Below, piece after piece: positions 1-64,000 of a stretch of DNA of 64,000 nt. A model generated the notes under the pieces. It was not told the origin of the DNA. It saw nothing but the letters and a program-made list of their open reading frames with translations, and ran no database searches. Every line of letters starts with the position of its first letter. Positions within the stretch are counted from its first letter, which is position 1. The position numbers and the translations under genes were made by a program. The stretch is from contig JAFUKJ010000041.1 of the NCBI GenBank assembly GCA_017467805.1, positions 1 through 64,000 of the forward strand, written 5' to 3'. Source of the stretch: Lachnospiraceae bacterium (lineage in GTDB: Bacteria; Bacillota; Clostridia; Lachnospirales; Lachnospiraceae).

Positions 1-2
1 AA

Positions 3-344
3 TACGTACGCAGTATTCCAAACTATCATTACGATGATTTAAATCTTTTATTAGAGAGCTATAACGAGCTTGACCTTGTGAATCCTGCCTGCATCGTAGA
101 TGCCAACCATAATAACTCTAACAAGCAGTTCAAGCAGCAGATTCGTATTGTTAAGGAGATTATGCTTTCAAGACAGTTGAATCCTGATATCCATAAGCTT
201 GTTAAGGGTGTTATGATTGAGAGCTACTTAGAAGAAGGCTGCCAGAAGATTGGTGAGCATATCTACGGTAAATCTATTACAGACCCTTGCCTTGGCTGGA
301 ATGATACAGAAGAATTGATTTATCATATTGCTGAGCATAATTAA
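3..344 (+). CDS. 3-deoxy-7-phosphoheptulonate (DAHP) synthase, C-terminal part
   Basis: Partial gene; its 5' end lies before the window, and the frame is open from base 3. DAHP synthase condenses phosphoenolpyruvate with erythrose-4-phosphate in the first step of the shikimate pathway, in the cytosol. The visible 113 residues carry class I (AroF/G/H-type) signatures: IVDANHNNSNKQ, MIESYLEEGCQ and a final YGKSITDPCLGWNDTEELI. The gene ends at a TAA followed by a bidirectional terminator shared with convergent xerD. The isozyme (Phe-, Tyr- or Trp-sensitive) cannot be told because the N-terminal part is missing. Confidence 0.9.
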   Translation, partial: YVRSIPNYHYDDLNLLLESYNELDLVNPACIVDANHNNSNKQFKQQIRIVKEIMLSRQLNPDIHKLVKGVMIESYLEEGCQKIGEHIYGKSITDPCLGWNDTEELIYHIAEHN

Positions 345-377
345 TTGAATATAATTTGGTCTTGTGCCACCTGAAAT

Positions 378-409
378 AAAAAACGAGTAGGTTGACCTAC
401 TCGTTTTTT
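378..409. terminator. Bidirectional terminator between DAHP synthase and xerD
   Basis: Nine-base-pair stem CGAGTAGGT/ACCTACTCG with a 2-nt loop, flanked by six A on the left and six T on the right. It can therefore terminate both the upstream plus-strand gene and the minus-strand xerD. Confidence 0.85.
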
Positions 410-417
410 ATCAATTA

Positions 418-1302
418 CTATCCTCTTGGATGTGCTTTCGCATAAACCTCACGTATTCTGTTATGTGACATATTTGCATATACCTGAGTTGTTGAAATGT
501 CTGAGTGTCCCAACATCTCCTGTACGCTTCGCAAATCTGCCCCATTCTCTACTAAATGAGCAGCAAACGAATGCCTCAATGTATGTGGTGTAATGTCCGC
601 TACGATACCAGCCTTCTTAGCATAGTATTTGATTAACTTCCAGAAGCCCTGTCTGCTCATAGGCTGACCTGAACAGTTTACAAATAAGATATCTGAGCGC
701 ATATCAAGCACCATAACATTTCTTGAATGCTCCAAGTAATTAGTGATTGCTTTCTTGGCAGCAGCTCCGAACGGAATTACTCTCTCCTTGCTACCATCTC
801 TGCATACGATGAATCCCATCTGCAGATTTACATCCGAAACTTTTAGGGTAATCAGTTCCGTCACGCGAATTCCTGTTGCGTATAAAAGCTCTAACATAGC
901 TTTATCGCGAATTTCTTTTGGGGTGTCCCCCTTTGGCTGCTCTAACAACCAAATAACTTCTTCCGGTGTCAAAATTTCAGGCATTTTCTTTTCAATTTTT
1001 GGTGCCTTCAAACTTTCAGAAACATCCTTTGTCACAAGACCTTCCTTTACTAAATAGTGATAAAAAGCCTTGATAGAAGCTACGTTTCTCGAAATAGTTG
1101 CGGCGGCAAATTGGTTTTCCTCTAAATACACAATATAGGAATTTAATACTTCTTCGGTAATATCTGTTACCTTTGTTATTCCTTTCTCTTCTAAATACTG
1201 GCACATTTTGCCTAAGTCTCTTCTGTATGATAGTTCAGTATTATTTGAAGTTTTCTTGATATTATGTAAATAAGAAATAAAGTTGTTAATTTCTCTTTCC
1301 AT
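418..1302 (-). CDS. xerD: Tyrosine recombinase XerD
   Basis: 294 aa, the usual XerC/XerD length. Tyrosine recombinases of this type act at dif with a partner to resolve chromosome dimers. An N-terminal SAM-like core-binding domain spans about residues 1-85 and the catalytic domain the rest. Catalytic residues are visible: Arg in ATGIRVTEL, Lys in RDGSKERVIPF, His240 and Arg243 in HTLRH, His266 in MLGHSD and the nucleophile Tyr275 in TTQVYANMS. It lies downstream of spoIIM and nudF, as in Bacillus, which argues for chromosomal XerD over a phage integrase. A GGAGG sits 13 nt before the chosen ATG, and the gene has its own promoter-like sequence. XerC is the alternative name; context favours XerD. 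Confidence 0.9.
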   Translation of the reverse strand: MEREINNFISYLHNIKKTSNNTELSYRRDLGKMCQYLEEKGITKVTDITEEVLNSYIVYLEENQFAAATISRNVASIKAFYHYLVKEGLVTKDVSESLKAPKIEKKMPEILTPEEVIWLLEQPKGDTPKEIRDKAMLELLYATGIRVTELITLKVSDVNLQMGFIVCRDGSKERVIPFGAAAKKAITNYLEHSRNVMVLDMRSDILFVNCSGQPMSRQGFWKLIKYYAKKAGIVADITPHTLRHSFAAHLVENGADLRSVQEMLGHSDISTTQVYANMSHNRIREVYAKAHPRG

Positions 1303-1359
1303 AAATTATGAAAACCCTCCTCTAAAGTATTTAATATCTACCCCCTCATGCCTACTTCT

Positions 1360-1388
1360 ATTATATCTGTAATTTTACATAAAATCAA
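1360..1388 (-). promoter_or_regulatory. Sigma-A-type promoter for xerD
   Basis: On the minus strand, TTGATT (1383-1388) and TATAAT (1360-1365) are separated by exactly 17 bp, about 58 bp upstream of the xerD start. This is a sequence match only. Confidence 0.6.
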
Positions 1389-1488
1389 ACATTTTTTCAG
1401 TTATTTTTAATAATTTTACAACAATTATTTGTTGATAATAGATATAGTATGTGCTCCATTTATTCGCTTCTATATCTAGTCTGTTTTA

Positions 1489-2139
1489 TTACAAGAATAA
1501 TAATATTTTCTGCATCAGCCAGGTATTTATGTAAGTTTCAAGAAGAACACCTACCAAAATATACAATGCACATTTTAAGAATTTCAAAAAAGTTCGTCCA
1601 ATTTTATGCCACCCTGTCTGTGTTATTACATTACTCTTATGGTAATTATTTGCGTCACCATAGTAATGCTCCTCAAACATTAGCTTGAATGCCATAAAAT
1701 ATAAAATCATTTGTGGAAATACCATTCCAACACTAATCAGTATACCCAGAAATCCCAACTGATATGCAGCTATCAGCATAAGAACTCCTGTAGCAAAGCC
1801 TGCTATTGCAATTACAATATAAAATATTGGCTTACTCAGCCTCCCTGTTGCCATGATAAACAATAATAGCGCTTGTCTTATACGACTTTCTAATATATAT
1901 ATAAGCAGCCCTTCCTTAGCTGGCTCCATTCGTTTTATCTGCCACAGGGTTTCCAAATACATCCGTCCAACTTCTTTACAAAAGGCATCTCCCGCAAGGT
2001 AAAAAAACAGCATCCCTGCGCAAAAACCTGTCATAAATACCAGATTTTTTCCGTCAAGCATACTGTCCTTATTCGTTGTATCACTTATACTTCGGATACT
2101 ATTATCTTTATATGCTGACACATTATCATATAAATCCAT
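1489..2139 (-). CDS. spoIIM: Stage II sporulation protein M-like membrane protein
   Basis: 216 aa integral membrane protein with about five hydrophobic segments (near residues 30-48, 88-100, 104-126, 130-155 and 190-210). The tail GVLLETYINTWLMQKIL resembles the end of SpoIIM/DUF95 proteins, which in Bacillus form the DMP peptidoglycan-remodelling complex needed for engulfment. The position between nudF and xerD matches the spoIIM neighbourhood of Bacillus and other Clostridia and is the main support; similarity by eye is moderate. The ribosome-binding site (GGTGAG) is weak, suggesting coupling to nudF, whose stop is 41 bp upstream. Sporulation in this organism is not shown by one gene. Confidence 0.7.
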   Translation of the reverse strand: MDLYDNVSAYKDNSIRSISDTTNKDSMLDGKNLVFMTGFCAGMLFFYLAGDAFCKEVGRMYLETLWQIKRMEPAKEGLLIYILESRIRQALLLFIMATGRLSKPIFYIVIAIAGFATGVLMLIAAYQLGFLGILISVGMVFPQMILYFMAFKLMFEEHYYGDANNYHKSNVITQTGWHKIGRTFLKFLKCALYILVGVLLETYINTWLMQKILLFL

Positions 2140-2180
2140 TCACTCACCAAACTTCGTCAATGCTTTATACATACTATGTC

Positions 2181-2720
2181 CTATTTTACAAATTTATTCT
2201 TATAAGCTAAAATAGCAGCGATTGTCTTGGAATCCTGTAGGGTTCCTGCATATATCATTTCTTCCAGTTCTGCTAAAGTATAAGCCTTCACATTCAGGAA
2301 CTCATCCTCATCCAAATGCTGCTTGCCTTTCTTTAAGTTTCTTGCAAGATATATGTCTATCTTCTCGTTACAAAATGCCACCGTTGTTCTAATAGAAATC
2401 AAAAACTCAATCTCATCACAGTAATATCCTGTCTCCTCCTCCAACTCTCTTGCAGCCGCATCCCTTGTCGGTTCATCAGGTGTCTTCAACCCTCCTGCAG
2501 GTATCTCTATCGTCTCACGTTCTAAAGCATTCCTATACTGTGATACCATTAAAAGTCTGCCATCATCCAATACGGCTACGCACGCCGCTGCACCGTTATG
2601 TCCTATAAAATCCCACTCGGCAGTGTTACCGTTTGGAAGTTCTACTGTATCTCTATAATATTTTGTGATTGAACCTTCACATAGGAGGGTTCGTTTTAAA
2701 CGTTTTACTTCGTTTGACAT
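2181..2720 (-). CDS. nudF: NUDIX hydrolase, ADP-ribose pyrophosphatase type
   Basis: 179 aa. NUDIX enzymes of this type split ADP-ribose and similar nucleoside diphosphate derivatives. The Nudix box (G-x5-E-x7-REUxEExGU) is complete around GGLKTPDEPTRDAAARE followed by LEEETGY. The preceding strand MVSQYRNALERETIEIPAG is typical of the ADP-ribose pyrophosphatase subfamily (QYR...E.PAG). The start at 2720 (MSNEVKRL) is chosen because AAAGGAGA lies 6 nt upstream; the ATG six codons earlier overlaps that site. It is the first gene of a nudF-spoIIM-xerD run. The exact substrate is not provable from sequence. Confidence 0.88.
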   Translation of the reverse strand: MSNEVKRLKRTLLCEGSITKYYRDTVELPNGNTAEWDFIGHNGAAACVAVLDDGRLLMVSQYRNALERETIEIPAGGLKTPDEPTRDAAARELEEETGYYCDEIEFLISIRTTVAFCNEKIDIYLARNLKKGKQHLDEDEFLNVKAYTLAELEEMIYAGTLQDSKTIAAILAYKNKFVK

Positions 2721-2748
2721 GTGTTCTCCTTTCATCATTCATGTAGAA

Positions 2749-2792
2749 TTAAAAAACCGCTAAAAACCAGTATTTTCTTGATTTTTAGCGGT
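2749..2792 (-). terminator. Terminator downstream of rny
   Basis: On the minus strand, ACCGCTAAAAA pairs with a downstream TTTTTAGCGGT over a loop of about 14 nt and is followed by a run of T. It lies between the rny stop and the nudF start, so it ends the rny transcript. Confidence 0.8.
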
Positions 2793-2822
2793 CTGCTTAT
2801 TCAGTTGATTTGTTTCATCGAA

Positions 2823-4367
2823 TTATTTTGCGTAATCAACGACGCGAGATTCTCTGATAACATTAACCTTAATCTGTCCCGGATACTCCAGCTCATCCTC
2901 GATTTGCTTTGAAATATCGCGAGCAAGTAAAATCATATCAGAATCATTAATCTGCTCAGGAACTACCATTACTCGAACTTCTCTACCTGCCTGAATAGCA
3001 AAAGACTTATCTACGCCCTTAAAATTGTTGGTTATTTCTTCTAACTGCTTTAATCTAGTTGTATATGTTTCTAATGTTTCACGTCTTGCACCTGGTCTTG
3101 CTGCAGAAATTGTATCTGCTGCCTGTACCAAACATGCAATAAGTGACTGCGCTTCTACATCGCCATGATGAGACTCTACTGCATTAATAACAATAGCAGA
3201 CTCTTTATACTTTCTACACAACTCAGCACCTAACTGAATGTGAGAACCTTCCATCTCGTGGTCAACTGCCTTACCGATATCATGAAGTAAGCCAGCTCTC
3301 TTAGCCATTCTTACATCAAGTCCCATCTCAGCAGCTAACAAGCCTGTAAGATGTGCTACTTCGATAGAATGCTTTAAAGCGTTCTGTCCATAGCTTGTAC
3401 GGAACTTCATCTTACCAAGCAGCTTCACTAATTCAGGATGAATACCGTGAACACCAACTTCAAGAGTTGCTGACTCACCTTCCTCCTTAATCATGACTTC
3501 TACTTCCTTCTGCGCCTTCTCAACCATTTCTTCAATTCTTGCTGGATGAATACGTCCATCCACAATCAGCTTCTCCAAAGCGATTCTAGCTACTTCTCTT
3601 CTGATTGGATCGAAGCCTGAAAGAATTACTGCCTCAGGTGTGTCGTCAATAATTAACTCAACACCAGTCAATGTCTCGAGAGTTCTAATATTTCTACCCT
3701 CACGACCGATAATTCTTCCCTTCATCTCATCGTTTGGAAGCTGTACTACTGAAATCGCAGTCTCAGACACATGGTCTGCAGCGCACTTCTGAATAGCTGT
3801 TACGACATATTCCTTAGCCTTCTTATCAGCCTCTTCCTTTGCTCTGCTTTCCAATTCCTTAATCATTACCGCAGTTTCATGTTTTACTTCATCTTCAACA
3901 ATTTTTAACAAATATTCTTTTGCTTGTTCAGAGGTTAATCCAGAAATTCTTTCCAGTTCCTGCACTCGCTCTTCGTTCAATCTTGCAATCGCATCCTTCT
4001 GCTTCGCAAGCTCTTCTTCGCGTTTAATCAAGCCAGCTTCTTTCTTCTCAATCGCGTCAGATTTCTTATCGATGCTTTCTTCCTTCTGCTGAACTCTGCG
4101 TTCATAGCGCTGCGCCTCTGCTCTACGCTCTTTAATTTCCTTATCGAGCTCATTCTTAGCCTTAATAGACTCTTCTTTAACCTCAAGCAGACTCTCACGC
4201 TTCTTAGTCTCCGCAGTTTTCAGTGCTTCATCGATAATCTCTCTGGCCTTATCTTGAGCATTTCCAATTGTAGACTCAACGTTCTTCTTGTAATTGGAGA
4301 AAAGAATAATGCCGATTAACGCACATACTACAACAATAATAATACCTTCTATTACGTATGGCAGCAT
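2823..4367 (-). CDS. rny: Ribonuclease Y
   Basis: 514 aa, the normal length. RNase Y is a membrane-anchored endoribonuclease that starts mRNA decay in Firmicutes. Seen in order: one N-terminal membrane helix (about 5-25), a long highly charged coiled coil (about 30-200), a KH domain with [15 protein letters not shown], and an HD domain with the metal-binding [12 protein letters not shown]. The start is set at the ATG at 4367, 11 nt after AAGGAGG; a GTG four codons upstream overlaps that ribosome-binding site. It has its own strong promoter and a terminator on both transcript ends. Confidence 0.96.
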
Positions 4368-4457
4368 GTACAGGAGCACCTCCTTATTAAATTTTCATTG
4401 TACACTATCTAAACATATCAAAAAATATATGAATATATATGATATTACAACACTACA

Positions 4458-4486
4458 ATTTTAACCTTTATAAACTGTTATGTCAA
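4458..4486 (-). promoter_or_regulatory. Promoter for rny
   Basis: Minus-strand TTGACA (4481-4486) and TAAAAT (4458-4463) with a 17-bp spacer, about 90 bp upstream of the rny start and just past the recX stop codon. Confidence 0.7.
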
Positions 4487-4524
4487 GTATTACGGCAGAA
4501 TCTGTATATAAACCTTTCAAAAAT

Positions 4525-5139
4525 TCAGTCCATTCTGCCTACAGCTTTATAAATTTTGTCCAAAGAAAACCCTTTTCTGTATAAAAACGACACCATTTTT
4601 TGTCGTTCTTCCTGCGTAGCAGTTTGGCTATCATAACGCTTCTTCTCAATCAATCTATCGATTAACTCCAGTTCATGGTCTGTTGTCTCATCTTCGAAAG
4701 CCTGCACAAAGCCATCAGATATATCACGCTTACTAACACCCTTTCGTAACAAATCCTGCTCTATCTGCTTCTTACTCTTAGTCTGACTAGCATATCGAAT
4801 ATACTGTTCCACATATCTTCTATCATCTATATATCCAAAGGACATCACATAATCTATCGCTTCATCAATTACCGTCTCAGGATAAAAGCCCTGACGAAGC
4901 TTGATGCGCATCTGCTCCTTCGTATACTCCCGACTCTTAAGAAGATTCATACAACGTAGCTTCGCACGTTTAGGTAGAACCTCCTGCATAATAGCATCAT
5001 ATGCCTGCTCTGAAAGTTCCTCCCCCTGCTTAATCTTGTATGTACGCAATTCGCCTTTGTATAATACAAAGGCGAATTCATTATCAATAAATATCTTATA
5101 CTTAGCTTTGGTTGCTTCTGTAATATCAGTAACAATCAT
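4525..5139 (-). CDS. recX: Regulatory protein RecX
   Basis: 204 aa. RecX binds RecA filaments and modulates their activity. The three-helix repeat pattern is visible: LLKSREYTKEQMRIKLRQGF, then VMSFGYIDDRRYVEQYI, then KKQIEQDLLRKGV and MVSFLYRKGFSLDKIYKAV. It directly follows recA: the recA stop and the recX ATG share one base (TAATG), a translational coupling arrangement, so the pair should be co-expressed and DNA-damage controlled from the recA promoter. Confidence 0.92.
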   Translation of the reverse strand: MIVTDITEATKAKYKIFIDNEFAFVLYKGELRTYKIKQGEELSEQAYDAIMQEVLPKRAKLRCMNLLKSREYTKEQMRIKLRQGFYPETVIDEAIDYVMSFGYIDDRRYVEQYIRYASQTKSKKQIEQDLLRKGVSKRDISDGFVQAFEDETTDHELELIDRLIEKKRYDSQTATQEERQKMVSFLYRKGFSLDKIYKAVGRMD

Positions 5140-6188
5140 TATGCTTCTGCCTCAGCAGCCTTCTTCGCAGGCTTAGCAGTCTCTTCTACCGCGCCCTGTA
5201 AGCCATAGTGCAGACGTACCTTATTCTCTACCTCAGCACAAATCTCAGGATTGTCCTTCAAAAACTGCTTCGCATTCTCTCTACCCTGACCTATCTTATT
5301 ACCCTCATAGGCATACCACGCACCGCTCTTAACAATGATGTTAACATTAGCTGCCAAATCAAGAATATCGCCAACAGTAGAAATACCCTCTCCAAACATA
5401 ATGTCAAACTCAGCCTCTTTGAATGGAGGTGCAATCTTATTCTTAACAACCTTAACTCTTGTTCTGTTACCTGTAACCTCGCCACTCTGCTTCAAAGACT
5501 CAATACGTCTAACATCAAGTCTTACTGATGAATAGAACTTCAATGCACGTCCACCAGTAGTGGTCTCAGGGTTACCAAACATAATACCAACCTTCTCACG
5601 AAGCTGATTAATAAAGATAACTGTACAGTTAGACTTGCTGATCACTGCCGTCAGCTTACGCAATGCCTGTGACATCAATCTCGCCTGCAAACCAACATGT
5701 GCATCTCCCATATCACCATCAATCTCTGCCTTAGGCACAAGCGCAGCAACAGAGTCTACTACTACAATATCAATGGCACCTGAACGTACCATAGTCTCTG
5801 TAATCTCCAATGCCTGCTCTCCGTTATCAGGCTGTGAAATGTAAAGATTATCTACATCAACACCAATATTCTTCGCGTATACAGGGTCTAATGCATGCTC
5901 CGCATCAATAAATCCTGCAATACCGCCTCTCTTCTGTACCTCTGCAATCATATGTAATGTAACTGTGGTCTTACCTGAAGACTCTGGTCCGTAAATCTCT
6001 ACAATACGTCCCTTAGGAATACCACCTAAACCTAATGCTATATCTAAGCTCAATGAGCCTGTTGGAAATGTCTCAACATTCATCTGTGCGGCAGGGTCTC
6101 CCAGCTTCATAACTGCTCCCTTACCATACTGTCTTTCAATCTGTCCTAATGCCGCATCAAGGGCTTTTAACTTCTCTTCTCTTTCCAT
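5139..6188 (-). CDS. recA: Recombinase RecA
   Basis: 349 aa. RecA forms filaments on single-stranded DNA, drives strand exchange and stimulates LexA self-cleavage. Visible: Walker [10 protein letters not shown], Walker [11 protein letters not shown], the loop with [10 protein letters not shown], and the [21 protein letters not shown] block. The start is [11 protein letters not shown] at 6188, with AAGGAG 9 nt upstream; the longer open frame would begin inside the promoter and operator. The upstream region carries two LexA-like boxes. It forms an operon with recX. Confidence 0.98.
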
Positions 6189-6221
6189 GATTCCGATCTC
6201 CTTCTCCATATAAACAATTCC

Positions 6222-6272
6222 AAACAAGTGTTCATCTGTAATTATATTAAAACATTTGTTCGGGTTTGTCAA
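6222..6272 (-). promoter_or_regulatory. recA promoter with two LexA-type SOS boxes
   Basis: Minus strand: -35 TTGACA at 6267-6272, 17-bp spacer, -10 TAATAT at 6244-6249. A box GAAC-AAAT-GTTT sits between the -35 and -10 (about 6250-6261), and a second, GAAC-ACTT-GTTT, lies downstream (6222-6233). Both fit the Gram-positive LexA/DinR pattern GAAC-N4-GTTY. A third partial match (GAACAAATATAC, about 6283-6294) lies upstream. LexA repression is inferred from this layout. Confidence 0.75.
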
Positions 6273-6389
6273 CATATATTTCGTATATTTGTTCGATTTT
6301 TTAATAAAGCTTTATGCTCCCCTTTCATCACTTCCACCTTACCACATGGATTTTAGAGATACAAGACCTGTTTTTTACATTTCATTATG

Positions 6390-6455
6390 TAAACCACTCC
6401 AAGAAAAAAAGCAAGCACACGCAAAGCGTGTATTTGCTTTTTTTGGAGTGGTTTA
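6390..6455. repeat. Long inverted repeat with internal terminator-like hairpin
   Basis: Arms of about 30 bp: TAAACCACTCCAA... on the left and ...TTGGAGTGGTTTA on the right, with inner AAAAAAAGCAA/TTGCTTTTTTT and ACACGC/GCGTGT around an AAA loop. The inner part would act as a terminator in both directions. It lies upstream of recA and downstream of the MCP gene. Confidence 0.75.
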
Positions 6456-6490
6456 CCGACAAAATCTTTTAGTATCGCGCAGTGATACGG

Positions 6491-6660
6491 CAAATGCGCA
6501 GCATTTGGATTTTGGAGGTATTACTTTGAACTGCCTGCACACTACAAAGCTCATATTTGCTTTCTGGAAGTAACACTCCGACAAATGCGCAGCATTTGGA
6601 TTTTGGAGGTATTACCTTGAACTGCCTGCACACTACAAAGCTCGTATTTGCTTTTTTTGG
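6491..6660. repeat. Two direct repeats of about 79 bp at 91-bp spacing
   Basis: Copy 1 begins at 6491 and copy 2 at 6582. Both start with the small palindrome CAAATGC-gca-GCATTTG, run through GGATTTTGGAGGTATTAC and CTGCCTGCACACTACAAAGC, and end in TATTTGCTTT. The end of copy 2 (TATTTGCTTTTTTTGGAGT) also resembles the right arm of the inverted repeat at 6390-6455. This fills the roughly 370-bp gap between recA and the MCP gene; no gene is seen in it. Confidence 0.8.
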
Positions 6661-6663
6661 AGT

Positions 6664-8178
6664 TTACCCCTGAACCACCTCATTCAACTGCTCCGAAAGC
6701 TCCCTTATCTGCTTCACAATCTCCGCAAGACTCTCTGTTCCCGCACTATTCTCCTGTGTCGATGCTGATACTTGTTCAACAGCACTGCAATTTTCCTGCG
6801 TATTACTATGAATCTGCTTCATATTATCAGAAGCCTCTTCACTCTTTTTACGAATGATTTCAGCCGCCTTATCAATTTCATGTATCTGCCCTGCCAATTC
6901 TTCATTTGACGCAGTGATTATCGTTGCGGACTCATTTGCCTTTTGAATGCTCTCCATTCCTTTTTGTGTATTCTCAGCATTCTGCTCCATAGCCGTAACT
7001 GCATTTTCTGTATTTCTTACCACTTCATGGACGATATTTCCTATGCTTTCAACGGCAGTTTTTGTCTGCTCTGAAAGCTTCTGAATCTCTTCTGCAACCA
7101 CCGCAAAACCCTTTCCATGCTCTCCCGCTCTTGCCGCCTCTATGGACGCATTCAAAGCTAATATATTGGTACGGCTGGATATTTGTGTTATAGTTTCTAC
7201 AATTCCAATAATCTCCTTTGACTCCTCGCCTAATGTACTAATAATCTTCTTACAGTCATTGGTACTGCTATGTATCTGCTCCATGCTGGCAGTTGCTTCC
7301 TTCATTCGTTTCTGATTTTCCTTCGTGTTCTCCTCAATCTGGTCCGTTAGCAGCGCCGTTTTATGATTCATACTGCTAAGACCTTCCAATTGCTCTGTAA
7401 TATCCTGAATCTTTCCATCTGCATTCTCCACAGCCATGGTATTCTGTGTCGAGCCTTGAAGCAAACGTTCTGTCTCCTTGGCAATGCTTTGATTTGCCTG
7501 CAGGGAAGCCTCTGTAATTCCTGAAAGCTCTGTAACCATGCCAAACATTACCTCTGAGGTCTTGGAGGCATTTTCCTTCATTTCCTGCATACGCTTGAAC
7601 ATTTTCTTCTGTTCCTCCGCCCCCAACAGATTAGAAAGCATCGCTGCCGTTCTGCTGCAAAGCATCGTAAAAATCGCCGCTACAGCAATCAATACCAGTG
7701 CTCGCGGAATCACTCCGAATATAATGACATCATCAAACTCCGTAAAATTATCATCCTGCAGGGTATCCATATAAAATGCCAGAATCTGTCCTACCGAAAC
7801 ACCCACAACAGTAAGCCCAGTTGCCACTACATTCAGTCTCTTTGAAAAATACAGACTGGCAATCGCAATCGGATACACATAAATCGCCACAACATGATAG
7901 GTAAGCGTAATACTAAGCAGTGTCACATATATGGATGCACAAACCACATTCAGATATTTGATGTAACTGCCTTCCTTTTTCAAAGCATTAATCAACACGG
8001 TGGGCAACAACAGTAAAACACTTCCACCTAGGTAAGCAATTGTCATAATCCCCTTATCTACTACAAATATTCCAATTACATTCAGCAGATAAATCAATGA
8101 AAAAATGAGAAATGTAACTCTCATAACCTTTGCAACTAATAAATTAGCTTCCTTCTCATTTTGCATCAGTAAACTCAT
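6664..8178 (-). CDS. Methyl-accepting-type receptor with six-helix membrane domain
   Basis: 504 aa. The N-terminal part (about 1-185) has roughly six hydrophobic helices with no large outside domain and no HAMP. The C-terminal half is a chemoreceptor signalling domain with the conserved hairpin around [20 protein letters not shown] and [18 protein letters not shown], which in this family couples to CheA and CheW. GGGAG lies 10 nt before the ATG. The upstream HD-GYP gene ends 58 bp away on the same strand and has a closely related membrane domain, so the two are probably co-transcribed and sense a similar cue. The ligand is unknown. Confidence 0.88.
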
Positions 8179-8236
8179 ATTCTATCTTCTCCCTTCTACC
8201 TCTCGGTAAGCGAAATACACCAATCGGTTCTAACTA

Positions 8237-9448
8237 TCAATTACTAACCTCTTTATGCGCCTTTATTACCCGTTCCTTAATATCCAGAAATATTTCTGTT
8301 AAAAGCGGGTCAAAATCCGTACCTTTACCATTTTCTATAATTGCAAAGCATTGCTCCAACGGCATCGCATCACGATAGCAGCGTTTTTCCGATACTGCAT
8401 CAAACACATCTGCAATCGCCATAATCCTTGCACAAAGGGGGATTTCCTCCTCCTTCAAGCCCTCAGGGTAGCCCTTGCCGCTCCACTTTTCATGATGGTA
8501 CTTTGCCACCTCATACGCCATCTGTGTATACTGCTCATTTCCCAAATGTCCAAAGGTCTCCTGAATAATCCTCCCGCCATTGGAAGTATGAAGCTTAATC
8601 GTTGCAAACTCTTCATCCGTAAGCCTTCCAGGCTTTTGCAAAATCACATCTGGCACAGAAATCTTTCCAACATCATGCATTGGTGCCGCCATACACAGAT
8701 TACTCATATATTCTTTTGTTAAAATATCTTCATAATAACCTCTGCTTTGCAGTTCCTCTGCCAAAAGCTTTACATACAAGGTAGTTCTCTTAATATGCCC
8801 GCCCGTGCTGCCATCCTTATTCTCCACCAGAGTTGCAAACCCCATAACCATTTCCTTATGATAATTGGACAATTCATCTGCCGTATCCTTGAGATTCTTT
8901 AATAAAGCCACTGTCCTAGAGCATAGCATCGTGAATATGACTGCCACTGCAATCAGCACCATTGCCCTTGGAATCACGCCCCAGACGATTGTGTCATATA
9001 ACACCGTGAAATTATCATCCTGCAAGGTATCCATATAAAATGCCAAAATCTGCCCAATTGATACTCCTGCTACTGTAAGAGCTGTTGCAAAAACATTCAG
9101 TCGCTTGGAAAAATAAAGACTAGCTATTGCGATAGGGTACACATAAATTACCACCACATGATAAGTTAATGTGATACTAAGAAGTGTTACAAAGAAAGCT
9201 GCACTTACCACATTAATATACTTCACATATACCTTGTCCAGTCGTAATACATTGGTCATTACTGCAGGAAGCAATAAAAATATACTGCTGCCGATATATG
9301 CCGTATTCATAATTACATCTCTAATAACAAAGATGTTCAATACATTCAGCAAATAAATCAAAGAAAATATCAAAAAGGTACTTCCCATGACCTTCGCCAC
9401 TGTTTTGTTTGCCTGTTTCTCATTGTCTAGTAAAATCGTTCCATTCAT
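8237..9448 (-). CDS. HD-GYP protein, probable c-di-GMP phosphodiesterase, with six-helix membrane domain
   Basis: 403 aa. Membrane domain at about 20-180, then an HD-GYP domain: His258-Asp259 in APMHDVGKISVPD and the signature HHEKWSGKGYPEG (GYP at about 325-327), followed by IADVFDAVSEKRCYR. HD-GYP enzymes hydrolyse c-di-GMP to pGpG or GMP. The start MNGTILLDNEK at 9448 has AAAGGA 11-12 nt upstream; the 26-codon longer frame runs into an upstream terminator hairpin and is rejected. The membrane domain is nearly the same as in the neighbouring receptor (shared [44 protein letters not shown]). Confidence 0.9.
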   Translation of the reverse strand: MNGTILLDNEKQANKTVAKVMGSTFLIFSLIYLLNVLNIFVIRDVIMNTAYIGSSIFLLLPAVMTNVLRLDKVYVKYINVVSAAFFVTLLSITLTYHVVVIYVYPIAIASLYFSKRLNVFATALTVAGVSIGQILAFYMDTLQDDNFTVLYDTIVWGVIPRAMVLIAVAVIFTMLCSRTVALLKNLKDTADELSNYHKEMVMGFATLVENKDGSTGGHIKRTTLYVKLLAEELQSRGYYEDILTKEYMSNLCMAAPMHDVGKISVPDVILQKPGRLTDEEFATIKLHTSNGGRIIQETFGHLGNEQYTQMAYEVAKYHHEKWSGKGYPEGLKEEEIPLCARIMAIADVFDAVSEKRCYRDAMPLEQCFAIIENGKGTDFDPLLTEIFLDIKERVIKAHKEVSN

Positions 9449-9496
9449 CGTTGCAAATATCCTTTCTCTTCTTAGTGCCACTGATATCGTGCACCT

Positions 9497-9540
9497 AAAA
9501 AGAGCCAATAAAATATGAATCCTCACACTTTATCGGCTCT
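9497..9540 (-). terminator. Terminator of the KTR gene, upstream of the HD-GYP gene
   Basis: Minus strand: AGAGCCGATAAA pairs with TTTATTGGCTCT and is followed by TTTT. It lies between the short cysteine-rich gene (ends at 9628) and the HD-GYP start (9448). Sequence to 9577 repeats a motif also found at 11868-11928. Confidence 0.65.
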
Positions 9541-9627
9541 GCGTCTATACGTTACCACGTCATTGCGTCTGGCTCTTATTAATTATTTATTTGCACTCAA
9601 AACTCTTTTCCTAAATCCTTTATATTA

Positions 9628-9789
9628 CTATTTTACCACTAAAATCCTTTGTTGTTCTACATTAATTAATGTTTCTTTCTTGCATTTTGGACAAAAAAGA
9701 GGAAAATTCTTTAATTCTGTATCCTTTCGTATCTGTATTCTGGTCTTACTATTGCATACAGGACAAAATAACCACTCATTTCCTTCCAT
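9628..9789 (-). CDS. Small cysteine-rich KTR protein
   Basis: 53 aa, read directly from the minus strand. The protein starts MEGNEWLFCPVC and contains NSKTRIQIRKDTELKNFPL and FCPKCKKETLINV. Two CPxC pairs (CPVC, CPKC) suggest a zinc ribbon. The NSKTR...LKNFPL..CPKCKKETLINV pattern matches what I know as the Cys_rich_KTR family of short proteins, often seen near mobile elements in Firmicutes; their function is unknown. GGAGG lies 14 nt upstream of the ATG, which is long; an upstream in-frame GTG is an alternative start. A terminator follows at 9497-9540. An overlapping plus-strand frame is not credible. Confidence 0.75.
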   Translation of the reverse strand: MEGNEWLFCPVCNSKTRIQIRKDTELKNFPLFCPKCKKETLINVEQQRILVVK

Positions 9790-9928
9790 CTCTATCACCA
9801 CGCCTCCATTTCTTCTATATTATATATTTTAGTTATTAAATTGCAGTTTTTCATTTGTTTTCTTTATACAATTCTTGCTCAATTTGAGATTTTATGACAT
9901 ACTATCATTATCACAAGGGAGGTGCTTT

Positions 9929-10801
9929 ATGCCAACGCCATTACCACAGGGACAGCAGATTGTCGTAACTCATATTTATTTCAAGGAACGTTATCATATG
10001 GATTCCTTACAAATGGCTACCGACCATTACAATATCGGTATCACCTTACAGGGACATCGTAGAACCATCACGCCTATGTATTCCTACTCCTATCAGGCAG
10101 GGGATGTGGCTTTGCTTCCGCCTTACATTCTCCACCGTACCCTTGCAGATTACGATGAACCATATGAACGAATCATGATTAAATTTTCTCCTGAATTCGT
10201 AGAGCCTTTTATCCAAAGGGTTGGACAGCATACCTTTCAGCAGCTATACGAAACCTTTGTTTATCACTTTAATGAAAAATCTCAGGAGAAGCTCAAGCGT
10301 ATGTTCTTCGACATCTTAGAGGAATACCAAAAGGATACTCCCTATAAGGAATTCATCCTGCAAGGTATGCTGTTTCGCCTTTTTACTACGATTATGGAGG
10401 AACATATCCCAGATCAATTAAAATTGAATCCTATGACTCTCACCACACCAATTATCAATGCCATCGTCTATATGGAGGACCATTATAAGGAATCTCCTTC
10501 TATTGACGAGGTTGCGCAGTATGCAGGATTCTCTACAGGATATTTTTCGCGCCTTTTTCATGCACAGCTCGGCATGACCTACAGCACTTATTTGAACAAT
10601 ATTCAAATTCGTCATGTTCAAATTCTGTTATCCACGACAAGCATGTCAATTATGGACATTGCCCACGAAACAGGCTATTGCCATGGCGAATATCTGTCTG
10701 CCCAGTTTAAGAAGAAAATTGGCATGACACCAAGCCAGTACCGAAAGCAATGTATTTCCAAAAAAGACACTGTCTTTCTTCCGAATTCTAATGAGGGGTA
10801 A
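9929..10801 (+). CDS. AraC-family transcriptional regulator
   Basis: 290 aa. An N-terminal cupin-like sensing domain (about 1-150, with YSYQAGDVALLPPYILHRT) is followed by two helix-turn-helix motifs at the C-terminus: SIDEVAQYAGFSTGYFSRLF and SIMDIAHETGYCHGEYLSAQFKKKIGMTPSQYRKQ. AraC-type regulators with this layout usually control sugar or cell-surface genes. The start at 9929 has a strong GGGAGG 7 nt upstream, which is why the longer frame from 9875 is not used. It is divergent from the KTR gene and convergent with the next gene, so the target is not clear from context. Confidence 0.92.
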   Translation: MPTPLPQGQQIVVTHIYFKERYHMDSLQMATDHYNIGITLQGHRRTITPMYSYSYQAGDVALLPPYILHRTLADYDEPYERIMIKFSPEFVEPFIQRVGQHTFQQLYETFVYHFNEKSQEKLKRMFFDILEEYQKDTPYKEFILQGMLFRLFTTIMEEHIPDQLKLNPMTLTTPIINAIVYMEDHYKESPSIDEVAQYAGFSTGYFSRLFHAQLGMTYSTYLNNIQIRHVQILLSTTSMSIMDIAHETGYCHGEYLSAQFKKKIGMTPSQYRKQCISKKDTVFLPNSNEG

Positions 10802-10839
10802 TTGATACTCATACACGGTTACCCCCTTGCCTGCCTTTT

Positions 10840-11856
10840 CTACTGCCTGCCAATTACCTGTAACGATTGTTTCTTCCAATATTGATGTAAGCATAATTTC
10901 AATTCCTTCTCATTCTTTTCAAACCATTTTAATAGCTTTGTAGAAAGCCTTGCCTGTTGTAAATAAATATAGCGGTTGTCCGCATCCGTTCCATAATACT
11001 GCCCATAATAATCACATACTGCAATTTGGTAATAAAAAACTGCTGCCATATTCTCAATGTCATACTCTGAAAGTTCAGCATATTTACAGTACTCACCTAC
11101 ATATTGGACAAACTCCTCTATCGCAATGTCCCCATCCTTACAGGAAGGAGCAGCATAGACATATGACCTGACAATCTCCCACACAACAGGATGCACACAG
11201 GCTGTCGTCCAGTCAATCACTGCATTAATTTTATTTTCCCCACATAATAGCTGACTAATAAAATAATCTCCATGGGTACTCTGACAGGTCAGTCTTCTTG
11301 TATCGAATTTATATTCAGGAAAGCTTCTCATAAGCTCAATGCGATATTGCAAGTCTTTAATAACCTCTTCATCCTTCTGTTCCATTGCAATACGCAAAGA
11401 ATTCTCATACGATTTCAGCGCATTTTCAGGTGTCATACAACGAAAGAAATCCTCACCAATTCCTATTGGCAGTCCCCAATAATTCTTTAATACCGTATGG
11501 ATTCGTCCAAGCATTGCCGCTGATTGCATAAGCAGCCACTTTGGTGCTGTGTTCCATTCACACATCCTGCCCTCTATAAATCTCTGCACATGAAAGACTC
11601 TCCCCTGACTATCCTTTGACAGATATTCATCATGTTTGTTCTTCAAAAACTGACAAGCAGGTATTCCACATTTTAAAAGATACTCACATAGCATTGGCTC
11701 TTGCTCTGGATGATTGATTTCACTTTCACAAGGATATTTCATCACATATCGCCCATCCTTACAGGTCACAAACCATGTATCCGAACCTGCACCAACTGCT
11801 GATTTTTCAAGTGCTGTCACTTCCAATCCGTATTCTTCTAATAAAAGCTTCTCCAT
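10840..11856 (-). CDS. Aminoglycoside phosphotransferase (APH)-family kinase-like protein
   Basis: 338 aa. The kinase-like fold of the APH/choline kinase group: an N-lobe with GAGSDTWFVTCKDGRYVMKYP, a catalytic loop THGDYFISQLL and a metal-binding AVIDWTTACV (the DxD/G position). In the catalytic loop the usual Asn after HGD-x4 is not in its usual place (HGDYFISQLL), a small departure from the family. These enzymes phosphorylate small molecules; membership does not show antibiotic resistance. GGAGG lies 7 nt before the chosen ATG at 11856. A terminator from the upstream gene sits immediately before its ribosome-binding site. Confidence 0.8.
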   Translation of the reverse strand: MEKLLLEEYGLEVTALEKSAVGAGSDTWFVTCKDGRYVMKYPCESEINHPEQEPMLCEYLLKCGIPACQFLKNKHDEYLSKDSQGRVFHVQRFIEGRMCEWNTAPKWLLMQSAAMLGRIHTVLKNYWGLPIGIGEDFFRCMTPENALKSYENSLRIAMEQKDEEVIKDLQYRIELMRSFPEYKFDTRRLTCQSTHGDYFISQLLCGENKINAVIDWTTACVHPVVWEIVRSYVYAAPSCKDGDIAIEEFVQYVGEYCKYAELSEYDIENMAAVFYYQIAVCDYYGQYYGTDADNRYIYLQQARLSTKLLKWFEKNEKELKLCLHQYWKKQSLQVIGRQ

Positions 11857-11867
11857 AATATTCCTCC

Positions 11868-11911
11868 AAAAAACGCAGAGCAAACTATCTCTTCGATAAT
11901 TGGCTCTGCGT
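11868..11911 (-). terminator. Terminator downstream of the FMN-barrel gene
   Basis: Minus strand: ACGCAGAGC pairs with GCTCTGCGT (with further pairing inside around a GAA loop) and is followed by six T. It ends the transcript from 11928-13132 and lies right against the next gene's GGAGG, so little readthrough is expected unless it is regulated. Confidence 0.75.
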
Positions 11912-11927
11912 CTACGCGTCTGGCTCT

Positions 11928-12383
11928 TTATTTATACTTACAGGTTCTGAATTTGCCTTCTATCCAGAAGGTCGCCTCCTTTGTATGAAACTTGATTAAC
12001 CTAAACTTAGGGTCTTCAATCCCTTTTTTAAAAAATCTTCTATCCGTTTCATTCCATACTGCTTCCTGAAGTTCCTTATCCTCTATGAATTCCACCTCTC
12101 CAATGAGCGTTACACTATCTCCACCAAGGAAATAACAAACACTGGCTTTGGAGTTTGCCTCAAAATGTGTAACCTTACCATTAATATCGGAACGTTTTGA
12201 CGTCACGAAGTAAACATCTGAAAATCCATCAGCCCTTGCTATCGAAAGAAGACAGGTTCTTGGATATCCTTTCTCATTAATTGAAGTGAGCGTTGCTACA
12301 TTGCACTTCTTTATAAGTTCATTTGCCTTTTCCTCTAATTCTTTTGTTCTTTCTTTTTGTATTTGGCTTGCTGTTTTTTCCAT
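11928..12383 (-). CDS. Pyridoxamine 5'-phosphate oxidase-family FMN-binding protein
   Basis: 151 aa split-barrel flavoprotein-like. Visible pattern: NVATLTSINEKGYPRTCLLSIA, then DVYFVTSKRSDINGKVTHFEANSKASVCYF, then VTLIGEVEFIEDKELQEAVW. This matches the general-stress-protein-26-like group, not the vitamin B6 enzyme itself. The physiological substrate is unknown. GGGGGAG lies 5 nt before the ATG. It follows the XRE regulator by 11 bp on the same strand, so the two form an operon. Confidence 0.82.
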   Translation of the reverse strand: MEKTASQIQKERTKELEEKANELIKKCNVATLTSINEKGYPRTCLLSIARADGFSDVYFVTSKRSDINGKVTHFEANSKASVCYFLGGDSVTLIGEVEFIEDKELQEAVWNETDRRFFKKGIEDPKFRLIKFHTKEATFWIEGKFRTCKYK

Positions 12384-12394
12384 ATTTTCTCCCC

Positions 12395-13132
12395 CTATCC
12401 AAATGTTGTAAAGCTATCAGCCTTCGACACACTGTCCACATGAATATAAACATCCATACATGTAATTCCATCCTTTTCATATACATGCTCAAAACAGCTT
12501 AATATCTTCTCCTGCGGCTTTTCTCTAAAATTATTTGCCTGCAAATACTGCATAATTCTCTTATACGCGTTGGGTATCCTTTCAAAAGCATTTTGAAAGG
12601 GGTCATAGACTGTAATAACCGCATAATCAGCCTCTATCTGCTGTGCATACTCCACCCCTGGATAATCTGTCTCAAAGCCCTCAGGTATCACATACGCCGC
12701 AACATATCCTCGTAATCCAAAACGATTCTGCAACTCTGACGAAACATATGGAAAATCCCATCCTATCCTCATTGCATCAGGATACATGCTAAGCAACCCA
12801 CAATTTCTCGCCCAATTATCCATATAATAATTCACATCATCCTCAGGATTGGGCGTTACCATCACATAACGTGCCATAGTAAATGGTTTCATTCTTGTAA
12901 TTCTGACTTCTGAATAAATGTCCTCTAACGCCGCCATATTTTCCCGAATCAGTGCATCTAGTTTGCAGGAAAACAATTCACTCATATCTACCAGCTTGTT
13001 TAGCTCAGGAATCACCTCATCCGACTCCCAGCGAGACACCGTTTGGCGCGAAACCTGCATTCTTTCAGCAAGCTGCTCCTGTGTCATTCTCTTTTGCTTT
13101 CTTAAAAATTGTATATTACCACCTAAACTCAT
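12395..13132 (-). CDS. XRE-family regulator with effector-binding-like C-terminal domain
   Basis: 245 aa. The N-terminal helix-turn-helix (about 5-60: LRKQKRMTQEQLAERMQVSR and QTVSRWESDEVIPEL) is a standard HTH_3. The rest (about 75-245) resembles a GyrI/AraC effector-binding domain (ITRMKPFTMARYVM..., GLRGYVAAYVIPEGFE, ...ITCMDVYIHV), so it likely binds a small molecule. The ATG at 13132 is preferred because GGAG lies 8 nt upstream; a GTG three codons earlier overlaps it. It probably controls its own operon with the FMN protein. Confidence 0.82.
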   Translation of the reverse strand: MSLGGNIQFLRKQKRMTQEQLAERMQVSRQTVSRWESDEVIPELNKLVDMSELFSCKLDALIRENMAALEDIYSEVRITRMKPFTMARYVMVTPNPEDDVNYYMDNWARNCGLLSMYPDAMRIGWDFPYVSSELQNRFGLRGYVAAYVIPEGFETDYPGVEYAQQIEADYAVITVYDPFQNAFERIPNAYKRIMQYLQANNFREKPQEKILSCFEHVYEKDGITCMDVYIHVDSVSKADSFTTFG

Positions 13133-13297
13133 TACATTCACTCCATATCATTTTATTTCCCATCGGCCTTTGGAATAATAAAATTATGTCATATTCTGTG
13201 TGATAATTACACCTCATGAAAATTGCATTTTCATAGCAAAATGTAACATGATAGTTTACATGAGCCATGCACCTATGTACTTGAATTGTCTGTGGGA

Positions 13298-13385
13298 GCT
13301 TGCTCACCAGAAGGCAGTCTTATGCAGAGGGATACGGCGAAGCCGTGCGATGAGCAAGTGCCGTAGGCAGTTGCGAATGCGGCAC
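13298..13385. other. GC-rich, multi-hairpin intergenic element
   Basis: An outer stem CTTGCTCA (13299-13306)/TGAGCAAG (13351-13358) encloses ACGGC-gaa-GCCGT (13334-13346). A second stem GTGCCG (13358-13363)/CGGCAC (13380-13385) follows. Base composition is sharply richer in G and C than the flanks. It could be a structured RNA or an extragenic repeat; GCGATGAGCAA recurs at about 13949. Confidence 0.5.
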
Positions 13386-13450
13386 GGCGGGGTGCAAATG
13401 CGGCATGACAGCAAGAGCCATGACAATATCTATCTGGAACATAAACAAAA

Positions 13451-13640
13451 GTATACAGTAACAATTAATTTTACTGTGGTACACCTAAGCGGGCTATTTT
13501 TCTTGGATTTCTGCCAAAAATGGTATACAGCAAACGAAAAACTTGCCCTGGTACACCCATTCTAGCTATTTTCCATACATTTCAAATCAAAATGGTATAC
13601 AGTAAACGAAAAGCTTGCTCTGGTATACTCATAGGGAAAT
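13451..13640 (+). repeat. Three diverged tandem repeats of exactly 72 bp
   Basis: GTATACAG occurs at 13451, 13523 and 13595, a period of 72 bp. Each copy reads roughly GTATACAG(T/C)AAACGAAAA, then CTTGC(T/C)CTGGTA(T/C)AC about 20 nt later, with the first copy the most diverged. Each copy therefore has two GTATAC-like sites. There is no direct-repeat/spacer layout of a CRISPR. Confidence 0.75.
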
Positions 13641-13971
13641 TGTGATTTAGCCAGACCTACCTACAAGGTACAGAAATACAAAAAACATCGTAAGACCTCG
13701 AATATAAGGAATTCCTATCATTCCTACGGTATTTTGAGGTACTGGAGTATTTTTCTTACTCTAGGATATAGATTTTACTGCTTTTCGATATCCTACAAAA
13801 GATTATTTTAGTCTGTACCTAGACGCTACATAAGAAGGGGCACAAATCAGCAAAATTATAGAGTATTCGAGGTACCAGAAGAAAATTTAATTTACTGTAC
13901 CTCATCTTCCATAGAATATTTCAAATGAACTCTCATTCATATAGCCACGCGATGAGCAACTAAACCGCCAT

Positions 13972-14184
13972 TTACCTCCCAAACGGTCTGTTAAACGAAC
14001 CTATCTCTATCAAATTCCCTTCTGGGTCGGCGATATAGCAGGTTCTTTGTCCCCAAGGCTCTGTTTCAGGTGCCAGAACAGAGATTGCGCCCTTGCTGAT
14101 AGCCTTGGCATACTCTTCATCAACTTCTTCAAAGGTATCAACATACAATGCGATTTCTGTATGACCATTCCAATCCAAATCCAT
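13972..14184 (-). pseudogene. C-terminal half of a VOC (glyoxalase/bleomycin resistance) family gene
   Basis: About 70 codons remain. The reading has the second VOC half: EIALYVDTFEEVDEEYAKAI, then VLAPETEPWGQRTCYIADPEGNLIEI, with the metal-ligand-type Glu near the end. VOC proteins are normally 120-140 aa with two such modules, so the N-terminal half is missing. The ATG overlaps the stop of the broken HAD gene (TGATG), so the junction may be a deletion that removed the real start. Translation of the remnant is possible but a functional VOC protein is unlikely. Confidence 0.65.
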
Positions 14185-14646
14185 CAAGTCTCATCTACTC
14201 TTTCCTCCCTAATTACATCAAACAAATCTGTAAGCTGTTCACAACATACCTTTCCATCTACTTTATTATGAACAAGAATTGGAATCATCCCTGCTTCTAA
14301 TCCGCCTTCATAATCCGCCATCGGACTATCTCCAATCATATATTTTACTTCTGGGTTCCCCGCCTGCGAAATTGCATACTCAAAAATCTCTTGCCTTGGC
14401 TACTTCATATCCTTCACAAAATCCACGAATCTCTCCAAGCAACTCTTCCCACCATTCTTCTCCATTTTTATCAGAATGGTCCTTCTCAGGTACATACCAT
14501 GAGCATACACTCCTCATAAAATTTCTGGCATTATCTTCTTCCAACGAATATCCAAACTTCTGAAAAGCTCTTATCAATGAACATTTAAAAGACTCATTTC
14601 CATATAGCAAAGTCCCATCACTATCCCAAAATATTGCCTTTTTCAT
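14184..14646 (-). pseudogene. HAD-family hydrolase, frameshifted and internally deleted
   Basis: The start MKKAIFWDSDGTLLYGNESF is a good HAD motif I (DxDGT). The first frame stops at 14380 (VAKARDF*). The homology continues in another frame with EIFEYAISQAGNPEVKYMIG, then DSPMADYEGGLEAGMIPILV, which is motif IV and the normal HAD tail, ending in a TGA at 14184. Both parts total about 155 codons, and the segment usually holding motifs II and III (about 60 residues) is not present. I read this as an internal deletion plus a frameshift at about 14380-14400. Confidence 0.8.
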
Positions 14647-14662
14647 CTTGCTTACACTCCCG

Positions 14663-17443
14663 CTATCCTATCTTGCCAATAGTATTGACATTTCCTCCAA
14701 CCATCTCAGACAACATCTTCGCAAATGCCTTTACCTCTACATGGTCACTTATCTCCCACAAACGTGAAGTACATACCAGTACATCCCCCTGATAATAAAG
14801 CATGCCAAGCTTATGACAGCGCTCCACATTATCAATCGGCTGAACCAGCAGACGTACGTCATCCTGACCGTCCAATACCGTACAATGACTATGCATCACA
14901 AGGTTAAACCACTGTGGAGTAGAATGAGCTTCACATGGAAAATCTCCTAACTCATCCTTACGAATATACAATCCCAGTGTTCCTACAGGTACCTTGCGTC
15001 CCATACTTTCTGAGATAGACCTAAACATCGGATAGTTCCAGAAGTCCGTGCAATAAGTTCCCTCAATATCTGCCGCTGTCTGCACAGGAACATAAATACA
15101 GGCAATTCCATCCCTGCGGCAGTTCAAGGCATCCTCATAGGAGCGAACAATGCGAACCGTCTTACCAGCACAGACAATCTCTGTCTCTGAAATCTTAACC
15201 TCATACTCAGGATACGCCCAAAGCTCGTAAACATTCTTATACTCTGTTCCTGCAATCGCAAGCTCTATCTTTACTTTACAAGGCTTCTCTAATGCAGGAA
15301 TCGCAAAGGAAACCACTCCTGCTTCACACAAGCGCTCACTGTCCTTGTTAACGTTCAAACTACCTGATGTAATCATACTGGCAGTCTTGCTGCTCAACAC
15401 GTTCTTACCAGCACTCTCCCGCAAGTTCACACAATCCTCACAGTATACCCGATACTGCAATTCACTTCCTGCAAAGGCATCCCAATTACATACGGACAGC
15501 TTTACAGGCATCTCTATTCTCTGCCCTGCACTTACCACAAAGCTCTCTAACTCCGCTAAGATAACCACATCATTACAGAACTGTCTCCAATCAGCTGCAG
15601 AAATTAATCCCTTTGACTCCATCCATGCGTTCAAAACACCGACTAATGCCACGCACTGTCCAGGGAAATCCTGCAAATCAAGAAGCTGAAAACCGCTTAA
15701 TTCTCTTGTTCTAAGTGCTGTTTCAATCTCTCTTCGGTAGCAGTCAAGTGCCAATGCTCCTGTAGCCTTGAAGAAATCCTGCCACTGCGCAAAGGTTCCA
15801 CTCTTCTCCATACGCTCCTGATATACCTTCAGATAGAAAGGCTGCTGCGAACCTTCATAGCGTCCAAGCTCTGAAAAGTCAGGGAAAAAGTCATACTGTC
15901 CCACCTCATGGGAAATCACAGGCACCTCAGGGTTAAGTTCCTGCTCTCCGCCTTCTGCCTTAACCTTCTTCACTCCTGTTCCGTACTGAATCTCTATATA
16001 TCCGTCTGTCGCTGTACCCTCACCAAGCTTAGACGGTACAATAATCTCATCATAATTATGACACGCATCAGGCGGTGCTACCTGAATATGCCCCTGCGGC
16101 GCATCACACATAGCATAAGAGCCTCTAAACAGTCTCTCCTTTGACAAACGCACTCCACAGAATACATCTTCATCTTCAAGAACCTCAGGCACCCACTGGA
16201 AATTATTAGAACCCTGCGTATACAAATGCCTGCTATCCACTTTCTTATAATTGTGCAGGAAGCTGTTAATACGCTCCTTATTCCCCCACAACTCATTCCC
16301 CATTGAGAGCATAACAAAGGAAGGATGATTACCGAAATCTCTTAAAATACGATAGCCCTCCTCAATTAAATATGCCTGCTCACTCTCGTTATAATATTCC
16401 TCTCCAGGTGCTGCAATCGTTCCCCAGAAAGGAAGCTCAGGCTCCATATAGATTCCCATCTCATCTGCTGCCGCAAATGCCGCATCGGGTGGACAGCAGG
16501 TATGAAAACGGTAATGATTAATACCGTATTCCATCGCAGTCGCAAATACCTTTTTCCACTCCTCTACCGTCATCGGCGCAAAGCCAGTGCTTGGAAATAC
16601 CAGTCCATCATGCTTACCACGCAGGAAAATCTGCTTACCATTTACAAGCAGGCGACGCTTATCACAGGAAAGCTTACGAATACCAAAGCAAACCTGCTCG
16701 CTCTCGCCTGCAACACTTACCTCTGCCTCTAAAAGATTGGTATGATACTCATCCCATAATAAATCCTCGCCAGCCAATGCAAGTTCAACCTCAAGCTTAC
16801 CAGCATCAAAAGAATGCGACACCTCATACAACACATCTCCAGACTTACGGCGAATCACGACCTGCGCCTCTCCTTCTGAAAGCCCTGCAACATCGGCGCT
16901 CACGCACACTTTATCTACAGTCTTGGCATCCACCTGCACATTCTCAGGATAAACCTGCTCACGAATCTGTAATTCAATACGTCCTACGATTCCATTCCAA
17001 TTCGTCTGGGTATCAGGCGAAGTCATATGACCACCGCGGGTTGGATAATCCGTATTGTTCACTCTAATTGTCAATCTATGTGCACCTGCTGATAACTTTC
17101 CTGTCAAATCATGCTTATGATAGCCACACAAGCTATCCTGTGTATCCAACTCCACACCGTCTATGTACACCGTTGATATACGAGTTCTTTCCAAGAATAA
17201 AGTAAGCTTCTTATCTGTCCAGCTCTCCTCCACCTTTATTTCTCTCGTATACCACGCATAACCTTCAAAATAATACTGGTCTGTCATAAAATCCGTCGTC
17301 GGCTCTGTCTTGCAAACGCCCTTCTTTGCATTTGCCGTACTGTTTGGCAGACAAATCGTATCCTCTCCCTTAGGTGGCACACTATACTGCTTCTTTTCAT
17401 CAAGGCATAACTCCCATATGCCCTGCAAATCCTTCACTATCAT
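14663..17443 (-). CDS. Glycoside hydrolase family 2 protein
   Basis: 926 aa. GH2 layout: an N-terminal sugar-binding jelly roll (about 1-160, YAWYTREIKVEESWTDK), an Ig-like domain (about 165-260), then a TIM barrel. The acid/base Glu384 is in MLSMGNELWGN and the probable nucleophile Glu513 in PVISHEVGQYDF. GH2 enzymes cut beta-galactosides, beta-glucuronides or beta-mannosides; the substrate cannot be told here. No signal peptide, so it acts on imported oligosaccharides. A perfect 9+9 palindrome lies 37 bp upstream of the start, a candidate operator. The ribosome-binding site (AAAGG) is weak and about 12 nt away. Confidence 0.88.
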   Translation of the reverse strand: MIVKDLQGIWELCLDEKKQYSVPPKGEDTICLPNSTANAKKGVCKTEPTTDFMTDQYYFEGYAWYTREIKVEESWTDKKLTLFLERTRISTVYIDGVELDTQDSLCGYHKHDLTGKLSAGAHRLTIRVNNTDYPTRGGHMTSPDTQTNWNGIVGRIELQIREQVYPENVQVDAKTVDKVCVSADVAGLSEGEAQVVIRRKSGDVLYEVSHSFDAGKLEVELALAGEDLLWDEYHTNLLEAEVSVAGESEQVCFGIRKLSCDKRRLLVNGKQIFLRGKHDGLVFPSTGFAPMTVEEWKKVFATAMEYGINHYRFHTCCPPDAAFAAADEMGIYMEPELPFWGTIAAPGEEYYNESEQAYLIEEGYRILRDFGNHPSFVMLSMGNELWGNKERINSFLHNYKKVDSRHLYTQGSNNFQWVPEVLEDEDVFCGVRLSKERLFRGSYAMCDAPQGHIQVAPPDACHNYDEIIVPSKLGEGTATDGYIEIQYGTGVKKVKAEGGEQELNPEVPVISHEVGQYDFFPDFSELGRYEGSQQPFYLKVYQERMEKSGTFAQWQDFFKATGALALDCYRREIETALRTRELSGFQLLDLQDFPGQCVALVGVLNAWMESKGLISAADWRQFCNDVVILAELESFVVSAGQRIEMPVKLSVCNWDAFAGSELQYRVYCEDCVNLRESAGKNVLSSKTASMITSGSLNVNKDSERLCEAGVVSFAIPALEKPCKVKIELAIAGTEYKNVYELWAYPEYEVKISETEIVCAGKTVRIVRSYEDALNCRRDGIACIYVPVQTAADIEGTYCTDFWNYPMFRSISESMGRKVPVGTLGLYIRKDELGDFPCEAHSTPQWFNLVMHSHCTVLDGQDDVRLLVQPIDNVERCHKLGMLYYQGDVLVCTSRLWEISDHVEVKAFAKMLSEMVGGNVNTIGKIG

Positions 17444-17479
17444 ATAATATCTTTACCTTTCCGCCATATACTGAATAAT

Positions 17480-17500
17480 CGATTAAACACGGTTTAATCG
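17480..17500. promoter_or_regulatory. Perfect palindrome, candidate operator of the GH2 gene
   Basis: Arms CGATTAAAC and GTTTAATCG flank a 3-bp centre ACG, 37-57 bp upstream of the GH2 start. Size and symmetry fit a dimeric repressor site; no T run follows on the minus strand, so it is less like a terminator. No cognate regulator is identified in the window. Confidence 0.45.
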
Positions 17501-17549
17501 TTGCGCCGAGCGCAGTCGCATTAGCGACTTCATCCTCTTGCGCGAGTGT

Positions 17550-17575
17550 GCAAACAGACCGCTTTCCAAGCGGTC
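17550..17575 (-). terminator. Terminator-like hairpin after the beta-lactamase-fold gene
   Basis: Minus strand: CAGACCGCTT pairs with AAGCGGTCTG over a short loop and is followed by TTTGC. The short T run makes it weak. It starts a few bases past the stop codon of the hydrolase. Confidence 0.5.
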
Positions 17576-17584
17576 TGCTCTCTA

Positions 17585-18760
17585 TTACTCTAATGCTGTT
17601 GCCAACACATTTCTCAGCTTTCTTGTCACATCAAAGGTTCCTGTATCTTTTCTCTGCACCATCAAAAGGAATGTCACGTCCTCCTCTGGCATATTTGCAA
17701 AATAAGGTCCGAGCCAGCCATCCCAGCCATACTCGCCCATAGAACCGTTAATCACTGCCTTTGCAGGGTCATCAAGAATACGCATCAGATTACCATAGGT
17801 AAAGCCTGCCAGACTCTCCCAGCAGTTCATATTCTCCTGCTGTGACGGTGTTAATCTGCTATGTGTCAGAAACTCCACTGTTCTAGGTGCCAGATAAGTT
17901 CTTCCCTCGTAGCTTCCCTTATTCATAAGCATCTGCGTGAATTTCTCGTAATCGTCAATGGTAGACACTAAACCTGCGCCGCCCGACTGAAACGCATTCT
18001 CCTTATCCATATGGTTGATAATACCTAAGTGATTACCATGATATTCAATTAATCCCTCTGGTGTCTCCTCATAAGCTACAACCAATCTGTCCAGCTTCTG
18101 GGCAGGCACTCCAAAGCCTGTATCCTTCATTCCTAAAGGCTCGAAGAATTCCTTCTGTAGGAAATCCCCAAAACGCATCCCACTGACAATCTCTACTACA
18201 GCACCTAAGACATCTGCGCTGGTGCCATATCTCCAATGTGTTCCAGGCTCAAAGTCTAATCTGCAATTACCAAGCTTTATCGCAAATTCCACAGTAGACA
18301 TCTGATTGTCTGTATACAACCTGTCATACATCTCATCAAAAACCTTGCCCACATCCTGACTTGACAAATCAGGGTCTGTTCCATAAGGCAGTCCCGAGGT
18401 CATGCACATACAGTCCTTAACGGTAACAGGTCTGACTGCTGCCACATCCCCCTCCGCAGTTGCCACTGTCATATGCTCAAAGGTTGGAATAAACTTTGCA
18501 ATCGGGTCCAGCATATCCAGCATTCCACGCTCAACTAACAGCATAACTGCTGCTGCCGTTATCGGCTTTGACATGGAGTACAGACGAAAGATACTGTCTC
18601 TTTGTATCTTCCTGCCACCTGCAATATCGGCGTAGCCTGCCTCTGCGTAGTAAATCTCCTCTCCCTTGTACATAACAGCCACATTACCTCCCGCAATATG
18701 TCCGCTCTTTACATTCTCCTCTAAAATCTCGCCTAATCTGGCAAGCTTACTCTTATTCAT
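17585..18760 (-). CDS. Beta-lactamase-fold serine hydrolase (class C/esterase-like)
   Basis: 391 aa. The SxxK catalytic motif is at Ser62-Lys65 (RLYSMSKPITAAAVM), and the second motif appears as WRYGTSADVLGAVVEI, with Tyr in the YxN/YxS position. This is the beta-lactamase/penicillin-binding-protein superfamily, whose members of this length include esterases and D-aminopeptidases. No signal peptide is visible, which speaks against a secreted beta-lactamase. It lies 29 bp downstream of the histidine kinase gene on the same strand. The substrate is unknown. Confidence 0.85.
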   Translation of the reverse strand: MNKSKLARLGEILEENVKSGHIAGGNVAVMYKGEEIYYAEAGYADIAGGRKIQRDSIFRLYSMSKPITAAAVMLLVERGMLDMLDPIAKFIPTFEHMTVATAEGDVAAVRPVTVKDCMCMTSGLPYGTDPDLSSQDVGKVFDEMYDRLYTDNQMSTVEFAIKLGNCRLDFEPGTHWRYGTSADVLGAVVEIVSGMRFGDFLQKEFFEPLGMKDTGFGVPAQKLDRLVVAYEETPEGLIEYHGNHLGIINHMDKENAFQSGGAGLVSTIDDYEKFTQMLMNKGSYEGRTYLAPRTVEFLTHSRLTPSQQENMNCWESLAGFTYGNLMRILDDPAKAVINGSMGEYGWDGWLGPYFANMPEEDVTFLLMVQRKDTGTFDVTRKLRNVLATALE

Positions 18761-18789
18761 AACTTGCTTAATCCTTCTTTCGTAAATCC

Positions 18790-20601
18790 TTATTCTTCTT
18801 TATCTAATTTCTCTTTTTCATCCGTCATATGTAAATAATAATACATCTTAGCAAACAGCTCGTCTATCTCCACAGGCTTTGATAAATGGTCATTCATGCC
18901 ACACTCAATGGACTTTTCAATATCCTGCGAAAATGCATTAGCCGTCATGGCTACAATCGGCACATTTGCATCATCTCGAAGCAACGCACGAATCGCCTTG
19001 GTAGTCTCATAACCATTCATAACAGGCATCTGAATATCCATAAAAATCAAATCAAAATATCCCTTCTTTGACTCCTGGAATATCTGATATGCCTCTTCAC
19101 CATTCCACGCACAGATGATATTGGCACTGGTTCTTCCCAATATCTCCTGCATAATTTCCATATTAATCTCATTATCCTCTACAACAAGAATATTCTTTCC
19201 TGTTGCATCCAGCAATGTCGGGAAACCATCAACATCCATCGGTATTGTACTCTTTTGGATATCAATCGGCAAATCAATATGAATTCTGAATAAGCTTCCC
19301 TTTCCCTGCTCACTCTCAATCTCCAAGGTTGCCTTGTACTCGTCCAAAACTCTCTTGGTGATACTCATACCAATACCATTTCCCTCTGTCTTTGAAACCG
19401 TATCTGCCTCTTCTCTGGCATACGGCTCATAGATTGTCTTCTGAACAAACTCCTCGGACATACCGATTCCATTATCCTGTACCTCAAATATGTAAGAAGC
19501 ATAATTCTTCTTAGAACACTCTATCTGCCTGATTCTTACAGCAATCTCGCCTTCCATATCCGTAAACTTAATACTGTTACCAATCAGGTTCATAAATACC
19601 TGACGAAGTCTGACTGCATCACCAATCAGATTCGCCTCCTTAATATCATAGTACTCCACAGTAAACTTTTGCTTCTTAGCTTTTGCCAAAGGCTCCAGTA
19701 CAATCTGCACATTGTCCACCAGCTCCTGAAGATTAAAATCCTTCTCCTTAAGCACCAAAGCTCCCGACTCAATCTCTGACATATCCAGAATATTATTAAT
19801 CAGATGCAGAAGCTGCTTAGAAGAAGCGTTAATCTTATCAAGACACTCCTGTACCTTTTCCTTATCATCGATGTTATACTTTGCCATGTCTGTCATACCA
19901 ACAATGGCATTCATTGGCGTTCTGATATCATGGGACATATTAGCTAAGAAACGGCTCTTTGCCTCATTGGCATGATGAGCATTCTCCTTTTCCCGCTCTG
20001 CCTCCTGTCTTGCCTTCAGAATACGCTCCGTCTGTCTTTTCTGAATGCCCTTTTGGTATTTTAACAGGATACCTGTTACCAAAGATACCCCAAAAATTGC
20101 AACAAGATTATCTCTATAATAATACATCTTATCTAACGGAAGCTCTGTAATGGGATACACCTTGTATGAAATTATAAACATTATCAAATCTATCACAACA
20201 GTAATTGCAATCAATATATAAGAATAGACTCCGTTTGTTATAATATAAATCAGAATCAGACCAAAAGTCAGCCATATCGGCATACCTGATGTGATACCAC
20301 CACCGTCCGATATCAAAAAGATATAGGGAAAAACTACGAAATTAATCGGCACCATGATAAGCGCAGCAAACAAATCATACTTTTGTGGATACTTATTCGA
20401 CAATACAACCATCAGTACAAGATAAACTACAAGTATTGCATAGACAAATATCGTATCTAAATTACTGCCTGAAACGACCTCTATCAAAGCAACCGTAATC
20501 GTAACGATAGCCGCTAGCAAACATATGAAGTTAAGCACCACTCTGTCATTTGACAGCAGCTGATAAAATTTCTCCACAAACTCACTATATCGTTTTTTCA
20601 T
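18790..20601 (-). CDS. Membrane hybrid sensor histidine kinase with receiver domain
   Basis: 603 aa. About six membrane helices fill residues 25-180 without a large outside loop. Then a HisKA domain with the H box MSHDIRTPMNAIVGM, a HATPase domain (N box VFMNLIGNSIKFTD, G boxes DNGIGMS and GNGIGMSITKRV), and a C-terminal receiver with the phospho-acceptor Asp in FMDIQMPVMNG and a Lys in HLSKPVE. So phosphate can pass within the protein, but no Hpt domain or partner regulator is adjacent. The start at 20601 has GGGGG 7 nt upstream; a longer frame overlaps the preceding gene. The stimulus is unknown. Confidence 0.92.
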   Translation of the reverse strand: MKKRYSEFVEKFYQLLSNDRVVLNFICLLAAIVTITVALIEVVSGSNLDTIFVYAILVVYLVLMVVLSNKYPQKYDLFAALIMVPINFVVFPYIFLISDGGGITSGMPIWLTFGLILIYIITNGVYSYILIAITVVIDLIMFIISYKVYPITELPLDKMYYYRDNLVAIFGVSLVTGILLKYQKGIQKRQTERILKARQEAEREKENAHHANEAKSRFLANMSHDIRTPMNAIVGMTDMAKYNIDDKEKVQECLDKINASSKQLLHLINNILDMSEIESGALVLKEKDFNLQELVDNVQIVLEPLAKAKKQKFTVEYYDIKEANLIGDAVRLRQVFMNLIGNSIKFTDMEGEIAVRIRQIECSKKNYASYIFEVQDNGIGMSEEFVQKTIYEPYAREEADTVSKTEGNGIGMSITKRVLDEYKATLEIESEQGKGSLFRIHIDLPIDIQKSTIPMDVDGFPTLLDATGKNILVVEDNEINMEIMQEILGRTSANIICAWNGEEAYQIFQESKKGYFDLIFMDIQMPVMNGYETTKAIRALLRDDANVPIVAMTANAFSQDIEKSIECGMNDHLSKPVEIDELFAKMYYYLHMTDEKEKLDKEE

Positions 20602-20624
20602 CCGTTGTCCCCCTTTGGACTTTG

Positions 20625-21893
20625 TCATTCCTTAACCAATCCTTTTTTATTATCCTGTTTGGTATTTTCCACTTTATTACTTTTATACTTCTTATATTGG
20701 TTATTTTTCTGGTAATTACGATGCTGTGGCTTATTTCCGTTATCATTATTCGTTTTTACCATCGCCGCATTTCTCTCATTCACACTATCTCTAAGCAGCA
20801 TATACATAGTTGAAACCAATGGAATAAATGCCAGCATTCCAGCTACACCAAAAAGACTTCCACCAACGCTGACAGCCACTAATACCCAAATAGACGGCAA
20901 ACCAACAGAATTGCCTACAACTCTTGGATATACCAGATTTCCCTCTAGCTGCTGTAAAATTAAAAACATGACAATGAAGAAAAGTGCCTTCATCGGGTCA
21001 TCCACCATAATCAAAAAAGCACCTACTGCGCATCCTATAAACGCACCAACAATAGGTATCAATGCCGTGAATGCAATCAATACCCCCACCAAAACCGCAT
21101 ACGGTATACCGAATATTGACATTGCTATCACAAACATACATCCCAGTATCACTGCTTCTAAACATTGACCTGAAATAAAGTTTGAGAAATTGCGATATGC
21201 CATACTAAATACCTTCAATATATACTGATTCACTCTTGGCTTACAGTATGCTGACAGGATTCTCTTTCCCTGGTCTGCAAGCTTTTCCTTCTGCCCAAGG
21301 ATATAAATTGCAAATATAAATGAAATTACCATATCCGCAACACCTGAAACGATATTCCCTGCTACCGTAAAGGTAGATGTCAGCATGCTTGTCATACCAT
21401 TTTTTAAGAAGGATACCAAATTGTTAATAATAGAGTCCCAATTTAATTCAATCTGCTGCAACTGGCTTAAATAAGTCTGAAGCTGTGGATTGTCCAACTG
21501 AATGCTCTGTAGCTGTGCCAACACATTTTCCATAAATACAGGTATCTTATTCCCAAGCTCCACTAATGTCTTTCCAATCTGTGGAACAACTGTCAAAATA
21601 ACAAGAGTAATAATTGCAACAATAAATAAAATACTTCCAACAATTCCAATCGGACGCTTACACTTATCCGCAAGCCTTCCCTTCCATTTTCCAAGTAATT
21701 TGTTCTCAATCCCGCGAAGTGGCAAATTAAGAATAAATGCCATGACTGCACCCAGAATAAACGGTGCTAATATATCCGCGCCAAAGCCAATTGCTCCAAA
21801 AATCTCATCGCTATAACGTAATGCAAGACATATTACTGCAATAAAAATAATCATGCCTCTTATCTGCTTTAACTTCATTCTGTCAAATCCCAT
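20625..21893 (-). CDS. AI-2E family transporter (PerM/YdbI-like)
   Basis: 422 aa with about eight membrane helices. Family signs: the amphipathic middle segment (IPVFMENVLAQLQSIQLDNP), FISGQCLEAVILG, and the end LEGNLVYPRVVGNSVGLPSI. Such proteins have been linked to autoinducer-2 or sodium export, but most members have no proven substrate. The last 50 or so residues form an unusual basic Asn/Gln/Lys-rich tail. GGAGGAG lies just before the chosen ATG at 21893. The histidine kinase follows after 23 bp on the same strand. Confidence 0.85.
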   Translation of the reverse strand: MGFDRMKLKQIRGMIIFIAVICLALRYSDEIFGAIGFGADILAPFILGAVMAFILNLPLRGIENKLLGKWKGRLADKCKRPIGIVGSILFIVAIITLVILTVVPQIGKTLVELGNKIPVFMENVLAQLQSIQLDNPQLQTYLSQLQQIELNWDSIINNLVSFLKNGMTSMLTSTFTVAGNIVSGVADMVISFIFAIYILGQKEKLADQGKRILSAYCKPRVNQYILKVFSMAYRNFSNFISGQCLEAVILGCMFVIAMSIFGIPYAVLVGVLIAFTALIPIVGAFIGCAVGAFLIMVDDPMKALFFIVMFLILQQLEGNLVYPRVVGNSVGLPSIWVLVAVSVGGSLFGVAGMLAFIPLVSTMYMLLRDSVNERNAAMVKTNNDNGNKPQHRNYQKNNQYKKYKSNKVENTKQDNKKGLVKE

Positions 21894-22081
21894 ACGCTCT
21901 CCTCCAAACAATATGCATAACTATCACATATTAATACTCATACTAAAATTATCTTATTTTCATCAATACAATGCAAGCGAAATTTTCCGTAATTATATAC
22001 TTTTAACACTTTATTAATATGATATTCAGAACATCTTATTGGAATATTGCTGTTAAAATAGATTTTTTGGTACTAATGTGC

Positions 22082-22087
22082 TATAAT
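22082..22087 (+). promoter_or_regulatory. Extended -10 promoter of the diguanylate cyclase gene
   Basis: TG-C-TATAAT fits an extended -10 element, 43 bp upstream of the ATG. The -35 position (TAGATT, about 22059) is weak, as is common for extended -10 promoters. Confidence 0.55.
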
Positions 22088-22130
22088 GTGCAAAGCGTAA
22101 ATCTACTAACACACAACTTGAGGTAAAACT

Positions 22131-23750
22131 ATGCAGAAGAGCTATGATAAAAAATTCAATTATATATACATGATTATACTTTTGTTCTCCCTTATTATTT
22201 TAGGAGGAATCTTTTTCTATGACCAACACCAAAGTATTCGTCCTGATTCCTCAAAGGCGAGCACTAACATATGGGATGAGTATACAATTTCCCCTGCTTC
22301 GGATGGAGTTTTACTCACAGGCAAGATTTGGAATTATGCAGATGCGCATGATGTCATTGCTTTTTTCTCTACGCACTTGGATTTCAAAATCTATGCTGAT
22401 AACATACTGATATATGAGTATCCGACAAATCAGCAAAATCCTTTTTCCAAAACTTCAGGCTACGCCTGGCATTTTGTTGAAATTCCAGCTCTGACAAACA
22501 CATTAGAGATGGAAATCACCTCCGCCTATGGAGAAGTTGTCGAAAAGCTTCCCACATTTTATATAGGAAATACCGCCTCCATATTAAACACAGTACTTCA
22601 TGACAATCTGGCCGTATTTATTTTGTGCGTTATGCTCTTTTGTGTTGGTATTATTATGATTGCCTATTGGCTGATTATCCGCAGACGTGTTGCCATTTCT
22701 CCATCCATCCTATATCTTGGACTATGCGCAGCATTGATGTCCCTTTGGACACTGTCACAGAATCATTTCACGGTTCTTGTGTTAAATAATAATTTGGTAA
22801 CTGTATATGCATCCTTTCATTTGTTTATGCTGTTGCCGCTTCCTTACATACTCTTCGTGAAATCATACTACGAAGATACATCGAATCGGATGTGGGATAT
22901 TATGTGCATTGCCATTTTGACGCAAAACATTCTCTGTATGACACTGCAATATCTTAAAATCATTGATTTTATACAGACACTGTGGACATCCTTTGCTATT
23001 ATTATCTTTTGCATTATATCGGTACTTATTTATTCCTTCCATTTATATCGCAAGAGCTATAATAAGCAGAAGATTGTATTCCATATGGTATCCTTACTGC
23101 TGTTTCTCATATTCTTCAGCACGGATATCTTAGTATATTATTTATCAGGCTGGAGTAACAGCATTCTAGGCCGTATTGGTATCGCACTCTATATCGTTAT
23201 CTTGGGCTACGATACCATCAAAGACTCTGCAAAGCTTATGAAAATGGGCGAACAGGCTACTGCTTATCATCAGCTTGCTTTCTCAGATAACATGACGGGG
23301 CTTGGCAACAGAACCGCCTTTAACCATGACTTCTCCCATTACGCAATTGCAGCCGAGGGGGTTGCCATTATTGACTTTGATTTAAATGGTCTTAAGCAGG
23401 TAAATGACCAGCATGGCCATCAGGCAGGCGACCACTATATTATGCTGGCAGCCGATATGATTGCAAGGAATTTCAACAACCTTGGAAAAACCTATCGTGT
23501 GGGCGGTGACGAGTTTGTTGTCATTGTAGCTGATTGCGAAAGCATCTCTTTTGAACCTTATTTCGATTCATTGCATAATGATATGGCTAAGTACAATCGG
23601 AAAACAAACCAGTTCCCGATTCAGATTGCATACGGTATGGCAATTTACTCTTCTACTATGGACCGTTCCTTAGAAGACACCTATGGAAGAGCCGATAAAG
23701 CCATGTATCAGAATAAAAAACGACTAAAAGAAAAGGCTGCACTAAACTAG
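22131..23750 (+). CDS. Membrane diguanylate cyclase (GGDEF)
   Basis: 539 aa. An N-terminal membrane helix (about 12-32) and an extracytoplasmic beta-rich region (about 35-155) are followed by about seven membrane helices (165-370), resembling a 7TM-DISM receptor. The GGDEF domain is at the C-terminus: DNMTGLGNRTAF, DFDLNGLKQVNDQHGHQAGD, and RVGGDEFVVIV. The active-site motif is intact, so c-di-GMP synthesis is expected; no RxxD inhibitory site is seen upstream of it. GAGG lies 7 nt before the ATG. The stop codon lies inside a palindrome shared with the convergent MATE gene. Confidence 0.92.
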   Translation: MQKSYDKKFNYIYMIILLFSLIILGGIFFYDQHQSIRPDSSKASTNIWDEYTISPASDGVLLTGKIWNYADAHDVIAFFSTHLDFKIYADNILIYEYPTNQQNPFSKTSGYAWHFVEIPALTNTLEMEITSAYGEVVEKLPTFYIGNTASILNTVLHDNLAVFILCVMLFCVGIIMIAYWLIIRRRVAISPSILYLGLCAALMSLWTLSQNHFTVLVLNNNLVTVYASFHLFMLLPLPYILFVKSYYEDTSNRMWDIMCIAILTQNILCMTLQYLKIIDFIQTLWTSFAIIIFCIISVLIYSFHLYRKSYNKQKIVFHMVSLLLFLIFFSTDILVYYLSGWSNSILGRIGIALYIVILGYDTIKDSAKLMKMGEQATAYHQLAFSDNMTGLGNRTAFNHDFSHYAIAAEGVAIIDFDLNGLKQVNDQHGHQAGDHYIMLAADMIARNFNNLGKTYRVGGDEFVVIVADCESISFEPYFDSLHNDMAKYNRKTNQFPIQIAYGMAIYSSTMDRSLEDTYGRADKAMYQNKKRLKEKAALN

Positions 23751-23762
23751 TGCGGCCTTTAA
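23732..23762. terminator. Bidirectional terminator inside the ends of two convergent genes
   Basis: AAAGGCtGCACTA pairs with TAGTGCgGCCTTT over a short loop. Both stop codons lie inside the hairpin, and the last sense codons of both genes are part of the stem. T runs are short, so strength is uncertain. Confidence 0.6.
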
Positions 23763-25118
23763 CCATTTCCCTCTTATAAATCTTATTGAAAAAATAATAC
23801 TTCTGACCGTCCAGTCTGCGAACATACCAATCCAAACTGCCATCGGTCCAAATCCAAAGACCTTTACTAAGAAAATACACAGAGCAACCCTGCATCCCCA
23901 CATCGTAATAGTAGATACAATCATAGAAAACTTTACATCCCCTGCTGCCCTCAGTCCATACCCTATCACAAAGGAACCAGACCAAACAAGCGGCTTTATA
24001 ATGGTAATTGCCACTACCATCTCGAAGCACATTGTTGCACTCTCCGCTTCCATTCCTGCAAGCCATGTGACAGGCTTTGTAATCGCAAGCACAAACAGAC
24101 AGGATATCAGAATACCAAGCTGTGCAATCCAGCACATCTTCACAATATAATACTTTGCTTCTTCCTTCCTGCCTGCTCCAATACACTGCCCTACCATATT
24201 CATCAGACAAATACCAACACCTACCCCAAAGATTCCGTTCACATTCTCCATAATATTAGTCATTGCCTGTGCCGCAATTGCTGTCGTTCCCATGGAAGAA
24301 ACCGTTGACTGAATCGCAAGCTTACCAAACTGGAACATACCATTCTCGATACCTGCAGGGACACCCACCGCCATAATCTTCCAGATAAGCGAAAAATCAG
24401 GACGAATGCTCAGATAGTTGGAAACTACTATCTGCTGCTTGGGCTTTCTAAGACTATAGAAAATCACAACGGTACAGAATACTCTGGAAATCAGTGTCGA
24501 AAGAGCCGCTCCTGCAACACCCCAGTGAAATATGTATATAAATATTGCATTTCCGATAATGTTCATTATATTAGAAACTACTGACACCTGCATCGGATAC
24601 CGTGAATTACCTCCCGCACGATAAAATGCACTTCCTGCATTAAATAATGCTAAAAACGGGTAAGATAATACTGTTATCAAAAAGTAAATCAGGGCATTCT
24701 CCATTACATCTGCCTCTACCTGACCAAAAATGAAGTAGAGAAGCTTTTCTCTGCCAATCAGACAAACTGCCATCAAAAATATAGAAATTGCAAGAACTGT
24801 CAGCACTACCTGTCTTGCTGCCTTATTACCTGCCTTAATATTGCCACTTCCAATATACTGGGAGCATATAATGGCTGCACCTGCTGCCATAGCCGCAAAT
24901 ACCTGCGTTACCAGATTGTTAATGGAATCAACCAGTGATACCGCCGAAATTGCCGCTGCACCTACCGTACTTACCATCATGGTATCTGCCATACCCATAA
25001 AGGCATTCAGAAGCTGCTCTATCGCAATTGGAATCAATAACGCAATCAGCTTTTTATTATCAAACAAAATATTATTCCAATCTATTTTGGATTTATCATA
25101 TAATCTTAACATTTTCAT
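23742..25118 (-). CDS. MATE-family multidrug/toxin exporter
   Basis: 458 aa with about twelve membrane helices in two similar halves, the MATE layout. MATE proteins exchange organic cations or other compounds for Na+ or H+. Signs include PIAIEQLLNAFMGMADTMMV near the start and VGVPAGIENGMFQFGKL opening the second half. The start at 25118 (MKMLRLYDKSKIDW) has GAGG 9 nt upstream; the 19-codon longer frame has no ribosome-binding site. The last 9 bp overlap the convergent diguanylate cyclase gene. The substrate is unknown. Confidence 0.9.
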   Translation of the reverse strand: MKMLRLYDKSKIDWNNILFDNKKLIALLIPIAIEQLLNAFMGMADTMMVSTVGAAAISAVSLVDSINNLVTQVFAAMAAGAAIICSQYIGSGNIKAGNKAARQVVLTVLAISIFLMAVCLIGREKLLYFIFGQVEADVMENALIYFLITVLSYPFLALFNAGSAFYRAGGNSRYPMQVSVVSNIMNIIGNAIFIYIFHWGVAGAALSTLISRVFCTVVIFYSLRKPKQQIVVSNYLSIRPDFSLIWKIMAVGVPAGIENGMFQFGKLAIQSTVSSMGTTAIAAQAMTNIMENVNGIFGVGVGICLMNMVGQCIGAGRKEEAKYYIVKMCWIAQLGILISCLFVLAITKPVTWLAGMEAESATMCFEMVVAITIIKPLVWSGSFVIGYGLRAAGDVKFSMIVSTITMWGCRVALCIFLVKVFGFGPMAVWIGMFADWTVRSIIFSIRFIRGKWLKAALV

Positions 25119-25246
25119 TAGGCAAAACCTCGCTTCTTTATTCCCCTTAGCTAATCTTACTCTTGTATCTTTCATTCTACAAGTATAAAATATATTTATA
25201 GGTTACATAAGTTTTAATCTTTTATAATATTATGAGGGGTATTTGA

Positions 25247-26629
25247 ATGAACATTATTATCGCTGGCTGTGGCAAGGTTGGACGTACGCTTGCACAGCAA
25301 TTAAATGACGAAGGACATAATATAACATTAATTGATACATCTGCGCTCAAATTACAGGCTACCATCACTTCCCACGATGTACAGGGAATTGTAGGTAATG
25401 CTACCAGCTTCCCCACGCAACAGGAGGCAGGTATTGAGGACGCAGATCTTTTTATCGCTGTTACAGGACAGGATGAAGGCAATCTCTTAGGTACTCTGAT
25501 TGCCAAGAAGGCAAACAACTGCCACACCATTGCCCGTGTGCGTAATCCCGAATATTTTCATGAGATATCCTATTTAAAGCAATGCATGGGCTTATCACTG
25601 GCTATTAATCCCGAATATGCTGCTGCTAAGGAAATTGCCCACCTCATTCAGGTACCTGATGCCATGGAAATTGACTCCTTTGCCAAAGGCCGTGTTGATT
25701 TAATGACTGTTGCCATTTCAGAGAATTCCTCTCTTCACGATTTATCCGTGCTGGAATTCTCCAAGAAATTTAATCATGAAATATTAATCTGTATTCTGGT
25801 GCGTAATCATCAGGTCAGCATTCCAAATGGTAATACCATCCTCAAGGCAGGCGATACCATTTCCGTTATCATGCCTAAGGAAAAGATTCCTACCTTCTAC
25901 AAGGCTGCGAAGATTTCTTCTCTCCACAAGGTGCGGGATGTTATGATTGCAGGTGGAAGCACGCTTTCCTACTATCTGACTACACTTCTTCTCAAGACTG
26001 GCATTCCTGTTAAGATTATTGAGCAGAATAAGGAGCGTTGCGACTTTTTAAGTGTTGCACTTCCTCAGGCTACCATTATTAATGCCGATGCCACTAATCA
26101 TGATGTATTACTGGAGGAAGGACTTGCACACACGGATGCTTTTGTTGCATTGACCAATCTTGACGAGGGAAATGTATTCCTCTCCCTCTACGCTCACAAG
26201 ATGAACCCGAAGTGTAAATGCATTACCAAGATTGACCGAATTGAAATCGATGATATTGTTAGTGACCTTCCCGTGGGAAGTATTATCTCCCCAAAGCATA
26301 TTACTGCTGAACAGATTCTTCGTTATGCACGAAGCCGCAGCAATTCCTACGGAAGTAATGTAGAATCTCTCTACCGCCTGCTGGATAATCAGGTAGAAGC
26401 ATTAGAATTCCATGTTGGAGAAAATAGTCCTGTTCTTGATATTCCATTATATAGTCTGGACCTCAAGAAGGACTTACTGGTCTGCTGTATTGTCCGTGGC
26501 AATCAGGTCATTACTCCTAGCGGACGTGACAGCATTCAGCTTAATGATACTGTAATTATCGTAACTACTCATAAGGGACTTCTCGATATCTCTGATATTT
26601 TGAAGAATCCTGCAAAGCCAATGAAATAA
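25247..26629 (+). CDS. trkA: Trk potassium uptake regulator TrkA
   Basis: 460 aa. TrkA is the cytosolic NAD(H)-binding gating subunit of the Trk K+ channel. Two RCK_N and two RCK_C units are visible: the first opens with the Rossmann motif IIIAGCGKVGRTLAQQL and an acidic strand end LIDTS; the second begins at VMIAGGSTLSYYLTTLL, where the GxGxxG is not well kept (as usual in second halves). GAGGGG lies 7 nt before the ATG. trkH follows after 13 bp, forming an operon. Confidence 0.95.
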   Translation: MNIIIAGCGKVGRTLAQQLNDEGHNITLIDTSALKLQATITSHDVQGIVGNATSFPTQQEAGIEDADLFIAVTGQDEGNLLGTLIAKKANNCHTIARVRNPEYFHEISYLKQCMGLSLAINPEYAAAKEIAHLIQVPDAMEIDSFAKGRVDLMTVAISENSSLHDLSVLEFSKKFNHEILICILVRNHQVSIPNGNTILKAGDTISVIMPKEKIPTFYKAAKISSLHKVRDVMIAGGSTLSYYLTTLLLKTGIPVKIIEQNKERCDFLSVALPQATIINADATNHDVLLEEGLAHTDAFVALTNLDEGNVFLSLYAHKMNPKCKCITKIDRIEIDDIVSDLPVGSIISPKHITAEQILRYARSRSNSYGSNVESLYRLLDNQVEALEFHVGENSPVLDIPLYSLDLKKDLLVCCIVRGNQVITPSGRDSIQLNDTVIIVTTHKGLLDISDILKNPAKPMK

Positions 26630-26642
26630 GAGAGGAATTGCC

Positions 26643-28088
26643 ATGAATTATTTATTAATCAATTACATCCTCAGTCGTGTCGTGGCAATTGAAGGTATCT
26701 TTCTGTTATTGCCAAGCTTGACAGGACTTATTTATGGTGAGAAAGATGATGCGCTGGTTTATTCTATTACTGCTGTCATTTGCATCATTGCAGGTGTATT
26801 GTCAGGTATGGCAACCCCTAAGAGCAATACCTTTTTTGCCAAGGAAGCGTTTCTTGCGGTTTCCTTAAGCTGGATTGCCATGAGTTTAATCGGTGCTTTG
26901 CCGCTTTGTATCACGGGTGATATTCCGCATTATCTTGATGCCTTATTTGAAATTGTATCAGGCTTTACTACCACAGGCTCCAGTATTCTAACCAATGTAG
27001 AAGCTTTATCACATGCCAACCTTATCTGGCGCAGCTTCTCTCACTGGATTGGCGGTATGGGAGTTTTAGTATTCATCTTGGCAGTGCTTCCTATGTCAGG
27101 CGGCTCTACCATGAATCTGATGAAGGCAGAAAGCCCTGGTCCATCTGTTGGTAAGCTTGTTCCCCGTATGCAGCAAACTGCATTTTTGCTATATGCCATT
27201 TACTTCGTATTAACAGTTATACAGGCAATTCTTTTATTACTGGGTGGAATGTCATTATTCGATGCTCTTTGCCACGCTTTTGCAACAACAGGCACAGGTG
27301 GCTTTGGTATCAAGAACGACAGTATGGCTGGCTACTCTACCTATTTGCAGAATGTCACTACTGTATTTATGTTTCTATGCGGTATGAACTTTACCTTCTT
27401 CTACTATTTATTAATACGAAAGGTAAAGGATGCCTTTTCCATCGAGGAAATTCGCTGGTACTTTGGCTTTTTTGCGGGTGCTGTGATTCTAATTACCATG
27501 AATCTTGTAGCAAATGGCGGAAGGTTCTGGCATAGTCTGCAACAGGTTACCTTCCAGGTAGCCTCTGTTATGACTTCAACAGGTTACGCCACAACAGACT
27601 ATAACCAATGGCCCGAGTTTTCAAGATTTATGATACTGCTTGTTATGTTTATAGGTGCCTGCGCAGGCTCTACAGGCGGCGGTGTTAAGGTGTCACGTAT
27701 CGTGATTTACTTAAAACAGATTAAGAAGGAGCTGTTGCAGCAGATTCATCCAAGACGTATCTGTGTTATCAAGATGGATAAGAAGGGCATCGAGCATGAG
27801 ACCATCCGCTCATGCAACGTATTTATCATGGCTTGGCTTGCTGTATTTTTGGTTTCGGCTATGTTGATTAGCCTTGATAACGTTGACACGACTACAAACT
27901 TTACAGCGGTTCTTGCAACGCTGAATAATATCGGTCCTGGCTTAAATGTCGTTGGACCTACGGGAAACTTTTCCGAGTTTTCCTATTTTTCGAAATTAGT
28001 ATTAATCTTTGATATGCTGGCTGGACGATTAGAGATTATTCCGATTTTGATTTTGTTTCACCCAGCCACTTGGAAAAAGAAAGCATGA
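26643..28088 (+). CDS. trkH: Trk potassium uptake channel subunit TrkH
   Basis: 481 aa integral membrane protein. It has the fourfold M1-P-M2 architecture with selectivity-filter-like segments such as SGFTTTGSSIL, ATTGTGGFGI, MTSTGYATTDY and LNNIGPG. It pairs with TrkA encoded 13 bp upstream. GAGG lies 7 nt before the ATG. The stop codon sits inside a perfect 19-bp terminator stem. Confidence 0.95.
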   Translation: MNYLLINYILSRVVAIEGIFLLLPSLTGLIYGEKDDALVYSITAVICIIAGVLSGMATPKSNTFFAKEAFLAVSLSWIAMSLIGALPLCITGDIPHYLDALFEIVSGFTTTGSSILTNVEALSHANLIWRSFSHWIGGMGVLVFILAVLPMSGGSTMNLMKAESPGPSVGKLVPRMQQTAFLLYAIYFVLTVIQAILLLLGGMSLFDALCHAFATTGTGGFGIKNDSMAGYSTYLQNVTTVFMFLCGMNFTFFYYLLIRKVKDAFSIEEIRWYFGFFAGAVILITMNLVANGGRFWHSLQQVTFQVASVMTSTGYATTDYNQWPEFSRFMILLVMFIGACAGSTGGGVKVSRIVIYLKQIKKELLQQIHPRRICVIKMDKKGIEHETIRSCNVFIMAWLAVFLVSAMLISLDNVDTTTNFTAVLATLNNIGPGLNVVGPTGNFSEFSYFSKLVLIFDMLAGRLEIIPILILFHPATWKKKA

Positions 28089-28123
28089 TATTGTGCAACT
28101 GCACAATATCATGCTTTCTTTTT
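28079..28123. terminator. Perfect 19-bp terminator stem at the trkH end
   Basis: GAAAGCATGATATTGTGCA and its exact complement are separated by 2 nt and followed by five T. It includes the trkH stop and abuts the stop of the convergent ABC permease gene; a matching A run on the left makes it usable in both directions. Confidence 0.9.
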
Positions 28124-30719
28124 AATCCACACTCTTCAATGATTCTGTCATACTCACCTTATTAATCTTTCCCTGCATGAGAAGATTTACCACCAGTGAG
28201 AATACAACTGTTAGTATCACGCTGTACGCATAGCTGATTGGAAGTACATGGATATCAAAGCCTATATTCTCCACCACAATTTCATTCATTACGAAATCAT
28301 GCAGATAATGTCCCATACCCATTCCTACAACTGCTCCAATCAATGTCAAAAGTATATTTTCTCTAAATACATAATCTGCGGTCTCTCTGTCATAGAAGCC
28401 TAACACCTTAATGGTTGCTATTTCTCGGATTCTTTCTGTTATATTTATATTGGTCAGGTTATACAAGACAATAAATGCAAGACCAGCTGCACAGATTATA
28501 ATCACTACAACCACCAAATCAAGACTCTTCATCATATTTGTTACTCTGTCCATAGTATCCCGATTCACAGTTACAACAGATACATCCTCTAATTCCATCA
28601 ATTCTGTAGAAAGAGCGCGTATCTCATCCTCCTTGGCGGCATTGAGATAAACTGTCTTGTACTCAGCCTCCTCACCCATAAGTGCCTCGTAGGTATCGGC
28701 ACCAATATACGCATAATTATTGATAAAGTTCTGCGCAATGGCTCCCACCTTTACTTCGATTATATTCTGGTCATCATCGCGGATTTCCACGCTGTCTCCG
28801 ATTTCCAAGCCATATTTCTTAGCATAGTTATCACAAATAATAATCTCACCCGCCTTTGGCATGGAAACCTTCTCTTTTTCTGCCGTATGCAAATCAATAA
28901 ATGTATCAAGCTCTGTATCCTCAGGAATAGCCAACAGAATAATCTGCTTCTCGCTATCCTCCAGCTTCAAGTAACAGGTCTTCTCCATCAGATACATATA
29001 ATCTTCCACCTTCATATCCTCGAGAAGCTGTGCCTTTGTTTCGTCAAACTCAGACTGATAGGATACCGCTATATCAAAGATGGTAATCTCACCAAACTGC
29101 TGATTTGCCACACCTGCAATAGAATCCTTTACACCAAAGCCTGTGACAAGAAGTGCTGTACAGCCACCAATACCAAAGACCATCATAAAAAATCTTTTCT
29201 TATAGCGGAACAGATTTCTTACTGTTACCTTCTGTAAGAATTTCAATCTCTTCCAAACAAAAGGAACATATTCCAAAATAACACGCTTTCCTGCCTTAGG
29301 TGCCTTAGGACGCATCAGCTCCGCTGCGGCCTCTGCCAATGCATGATGACAGGTAGCGTAAGTCACACCCACAGAGCATAATATAGACACTGTTAAGGAA
29401 ATTACCGCTAATGTCGTATCAAAAATATAAGGCAGTTCACTTATGGTATACATCATCTCATAGGCAAACCATAATACCTTAGGGAATATATAGGTTCCAA
29501 GATAATAGCCTGCTACCGCGCCTGTAATTGCCGCAAGCCCCGAATATAAGATGAATCGTGACATAATACTTGATTCACTATATCCTAACGCCTTCATAAC
29601 ACCAATCTGTGTTCTCTGCTCCTCTACCATACGGTTCATCGTTGTCATACATACTAAAGCCGCTACCATAAAGAAAAACAAAGGAAAAACATTCGCGATT
29701 CCCGAAACAATACTTGAATCATTTTCAAAGCACACATATCCGATATTGGTATCTCTTCCTAAAACAAATACCTCTGGCTCCACTAAATCCTCAAACTCAG
29801 GCAGCGCCACCTCTGCAACAGCCGTTTCTACTGCTTCTTCAATTGCATCCTCTATCTGCTCATCGGTCATATATGGTGCCATTTCGCTTGCCTTGATTTC
29901 TTTTGTAACTTCTTCCCTGATTTCCTTGCGGATTTCTTCCCAAGCCTTTTCTTCTGCTTCGGCATACAGCTTGTCATAGCGTTCATCAGCTACCTTCTGT
30001 GTCAAAGCTTCTATCTTTTCACTGGCATTCTCTGCGTATTCCTCATATTCATCGCTATAAAGAGGATAATCTTTAGGCAGCTCCATATAGGCTTCCGTAT
30101 AATAATCTAAATCAAAGCCCTCTATTGGTAGAAAAATAAATGCGTTAATCTGCCCGTTTCCAAGAGAAGTTGTTCCTCGTTCCATCTGAATATAAAGTGG
30201 TGACTGTACAAGTCCTGTAACTGTGTACTCCTTATAAGAAAAGCTATCCAGTGTGTCCTCTTCATTTTTCGTTGATAAAACAATTTTCTTTCCAATCATG
30301 GACTCGTCATAAATATAAGCATCTATCGCACATTCATCCGCTTCCGTCGGCAGACTTCCCGCTTTCAGAACCAGTCTGTTCACATCCTCCGTGATACTAT
30401 GCGCTTTGATAACACGCTCATTTTTCTTTTCGTCCTCTACCAGAACATCCACACTTATAGCGCCTTCTACATAAGCTGAGTCATAGTCTTCGTATAGCTT
30501 CTCAATATCCTCATCTGTAAAGCCTAAGGTCGAAAGCAATCTGAAATCATAGAAATGTCTCTCTTCAAAAAAGGTTTGCGCCATTTCAAGCATAGCAGGC
30601 TCTGTAATCTTTAGTCCTGCAAAAAAGGCTACTCCCAATGCAACAATCGCCATGATTGCAATAAACCTTCCCAAACTTTGTCGAATCTCCCTAAAGTTCG
30701 ACCTCCATAATGCTACCAT
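28122..30719 (-). CDS. ABC transporter permease with two FtsX domains
   Basis: 865 aa. An N-terminal helix (about 18-38), a large outside domain, a first FtsX block (about 340-460), a middle helix and outside domain, then a second FtsX block (about 740-860). This is the large MacB/YknZ-like exporter permease type. The outside domain contains a very charged coiled-coil-like stretch (about 225-310, with EEKAWEEIRKEIREEVTKEI). The gene overlaps the ATPase gene by 7 bp. Such pairs export peptides or lipoproteins or act in antimicrobial-peptide resistance; the substrate here is unknown. Confidence 0.9.
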   Translation of the reverse strand: MVALWRSNFREIRQSLGRFIAIMAIVALGVAFFAGLKITEPAMLEMAQTFFEERHFYDFRLLSTLGFTDEDIEKLYEDYDSAYVEGAISVDVLVEDEKKNERVIKAHSITEDVNRLVLKAGSLPTEADECAIDAYIYDESMIGKKIVLSTKNEEDTLDSFSYKEYTVTGLVQSPLYIQMERGTTSLGNGQINAFIFLPIEGFDLDYYTEAYMELPKDYPLYSDEYEEYAENASEKIEALTQKVADERYDKLYAEAEEKAWEEIRKEIREEVTKEIKASEMAPYMTDEQIEDAIEEAVETAVAEVALPEFEDLVEPEVFVLGRDTNIGYVCFENDSSIVSGIANVFPLFFFMVAALVCMTTMNRMVEEQRTQIGVMKALGYSESSIMSRFILYSGLAAITGAVAGYYLGTYIFPKVLWFAYEMMYTISELPYIFDTTLAVISLTVSILCSVGVTYATCHHALAEAAAELMRPKAPKAGKRVILEYVPFVWKRLKFLQKVTVRNLFRYKKRFFMMVFGIGGCTALLVTGFGVKDSIAGVANQQFGEITIFDIAVSYQSEFDETKAQLLEDMKVEDYMYLMEKTCYLKLEDSEKQIILLAIPEDTELDTFIDLHTAEKEKVSMPKAGEIIICDNYAKKYGLEIGDSVEIRDDDQNIIEVKVGAIAQNFINNYAYIGADTYEALMGEEAEYKTVYLNAAKEDEIRALSTELMELEDVSVVTVNRDTMDRVTNMMKSLDLVVVVIIICAAGLAFIVLYNLTNINITERIREIATIKVLGFYDRETADYVFRENILLTLIGAVVGMGMGHYLHDFVMNEIVVENIGFDIHVLPISYAYSVILTVVFSLVVNLLMQGKINKVSMTESLKSVD

Positions 30720-31417
30720 TCTATATCTCCTATATCCACAATATTCTCATTCTTGCGCATACTGACTACAGTTCCATTCTTTACCTTGATAATTCTGTCC
30801 GCCATAGCAGTAATTGCCTGGTTATGCGTAATTACCACTACTGTCTTACCATTCTTACGACAGGTATCCTGCAAAAGCTTTAAGACAGCCTTACCTGTAT
30901 TATAATCCAATGCGCCTGTCGGCTCATCGCAAAGCAAAAGCTTTGGATTCTTCGCTAAAGCTCTGGCTATGGCAACTCGCTGCTGTTCGCCACCTGAAAG
31001 CTGTGCGGGGAAGTTCTGCATTCTTTCCTTCAAACCAACCTCTTCCAAAACAGTCGCTGCATCAAGCGGCTCCTTACAAATCTGCGCTGCAAGCTCTACA
31101 TTCTCCAACGCTGTCAGATTCTGCACCAGATTATAGAACTGGAATACAAAGCCTACATCATATCTTCTGTAGGTTGTCAGCTTTTTCTTATTATAAGCAG
31201 AGACCTCCTCACCATCCAGATATACATGTCCGCTTGAAAGCGTATCCATTCCACCTAATATATTTAAGATTGTAGTTTTACCAGCACCAGATGCCCCTAC
31301 AATTACACAGAATTCTCCCTCTTCAATCTCAAAATTCACACCATGCAAAGCAGGGATTTCAACCTCTCCCGTCTGATACGTTTTACTAACGTCCTCAAAG
31401 GAAACATATGCGCTCAT
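30713..31417 (-). CDS. ABC transporter ATP-binding protein (MacB/LolD type)
   Basis: 234 aa. Walker [11 protein letters not shown] loop FQFYNLV, signature [15 protein letters not shown], Walker [13 protein letters not shown] and H-loop VVITHNQ are all present. It belongs to the group that works with FtsX-type permeases, and the permease gene overlaps its end. AAGGA lies 9 nt before the ATG. Confidence 0.95.
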
Positions 31418-31471
31418 ACTGTTCCATCCTTTCTACGCAAATCCTCACATCTTCTACCAACTAATTCAGAC

Positions 31472-31500
31472 AAAAACGATGCCACTTATGTGACATCGTT
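31472..31500 (-). terminator. Terminator downstream of the first LacI-fold/GGDEF gene
   Basis: Minus strand: AACGATGtCAC pairs with GTGgCATCGTT over an ATAA loop and is followed by TTTTGTC. It separates this gene from the ABC operon. Confidence 0.75.
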
Positions 31501-31543
31501 CTTTTGTCTTCCTCTATTGTAAATTCTATTTTATTATAATTTA

Positions 31544-33445
31544 TTAACGTCTGTTCTTATTCCGCTTTACCTTATCCTCGTACATCAGCTTATCCGATTC
31601 TCTAATTAAGTCCTCAAAGTCCAAAGAATCACTTGCATCCGCACAGAAGATACCTACACTCGCTTCTGCCAAATATGGCTTATTGGAATAAGAGTTAAAG
31701 TCAGTCAGAAACTTGTTAAGCCTTTCCTTAATCACAAGCTCATCACAGGTTCTGTCTATAAATGCAATCATCTCATCACCGCCAAAGCGGGCACACAATG
31801 CGTCCGACGGACAAGCCCACTTTAATGCATCTGCAACTGCACGTATCGCATTATCACCTTCTGCATGACCATAATTATCATTAATGAACTTCAAGCCATC
31901 CAAATCGGCAAGAATAACAGTAATACAGCCATCCTGGTCCCGTACTCTTTCTGCCATCTCATAGTATTTTTTCACGAATCCATTACGATTATATAGACCT
32001 GTTAATACATCAAACTGATACATACTTTCCATCTGTTTCTTCAGATAGTTCTGATATCGATTATTTCGATAGCCGCCAATTGCTCTCGCTAAGGAGTTAA
32101 CATACATAATCATATCACAAAATTCCATGGAACCATATTCCTCATAATGGAAACAAATATATCCCAATGTTTGTCCAAGATATTCCAAAGCCATAAAGAA
32201 AAGCGGCTGTCCTCGCTGTACAAGCCCTGCAATATTAGGAATAATCACATTTTCCTTATAGGCTTCCATGACATTATCCACGGCCTCTCCCCTGCATAAA
32301 AACATATGCCAGCTTTCCTCCATAGAATCCTCTCTTTTACTACTCATAGGATTCAATGTCTCATCTACACAGCAATGCTTTAAGATACAGGTAGCTTCCT
32401 TCTTCATATAACGCTGCCATATTCTGGATGCATCATTGATATTCTCACATAAGGATACCTGTGCTGCAACATCTGAACAATATCGTTCCTCATCCTGATA
32501 TCGATAGAAATTGGTATTAATTCTCTTAATAATCTTCTCTGACTGAATGCTCATATTCGGTGTACACCCACAGGACTCCGAATATACAGACATCGGCTTA
32601 ACATAGTAACGCTTTTGCAATTCCCGATTGTGGAAGTAATCCTCCATAATCTCCGTGATGCGTGCTGCAAACTCATCATAATCACAAATACAGGTGGTTA
32701 TCTTAGGAATATTAAAGAAAGCATCATCGATTCCATCAAAGCCTGTTACAATCACATCCTCAGGCACACGATGTCCTTTCTCTCTTAACATGTGAGCACA
32801 GTTCATCGCCATCGCATCATTCGCACAGATAATCGCCTCAGGTATCTCACTTCTTTGCAAAAGCACTTTCATTGCACGTTGTGTCGGCTCTGCCCAGAAT
32901 TCACCATAGCTAATCATGGAATCATCCACAACGATGCCATTGTCCTTGCACACCTTACGAAATATAGCAAGTCTCTGTTCTGAAAAGCTTTCATTCGGTA
33001 TTCCTCCCATAAAATGAGGCTTTCTCACTCCATGACCCTCAATGACATGTCTGACAATCTGCTCAAAGCCCTTTTCATAGTCAAAGTATATTTCATAGCA
33101 ATCCTCATCCTCTCCATCAATCAGAAAGGTTGGAATATTATTCGCCTTTGCGCCTGTAGCAATCTCATGTACCATCTGCTTACTCTTGATATTCTCTGAC
33201 ATGATCATAACCGCATCTGTCACATCATAATCAATCAGCTTCATAACGTCCACATCGCCGCGTTCTGTCATAACAGTACGATATTTTTCTTCTTCATGCC
33301 AACACAAATCCGCATATATGCTATAGACAAACAAACAATATCCCTGCTTATCAAAATATTCACTTAAATACTTTATAAAATCATAATTAGTCGCCTCATA
33401 AATTCTTGATGTGCATAAGGCTATTATTTTTCTATCACCAATCAT
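31544..33445 (-). CDS. Cytosolic LacI-type ligand-binding domain fused to GGDEF (copy A)
   Basis: 633 aa, no signal peptide and no membrane helix. Residues 1-285 resemble the LacI/PBP1 sugar-binding fold (AIICANDAMAMNCAHMLREK, then DVIVTGFDGIDDAFF) but the DNA-binding helix-turn-helix is absent. A Ser-Cys-Gly-Cys motif (291-294) follows, then a middle domain (about 300-460) and a GGDEF domain with DVLTGLYNRNGF, DLDGLKFINDNYGHAEGD and ARFGGDEMIAF (555-559). The final Phe is Met; the Asp/Glu are kept, so activity is likely. No RxxD site is seen. GGGGG lies 7 nt before the ATG. A paralogue lies at 42361-44277. Confidence 0.9.
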   Translation of the reverse strand: MIGDRKIIALCTSRIYEATNYDFIKYLSEYFDKQGYCLFVYSIYADLCWHEEEKYRTVMTERGDVDVMKLIDYDVTDAVMIMSENIKSKQMVHEIATGAKANNIPTFLIDGEDEDCYEIYFDYEKGFEQIVRHVIEGHGVRKPHFMGGIPNESFSEQRLAIFRKVCKDNGIVVDDSMISYGEFWAEPTQRAMKVLLQRSEIPEAIICANDAMAMNCAHMLREKGHRVPEDVIVTGFDGIDDAFFNIPKITTCICDYDEFAARITEIMEDYFHNRELQKRYYVKPMSVYSESCGCTPNMSIQSEKIIKRINTNFYRYQDEERYCSDVAAQVSLCENINDASRIWQRYMKKEATCILKHCCVDETLNPMSSKREDSMEESWHMFLCRGEAVDNVMEAYKENVIIPNIAGLVQRGQPLFFMALEYLGQTLGYICFHYEEYGSMEFCDMIMYVNSLARAIGGYRNNRYQNYLKKQMESMYQFDVLTGLYNRNGFVKKYYEMAERVRDQDGCITVILADLDGLKFINDNYGHAEGDNAIRAVADALKWACPSDALCARFGGDEMIAFIDRTCDELVIKERLNKFLTDFNSYSNKPYLAEASVGIFCADASDSLDFEDLIRESDKLMYEDKVKRNKNRR

Positions 33446-33478
33446 TCTGTTGCCCCCACAAAATTCCCCTCATTAATA

Positions 33479-33506
33479 ATTATACTACAATTTGACAATA
33501 CTGCAA
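33479..33506 (-). promoter_or_regulatory. Promoter of LacI-fold/GGDEF gene A
   Basis: Minus strand: TTGCAG (33501-33506) and TATAAT (33479-33484) with a 16-bp spacer. The predicted leader is only about 27 nt long. Confidence 0.65.
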
Positions 33507-33522
33507 TATTTTCAAAACAAAA

Positions 33523-33551
33523 TAGTGTCGCTATATGCAATAGCGACACTA
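33523..33551 (-). terminator. Terminator downstream of uxuB
   Basis: Minus strand: TAGTGTCGCTA pairs with TAGCGACACTA over a 7-nt loop and is followed by TTTTGTTTTG. Confidence 0.75.
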
Positions 33552-33571
33552 CTCGCAAAATTAACTATTTA

Positions 33572-35182
33572 TTAGACATATCTCCACAGAGTCTCTCTTA
33601 CGGCACCAATGCCCTGAGTCATCTCACTCAAATAGCTGCACACGACATCTGCAAGTCCAACCTCATAGAGATTGACACCAAAAATCTTCTCATCCTTTAA
33701 AATCGGCGCTACTGCGGACTCTACATCCTGCTCCTCTGTCAGCTTTAAATCTGCTACATACGGGCAAACTGTAGCAAGCAATGGGTCTGGGCTAAGCTCA
33801 AACTGGTTTCCATTGTCATCAATACCCATCAGATAGCGAAGCCAGCCTGCAAACACAAGCGGAATCAGCTTCAAATCACTTACATTTAGGTCAGGCGATG
33901 CCTGATATGCCTTAATCGTTTCACCAAATCGAATTGCCAGCTTCTGCGAAGTATCTGTTGCGATTCTCTGTGGTGTATCAGGCATAAATGGATTCGGAAT
34001 ACGAACATTTAATACAGTATCAATAAATACCTTCGGGTCAAGAACTCCAGGATTTACTACTACTGGAAGCCCCTCTACATAACCGATAGTCTCTACCAGC
34101 TTTTTCAGCTCCTTGTCCTTCATCTCCTCAGAAATCTTGGTATATCCAAGCAGGCAGCCAAATACTGCAAGCGCTGTGTGCAAAGGATTCAGACAGGTAC
34201 AAACCTTCATCTTCTCCACCTTATCAACCGTCTCTCTTGGTGTAAACATGATGCCGCCCTTCTCAAGCTGCGGTCTTCCGTTCGGGAACGCATCCTCGAT
34301 TACCAGATACTCGCACTCCTCTGCATTTACAAAAGGTGCAACATAGGTATTCTTAGAGGTAATAACAGGCTCCAGCTCCTCAATCCCATCTTTTTTCAAT
34401 ATATCCTCTACCGAAGCATCTGGTCTTGGTGTAATCTTATCAATCATTGACCAAGGAAAGGTTACCTTGCTCTTATCATTCACATAGTCAGCAAAGCCTT
34501 TATCTCCGACTCCATTTGCAGCCCATTTCTCTGCAAAGGAATTAATTGCCGCATACAGCTTATCTCCATTATGGGAGCAATTATCCATACTCACCATCGC
34601 AACAGGCTTTTGACCAGCCTCATATCTCGCATAGAGAAGTGCTGCCACCTTACCGATATAGCTCATAGGCTTTGTCGGTCCCTTTGCAAGGTCATCCGCC
34701 ACATCAGGTAACAGCTCGCCCTTACCATTTACCAGACTATAGCCCTTCTCTGTAATGGTAAATGATACCATCTGCAAGGAATCTGCCGCAAAAATCTCTT
34801 TTAATCTTGCAAAATCTGTGACATTCTCAGAATCCACTGTCAAAGACTCCACCACACTGCCTACGACGGTTTTCTCCACATTACCGTCTGCCTTTAAGGT
34901 AACAAGGATTGTATAATCATCATGTGGCTTATTCATCTTCTCTATAATCTCATAATCATAGCCTTCTGCTACTACAAGACCTCTATCCAGTACCCCCTCA
35001 TTCAAAAGGTTCTGTACTACATTTGCCTGAAAAGCTCTGAAAATATTACCTGCACCAAAGTGAATCCAGAAAGGCTTCTCCTTTGTCGCCTTTGTCACAG
35101 CGTCTCTGTCAAACTGCGGAAGCTTATAACCTGTTGCTTCCCACTGCTTTCTATCTGATAAACCGTTTTCATTTAATCTCAT
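33572..35182 (-). CDS. uxuB: Mannitol dehydrogenase-family reductase, probable fructuronate reductase
   Basis: 536 aa. The N-terminal Rossmann part starts at WIHFGAGNIFRAFQANV; the C-terminal domain carries CTCLNPLHTALAVFG, where Asn and His belong to the family's catalytic set. The mannitol dehydrogenase family includes fructuronate and tagaturonate reductases; the adjacent uxuA makes fructuronate reductase (D-fructuronate to D-mannonate) the likely role. The start at 35182 (MRLNENGLSDR) lies 20 bp past the uxuA stop; a longer frame overlaps uxuA. AAAGG lies about 13 nt upstream. Confidence 0.85.
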   Translation of the reverse strand: MRLNENGLSDRKQWEATGYKLPQFDRDAVTKATKEKPFWIHFGAGNIFRAFQANVVQNLLNEGVLDRGLVVAEGYDYEIIEKMNKPHDDYTILVTLKADGNVEKTVVGSVVESLTVDSENVTDFARLKEIFAADSLQMVSFTITEKGYSLVNGKGELLPDVADDLAKGPTKPMSYIGKVAALLYARYEAGQKPVAMVSMDNCSHNGDKLYAAINSFAEKWAANGVGDKGFADYVNDKSKVTFPWSMIDKITPRPDASVEDILKKDGIEELEPVITSKNTYVAPFVNAEECEYLVIEDAFPNGRPQLEKGGIMFTPRETVDKVEKMKVCTCLNPLHTALAVFGCLLGYTKISEEMKDKELKKLVETIGYVEGLPVVVNPGVLDPKVFIDTVLNVRIPNPFMPDTPQRIATDTSQKLAIRFGETIKAYQASPDLNVSDLKLIPLVFAGWLRYLMGIDDNGNQFELSPDPLLATVCPYVADLKLTEEQDVESAVAPILKDEKIFGVNLYEVGLADVVCSYLSEMTQGIGAVRETLWRYV

Positions 35183-35202
35183 CCCAAATACCTGTACCTT
35201 TC

Positions 35203-36276
35203 TTACTTTCTGGTCTGGCTCTTCTCGATTGCTTCCCATAAGCCATTGAGATAAGTTGCTCCTAATGCTCTGTCATATAAACCATAGCCAGGCATTGCCA
35301 CCTCATCCCAAATCATACGACCATGGTCAGGTCTGATAGGCCCCGTAAATCCAATATCATATAAAGCTTTCATAATCTCATACATATCAAAGGTTCCATC
35401 AGATGATAAGTGCGCTGCCTCTTCGAAATCTGTTGGTGAATTGAACTTCAGGTTTCTTACATGTGCAAAATGAATTCTTCCCTTTAAGGAGCGAATCATA
35501 TCAGGTAAATCATTCTCCAGATTCGTTCCATAAGAACCCGAACAGAAGGTAACACCATTATGTGGGTTATCTACCATCTCCATCATGCGAAGAATATTCT
35601 TCTTATTGATGATAATACGAGGTAAGCCGAATACACTCCACGCAGGGTCATCAGGGTGAATTGCCATATTTATATCATATTTATCACATACAGGCATAAT
35701 TCTCTCAAGGAAGTACTTCAGATTTGCGAATAACTTTTCGTCATCCACATCCTTGTACATTGCGAACAATTCCTTTACACGCTCCATTCTGTCAGGCTCC
35801 CAGCCTGGCATAATGGTACCATTCATATCACCTGAAATAGATTCAAACATCTTCTCAGGGTCAAGTGCATCTACTGCATCCTGTGTATAGGCAAGTACTG
35901 TCGAGCCATCAGCACGCTTCCTTGCAAGCTCTGTTCTTGTCCAATCAAACACTGGCATGAAATTATAACAAACCAGATGAATATCCTCTTCTCCAAGATT
36001 TGTTAAAGTCTCAATATAGTTATCAATATACATATCACGGTCAGGCGAACCAACCTTAATTGCATCATGAATATTTACACTCTCTATGCCTGCAATATGA
36101 AGTCCTGCTGCCTCTACCTCAGCCTTCATTTCACGAATTCTCTCTCTGCTCCATACCTCACCAGGCTTTGTATCATACAATGTTGTAATAACGCCATTCA
36201 CACCTGGAATCTGGCGAATCTGCTTCAAAGTAACCGTATCAAATTTAGAACCATACCATCTTAATGTCATTTCCAT
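35203..36276 (-). CDS. uxuA: Mannonate dehydratase
   Basis: 357 aa. UxuA removes water from D-mannonate to give 2-keto-3-deoxygluconate in hexuronate breakdown. Signatures seen: MTLRWYGSKFD at the start, NMAIHPDDPAWSVFGLPRI, GVTFCSGSYG, HVRNLKF and IRPDHGRMIWDE, with metal-ligand His, Cys and Asp residues. GGAGG lies 9 nt before the ATG. It is the first gene of uxuAB and has a good promoter. Kinase and aldolase for the product are not in the window. Confidence 0.95.
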   Translation of the reverse strand: MEMTLRWYGSKFDTVTLKQIRQIPGVNGVITTLYDTKPGEVWSRERIREMKAEVEAAGLHIAGIESVNIHDAIKVGSPDRDMYIDNYIETLTNLGEEDIHLVCYNFMPVFDWTRTELARKRADGSTVLAYTQDAVDALDPEKMFESISGDMNGTIMPGWEPDRMERVKELFAMYKDVDDEKLFANLKYFLERIMPVCDKYDINMAIHPDDPAWSVFGLPRIIINKKNILRMMEMVDNPHNGVTFCSGSYGTNLENDLPDMIRSLKGRIHFAHVRNLKFNSPTDFEEAAHLSSDGTFDMYEIMKALYDIGFTGPIRPDHGRMIWDEVAMPGYGLYDRALGATYLNGLWEAIEKSQTRK

Positions 36277-36322
36277 TAGAAAATACCTCCGTTATTCTGA
36301 TAATTACACATTATACACTACA

Positions 36323-36351
36323 ATTATACAACATTTCTTCCTGACGTACAA
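36323..36351 (-). promoter_or_regulatory. Promoter of uxuAB
   Basis: Minus strand: TTGTAC (36346-36351) and TATAAT (36323-36328) with a 17-bp spacer, about 47 bp upstream of the uxuA ATG. A second TATAAT-like match lies 11 bp downstream. Confidence 0.65.
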
Positions 36352-36399
36352 GAACACCGCCTATTCTCATCAAAGAAGTCTCATTAAAGAAGAAAAAAT

Positions 36400-37830
36400 C
36401 TACAGCTTTGCCTTCAACAGCTCGGTAACCATACCAGGTGAAGCCTTACCCTTCGTCTTTTTCATTACCTGACCTACAAGGAAGCCCAGTACCTTTTCCT
36501 TGCCACTGCGGTATTCCTCTACAACCTTAGTATTCTCTATCAGCACCTCATCCACTGCTGCCTCAATCGCACCTGTATCAGAAATCATCAGCAGATTATG
36601 CTCTTTCATATAGGCAAGCGGTTCAATATCATCCTCAAAGATTCGTTCAAATACAGTTTTAGCAATCTCCTGATTAATTTCGCCCTTATCCAGTGCAATA
36701 ATCAAAGCCGCCAGATGCTTTGGCGTAAACTTTAGCTGTTCGGCATCCATTCCCTTTTCCTTCAAAAGTCTCATGCACTCACCCATAAACCAGTTTGCTG
36801 TCTTCTTAGGGTTGCCGCTTAAAGCTACTGTCTGCTCATAAAGCTCTGCCATATGTCTGCTCTGTGTCAACAGCGCGGCATCATACGCAGAAAGCTTGTA
36901 TTGCTCCTGAAAGCGTAGCTGCTTCTGTGGCTGAAATTCAGGCTTCTCACTCTCCACTCTGGCAAGCCAGTCATCCGAAATCATAATGGGCTGCAAATCA
37001 GGGTCTGGAAAATAACGGTAATCCTTCGCATCCTCCTTGGAACGCATGGTAAAAGACTGCTCCTTATTCTCATCCCAACGTCTGGTCTCCTGCACCACTG
37101 TCTCGCCGACCTCCAGCAAAGCAATCTGCCGTCTGCTTTCCACCTCGATTGCCTTAGTAATCGCCTTAAAGGAAGCAAGATTCTTCATCTCCGTTCTGGT
37201 ACCAAGCACATCACTTCCTACAGGACGCACAGACAGATTCACATCTGCACGCATAGAACCTTCCTGCAGCTTACAGTCAGAGATTCCAAGATACTGACAA
37301 AGCATCTTGAGTTTCTCAAGATATGCAATTACCTCCTGAGCACTACAAAAATCAGGTTCTGATACTATTTCTAAAAGCGGTACACCGCTTCTGTTATAAT
37401 CCACCAGTGAGGTATCATTACTCTCATCATGCATCAGCTTTCCTGCATCCTCTTCCATATGCATTTCATGAATTCGAATCAGCTTCTTTCCTTTCGCAGT
37501 CTCTATCTCTACCTCACCATCATGGCATATTGGCAGATATAACTGGGATATCTGATAATTCTGCGGATTATCAGGGTAAAAATAATTCTTCCTGTCAAAG
37601 CAGCAATACTGATTCACCTTACAGCTCATGGAAAGCCCTAATGCAAGCGCATATTCCACCACCTGACGGTTCAGCACAGGCAATGTCCCAGGCATTCCCG
37701 TGCAGACAGGACATGTATTGGCATTTGCAGGTGCGCCAAACTGCGTGGAACATCCACAGAAAATCTTTGTCCTAGTCGCAAGCTCTACATGCACCTCTAA
37801 GCCAATCACTGTTTCGTATTGTGTTGTCAT
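36400..37830 (-). CDS. gatB: Asp/Glu-tRNA(Asn/Gln) amidotransferase subunit B
   Basis: 476 aa, normal length. GatB binds misacylated tRNA and activates it with ATP so that GatA-derived ammonia can amidate it. Signatures: YETVIGLEVHVELATRTKIFC, NTCPVCTGMPGTLPVLN, FDRKNYFYPDNPQNYQISQ, VDYNRSGVPLLEIVSEPD, and a YqeY-like tail KTKGKASPGMVTELL. The start at 37830 (MTTQYETV) comes just after the gatA stop (TGA-T-ATG) and has AAAGG 11 nt upstream; a 31-codon longer frame overlaps gatA. Confidence 0.97.
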   Translation of the reverse strand: MTTQYETVIGLEVHVELATRTKIFCGCSTQFGAPANANTCPVCTGMPGTLPVLNRQVVEYALALGLSMSCKVNQYCCFDRKNYFYPDNPQNYQISQLYLPICHDGEVEIETAKGKKLIRIHEMHMEEDAGKLMHDESNDTSLVDYNRSGVPLLEIVSEPDFCSAQEVIAYLEKLKMLCQYLGISDCKLQEGSMRADVNLSVRPVGSDVLGTRTEMKNLASFKAITKAIEVESRRQIALLEVGETVVQETRRWDENKEQSFTMRSKEDAKDYRYFPDPDLQPIMISDDWLARVESEKPEFQPQKQLRFQEQYKLSAYDAALLTQSRHMAELYEQTVALSGNPKKTANWFMGECMRLLKEKGMDAEQLKFTPKHLAALIIALDKGEINQEIAKTVFERIFEDDIEPLAYMKEHNLLMISDTGAIEAAVDEVLIENTKVVEEYRSGKEKVLGFLVGQVMKKTKGKASPGMVTELLKAKL

Positions 37831-37831
37831 A

Positions 37832-39328
37832 TCAGCACCTGCCTTTCTGTTCCATTGCTGTTGGCATAACGCCACGCAAAGCCTCATATTCTGCCGCCAC
37901 CGCGAATAGCTTTTCTTCTTCAAAGCTGTTTGCGATTAATTGAAGTCCTATTGGCAAGCCCTTCTCTGATAAAGCACATGGAACGCTGATTGCAGGAAGT
38001 CCTGCAAGATTCACAGCTACAGTATAAGCATCACCCTGATACATCTTTAACGGCTCTATAAGGCTTTCTCCCAGTCTTGGTGCCGTCGTTGGCGCAACAG
38101 GTGCAAGAATGCAGTCATACTCTTCAAACACCTTATCAAACTCCGCTTTAATAAGTGCCTTTGCTTTTAATGCCTTTAAATAATACGCATCATAATAGCC
38201 CTCACTTAATGCATAAGCTCCTACTAAGATTCTCTTCTTAACCTCCGCGCCAAAGCCTTCCGTTCTGCTTCTTCGATACATCTCATGCAGATTCTGAGCC
38301 TCCCTGCTGCGATAGCCATATTTCACGCCATCAAAGCGCGCAAGATTAGAGCTTGCCTCCGCGCAGGCTATCACATAATAAGCTTGTGCTGCATATTCCG
38401 TCATTGGCATGGAAATATAGTCTACCTTTGCACCATTTTGCTCAAAAAGCTTTGCTGCCTGCTCTATAGCAGCACTTACCTCGCCATCCGCTCTTGCAGT
38501 ATCCGCTTTGGACGGACTATATAAATAATTCTTTGGTACGGCAATTCTAAGCGCTTTCTTCTCACAGCCTACAGATTCTTGCTTTAAAGCGGCTTCCATA
38601 TAGGAAGTACTATCCTTTACATCATAGCCTGCGATTACCTCATACAAAGCCTTACAATCTGCCACATTTCTTCCAATCGGTCCAATCTGGTCCATGGATG
38701 AAGCATACGCAACCAGTCCGTATCTTGACACCCTTCCATAGGTTGGCTTCAATCCCACTACGCCACAATGTGAGGCAGGCTGTCTGATAGAGCCTCCTGT
38801 ATCCGAACCAAGTGCCAGAGGTGCTTCTCCTGACGCAACTGCCACGCATGAGCCGCCTGATGAACCGCCTGGTACATACTCCTCGTTCCAAGGATTCCTT
38901 GTCACACCAAATGCCGAAGTTTCCGTCGTACTTCCCATGGCAAACTCATCCATATTCGTCTTTCCAAGCACAATCATTCCTGCCGCTTCCAGCCTGTTAA
39001 TTACCTCAGCCTGATAGCCTGGAATAAAATCCTCCAGCATCTTAGAGCCACAGGTAGTCCTTAAGCCTTTCGTACAGATATTATCCTTTATCGCAACAGG
39101 AACTCCTGCCAAAGCACCTGTATATTTTCCATTCGCAATGCCTTCCTCTACTTCTCGGACTCTGGTATAAACCTTATCCTCATCCATATGCAAAAATGCA
39201 TGAAGTCTTGGCTCTATCTCTCTTATTCTGTTTATATAAATCCCTGTAGCTTCTTCTACACCAATCGCCCCTTGCCGCAGGCTTTTTCCAAGCTCCAGAG
39301 CAGACATTTCCAATACAGTCTTGTTCAT
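37832..39328 (-). CDS. gatA: Asp/Glu-tRNA(Asn/Gln) amidotransferase subunit A
   Basis: 498 aa amidase-signature enzyme that frees ammonia from glutamine. Catalytic triad regions are visible: Lys in PVAIKDNICTKG, the cis-Ser and nucleophile Ser in GSSGGSCVAVASGEAPLALG and DTGGSIRQPAS. It lies between gatC (26 bp upstream) and gatB (1 bp downstream). AAGGA lies 10 nt before the ATG. Confidence 0.97.
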   Translation of the reverse strand: MNKTVLEMSALELGKSLRQGAIGVEEATGIYINRIREIEPRLHAFLHMDEDKVYTRVREVEEGIANGKYTGALAGVPVAIKDNICTKGLRTTCGSKMLEDFIPGYQAEVINRLEAAGMIVLGKTNMDEFAMGSTTETSAFGVTRNPWNEEYVPGGSSGGSCVAVASGEAPLALGSDTGGSIRQPASHCGVVGLKPTYGRVSRYGLVAYASSMDQIGPIGRNVADCKALYEVIAGYDVKDSTSYMEAALKQESVGCEKKALRIAVPKNYLYSPSKADTARADGEVSAAIEQAAKLFEQNGAKVDYISMPMTEYAAQAYYVIACAEASSNLARFDGVKYGYRSREAQNLHEMYRRSRTEGFGAEVKKRILVGAYALSEGYYDAYYLKALKAKALIKAEFDKVFEEYDCILAPVAPTTAPRLGESLIEPLKMYQGDAYTVAVNLAGLPAISVPCALSEKGLPIGLQLIANSFEEEKLFAVAAEYEALRGVMPTAMEQKGRC

Positions 39329-39354
39329 CGCAATTCTATCCTTTCCCGCTATGC

Positions 39355-39648
39355 CTATGATTGAATCGTCTTTGGTACTACCAGCTGCTCTTCCTTACTC
39401 TTAGGCGCATTTTTCATTAACATGGCTCTGCCATCTGTATTGGTCACGACATCCTCACGAAATATATTTACCTGTGGTAACACATGCACCATAGCATCCA
39501 CTTCCTCTGTGTCCAATTCCTGCAGCTCGTCCATATATGTCAGAAGCTTCTCCATCTCTGCCATCGCATAGCATTTCTCTTCCTTCGATAGTGAAAGCTT
39601 TGCCAGCAGCTCCACCTGCGCAAAAGTCTGTTCATCAATTCTTTGCAT
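39355..39648 (-). CDS. gatC: Asp/Glu-tRNA(Asn/Gln) amidotransferase subunit C
   Basis: 97 aa, normal length. GatC stabilises the GatA-GatB complex. The pattern VELLAKLSLSKEEKCYAMAEMEKLLTYMDELQELDTEEVDA, then REDVVT, is typical. First gene of the gatCAB operon; AGGAG lies 6 nt before the ATG. Confidence 0.92.
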   Translation of the reverse strand: MQRIDEQTFAQVELLAKLSLSKEEKCYAMAEMEKLLTYMDELQELDTEEVDAMVHVLPQVNIFREDVVTNTDGRAMLMKNAPKSKEEQLVVPKTIQS

Positions 39649-39667
39649 ATTTTTCTCCTATCAAGCA

Positions 39668-39694
39668 ATAAACGGGCAAGCTTTCACTTGCCCG
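39668..39694 (-). terminator. Terminator downstream of the copper ATPase gene
   Basis: Minus strand: CGGGCAAG pairs with CTTGCCCG over a GTGAAA-type loop and is followed by TTTATTG. A closely similar hairpin lies just upstream of the same gene at 42326-42348. Confidence 0.6.
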
Positions 39695-39709
39695 CATTCT
39701 GATTCATAT

Positions 39710-39919
39710 TTACTGAATATCTAATACCTTATAGTCCTGGTCTTCAATTACCTTCTTTAACTCTTCGTTGGAAATCTCTGCATTTAAGGTTAAAACAGCA
39801 GTTCCTGCCTCATGGCTTACTACTGCCTCATCCACCTGTCCAAGTGCCTCTAATACCTTCTTTACTCTTGCCTCACAGTGTCCGCACATCATTCCTTCGA
39901 TTTTCATTGTCTTTGTCAT
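39710..39919 (-). CDS. copZ: Possible stand-alone copper chaperone from an internal start in copA
   Basis: 69 codons in the copA frame, starting at the ATG at 39919 ([15 protein letters not shown]). A GGAG lies 9 nt upstream (39929-39932), better than the site for copA itself. The product has the size and Cys-x2-Cys motif of CopZ, the cytosolic chaperone that delivers Cu(I) to CopA. That the site is used is inference; the alternative is that it is a relic of a once separate copZ that became fused. Confidence 0.5.
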
Positions 39920-42265
39920 TTCTTTGTTCTCCTTTTCTATATCCATATTAGTCTCTTCATTCACAATATACCTGTTCTTCAACACCTTATCCTTAGTAGC
40001 ATCCCTGATATTTACAAGGTTCAGTCTAAGAGCATTCGTAACCACACAAAAGCTTGACAGGCTCATCGCTGCTGCACCAAACATAGGGTTGAGCTGCCAA
40101 CCAAATATCGGAATCCATACACCTGCTGCCAATGGAATACCGATGATATTATAAAAAAACGCCCAGAATAAATTCTGATGAATATTCCTAAGTGTACTTC
40201 GACTGAGTCTGATTGCCGCAGGTACATCACTTAATCTACTCTTCATTAATACCACATCTGCGGCATCAATTGCAATATCCGTTCCTGCACCAATGGCAAT
40301 TCCCATATCCGCTCTGGTAAGTGCAGGCGCGTCATTAATACCATCGCCCACCATGGCAACCTTACCCTTTTCCTTGAGCTTGCGAATTACCTGCTCCTTA
40401 CCCTCTGGCAAAACTCCTGCAATCACCTCATCCACACCTGAAAGCTTTCCAATTGCTCTTGCCGTCTGTTCGTTATCGCCTGTGAGCATTACAACGTGAA
40501 TACCCATATTCTGTAGCTCCTTAACAGCCTTTGGACTGTCCTCCTTTATCACATCCGCTACTGCGATACACCCTACAAAGGAATTACCTTTTGCAAAATA
40601 AAGCGGTGTCTTTCCTTCCTCGGCAAGCTTTTTCGCCTGATTCTTTGTTGTCTCAGCAAGTACAATTCCCTGCTCCTTCATGCAGCGTTCATTACCGCCA
40701 AGCAGTCTCTCGTCCTCTGCATATGCAGCTAATCCATTACCTGGTAACGCCTTAAATTCCGTTACCTCATAGCCTTTTATCTCATTCTGAGCTTCAACCT
40801 CAGTCACAATTGCTCTTGCAAGGGGATGCTCACTTTTTCTTTCGAGAGAATAAGCAAGCTCTAATAACTGCTCCCTGCTATAACCATCAGCAGGAAGTAT
40901 ATCTGTCACGGCAGGTTCACCCTTTGTAATAGTTCCTGTCTTGTCCAATGCAACAATCTGTACTCTTCCCGTCTCTTCTAAGGACACAGCAGTCTTGAAC
41001 ATAATACCATTCTTAGCGCCTACACCATTACCCACCATAATCGCTACAGGCGTCGCCAGTCCCAAAGCGCATGGACAACTGATAACCAATACTGAAATAC
41101 CTCTTGCCAGTGCAAATCCAAAGCTCTCTCCAGCCAGCAGCCAAATCAGTATCGTAAGCACAGCAATCGTAATTACCACAGGCACAAATACACCTGACAC
41201 CTTATCTGCTATCTTCGCAATAGGCGCCTTAGTCGCTGCCGCGTCGCTTACCATCTGTATAATCTGAGAAAGGGTTGTATCCTCGCCTACTCTTGTGGCT
41301 TCACATTTCAAAAAGCCTGACTGATTCACAGTTGCCGCAGATACCTTATCGCCCTCGCTTTTATCTACAGGAATGCTTTCGCCCGTTAACGCTGCTTCAT
41401 TTACGGCACTACTGCCCTCCAGTACTATACCATCTACAGGGATATTCTCTCCTGGTCTGACTACAAAAACATCGCCCTTTACTACCTGTTCAATAGCAAC
41501 CTCTGTTTCTTCACCCTCACGCAATATTCTGGCAGTCTTAGGTGCCAGCTTCATCAGACTTTTCAGCGCATCCGTTGTCTTTCCCTTCGAACGTGCCTCC
41601 AGCATCTTTCCTACTGTAATTAATGTGAGAATCATTGCCGCAGATTCAAAGTAGAACTCATGCATATAGGCATGTGCCTCTTCATGTGTACCAAACACAT
41701 ACGCATCTGTCATGGCAAATAATGCATATATACTATAAAGAAAGGATGCTGCAGAGCCAAGAGCCACCAATGTATCCATATTCGGCGACTTATGCAGTAA
41801 ACCCTTAAATCCATTCACAAAGAACTTCTGATTAATCACCATAATCACTGCCGATAACAGTAATTGAATGATTCCCAGAGCAATAGGATTCTGTGCCAGT
41901 CTCTCGGGCAGATACCATCCCCACATCATATGTCCCATGGACACATACATCAATATCAGCAAAAAACCAAGTGATGCTATAAAACGTTTCTTTAATATCG
42001 GCGTCTCCTTATCCTTTAACATCTCTTCCTGTGCCGAATAATCTATACTTTTTCTTTCACTTGCAGTTTCCTTCAGGCTCGCACCATAGCCTGCATCTGT
42101 TACTGCTCTAATAATATCCTCAGCCGATGCATCGCCCTCCACGCCCATAGAATTTGTAAGCAGGCTTACCGAACAGGCTCTAACTCCCTCCACCTGGTTC
42201 ACTGCCTTCTCTACTCTGGCGCTACATGCCGCACAGCTCATACCCGTTACTATATATTGTTTCAT
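39710..42265 (-). CDS. copA: Copper-translocating P-type ATPase with CopZ-like C-terminal domain
   Basis: 851 aa. An N-terminal heavy-metal-binding domain (GMSCAAC, about 8-14), membrane helices, the actuator TGES (about 294-297), the metal-path Cys397-Pro-Cys399, the phosphorylated Asp441 in DKTGTITKG and a hinge [13 protein letters not shown] plus its ending marks a Cu(I) exporter. Unusually, a second heavy-metal domain ([13 protein letters not shown]) is fused at the C-terminus. An internal ATG at codon 783 has AAGGAG 9 nt upstream and would give a 69-aa CopZ. AAGG lies 8 nt before the main ATG. Confidence 0.93.
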
Positions 42266-42324
42266 ATGACTAACCTTCTTTCCATATATAGAATAGCCTT
42301 TTGATTGTTTTATGTCAATCGAAA

Positions 42325-42349
42325 ACGGGCAAGCTTTTGCCTTGCCCGT
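42325..42349 (-). terminator. Terminator downstream of LacI-fold/GGDEF gene B
   Basis: Minus strand: ACGGGCAAG pairs with CTTGCCCGT over a short loop and is followed by TTTTCG. It lies between this gene and copA. Confidence 0.7.
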
Positions 42350-42360
42350 CCATTACATCT

Positions 42361-44277
42361 CTAATACAACGAATGCCTCTTTGCATCCTTATTATCATAC
42401 ATGATTTCATCCGCTTCACGAACATAATCATCAAAATCTCTATCAGGGTCATCATCCGTAACGGTATAACCAATGCTGACTGACAAGCTGAACGGATATT
42501 TCTCCTGTCTTGCCTCTGCCTTTAATTGTGACTGTATATGGTCCACCAAAGAAGTAATCTTATGCTTTTCCATATTATTCATAACAACTACAAACTCATC
42601 GCCACCGTGTCGAATCGGAATCGCATTCTCGCCACAGCATTCCTTGATTACGCTTGCTGTTTTCTTAATTGCCATATCACCATACTCATGACCATATCTG
42701 TCATTAATATATTTGAGTCTGTCCATATCAAGGAAGAAAATTATCACATTCTCGCCTTTGGCTCTCTTCTCTTCAAAGAGCTTTCTCGCCAGCTTCTCAT
42801 AGCCCTGACGATTATACAGCCCTGTCATCGCATCTGTCATATACAGTTTTGACAAAAGTGTATTAAAATATGCCAGTTTTTCCTTCTTATGCAGATTCTC
42901 AATTGCATTAGAGAAGGTATTTACCACGGTAAATAAATACTGTGTTGACATGAGATACTCTGCATTTCTAAGCACCAGATATCCTACCTCACGCTCACTA
43001 AAGTGAATTGGCTGGAATAAATATACTGTTCCAGGCTTTGTAGCTTCAAAGGTTGGAAACAGCCCGTTAATTTTACCGCGCGCCTCGCTCTTTACCTCGC
43101 CATCCTCATACACAAAGCTAAGATTAATCTCCTCAGGATATCCGTCTGTCCTTAACTCCTCATTGGAGAACAGATTATACTCTCTCAAGTCAGTTATTTT
43201 TCTATAAGCATTCAAATTACCATCCAAAGCAAGATAAATACCATCACACTGTGCCTTTGGAAGCCATCCTTTAATACATTCAGGTAATTCAGAAACAGAA
43301 TTCAGCAATAACATATCATGCTCCAAAGCAAGCAGTTCACCTTCAAAAGCATTTGTCTTAATCTCATACATAATCTGCCATGAATCATGCGCTCTTCTGT
43401 CCACAGGCTTGCTTGACTTACAGCCACAGCTATCCCAATACACAGGATATGTCCTGGTATAGTTGAATCTGTCTATCTTCTCACCATTCCATATCTTTAA
43501 CAGCATTTCTACAGCAAGAACACCCACTTCCTCACGGATATGTCCTACTGTAGTAATCTTAGGTGAATAAAAGCTTGCTTTATCAAAGTTATCAAAGCCT
43601 GTCACAAGAAAATCCTTCGGTACCTGATACCCTGCCGCCACAGCCGCTTCACAAACACCTACTGCAATGTTATCATTAGCACAAATCACAGCATCAGGAA
43701 TCTCTCCCTTTTCCTGCAAAAGAGCCTTAAAGCCATTCAGACCACACTGGCACTCATAATTCTCATAATAAAAATCATCATCCTTATATGCAATCTGATT
43801 CTTATCCATGTAATCCTTTAGTGCTTGCACTCGTACGGAATTTTCATAATTATCTTCAGGTCCCATGACAAACCAGAATCTCTCACTGCCATGCTTGAGA
43901 TGCAAATGCTCTATAATATCCGTAATTGCAGCATAGTTATTGATTCCTGCGTAATAGCAGCCATCCACCTCATGTGCAAGAGATATAATCGGCTTTCCAC
44001 TGGCACGGAGTCGTTCCATTAATCTCTCTGTAATCTTAGGGTCATCTATATTATTAATATAAACCAGAATTCCATCAAACTCCGAAAAATCTGGAAGCTC
44101 AAAGATATTATATTCCCCATGACTGTATTTCTCGTCCAGACTCCAGCTGGCAAAGCAATTAAAGATATAGAGACTAATATCCTCATCCTGTTCACGGATT
44201 CTGCTCGCAATTCCCGCGTGCCATGCATCTGTGAAAAATCTTTTCCAGCTATTCATAACCAATGCTACTTTTTTCAT
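42361..44277 (-). CDS. Cytosolic LacI-type ligand-binding domain fused to GGDEF (copy B)
   Basis: 638 aa, no signal peptide or membrane helix. LacI-like fold at 1-275 (AVICANDNIAVGVCEAAVAA, then DFLVTGFDNFDKASF) without a helix-turn-helix. Ser-Cys-Gly-Cys at 283-286, in the same place as in copy A; a middle domain (about 295-470); then GGDEF with DAMTGLYNRQGY, DMDRLKYINDRYGHEYGD and IRHGGDEFVVVM (558-562), intact. No RxxD site is seen. The start at 44277 (MKKVALVMNS) has AGGAGG 6 nt upstream; the 10-codon longer frame contains that site. Binding of a sugar is inferred from the fold. Confidence 0.9.
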   Translation of the reverse strand: MKKVALVMNSWKRFFTDAWHAGIASRIREQDEDISLYIFNCFASWSLDEKYSHGEYNIFELPDFSEFDGILVYINNIDDPKITERLMERLRASGKPIISLAHEVDGCYYAGINNYAAITDIIEHLHLKHGSERFWFVMGPEDNYENSVRVQALKDYMDKNQIAYKDDDFYYENYECQCGLNGFKALLQEKGEIPDAVICANDNIAVGVCEAAVAAGYQVPKDFLVTGFDNFDKASFYSPKITTVGHIREEVGVLAVEMLLKIWNGEKIDRFNYTRTYPVYWDSCGCKSSKPVDRRAHDSWQIMYEIKTNAFEGELLALEHDMLLLNSVSELPECIKGWLPKAQCDGIYLALDGNLNAYRKITDLREYNLFSNEELRTDGYPEEINLSFVYEDGEVKSEARGKINGLFPTFEATKPGTVYLFQPIHFSEREVGYLVLRNAEYLMSTQYLFTVVNTFSNAIENLHKKEKLAYFNTLLSKLYMTDAMTGLYNRQGYEKLARKLFEEKRAKGENVIIFFLDMDRLKYINDRYGHEYGDMAIKKTASVIKECCGENAIPIRHGGDEFVVVMNNMEKHKITSLVDHIQSQLKAEARQEKYPFSLSVSIGYTVTDDDPDRDFDDYVREADEIMYDNKDAKRHSLY

Positions 44278-44452
44278 TATCTGCCTCCTCATATGTATCA
44301 GGCCCATTTTTTATATCGTAACATATTTTTTTTAAATATACCACTAATATTATCATCTTTATGCGTTCAATTGCTTTCATTTTCTGTATATTTATGCTGT
44401 TCTAATAAAGAATGTACTTTAGCAAACTCTTACACTGGAAAAATTCCAACAA

Positions 44453-44494
44453 AAACACCCTTGTCCTTGGAATGTTCTTCCAAAACAAGGGTGT
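44453..44494 (-). terminator. Terminator downstream of the 578-aa chemoreceptor gene
   Basis: Minus strand: ACACCCTTGT pairs with ACAAGGGTGT, with an inner GGAA/TTCC pairing, and is followed by TTTTTGTT. Confidence 0.8.
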
Positions 44495-44501
44495 ATTAAG
44501 C

Positions 44502-46238
44502 TTATGCTTCTAATTTTTTAAATCGGCTAACTTCCTTATTCAAGTCATTTGCAACATTATGATTATCTTCTACTGTAGAAGCAATTACCTCCATATTGCC
44601 GTGAATATCTGCTGTACTCTCCGTTGCCTGAACTACAGATTTTGTACTCTCTAAAACTGCATTATTAATCTCGCTGATACCAACGCTCATGGTCTGTGCA
44701 ACCTCTTCCAAATCAGCTGCTTTTTCCTCAAACACTGCAAACACTTCCTTCAGTCTGCTTGCATCTGACTTATAGCCTTCAGCTGACTCTACGAAATCTT
44801 CGTAATCCTTTAAAACATTATCTGTCACATACTGCATAATTTCGTTTGCATTAGTAACCAAATCCTGCACTGCACTTGTAACCATACCGCTGATTTCCTG
44901 AATACTATTCGCAGTATCGCGGCTGCTGTCTGCAAGCTGTCTGATTTCTTCAGCAACAACTGCAAAGCCTTTTCCTGCTTCGCCTGCTCTTGCTGCCTCA
45001 ATAGAAGCATTCAGGGCAAGAAGATTTGTCTGGCTGGAAATATTTAAGATATCTGTTGTCAGCTGATTAATTCTTTCAACTGACTTACTTTCTTCTATTG
45101 CAACATCCATACGGTTGTGAATATCTGCTACCATATTCTTAGTTACTTCCTGACTATGTACGCTATTCTGGTTTACTTCATCTGCACGCTTTGCCAGTCC
45201 ATCTACCAGCTCAACAGTTGCTCCAACCTCGTTGCCCATATCTCTTGCCGAACCAAGTACTCTTCCTGAGCCTTCCTCGATAGACTGCATCGTAGCACTT
45301 ACCTCCTGCATACTCGCAGAAAGCTCTTCCATCGTAGCTGATACACTATCCGTTTCATCCTTACAAAGAATTACCTTATCATTAATTTCCTCTGCGGACT
45401 CATACATCTGTGTTGCACCGCCGCGAATTGAGAGCATTACTCCCTGTAAGGTATCTAAGAAATGATTGATACTGCCAATCATCTGACCGATTTCATCCTG
45501 CTGCTTAGTCTGAAGACGGATTGTCAAATCGCCCTCACCCTTATCAATATTTTCAACCATATCAAGTAATATTTCATTACTCTTCTTGATTGGCTTTACA
45601 ATTGACTTATAGATATATACGCCAGCCGCTGCAACACCTGCAATAAACATAATTGCCATTGCTCCAATAATTACATTCATATTAGTAATTGCTTTTTCGA
45701 TTGATGCAGAACAGTCATCCTGTGCCACTAACAATGCTTCCTCAAAAATTGCATAGGCTTCATCCATCGCATTGGTTGCACCAAACATTCCTCCCTGTGC
45801 CTCTACTGCACCTGCCTGGTCTCCGTCATTATAGCATGCGGTAACAGTCTCTCCGATGCTAACTAAGGCTCCAACCTTATCCGCATAACCATTAAAGGTT
45901 TCCAGTACCGCAGGGTCATCTACCTGCTCACACAAAGCTCTCAGTTCTGCAATCTCCTGATTGAGTAACTCGATATCGCCTGGCATATTTCCAGCCATTC
46001 TGGCAACTGAATCCGCCGAATTCGATGTTGCAATCATATTACAGTACATCTTTACAGTTTCAATACAGGTAACCAAATCCGTCTCACCTGCGCGAATCTG
46101 TACAAATAAATCTTCCAAATCCACTACATTTTCTTCTACATTAGCTGCGTTCATTGTATTCATGATAGAACCTACAAAATAAATTGCTAATAACAATGCG
46201 AACATGGACATAACCTTTACTACAATATGCTTTTTCAT
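44502..46238 (-). CDS. Methyl-accepting chemotaxis protein
   Basis: 578 aa. Membrane helix near 8-28, an outside helical ligand-binding domain (about 30-190, four-helix-bundle type), a second helix (about 190-212), HAMP (about 213-265) and a signalling domain with [20 protein letters not shown] and [18 protein letters not shown]. Such receptors control the CheA kinase and flagellar motor switching. GGGGG lies 7 nt before the ATG. The next receptor gene ends 18 bp upstream, so the two are in one operon. The ligand is unknown. Confidence 0.92.
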
Positions 46239-46256
46239 TTCGCTTCCCCCTATGAA

Positions 46257-47960
46257 TTACACAATAAACTGTTCCATCATCTTAACCATCGTCTCAACCT
46301 GCGCCATCTGCTCCTCACTGACTGCCGCAGTCTCCTCGGATGATGCAGAGTTATTATTAACAACCTCTGAGATAGATACCATTGTGGAGTTGATTTCCTG
46401 AATACGAGCCACTTCATCCTCCAAGAGTCCTGAAATCGCATTCATCTTATCGGTTGCTTCCTTAGCACCTGCCATAACCATTTTCATATCCTCTGCTGTT
46501 TCTCCAGCAATTGAAATTCCCTTATCTACAGCACTTACGGTTGCTTCGATTAACGTTGTTGTTTCCTTAGCTGCATTAGAGGATTCCTCTGCCAGCTTTC
46601 TAATCTGGTCTGCTACTACCGCAAAGCCCTTTCCTGCTTCACCTGCTCTTGCTGCCTCTATAGAAGCATTTAATGAAAGAAGGTTTGTCTGCTCCGCAAT
46701 ATCTTCAATCGCACTGATAATTGTACTAATCTGTTCAGAACACTTGCTGATTTCACCAATTGCCACTACCAGCTCATCCATCTTTGTATTACCCATCATA
46801 AGCGTTTCTCCAGCCTTAGTAGAAAGCTCAACGCTCGCGATGGCTTCTCTTGCTGTACTCTCTGTTGCATCTGACATTTCCTGAACATTCTCTACTACTG
46901 TAGACACCTGTGTTGCCTGTGCAGTACAGCCCTCAGCCAAATCCTGTGCTGCACATGCCAGCTGACTTGAACCTGCTTCAATCTGCTCTGTAACAGTCTT
47001 GATCGTACTAATAGTCTCTCTCATCTTCTCGCCAATCTTGATGAAAGACTCTCTAATCTCTGAATATTCTCCTACATATGCCTCATGTAATGAGATTCTG
47101 TAATCACCATTGCCCATCTGCTCTAAGGTATTAGATACTTCCTGAATAATAGCAAGTGTATTATTTCTCATGGTATTAATCGCACTTACCATAGTACCAA
47201 CCTCGGACGCATCCTCAAACATATCAAAATGCTCGTTAAATTCACCTCTCGAAAGATAAACCATCTGCTCTGACACCTTTTTAATAGGAGATATCAGTTC
47301 TTTCTTGGAAAACTTGATAATTACTAATATCTGCCACACAATAACTGCTACAATTACTGCAAAGACAAGCATTGCTATTCCCTGTACAAATGCCAAGGTC
47401 TTCTGTTCACTTGCAAGCCTTTCCTGAATATGACTAATCGCTGTATCTGTAACCTCATTAATCTTCTCTACTGTTTCCTCGTATTCCTGTCCGAAAACAT
47501 AATTCTTCGCAGCTTCGAAATCACCTGCCTGCACACTTGCCATGGCACTTTCCTCTAATGGAACCAATCCCTCAGACATACTTGCGATTTCATTCAGCAC
47601 CGCCCACTCTTCGTCTGTAATATCATGCTCATGAAGCACCTCTAATGCCTTATCACGATTCATCTCAACATTCAATTCATTCATGTATTCTTCATAATAA
47701 TGCGTATTACCATCTACAGCATAGGACTGTACTGCTGCTGTCAATGCCTTAGAGCCAAGTCTGTACTGGTTCAGTGCCATAGTTACTTCTAACTGTGCTG
47801 TAGCAGCTCTTGATGACAGCATTGTGGAAATGAATGTTGCAAATAACATAACTACACCAATCACGATGATAACATTAATCTTCCTGACAATCCGATTCAA
47901 TTGGGCTTCCTGCCCTACCACAGCCTTTGCCTTAGTCTGTTTCTCTTTCATAATTTCCAT
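46257..47960 (-). CDS. Methyl-accepting chemotaxis protein
   Basis: 567 aa. Membrane helix (about 32-52), outside helical domain (about 53-195), second helix (about 196-218), HAMP region, then a signalling domain with [20 protein letters not shown] and [19 protein letters not shown]. It starts an operon with the receptor downstream and is divergent from a third receptor at 48265. GAGG lies 7 nt before the ATG. The ligand is unknown. Confidence 0.92.
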
Positions 47961-48264
47961 CTACCTTCCTCTCAATATGTTCTTACCTCATGGGCTTTTC
48001 AATAACTTTTTATTCCATTTGTAGATTCTTACCTATTAATATTATCACTTTTTGTGCAAAACATCAATCGCTTTCTATTAATTGCACACAAATGCATTAT
48101 ATTGTTATTTAATTTCTTATTTAAACACTTTTTAATTGAATACTTTTATTGTTTGTATTAAAATATTATTAGATTATTTCATATTGTAAAGACATTTGAA
48201 TCAATATAGCATTAGACGATATTTTTCCGTCTATTATTTTTAATGTTGTAATGGAGGAATTACC
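47961..48264. other. 304-bp AT-rich divergent promoter region between two receptor genes
   Basis: No gene is seen. For the plus-strand receptor, TTGAAT (48136-48141) and TAAAAT (48159-48164) with a 17-bp spacer form a plausible promoter, but the region is so AT-rich that chance matches are likely. I see no clear sigma-28-type promoter. Confidence 0.4.
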
Positions 48265-50001
48265 ATGAAAAAATTATCATTCAAAAAAAGTCCTTCAAAG
48301 AAAAACTCTGGCAAAGGACAGGCATTAAAGAACATGCCGATTAAACAAAAGCTCTTGAAAAGCTTCGGAAAAACATTATCACTATTTGGTGTCACTGCGG
48401 TCTTCTTCCTTGGTGGATTAATCTATGTTGGTTTGCAGCTGATACAGTTTTATAACTACAGCTACTCTCTGTCAAGCCGTACCTTGGATGCCCAGCGTTG
48501 CGTGCAGGAAGGTATTAAATGCGTAAGTATTGCTATGGTTACCAATAAGATAAATACTATCAGCCAATACCAGACACGCTCGAATGAGCTTATGCTGGAG
48601 CTTGCTGACGAGCTGGTGATCATCCGTGATATGTACAAAGGCGACACTACCTTAATTGATGAAACAATCAGTATGCTGGAGGCTGCAGAAGTGATTCGTC
48701 TTGAAGTCGAACATACCGCACTCACAGGTTCTAAGAGTGGAGCTACGACTCAGTTCCTTGAAGAATATACACCTGCCATGGTTGCAATCGAAGAGAACCT
48801 TACTCTTTTGGTACAGAACGCTGATGATAGTGCTGAAAGTACATACCGTACTGCTTTGGCGGCAGAAATCGCTATTTTTATCATTGCAATTGCAATTATC
48901 ACAGCTACTATTAGTTTGACACTTAAAACAGCATCTTCTCTTACAAAGGCATTAACACAGCCTATTGAAGAAATCGAAAGTGCTGCTAAAGATATGGCTG
49001 CTGGAAGTCTTAATGTCGAGCTTACCTATGAAAGCGAAGATGAGCTTGGTATCCTTAGCGATTCCATGAAACAGCTTTGTGATAATACCAAGGCGATTAT
49101 CGAAGATATCGGCTACACTTTGCAGGAATTAGGTAATGGTAATTTCCAGGTTAAATCAGGTTGTCCTGAAAAATATGTTGGCGACTATGCTCAGATTCTT
49201 GATTATATGAGAGTTATCCGTGATAATCTGAATGATACTCTGACACGCATTAATCAAATGGCAGACCAGGTATCTGTTGGCTCCGACCAGCTTGCTGAAA
49301 GCGCCCAGGCATTAGCTGAAGGTGCAACCGACCAGGCAAGTGCCGTTGAAGAGTTAACTGCTACTGTTGAGGATGTTACGAATATCTCTGTTCAGAATGC
49401 TGAAGGTGCTGTCGCTGCATATCAGAACATCGCTCAGGCTGAGCAGGAAGCAAGTAAGAGTCAGGACGACCTGAACAGCTTAACAGATGCAATGGATAAG
49501 ATTAATCAAACCTCTATCGAGATTGAAAAGATTATCGGTTCTATTGAAAAGATTGCTTCTCAAACAAACCTGTTAGCATTAAATGCTTCTATCGAGGCTG
49601 CCAGAGCAGGTGAAGCAGGAAAAGGCTTTGCAGTTGTTGCAGACCAGATTGGTCAGTTAGCTGCTGACAGCGCCCGTTCCGCAGTCAATACAAGAGCATT
49701 GATTGTAAAGAGTATGGAAGAAATCAATAATGGTACTCAGATTACAGAAAAGACAGTTGCTGCTATTCATGGCATTATCGCCAGCATGAAGGAATTCGCT
49801 GAATCAACTAAGATGGCAAGTGAAGCTTCACAGAATCAGGCAAATATGTTCAAGCAAATTGAAATGGGTATCGAACAGATTTCCAAGGTAGTTGAAAACA
49901 ACTCTGCTGCCGCTCAGGAAACCTCGGCTACAAGCCAGGAGCTTTCCGCTCAGGCAGAAGGACTTAAAGAAGAAACCAGCAGATTTAAGTTATTGTCATA
50001 A
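48265..50001 (+). CDS. Methyl-accepting chemotaxis protein
   Basis: 578 aa. A very basic cytosolic N-terminus (Lys-rich, about 1-33), a membrane helix (about 38-62), an outside helical domain (about 65-200), a second helix (about 203-225), HAMP, and a signalling domain with [20 protein letters not shown] and [24 protein letters not shown] lies 7 nt before the ATG. It is transcribed away from the other two receptors and ends at its own terminator. The ligand is unknown. Confidence 0.92.
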
Positions 50002-50022
50002 TAAATTACTTTTATCGTATAT

Positions 50023-50054
50023 AAAAAGCAGCTCACTTTCCGAGCTGCTTTTTT
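50023..50054. terminator. Bidirectional terminator between the receptor and the ABC operon
   Basis: AAAAAGCAGCTC pairs with GAGCTGCTTTTTT over a 7-nt loop. A second hairpin, TGTGCCGC-caa-GCGGCACA (about 50057-50077), follows on the side of the ABC gene but lacks a T run. Confidence 0.85.
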
Positions 50055-50078
50055 CATGTGCCGCCAAGCGGCACATTG

Positions 50079-50873
50079 TTAGCCTAATATCGCTTTATCA
50101 CTGGCAAATGCTTCGCCACTGACTGCCTCAAACTTATGAAGCAAATCTTCTACCGTAAGCTTCTTCTTCTCTTCTCCCTTAATATCAAGAATAACCTTTC
50201 CATCCATCAGCATAATCAAACGATTACCATGATTAATGGCATCCTTCATATTATGTGTAATCATCAGAGTCGTCAGCTTATTCTGATTCACAATGTAATC
50301 TGTAGTCTCAAGAACCTTCGCTGCTGTCTTAGGGTCAAGAGCCGCTGTATGCTCATCTAATAAGAGAAGCTTTGGCTTCTGTAAAGTTGCCATAAGAAGT
50401 GTCAAAGCCTGACGCTGTCCGCCTGAGAGCAAACCAACCTTAGAGGTAAGTCTTTCCTCAAGTCCAAGTCCAAGAATCTTCAAAAGCTCCTTATACTCTT
50501 CTCTTTCCTTCTGTGTGATACCAGAGCCAAGGAAACGTCTGCGTCCACGGCGCTTTGCCAACGCAAGATTCTCCTCAATTCCCATAGTAGCTGCTGTACC
50601 TGTCATCGGGTCCTGGAATACACGACCTAAGAACTTTGCACGCTTATGCTCAGGAAGACCTGTCACATCTACTCCATCAATCAAAATCTGTCCTTCATCT
50701 ACAGGCCATACACCCGCAATGGCATTCAGCATAGTAGACTTACCTGCACCATTACCACCGATAACAGTAACAAAGTCTCCATCCTCAAGGGTTAATGAAA
50801 AATCATTTAAAGCAATCTTCTCATTAACGGTTCCTGCATTAAAAACCTTTGTGATATTTCTAATCTCAAGCAT
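50079..50873 (-). CDS. ABC transporter ATP-binding protein of an ABC_sub_bind-type importer
   Basis: 264 aa. Walker A IGGNGAGKST, Q loop RVFQDPM, signature LLSGGQRQALTLLMA, Walker B LLLLDEHTAALD (Glu-His after the Asp, seen in this subfamily) and H-loop MITHNMKDA. It matches ATPases that work with a permease and an ABC_sub_bind lipoprotein, a group that in streptococci includes a tryptophan-type importer. It overlaps the permease gene by 8 bp. The substrate is unknown. Confidence 0.92.
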   Translation of the reverse strand: MLEIRNITKVFNAGTVNEKIALNDFSLTLEDGDFVTVIGGNGAGKSTMLNAIAGVWPVDEGQILIDGVDVTGLPEHKRAKFLGRVFQDPMTGTAATMGIEENLALAKRRGRRRFLGSGITQKEREEYKELLKILGLGLEERLTSKVGLLSGGQRQALTLLMATLQKPKLLLLDEHTAALDPKTAAKVLETTDYIVNQNKLTTLMITHNMKDAINHGNRLIMLMDGKVILDIKGEEKKKLTVEDLLHKFEAVSGEAFASDKAILG

Positions 50874-51840
50874 TTGCAGAACCTCCCTTCTTGGACTTGA
50901 AGATTCTTCTAAAGAATCCTGCTACCTTTTTCTTAAAGGCAGTAATCTGCTTCGCATAGCGATTCTTCCAGTATGGTAATGCTAAGAAGATAGCTACGAC
51001 AAGTGCTGATAACAGCTTCAATAAGTCTGTATCAATACCCATCCAAATAACCACCTGAAGTACTACATAATAAATAATAGAACCACATGCTACACCAATC
51101 AGCTTAAATCCGAAGTTATGGAAGATACGGCTAAATACTGCCTCTCCTACGATAACTGCCGCAAGACCGATAACAATAGCTCCACGTCCCATATTAATAT
51201 CAGCAAAGCCCTGATACTGTGCAAGCAACGCACCTGACATACCAACCAAACCGTTAGAAATCATAAGTGCAAGCACCTTAGCAAAATTAGTATTGATACC
51301 CTGCGCTCTCGCCATATTACCGTTACAACCAGTTGCACGAAGCGCACAACCAATCTATGTACCAAAGAACCAATACAACAATAAAACCAAAAGAACAATA
51401 ATAATTGCTACGATAAAAATCGTATTCTCAAAAATATTTGTATTCTTAATATAACGTAATGAAATTAACAAATCGTATTTATCTACGTTAATCGCCTGAT
51501 TCGCCTTACCCATAATCTTAAGATTAATCGAATAAAGAGAAAGCTGTGTCAGAATACCTGAAAGAATCGGTGGAATTCCCATAAAGGTATGGAAAATACC
51601 TGTTACCAATCCTGTTAACATACCAGCCAAGGTTGCTACCAACATAGAAACATATACATTGTGGCCAGAAAGCATCATCATGATGCACACCGCACCACCC
51701 GTACACAAAGAACCATCCACTGTTAAGTCAGCAAAATCCAATATACGGTATGTAATGTAAACACCAATTGCCATGATACCCCAGATTAAGCCCTGAGCCA
51801 CGGCACCTGGCATCGCATTAAACAAGCTTAAAATATTCAT
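50866..51840 (-). pseudogene. ABC transporter permease interrupted by one in-frame TAG
   Basis: The frame from 51840 codes for membrane helices up to LLLLYWFFGT, then TAG at 51357-51355, and continues in the same frame as IGCALRATGCNGNMARAQGI to a normal end at 50866. Both parts together (325 codons) have the length and order of the branched-chain/ABC_sub_bind permease family. Homologues usually have Glu, Gln or Lys at that point, so one base change (for example GAG to TAG) explains it. Whether it is a real mutation, a sequencing error or suppressed is open. A fragment from the ATG at 51315 is possible but unlikely to function alone. Confidence 0.85.
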
Positions 51841-51852
51841 TATTACCCCCGA

Positions 51853-52809
51853 TTACTGAGCAATTGCTGTGTATCCATCAGGAATTGTAATACCTAATGC
51901 TTCGCAATTTGCTGCATTATACTTCTTTGTAAAGTTAGGTGCATACTCGATAGGCATTGTAGAGATATCTCCACCCTCTGCAAGAATCTTAGCTGCCATC
52001 TTACCTGTAGCTACACCTAAGTCATAATAGCTGATAGAAAGTGTTGCAACACCACATCCTGCACAGATACCTTCCTCACCTGCTACTACAGGAACACCTG
52101 CTGGAAGACAGATATTGTTAATAATCTCTGTATTAGAAGCTACTGTATTATCTGTAGGAACATAAATAACATCTACTGCACCTGCTGCTGTAGTTACTAC
52201 AGAAGATAAATCGTTAGAATCAGAGAACGCATAATACTCACATGCATAGCCCTTCTCCTCAAGGTATGTCTTAATAGTATCTACCTGATACTGTGAGTTA
52301 GCCTCTGCTGAGCAGTATAATAAACCAACTGTCTTAGCATCTGGGAAAAGCTCCTGTAACATATCTGCCTGTCCATCAAGTGGTGCAAGGTCAGATGTAC
52401 CTGAAATGTTACCGCCAACTGTACCTGTAAAGCCTTCAATCTCAAGAGCTACACCATACTCTGTTACTGATGTACCAAGAATCGGAATCTCATTTGTTCC
52501 TGCTGCTGCTGCCTGAAGTGCAGGTGTTGCATTTGCAAGAATCAAATCTACATCGTTAGAAACAAAGCTGTTAATAATAGTAGAACATGTATTAGAATCA
52601 CCCTGTGCGTTCTGCTCATCAAATGTAACCTTATCTCCTAACTCCTCTGTCAAAGCATCCTTGAAGCCCTGTGTTGCTGCATCCAATGCTTCATGCTGTA
52701 CTAACTGGCAGATACCTACATTGTATCCGTCTGATGCTGCGCCTCCACATGCTGTTAAACTACCAACCATCGCTAATGTTAATAATGTTGTCAATAATCT
52801 CTTTTTCAT
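51853..52809 (-). CDS. ABC transporter substrate-binding lipoprotein (ABC_sub_bind family)
   Basis: 318 aa. The signal peptide has a lipobox near SLTACGG (Cys at about 21), so the protein is lipid-anchored outside the membrane. The body has two lobes with DLILANATPALQAAAAGTNE, PILGTSVTEYGVALE and VGLLYCSAEANSQYQVDTI, typical of PF04392-type binding proteins. GGAGG lies 8 nt before the chosen ATG at 52809. It leads the operon and has a strong promoter; no T-box or other leader structure is seen. The substrate is unknown; aromatic amino acids are one possibility by family. Confidence 0.9.
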   Translation of the reverse strand: MKKRLLTTLLTLAMVGSLTACGGAASDGYNVGICQLVQHEALDAATQGFKDALTEELGDKVTFDEQNAQGDSNTCSTIINSFVSNDVDLILANATPALQAAAAGTNEIPILGTSVTEYGVALEIEGFTGTVGGNISGTSDLAPLDGQADMLQELFPDAKTVGLLYCSAEANSQYQVDTIKTYLEEKGYACEYYAFSDSNDLSSVVTTAAGAVDVIYVPTDNTVASNTEIINNICLPAGVPVVAGEEGICAGCGVATLSISYYDLGVATGKMAAKILAEGGDISTMPIEYAPNFTKKYNAANCEALGITIPDGYTAIAQ

Positions 52810-52858
52810 ATAGTTTTCCTCCATAATGTAAATACTTTATGTATTCTACTCTTTCATA

Positions 52859-52887
52859 ATTATATGGCTTTAAAGCGCTAAAGTCAA
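52859..52887 (-). promoter_or_regulatory. Promoter of the ABC importer operon
   Basis: Minus strand: TTGACT (52882-52887) and TATAAT (52859-52864) with a 17-bp spacer. A small palindrome AGCGCT lies in the spacer. About 50 bp separate it from the ATG. Confidence 0.75.
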
Positions 52888-52950
52888 TCGTAATCAATTC
52901 GGCATTATGCTACAAGAGTATGTTGCATAAGTACTATATCTTAATTTAAC

Positions 52951-52983
52951 AAAAAACGCAGCAACCATAAAAGCTGCTGCGTC
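52951..52983 (-). terminator. Terminator downstream of the pectate lyase gene
   Basis: Minus strand: ACGCAGCA pairs with TGCTGCGT over a loop of about 12 nt and is followed by six T. Confidence 0.8.
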
Positions 52984-53019
52984 TTGTACCTTTCACTTTT
53001 CTTATCTCTAAGATGGATT

Positions 53020-55083
53020 CTAGAATCCAGTACAATTTGTTAATGTAGCTCCCTTGATGTTATTAGAACCATTAACTGATGTACAATTCTTCATAATTGC
53101 CTTACCAAATGTAACTGTATATCCTAAAGCAGATGGGGTACCTGTTAAAGGCCAGTTATAATTGTACTTCTTATTTGACTCTGCATAGCAGCCAACCATA
53201 GTTACTACACCACTCTGATTATTACGATCAAATCCTGTCTTGTAGTTACCGATAGCTGTACAGTTTGTTAACTTATGATTCAATGGGTCTAAATGTGCTG
53301 CAACACCTTCTGTCTTATTATCAACACCGCCAAGCTTGAAGCCATTACCATCACCATAGAGACCGTTGCAGTATCCATTGTAATTAGCTGTACAGTTAAC
53401 AAACTCTACTGCACCATGTGCTGCATATAAATCCCAACCATCATCAACATTGTAGCTTGCTGTACAATCCTCGAAATAGTTACCTTCACCTGAATGAAGC
53501 TTTACTGCATATCCGTCTGCATTCTCTGCTCCATCATCACAGTTATGATGTGAATAGCAGTCATAGAATTTATTATATGCACCACCATTACTTACCTGAA
53601 TACCTGTATCCTTATTGTAGCAAGTCTCTACATTCTTAAATGTGTTATATGAACCGCTTACAAAGATACCATTATCTGCTGCATTCTTAATTACAACGTT
53701 CTCAATCGTACTTCCGTTTCCTGAAATCGTGATACCCTTTCCTGAGCTTCCTGATGTAGAAGAGAAATCAATTGTTGCGTTGTTCTTACCTGAGATATTA
53801 ACACCTGCTGGAAGAGTAATTTTACCTGACTTAACAGTTCCATTAATAACAATTGTTGTTCCACTTGAAGCACTCTTAATAGCGGATTCTAAAGATGTTC
53901 CACCATTCTTTACTTCAATAGTCTTTCCTGAGCTTGATGAACTGCTTGATGAGCTGCCTGAAGAGCTTGAGCCTGAGCTTGATGAACCTGAAGAGCTTGA
54001 ACCTGAACCACATGACTCAAGAATCCATAACTGGCAGTTTCCTCCCCAGTATGTCCACTGACATACATTACCACCATCACTTGTGCTCCAGCCATATACA
54101 TCAAGACACTTTGTATCTCCACTTGACTTAGCTAATACTCCATAGTAGCCTTCAGAAGTCTTAACGAATTTAAACATCTGTGGGTCAAGTCCATTTGCAG
54201 ACCATACCTGAACATTTGTACCATCGTTATTCTGACCATAGTAGATATCAAGCATATAGCCTGTACCATTCTTCATAGTTACATAGCCGCTTCCCTGATT
54301 GGTTACATACCACTTCTGTCCGCTAACGCCTGTACCTGTTCCCTGCTCAACGTTTGCTCCATCATAGCCTGAGTTATTTGCTACCTGAAGGTACTTCTGG
54401 CTATGTACGTTCTTTAAGTAGTACCAGCCATCACTTACAGTAGCATAGTTAGATACTGTAGTACTTGAAGATGATGAGCTGCTTGATGAGCTTGAAGAAC
54501 TACTGCTTGAGGAACTACTGCTTGATGAGCTGCTGCTTGAATCGGAAGTTACTGAATCTACCTGAATTTTCCAGATATTAATTCCACTGCCTGCAGAATA
54601 AAGATAAACATATCCTGCATTTCCTGAGTAGTAGTATGTACCCTGCGAAGCAGATGTCCCTGCTGTAATCGTACCAAGCTTATTACCGTTTGCATCAGCT
54701 ACAACTAAAGTTCTGCTGCTGCTTCCTGAGCTCTTAAGAACTACCTTAATATTATCCTTACCATATACTGGAACCTTAACTGCTCTGTAGGATGTATTAC
54801 CTGAGCCACCCAATGCAAGACAATGAGTATAAGATGTTCCATTTACAGTAACGCTGCTTGAATTAACCGACATAGTCTTAGAACTTGTTGCGAGCAATGT
54901 CAATCCATCTACCGTCTTAGTAGAACTGATTGTTCCAAGACTCTTGAAATTGGAATTCTTAAAATTCCATGATGTTGAAAAGCTTGCTGCATTAACCTGG
55001 CATGTTGTAATAAACATAACCGCTACCATAAAAAGCGCAGCAAGACGGAGACGTGCATGATTTTTACGAATGCTAAACTCCAT
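53020..55083 (-). CDS. Secreted pectate lyase, family-9 type, with RICIN-type binding module
   Basis: 687 aa. Signal peptide (about 1-32, ending CQVNA), an unassigned beta-rich module (about 35-177), a pure-Ser linker of about 27 residues (about 180-207), a ricin-type trefoil (about 210-355, with CLDVYGWS and CQLWIL near its end), a Gly/Ser linker, then a right-handed beta-helix (about 385-687). NCDDGAENADGYAVKLHSGE and YNVDDGWDLYA match the Ca2+ and catalytic Lys region of polysaccharide lyase family 9. It would cut polygalacturonate outside the cell. AGGAGG lies 7 nt before the ATG. Confidence 0.88.
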   Translation of the reverse strand: MEFSIRKNHARLRLAALFMVAVMFITTCQVNAASFSTSWNFKNSNFKSLGTISSTKTVDGLTLLATSSKTMSVNSSSVTVNGTSYTHCLALGGSGNTSYRAVKVPVYGKDNIKVVLKSSGSSSRTLVVADANGNKLGTITAGTSASQGTYYYSGNAGYVYLYSAGSGINIWKIQVDSVTSDSSSSSSSSSSSSSSSSSSSSSSSSSSTTVSNYATVSDGWYYLKNVHSQKYLQVANNSGYDGANVEQGTGTGVSGQKWYVTNQGSGYVTMKNGTGYMLDIYYGQNNDGTNVQVWSANGLDPQMFKFVKTSEGYYGVLAKSSGDTKCLDVYGWSTSDGGNVCQWTYWGGNCQLWILESCGSGSSSSGSSSSGSSSSGSSSSSSSSSGKTIEVKNGGTSLESAIKSASSGTTIVINGTVKSGKITLPAGVNISGKNNATIDFSSTSGSSGKGITISGNGSTIENVVIKNAADNGIFVSGSYNTFKNVETCYNKDTGIQVSNGGAYNKFYDCYSHHNCDDGAENADGYAVKLHSGEGNYFEDCTASYNVDDGWDLYAAHGAVEFVNCTANYNGYCNGLYGDGNGFKLGGVDNKTEGVAAHLDPLNHKLTNCTAIGNYKTGFDRNNQSGVVTMVGCYAESNKKYNYNWPLTGTPSALGYTVTFGKAIMKNCTSVNGSNNIKGATLTNCTGF

Positions 55084-55412
55084 TTTCTTTCCTCCTAACT
55101 CTTATATTATTAATAAAATGGGGTGTTCAGCGCCATACCGCTCTGAACATGTATAAAATGTGTAAAGGTACATTTTCAATTTAGCATATCCTAAATCAGT
55201 TTAATATTGACATAACTCCCTAAGTTTTATGTGCATCCTGCACAACTTTGTGTTCGATGTAAGAGTTTTCATATGTTTATTTTGTATATATAGTTATTTT
55301 CAGACAAACAAAACTGCTTTTATTTCATTTCCATTATCTATTTTCAGAAATCACCAAAAAAACAGAACAGGCTTGAACCTGTTCTGCTCTCTTCATAGTC
55401 TCACGACTTATC
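55084..55412. other. 329-bp intergenic region with pectate lyase promoter and leader hairpin
   Basis: Minus strand: TTGAAA (55174-55179) and TATACA (55150-55155) with an 18-bp spacer may be the pectate lyase promoter. The leader would begin with a hairpin whose outer arms are GTTCAG/CTGAAC (55125-55148), which could also be a regulator site. The rest is AT-rich with no gene; the pgsA terminator lies at 55356-55386. Confidence 0.5.
55356..55386 (-). terminator. Terminator downstream of pgsA
   Basis: Minus strand: CAGAACAGG pairs with CCTGTTCTG over a 6-nt loop and is followed by TTTTTTT. Confidence 0.85.
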
Positions 55413-55952
55413 TTATATCTCTCCGTCAAAAATGACCTGCTTATTCTTCACAACATAATCCACTAATGAAATCACAGTCAATGCAACAGCAATCCACATA
55501 ACGATATCTGTAACAATTGCAATTGCAGGGATGTTAGCAATCATCAGACATACCATAATCATCTGGAATACTGTCTTATACTTGCCCCAGTAGCTTGCTG
55601 CGATTACCACACCGTTATCAGAAGCTACTAATCTGAAACCGCTGATAATAAACTCTCTGGCGATAATGATTACAACTACCCACGCAGGAATTCTACCCAT
55701 TTCAATCAGACAAATCAGGGCTGAACAAACCAAAAGCTTATCCGCCAATGGGTCCATAAACTTTCCAAAGTTTGTAATCAGATTGTACTTTCTGGCAATC
55801 TTACCATCTAACAAATCTGTAAGACTTGCTACAATAAAGATAGCAAGCGCAATCCAGTCACTGTATGCTCCTCCCCAGCCTGCTAAAAGACAGCAAACAA
55901 AAGGAACAACCAAAATTACTCTTAATACTGTTAATTTATTCGGCAAATTCAT
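55413..55952 (-). CDS. pgsA: CDP-diacylglycerol-glycerol-3-phosphate 3-phosphatidyltransferase
   Basis: 179 aa membrane enzyme that makes phosphatidylglycerol phosphate. The CDP-alcohol motif D-G-x2-A-R-x8-G-x3-D-x3-D is complete: LLDGKIARKYNLITNFGKF, then MDPLADKLL. The start MNLPNKLTVLR at 55952 has GGAG 9 nt upstream and lies within the end of rimO (17-bp overlap). It is the last gene of the yicC-remA-rpoZ-rimO-pgsA run. Phosphatidylglycerol is the substrate of LtaS encoded nearby. Confidence 0.94.
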   Translation of the reverse strand: MNLPNKLTVLRVILVVPFVCCLLAGWGGAYSDWIALAIFIVASLTDLLDGKIARKYNLITNFGKFMDPLADKLLVCSALICLIEMGRIPAWVVVIIIAREFIISGFRLVASDNGVVIAASYWGKYKTVFQMIMVCLMIANIPAIAIVTDIVMWIAVALTVISLVDYVVKNKQVIFDGEI

Positions 55953-57273
55953 CGTATATCTCTCCAATCAAATCATATTCATAGGAGCCTGTTATCTTAA
56001 CCTGTACAAAGTCTCCAGTCATCAGTTCTCTGCTAGTCTGTACAAAAACAAAGCCATCTACATTCGGCGCATCCATATAGGTTCTGGCTACATACGCATT
56101 CTCATCAGGCACCTTGCCTTCAATCATAGCTAATACTACACTTCCTGCTCTTCGCTCAGCCAGCTCGAAAGCAATCTCCTGCTGTAACTCCATAAGCTCT
56201 GCCTGTCTGTCAAGCTTCACCTCTTCATCCACCTGGTCAGCAAAGGTCGCCGCAGGAGTATCCTCCTCAGGCGAATAAGTAAATACGCCTAATCTGTCAA
56301 ACTCCATCTCATTCACGAAGTTATACAGCTCCTCATGGTCCTCCTGTGTCTCTCCAGGAAAACCTGTAATCAAAGTAGTTCTCAGACAAATATCAGGAAT
56401 CTCACGTCTGAGCTTCTCTACAATATCGCGAATCTCCTGCTGATTGGTACGTCTTCCCATACGCTTTAATATCTTATCTGTACCATGCTGAATCGGAATA
56501 TCCAGATAATGACAAATCTTCTTCTCTGTCTTAATCGTCTCGATTAATTCATCTGTAATCTCTTCAGGATAACAGTATAATATCCTAATCCAGTAAAGAC
56601 CTGGAATCTCGCAAAGCTTATGCAAAAGCTCAGGCAAACACTTCTTACCATATAAGTCCATACCATAAAGTGTAGTCTCCTGTGCTACCAAAATAAGCTC
56701 CTTTGCACCAAACTCCACCAAAGTCTTCGCCTCAGCCACAAGGCTCTCCATCGGAACGCTTCTGAAATTACCTCGCACCTTTGGAATAATACAATAAGAG
56801 CAATGCTTATCGCAGCCCTCTGCAATCTTAAGATATGCATAATGCCCGCCAGTCGTTACAATACGCTTCTTATCATAGACAGGCTTACGGTTAATATCCT
56901 CTACATGATTGTGTCCTGCACCTGCAAGTACCTCGTCCAATGCCTCAACAACGGCATCAATGGCTGTTGTACCAATAATCGCATCTACCTCAGGAATCTC
57001 CGACTGAATCTCGTCATGATAACGCTGTGCCAGACAGCCTGCAACCAACAAAGCCTTAAGCTGTCCACTCTTTTTAAGCTCCGCCATCTCTAGAATGGTC
57101 TGAATACTTTCTTCCTTTGCATCATGAATAAAGCAGCATGTGTTGATAACCGCCACATCTGCTTCACTCTCATCATCCGTTATAAAATGTCCCTTTTCGG
57201 TCAGCATACCCAGCATCATCTCTGTATCAACCAGGTTCTTATCGCATCCCAATGAAATAAATAAAATCTTCAT
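55936..57273 (-). CDS. rimO: Ribosomal protein S12 methylthiotransferase RimO
   Basis: 445 aa. RimO adds a methylthio group to an Asp of ribosomal protein S12. Seen: the N-terminal UPF0004 domain (ISLGCDKNLVDTEMMLGML, with further Cys in VINTCCFIHDAKEE), the radical-SAM motif GCDKHCSYCIIP (CxxxCxxC) and a C-terminal TRAM domain. LGCDKNLVDTE separates RimO from MiaB. The ATG at 57273 (MKILFISLGC) is 12 nt past the rpoZ stop with no good ribosome-binding site, which suggests coupling to rpoZ; a GTG three codons upstream is possible. Confidence 0.95.
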   Translation of the reverse strand: MKILFISLGCDKNLVDTEMMLGMLTEKGHFITDDESEADVAVINTCCFIHDAKEESIQTILEMAELKKSGQLKALLVAGCLAQRYHDEIQSEIPEVDAIIGTTAIDAVVEALDEVLAGAGHNHVEDINRKPVYDKKRIVTTGGHYAYLKIAEGCDKHCSYCIIPKVRGNFRSVPMESLVAEAKTLVEFGAKELILVAQETTLYGMDLYGKKCLPELLHKLCEIPGLYWIRILYCYPEEITDELIETIKTEKKICHYLDIPIQHGTDKILKRMGRRTNQQEIRDIVEKLRREIPDICLRTTLITGFPGETQEDHEELYNFVNEMEFDRLGVFTYSPEEDTPAATFADQVDEEVKLDRQAELMELQQEIAFELAERRAGSVVLAMIEGKVPDENAYVARTYMDAPNVDGFVFVQTSRELMTGDFVQVKITGSYEYDLIGEIYDEFAE

Positions 57274-57285
57274 AAACACCACTAA

Positions 57286-57519
57286 TTAGTTCTCTGACAT
57301 AATCTTAATCTTGCCCTTGTTAAGCTCATCAATCGCTACTGATAATGGCTTTGGCTGCTTAGATGGATCTACATAAGCCTCTGCTCCGTCGATTAACTGT
57401 CTTGCTCTCTTAGATGTAGCCATAACGATAGAATAACGGCTGTTAACTACAGGTGTATCGCCTGCCTCAACCTCATTATTAACTACTTTCATTAACTCTG
57501 TGTAAGATGGATGTAACAT
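57286..57519 (-). CDS. rpoZ: DNA-directed RNA polymerase omega subunit
   Basis: 77 aa. The omega subunit helps assemble RNA polymerase. The family core SRYSIVMATSKRARQLIDGA is clear, followed by PLSVAIDELNKGKI. AAGGAAGG lies shortly before the ATG. It lies 46 bp after remA; in related bacteria gmk separates the two. Confidence 0.93.
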   Translation of the reverse strand: MLHPSYTELMKVVNNEVEAGDTPVVNSRYSIVMATSKRARQLIDGAEAYVDPSKQPKPLSVAIDELNKGKIKIMSEN

Positions 57520-57565
57520 ATTCTTTTCCTTCCTTCTATAAAATTAAACTCAACTAAAAATTAGA

Positions 57566-57838
57566 TTATTCTCTATCCTGCTTATCTTCTGCATCCTCAA
57601 GCTCCGCCTGTGCTCTACCAGCAATTGTCTCAGGTAAAAGTGCTGACAACACAATCTGGCTATTCTCCATAACAAGCACGGACTTCGTCTTTCTGCCCTG
57701 CGTCGCATCAATCACTGTTCCGTCTTCCTTCGCCTTCTGCACCATACGCTTCACGGGTGCTGAGTCAGGACTGACAATCGCAATAATCTTAGCAGTATTT
57801 ACAATATTACCAAATCCAATATGAATTAATTTGTCCAT
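57566..57838 (-). CDS. remA: RemA/DUF370 extracellular matrix regulator
   Basis: 90 aa. The family core is clear: LIHIGFGNIVNTAKIIAIVS, SAPVKRMVQKAKEDGTVID and ATQGRKTKSVLVMENSQIVL. In Bacillus subtilis RemA is a DNA-binding activator of biofilm matrix genes. It has an extra acidic tail (about 75-90). It sits 13 bp after yicC. Confidence 0.92.
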   Translation of the reverse strand: MDKLIHIGFGNIVNTAKIIAIVSPDSAPVKRMVQKAKEDGTVIDATQGRKTKSVLVMENSQIVLSALLPETIAGRAQAELEDAEDKQDRE

Positions 57839-57851
57839 TGGTATCCCTGCT

Positions 57852-58730
57852 CTACTCGATATTCTGAATCTGCTCTCTTACCTTCTCAATCTCGGTCTTT
57901 AACTCGATACCGCGATTAGAAATCGTAAGATCATTTGCCTTAGACAGAATGGTGTTTGCCTCTCTGTTCATCTCCTGTGCAATGAAATCAAGCTTACGTC
58001 CAATACCGCCACCATCAATCAATGACTGCTTCATCGTCTCAATATGGCTTCTAAGGCGTACTAACTCCTCATCCACACATACCTTGTCTGCAAATATAGT
58101 AACCTCTGTCAGAAGTCTGGTCTCGTCCACATTGGCATCGGCAAGCATCTCGCGAACTCTCTCGTCAAGCTTCTTGCGATACTCCTCGATAATCTGTGGT
58201 GAACGCTCCTCGATAAAGGAAACAATCTCCAGCATACCATCTAACTTACTAATCAAATCCTCTGCAAGGTTCTTACCTTCCTTGATACGAGACTCTACAA
58301 AGCCCTCAGCTGCACCGTCAATCGCCTTCACTAAAAGCTTCCAAATCTCTTCCTCATCTGCGGTCTGCTCCTCCATAGAGAATACCTCAGGATATCTTGA
58401 CAAAGTAGACACACGGATATCATTATCCAAATCAAACTCCTCTGCCATCTCCTTCAAATACTTCAAATACTCTCCAGCAAGCTCTTTATTATACTTAATG
58501 CACACATTATTCTCGGAAAAATCTTCATATGTGATAAACATATCGACCTTTCCTCTTTGAATATAATTCTTTAACTCATTTCTAATAGAGCTTTCAAAAA
58601 AGCTAAGCTTCTTCGGCATCTTAATGTTCACATCAAGATATCTGTGATTTACCGACTTCATCTCAACGGAAAATTTACGATTACCTTCCTCGACTTCGCA
58701 TCTTCCAAAGCCTGTCATACTCTTAATCAT
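57852..58730 (-). CDS. YicC/YloC-family endoribonuclease-like protein
   Basis: 292 aa. N-terminal MIKSMTGFGRCEVE and EMKSVNHRYLDVNIKMPKKL, and C-terminal GGIGRKLDFIAQEMNREANTIL and SKANDLTISNRGIELKTEIEKVREQIQNIE, are diagnostic. E. coli YicC is an RNase. The start at 58730 has GGGGG 6 nt upstream; the 33-codon longer frame covers the promoter and is rejected. First gene of the yicC-remA-rpoZ-rimO-pgsA run. Confidence 0.94.
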   Translation of the reverse strand: MIKSMTGFGRCEVEEGNRKFSVEMKSVNHRYLDVNIKMPKKLSFFESSIRNELKNYIQRGKVDMFITYEDFSENNVCIKYNKELAGEYLKYLKEMAEEFDLDNDIRVSTLSRYPEVFSMEEQTADEEEIWKLLVKAIDGAAEGFVESRIKEGKNLAEDLISKLDGMLEIVSFIEERSPQIIEEYRKKLDERVREMLADANVDETRLLTEVTIFADKVCVDEELVRLRSHIETMKQSLIDGGGIGRKLDFIAQEMNREANTILSKANDLTISNRGIELKTEIEKVREQIQNIE

Positions 58731-58775
58731 GTCAATCCCCCTGACTGTATACAAGTGCATTTTATGCTCCATTGT

Positions 58776-58804
58776 ATTATAGAATAATACTCTTTTCCCG
58801 TCAA
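58776..58804 (-). promoter_or_regulatory. Promoter of the yicC-remA-rpoZ-rimO-pgsA run
   Basis: Minus strand: TTGACG (58799-58804) and TATAAT (58776-58781) with a 17-bp spacer, about 45 bp upstream of the yicC-family start. Confidence 0.75.
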
Positions 58805-58915
58805 CAAATTCCCTCAATTCCCTTCTCATTTTCTTCGAAAAGATTGAAAAGAAAGCCCTAAAATGCTATTGTAATAAGGTCAGTATTTGACAGAAAGGGT
58901 GTACTATAATTAATT

Positions 58916-60796
58916 ATGAGCAAATATAAGGTTGTTGCAAAGCAACGCAAAGATAATTCAATAAAGAAAAGCATTTTTTCGAAGCCGAAAGCATTTTGGG
59001 AAAAGCACGGACATACTATCATAAGCTTTATACGCAATGTCATTCCCATGCTGTTAATTCCTATTATAAATTACTATCTGTTAGATTTATACATTCATAA
59101 TCCTTTCGAGGATACCAAGCTTAAGATTCAGTTCCTGAACATCTGGCTTTTTGAGCTTTTGATGCTGCTCTTTCTCTTCCTGTTTGGAAGCCTGAGAGCC
59201 TCACTTCGACTACAGACACTGTTTTTCATGCTGGCAGGACTTGCCAACTACTATGTACTTGAGTTTCGCTCCGCACCGATTATGCCATGGGATATTTTCT
59301 CCATCGGCACAGCAGCCAGTGTTGCAGATAATTTTGAATATACCATAGAAAAGAATACGGTGTTCGTACTCCTTGGCTTTATCGCAGTTTTTGCTGCCAC
59401 ATGGATACCGAACTTTTCCTTTAAAAAGACCTTACATTGCTTCAAATACAGATGGCATGTTCGCGGTGTAGGACTCCTCATCGTACTGCTTCTTCTTGGC
59501 AGCTTTACCAATATGATGCACAAGGACAGTACCATTAGTAAATACGGCTTATACGATAAGCTTTTTACTCCAACCGTTATGAGTAAGCGTGACGGCGTGG
59601 CGCTGGCTTTCCTTATGGAACTGGAATTCATGTCCATTGATAAGCCAGAGGGCTATGATGCTGATGAAGTCAAGACAAAGCTTGCCTCTTACGGCACCTC
59701 CGAAACCGAGACTGGCAGCAACACAGACGAAGTTAAGCCTAATATTATTGTTATCATGAATGAAGCATTTTCAGACTTATCCATCCTTGGTGACTTTGGC
59801 ACAAACGAAGATTATATGCCTTACATCCGTTCCCTTATGAGCGGTGCTGAGAATACAGTATCAGGCTATCTGAATGTATCCGTGCTTGGTGGTAACACTG
59901 CCAATACGGAGTTTGAATTCCTGACAGGTAATACCATGGCATTTCTTCCGCAGGGAAGCGTAACATATCAGCAGTATGTAAAGGACGAGCTATATTCTAT
60001 TCCAGCTCACCTAAAGAGTCTTGGCTATGAGACCTATGCTTTACATCCATATAACAGCACAGGCTGGAACAGAAACACTGTTTATCCAATGCTTGGCATT
60101 GATACTTCCTATTTTAAGAAGCATATGAAAGACCCCGATATAATTCGTAAATATGTCAGTGACTCTGCATGCTATGATGCCATTATTAATTTGTATAAGA
60201 ATAAAGAGGAAGGTACTCCTATGTTTATGTTCAACGTAACCATGCAGAACCACTCCTCTTACACGGAGAGCTTTGATAATTTTTCTCCTCTAATTACATT
60301 AAATGATACTTCCTCTAAGGCATTATCCAACTATTTATCCCTGATAAAGCTATCCGATAATGCCATTCAGGATTTATTAAACTTCTTCTCACAAGAGGAT
60401 GAAGAAACGATTATTATATTCTTTGGAGACCACCAGCCGACCAATTCGGTTGTATCACCGATTTATAAGCTGAATGGCAAATCCACCTCTACCCTGACAC
60501 AGGAGGAGGAATACCTTCGCTATAAGGTGCCTTATTTTATCTGGGCAAATTACGATATCGAAGAAGCGACTAATGTCGAAACAAGTGTAAACTACTTGGG
60601 TATGGACGTATTAGAGCTTGCAGAGCTTCCATTATATGACTATGCCGAATTCCTGCAGGAGCAGCAGGAGCTTTTCCCGATTGTAACCTCTATTCGTGCA
60701 ACCGATGCCGAGGGTAACAATCACGAGGTCAAAGACGTTATGGAAGAGCTTAATACCTACCATAGCTTCCAATATTATCAGTTATTTGATGAATAA
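58916..60796 (+). CDS. LTA synthase family protein
   Basis: 626 aa. About five membrane helices (40-240) are followed by an extracellular sulfatase-fold domain. Active-site parts are visible: Glu in NIIVIMNEAFSDL, the Thr nucleophile region GGNTANTEFEFLTGNTMAF and the metal-binding FFGDHQPTNS. LtaS-type enzymes build polyglycerolphosphate from phosphatidylglycerol. The ribosome-binding site is odd: AAAGGG lies about 16 nt before the ATG and a TATAAT ends 5 nt before it. yfhO follows after 29 bp, fitting wall-polymer synthesis and decoration. Confidence 0.9.
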   Translation: MSKYKVVAKQRKDNSIKKSIFSKPKAFWEKHGHTIISFIRNVIPMLLIPIINYYLLDLYIHNPFEDTKLKIQFLNIWLFELLMLLFLFLFGSLRASLRLQTLFFMLAGLANYYVLEFRSAPIMPWDIFSIGTAASVADNFEYTIEKNTVFVLLGFIAVFAATWIPNFSFKKTLHCFKYRWHVRGVGLLIVLLLLGSFTNMMHKDSTISKYGLYDKLFTPTVMSKRDGVALAFLMELEFMSIDKPEGYDADEVKTKLASYGTSETETGSNTDEVKPNIIVIMNEAFSDLSILGDFGTNEDYMPYIRSLMSGAENTVSGYLNVSVLGGNTANTEFEFLTGNTMAFLPQGSVTYQQYVKDELYSIPAHLKSLGYETYALHPYNSTGWNRNTVYPMLGIDTSYFKKHMKDPDIIRKYVSDSACYDAIINLYKNKEEGTPMFMFNVTMQNHSSYTESFDNFSPLITLNDTSSKALSNYLSLIKLSDNAIQDLLNFFSQEDEETIIIFFGDHQPTNSVVSPIYKLNGKSTSTLTQEEEYLRYKVPYFIWANYDIEEATNVETSVNYLGMDVLELAELPLYDYAEFLQEQQELFPIVTSIRATDAEGNNHEVKDVMEELNTYHSFQYYQLFDE

Positions 60797-60825
60797 GCCG
60801 TCCTACGGCAGAATGAGAGGAACAC

Positions 60826-63354
60826 ATGAAGAAACATAACAGAACACTATATTTACTTTCCTTTTTTATACCGATAGCTGTGATGCTTTTGATATTTGCA
60901 AAGAATGAGATTTTCCCATTTGGTGACCGTTCCTTTTTAAATATTGATATGTATCACCAGTATTTTCCGTTTCTTTCGGAATTCTACCATAAGCTGAAAA
61001 ATGGCGAGAGTCTTTTCTACTCATGGAATACAGGTATTGGCTCAAACTTTCTGGCACTCTATGTTTATTATCTTGCCACACCATTTAACTGGCTTGCAGT
61101 ACTGTGCCCAGAGCAGTACTTAATGGAATTTATCACTTATCTGGTAGTGATTAAGATTGGTCTGTGCGGTGTCAGCTTTACCTACTATATGCACAAGCAT
61201 TTCCAGACCAATTCATGGAGTATTCTTTGCTTCTCCATGTTTTATGCATTATCAGGCTATATGGCAGCCTTCAACTGGAATGTTATGTGGCTTGACGTTA
61301 TTGTGATTGCTCCAATCGTTATTTTGGGATTAGAGCGATTAGTTCATGAAGGAAAATGTAAGCTTTATTGCCTTACACTTGCCTTCTCCATTTTGACAAA
61401 TTACTATCTGTCCATTATGCTGTGTATCTTCCTTGTGCTTTACTTCTTTGTATTGCTGATTTCCAAGGACCCACAGAAGAATTTATCATCAAAGCCTCTC
61501 GCATTTCCAGGGCTGGAGAAGATTAAAAGCTTTCATTTGAAAGCGGTAATACGTTTTGCAGTTTATTCGCTCTTAGCAGGAGGAATGGCTGCTATCCTGC
61601 TCTTCCCTGAGATTGTGGCAATTAGTGCGACAGAATTTGGCAGTTCAACTTTCCCCAAGGAAGTAAAGACCTACTTTACAACACTTGATATGCTGGCAAG
61701 ACATTGCTTTAATGTAGAGATAGAAACAGGCTTAGACCATTGGCCAAATATTTATTGCGGTGTAGCTGTATTCCTACTGATACCGCTTTATGTTATGCAG
61801 AAGAAGATTCCTGTCCGCGAAAAGGCTCCAAGAATTATTCTGCTTACTTTCATGCTGATAAGCTTCTCTACAAACGTTTTAAACTTTATATGGCATGGAT
61901 TTAACTATCCTGATTCACTTCCTTGCAGACAGTCCTTCCTGTACATATTCCTTGTACTGGTGATGTCCTACGAAGCATACCGCCATATTCGAGACCACGT
62001 ACAAAGCGAAATAACTACTGCCTATATCGCCGTGTTTGCTTTTGTAATTTTACTGGAAAAGCTCATTACTGATGATGCTTTTGGTGAGACCACTTTCCTT
62101 TATACATTGATTTTATTGATTGTATATGCAGTACTGTTGCATCTGTATCGTACCTCACACAAGCATGTTCGTATCGTTGGAATTGTTGCAATATGCCTTG
62201 TCGTAGTTGAGGCAGGCTATAATACCTACCTGACAAGCTGCTCTACAGTATCACGTTCTACTTATCTGTCGAACTATGATACCTATCAGGAGCTGACTTC
62301 ATCCGTTATGGAAGAGGAGGATGATTTCTTCCGTTTTGAAAAGTTTGCAAGACGAACCCAGAACGATGCTATGCTGATTGGCTTCCCTGCAGCTTCCTAT
62401 TTCTCATCTACCTCTAATGCTTTGACAAAAGACTTCTATGAGAATTACGGAATGAAGAGCAGTAAGGTATATTACTGCTACGATGGCGCAACACCTGTTA
62501 CTGCTGCCCTTTTAGCAAACCGCTATATGCTCTATACCTTAGACCGTGGCGAGGACACAGTATTTGACCTTGTAAAGCAGGAAGGAAAGCTTTATCTCTA
62601 TAAGAATAATTACAGCCTTCCATTTGGCTATATGATTGACAGCAGCTTTACTACTCCTCTTGAGGAGGCATTAGCTACAGAGGATAACTCAAAGATGGAC
62701 CCTGTCAGCCGCCAGAATGCGTTAGTTGCCCAGATTACAAAGGGCGGTCAGACATTTATGTCCATTGATGTTACACAAAATGGTGACGAGGCTTCCATTA
62801 CAATTCCTGCCACAGGACATTATTATGCATATACCTCTAACACTAAGATTGATACCATCAATATGCACTACGGCGACAAGGATAAAGAATACAAGCAGAT
62901 TGACCGCGAGTATATTCTTGACCTTGGTTACCACACCATCGGAACAGAGCTTACCTTTGATTCAGAAAATGGCAAGGACTTGAACCTTAGTGCTTATTAC
63001 CTGAATGAAGATGTGCTTAGCGATTTTATTGATATCTTAAGTGCGCAGACAATGACAGTTGACAGCTATGATGAAACCAGCGTAGATGGTCACATTACAG
63101 TTACAGAGGCAGGTTCTCTTGTATTATCCGTACCTTATGAAACAGGCTGGACAGTTAAGGTTGACGGAGAAAAGGTTGAAGATATTGAATTATTTGAAAA
63201 GACCTTTATCAGCATTCCTTTAACAGAGGGCGAGCATACGATTTCTATCTCCTTCTACCCTGGAGGCTTTACCCTTGGTATTATAGTCAGTCTGATTAGT
63301 GTAGCTTTATTTATTGGATTACAATATATTGTAAAGAAAAAACACCGTGCATAA
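60826..63354 (+). CDS. YfhO-family membrane protein
   Basis: 842 aa. About twelve membrane helices in the first 500 residues with short motifs such as FGDRSFLNIDMYHQYFPF and YALSGYMAAFNWNVMWLD, an outside domain (about 480-810), and a last helix near 812-832. YfhO proteins are GT-C-like membrane proteins; in Bacillus and Listeria relatives they help glycosylate teichoic acids. It follows the LTA synthase by 29 bp. AGAGG lies 5 nt before the ATG. The sugar transferred is unknown. Confidence 0.88.
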   Translation: MKKHNRTLYLLSFFIPIAVMLLIFAKNEIFPFGDRSFLNIDMYHQYFPFLSEFYHKLKNGESLFYSWNTGIGSNFLALYVYYLATPFNWLAVLCPEQYLMEFITYLVVIKIGLCGVSFTYYMHKHFQTNSWSILCFSMFYALSGYMAAFNWNVMWLDVIVIAPIVILGLERLVHEGKCKLYCLTLAFSILTNYYLSIMLCIFLVLYFFVLLISKDPQKNLSSKPLAFPGLEKIKSFHLKAVIRFAVYSLLAGGMAAILLFPEIVAISATEFGSSTFPKEVKTYFTTLDMLARHCFNVEIETGLDHWPNIYCGVAVFLLIPLYVMQKKIPVREKAPRIILLTFMLISFSTNVLNFIWHGFNYPDSLPCRQSFLYIFLVLVMSYEAYRHIRDHVQSEITTAYIAVFAFVILLEKLITDDAFGETTFLYTLILLIVYAVLLHLYRTSHKHVRIVGIVAICLVVVEAGYNTYLTSCSTVSRSTYLSNYDTYQELTSSVMEEEDDFFRFEKFARRTQNDAMLIGFPAASYFSSTSNALTKDFYENYGMKSSKVYYCYDGATPVTAALLANRYMLYTLDRGEDTVFDLVKQEGKLYLYKNNYSLPFGYMIDSSFTTPLEEALATEDNSKMDPVSRQNALVAQITKGGQTFMSIDVTQNGDEASITIPATGHYYAYTSNTKIDTINMHYGDKDKEYKQIDREYILDLGYHTIGTELTFDSENGKDLNLSAYYLNEDVLSDFIDILSAQTMTVDSYDETSVDGHITVTEAGSLVLSVPYETGWTVKVDGEKVEDIELFEKTFISIPLTEGEHTISISFYPGGFTLGIIVSLISVALFIGLQYIVKKKHRA

Positions 63355-63367
63355 CGGTGTTTTTTTA
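63337..63367. terminator. Bidirectional terminator between yfhO and rqcH
   Basis: AAAAAACACCGT pairs with ACGGTGTTTTTTT over a 5-nt loop; T runs exist in both directions. The yfhO stop lies in the loop. Confidence 0.85.
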
Positions 63368-63388
63368 TGGCTTCTGCAAGAAGACATT

Positions 63389-64000
63389 TTAGTCTCCAAT
63401 CTGCTCCAAAGCACTGATATCCGAATCAATTACCAATGAGTAATTTGTATAATACACTACAAAACCTGGCTTAGAGCCGTTTGGCTTCTTTACATTCTTC
63501 TTCTGGGTGTAGTCAATCTCCACCTTCTCCTGCTCTCGTCCCTGCGAATAATAGGCTGCCAGTCTTCCAGCCTCCTCAAAGGTTCTGTCAGGAAGCTCCT
63601 CTCCCTCAGTCTTAACAATTACATGGGAGCCAGGCATTCCCTTCGCATGGAACCACCAGTCATTCCCTGTTGCAAACTTAAAGGTAAGCTCCTCATTCTG
63701 AAAATTATTCTTACCCACATAAATGTGGAAGCCATCGCTGCTGATATAGTGGAACGGCTTACTGGTAATCTTAACCTTCTTCGTTCCGCCCTTTCTACGA
63801 ATATAGCCGCTCTCTATCATTTCCTCCTTAATCTGCACCAAATCCTCTTCCTTCAATGCAATATCAAGAGAATTACTAATAGATTGCAAATGCTCTATCT
63901 CCTCTTTTGTCTCCTGTGTCAGTGTGGTTAATGCTTCAAAGGTACGCTTCAGCTTCTGATACTTATCAAAATACTTCTTTGCATTCTCTATTGCCGTCAT
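63389..64000 (-). CDS. rqcH: NFACT-family protein RqcH (Rqc2 homologue), C-terminal part
   Basis: The last 203 or more residues; the gene continues past the window end. Seen are part of the coiled coil (about 1-60 of the visible part) and the NFACT-R domain: KPFHYISSDGFHIYVGKNNF, then DWWFHAKGMPGSHVIVKT, and VKKPNGSKPGFVVYYTN. RqcH binds stalled 50S subunits and adds Ala tails as a quality-control step. Older annotations call it fibronectin-binding protein. The start is not visible. Confidence 0.93.
   Translation of the reverse strand: MTAIENAKKYFDKYQKLKRTFEALTTLTQETKEEIEHLQSISNSLDIALKEEDLVQIKEEMIESGYIRRKGGTKKVKITSKPFHYISSDGFHIYVGKNNFQNEELTFKFATGNDWWFHAKGMPGSHVIVKTEGEELPDRTFEEAGRLAAYYSQGREQEKVEIDYTQKKNVKKPNGSKPGFVVYYTNYSLVIDSDISALEQIGD

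Follow-up and report, generated by a model that had tools for sequence, protein, structure and literature searches.

The window analysed here, a 64,000-nucleotide stretch of a Lachnospiraceae contig, encodes two paralogous proteins, copies A and B, which are most likely soluble, cytosolic, sugar-responsive diguanylate cyclases (with a probability of about 0.68). The assignment follows from the presence, in the clades of A and B, of relatives fused to GH53 and GH3 glycoside hydrolases and of a gene row in which GH42 and GH53 enzymes accompany the cyclase. Its directly observed basis comprises the domain order, the folds, the sequence conservation, the lack of membrane and DNA-binding parts, and, at the level of clades, the linkage to and fusion with glycoside hydrolases.

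Both open reading frames and their domain order (ligand core, SCGC motif, middle domain, GGDEF) stand as originally predicted, with the strand corrected to minus (Table 1). The LacI-type ligand core is recognized by sequence and by fold, the Pfam family Peripla_BP_3 covering residues 137-275 of A and 127-269 of B. The two proteins share 24% identity in BLASTP, and both chains stop after the GGDEF domain, with no glycosidase on the same chain. The start of copy B at 44277 is preceded by AGGAGG; an alternative upstream ATG at 44307, lacking AGGAGG, is possible. The proposed absence of membrane helices is borne out by maximal 19-residue hydropathy values of just 1.14 for A and 1.43 for B, with no membrane-type hydrophobic stretch in either protein. 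A third paralogue, found on a different contig of the same genome (G000:C99; L061 7081-8970), has the junction SCAC and follows a large alpha-amylase gene of the same orientation. Based on a profile of the middle domain, members of the family occur in at least 96 of the 397 genomes sampled from the same taxonomic family, at least 19 of 295 genomes of the order sample and at least 7 of 319 genomes of the phylum sample, each sample including the window's own genome; these proteins are common in Lachnospiraceae, and Ruminococcus albus also has members with the [ST]CGC motif.

Table 1. Positions in the window of copies A and B, their parts and neighbouring genes.
Feature	Coordinates	Strand	Basis and remarks
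Copy A, PBP1/LacI core - SCGC - GAF fold - GGDEF	31544..33445	-	633 aa; ORF, Pfam, structure model
Copy A LacI-type ligand-binding core, residues 1-288	32582..33445	-	
Copy A SCGC junction motif, residues 291-294	32564..32575	-	Alignments, model
Copy A GAF-fold domain (as modelled), residues about 302-438	32132..32542	-	
Copy A GGDEF domain, residues 477-628, signature GGDEM	31562..32017	-	Pfam
Copy B, PBP1/LacI core - SCGC - middle domain - GGDEF	42361..44277	-	638 aa; ORF, Pfam
Copy B SCGC junction motif, residues 283-286	43420..43431	-	
Copy B GGDEF domain, residues 480-635	42373..42840	-	Pfam
uxuB-like neighbour of A (mannitol dehydrogenase family)	33572..35239	-	Pfam PF01232/PF08125; 126 bp upstream of A
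uxuA (D-mannonate dehydratase) neighbour of A	35203..36276	-	Pfam PF03786
Two chemoreceptor-like (MCP) genes upstream of B	44502..47960	-	ORFs; both similar to L165:4295-6049, the latter named MCP by Pfam

The view of the ligand core as a LacI-type domain without a DNA-binding head agrees with the Peripla_BP_3 match and with two further observations: i) no helix-turn-helix family was detected by Pfam in A or B at E values up to 1, and ii) the model of A aligns to full-length LacI-family chains starting at about residue 53-62 of these chains, that is, after the DNA-binding head. Descent of the sensor from a repressor by loss of this head, as originally suggested, is a possible origin. The R, N and D positions that we take to be the sugar contacts of LacI are kept in 103, 96 and 100 of 109 members, respectively (88-94%).

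The Cys-x-Cys pair behind the core, which was expected to be conserved and to mark the junction between sensor and output, does so, and its conservation in the sequence comparisons is far beyond chance. The first Cys is found in all 46 sequences of one alignment and the second in 44 of them, including A, B and the third paralogue; in a larger alignment the two are kept in 108 and 106 of 109 sequences. Within the sensor and GAF part of the latter alignment, only G428 exceeds the first Cys in conservation, and no further Cys is strongly conserved except C207, located in a strand of the pocket. Variants of the junction include TCGC, SCDC, SCRC, SCPC and SCAC, and Cys losses are seen as SCGG and SCRY (second Cys gone) and in L096 (both gone). 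Since the search profile itself contains the motif, relatives whose profile match begins behind it were examined. Ten out of 12 such relatives have [ST]CGC, some of these being proteins of the same phylum but of other families, while the other two are L096 and a fragment without that region (L109); the 12 exclude two further places (G341:C448 and G619:C181). The motif is also found ahead of GGDEF-EAL, ahead of EAL without a recognised GGDEF, ahead of a histidine kinase, and ahead of a hybrid kinase adjoining an HD-domain response regulator. Being kept with EAL and kinase outputs, it belongs to the sensor end of these proteins and not to the cyclase.

In the model of A, the motif is placed after the strand 285-287 and before the helix 302-331, in a turn past the last strand of the core. 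Six LacI repressors encoded in this genome all lack Cys-x-Cys at the equivalent place, and five of them have Ser or Thr at about this place near their end, which the motif Ser replaces. The pair may thus simply cap the core structurally, taking no part in metal binding, disulfide formation or redox chemistry, an explanation that we rate at slightly under even odds. Its modelled position, the replacement of Ser/Thr and the few members lacking one or both Cys are consistent with such a cap, whereas a mere cap, in our judgement, would not need both Cys to be conserved at 97-99% among sequences that diverge widely and have differing outputs. Because C207 is the only other strongly conserved Cys, and because a parallel GAF-GGDEF dimer would juxtapose the two Cys-x-Cys pairs at the head of the helix, our guess is that the pairs of a dimer might share a Cys4 site.

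The stretch between the core and the GGDEF domain matches no Pfam family in A or B at E values up to 1, GAF models included, and its profile gives weak matches to PDB (E 0.18-0.45). This domain was therefore assigned by fold: structure comparison of the modelled segment of A indicates that the previously unnamed middle domain has a GAF fold, the GAF domain of Lcd1 being row 18 of the fold-comparison list. The GGDEF domain that follows has the catalytic signature and the metal-binding Asp in both copies, A reading GGDEM. Residues D514, K519, N522, D523, G556, D557 and E558 are invariant in 40 aligned sequences out of 46, three EAL-type proteins with degenerate GGDEF and three fragments or odd starts being left out. 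The original prediction of a GGDEF domain coupled to the sensor is upheld, the catalytic positions of this domain being kept, and cyclase activity is predicted. The RxxD motif, the inhibitory site of diguanylate cyclases, is not obligatory; at the usual spacing it is absent in A and B, and it is present in one of the 43 GGDEF-bearing homologues among the 46. The GGDEM signature of A, together with M, I and V variants in its nearest relatives, might mean that this copy is a ligand-dependent regulatory or GTP-binding relative of GGDEF proteins and not a cyclase. We consider this unlikely, as the remaining catalytic positions are kept in A with GGDE intact and the GGDEM form is found in 8 of 113 members.

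Relatives with additional domains link the family to glycoside hydrolases. Pfam analysis identified PBP1-GGDEF-GH53 chains in L071 and L072, and a single PBP1-GGDEF-GH3 chain in L070. A scan of titled records retrieved 36 loci, in 23 of which a single open frame encodes [ST]CGC, GGDEF and a GH53 domain that has its two Glu motifs; four of the 23 run off the contig start, L185 and L211 come from a single assembly, and some contigs coincide with those of fusions seen in the genome samples. The titles of seven of these 23 records name rumen samples, and strain XBB2008 and Agathobacter MAGs are among the rest. The GH53 Glu residues, presumably catalytic, are invariant in four aligned fusions. Either the production or the removal of a ligand could be the task of a fused hydrolase. 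In the tree of 109 members, B forms one clade (support 1.00) with three fused and three adjacent GH53-linked members, these being the fused and adjacent ones that entered the tree, and A shares a clade with the GH3 fusion (support 0.99). One cyclase encoded beside a fusion (L136 10998-12890) falls outside the clade of B.

The linkage extends to neighbouring genes. In L125, the cyclase gene comes after GH42 and GH53 genes, identified by Pfam and of the same orientation, and L129, from the same genus, has GH53 at the same place in a similar layout. When 150 members listed were compared with 150 GH53 genes listed from the same 397 genomes, GH53 was found within 5 kb of nine members versus 0.53 expected (Poisson P 6e-9). 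These nine members belong to eight genomes and seven genera, and comprise five fusions, three adjacent genes and one cyclase beside a fusion. For GH78, three of 144 members listed have such a gene within 5 kb versus 0.19 expected (P 0.001), two cases being L159 and L165 and the third (G619) a weak GH78 match. Both L159 and L165 have a GH3 gene in the same row, and L165 also has an MCP and a sugar kinase. Neighbour types other than GH53 and GH78 are single descriptive cases, among them GH2, GH5, GH39 and GH13. By eye, five enzyme starts from L125, L159 and L165 have no signal peptide, in keeping with a sensor in the cytosol; the L077 GH5 and the L061 amylase appear to be secreted. Copies A and B of the window are themselves neither fused to nor adjoining a glycosidase. 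A search for c-di-GMP-I riboswitches gave no hits in this genome and likewise none in 14 control genomes.

As the clade of B includes both the GH53 galactanase fusions and the GH42-GH53-cyclase row, copy B probably reads a galactan-derived sugar. The nearest solved sequences and folds to the core include PurR and CcpA, and as in these proteins the ligand could be a non-sugar cytosolic one, a purine or a protein partner, with the glycosidase links being chance operon company; 141 of the 150 members listed have no listed GH53 within 5 kb. Such an explanation is rather unlikely given the retention of the LacI-type R/N/D positions, the single-chain fusions to GH53 and GH3 and the clade-specific nature of the linkage. 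A uronate-related ligand had been suggested for A from its position after uxuA and uxuB on the same strand, and the uxuA-uxuB-A order with its 126 bp spacing in the window would suit the sensing of a uronate-pathway intermediate. This proposal finds no support in conservation and is now quite improbable: homologues of uxuA or uxuB (phmmer, E 1e-15) occur in none of the other examined loci longer than 5 kb, which span some kb per side and include several of A's clade, and the same clade contains the GH3 fusion.

Under the preferred reading of A and B as sugar-responsive cyclases, a sugar or oligosaccharide inside the cell would close the LacI-type core, and this closure would be transmitted across the [ST]CGC junction and the following helix to the GAF-fold domain, which would then set the arrangement of the GGDEF dimer. 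The c-di-GMP output would follow the intracellular sugar, the ligand being a sugar for copy A and most likely a galactan-derived sugar for copy B. The Cys-x-Cys pair would be a part of the sensor-to-transmitter coupling and not of the cyclase, and in a parallel dimer both pairs may together make up a single Cys4 metal or redox clasp. The ligand class, the direction of the response, the dimer clasp and the enzyme activity are the predicted parts of this scheme. A more far-reaching picture, which we put forward as speculative and with the odds clearly against it, is a class of cytosolic glycan-flux sensors in which a LacI-type receptor is linked to a diguanylate cyclase through a Cys-x-Cys clasp whose metal or redox bridge spans the dimer. 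One branch of this class would be fused to a galactanase making or destroying its ligand, c-di-GMP would report the breakdown of plant polysaccharides, and the enzyme would reset the signal.

For c-di-GMP enzymes, few ligands have been identified, and sugars acting as direct input are sparsely described. The fused or neighbouring GH53, GH42, GH3 and GH78 enzymes provide built-in hints at the ligand, so that the identity of the sugar that sets c-di-GMP in these bacteria can be tested directly. The Cys-x-Cys junction, common to cyclase, phosphodiesterase and kinase outputs, offers a handle on the way a LacI-type core drives an output other than DNA binding. Among the titles, abstract openings and passages covered by our literature search, there was no account of this family, of its Cys-x-Cys junction or of the glycosidase fusions as a signalling system, and the passages from PMC8846402, PMC5342196 and PMC5457731 do not treat these proteins as a sensor family.

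Several known proteins resemble parts of this architecture. The passage from PMC5457731 describes a GGDEF protein to which a CAZy tool gave the label GH53. According to the passage from PMC5342196, a GH53 domain is part of ERE_21070 of Eubacterium rectale M104/1 (CBK94002), and outside this domain a GGDEF protein resembles it; for these two reasons ERE_21070 is probably one of the sensor-cyclase-GH53 fusions, although that passage describes neither the sensor nor the junction. In the part of PMC8846402 considered here, Peripla_BP-like domains paired with c-di-GMP domains, possibly sugar-binding, are placed among the domains without a validated role, and the sugar entry of its table is a PTS-based route. 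The Peripla_BP and GGDEF proteins of that account show the same domain pairing as A and B, and no Cys-x-Cys junction, GAF fold, paralogues or glycosidase fusions are mentioned there. GAF-GGDEF cyclases such as Lcd1, named in a table passage of the same paper, likewise have a GAF fold ahead of GGDEF, whereas the GAF-fold domain here is unmatched by Pfam GAF models and is placed behind a LacI-type core. The LacI/GalR repressors LacI, CcpA, RbsR and PurR share with A and B the ligand core, up to about residue 331 of LacI, and the same triad positions; in contrast to these repressors, which have a helix-turn-helix head, A and B are without the head, and their core is followed by CGC, the predicted GAF fold and GGDEF.

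The LacI-type sensor-cyclase (LacI-type core plus GGDEF) and a GH53 galactanase are joined on a single chain in several relatives (loci L182-L199, L201, L203, L205, L209 and L211), and the records carrying these fusions are those of Lachnospiraceae and related ones. At locus L134 (5553-7400; G076:C23), the sensor-cyclase gene is divided between two frames and is directly followed by a GH53 gene. At two other loci, L159 (776-10240) and L165 (2841-12259), the sensor-cyclase gene stands in a row with genes for a GH3 enzyme, a GH78 rhamnosidase and a chemoreceptor, and in L165 also with one for a sugar kinase; this gene content points to a rhamnose-type ligand for their sensor-cyclases.

The third paralogue, on another contig of the same genome (L061 7081-8970; G000:C99), has the junction motif SCAC and is preceded on the same strand by a secreted-looking alpha-amylase/CBM48 protein. 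The sensor is also combined with other outputs. In four of the EAL-bearing members (L063, L064, L065 and L066), the EAL domain is followed by about 370-400 extra residues that gave no Pfam match. The CGC-ended LacI core is also found on hybrid or plain histidine kinases (L120 4315-8769, L121 and L119), and in L120 the gene next to the kinase encodes an HD-domain response regulator.

Genes resembling gatA and gatB, named by eye and by similarity (the latter for gatB), lie upstream of a family member twice: in the window (36400-39328), separated from it by uxuAB, and in L068 (7531-10473), where the downstream member is EAL-type.

Chemoreceptor-like genes near copy B, the window's sensor-cyclase at 42361-44277
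Feature	Position in window	Remark
Chemoreceptor-like genes (three)	44502-50001	adjoin copy B
Third chemoreceptor-like gene	48265-50001	named by eye

According to PMC5342196 and PMC5457731, GGDEF proteins with measured glycosidase activity were labeled as GH53 or linked to it via CAZy-type searches. The sensor-cyclase-GH53 fusions may, we infer, be the source of that label; this does not account for the activities themselves.
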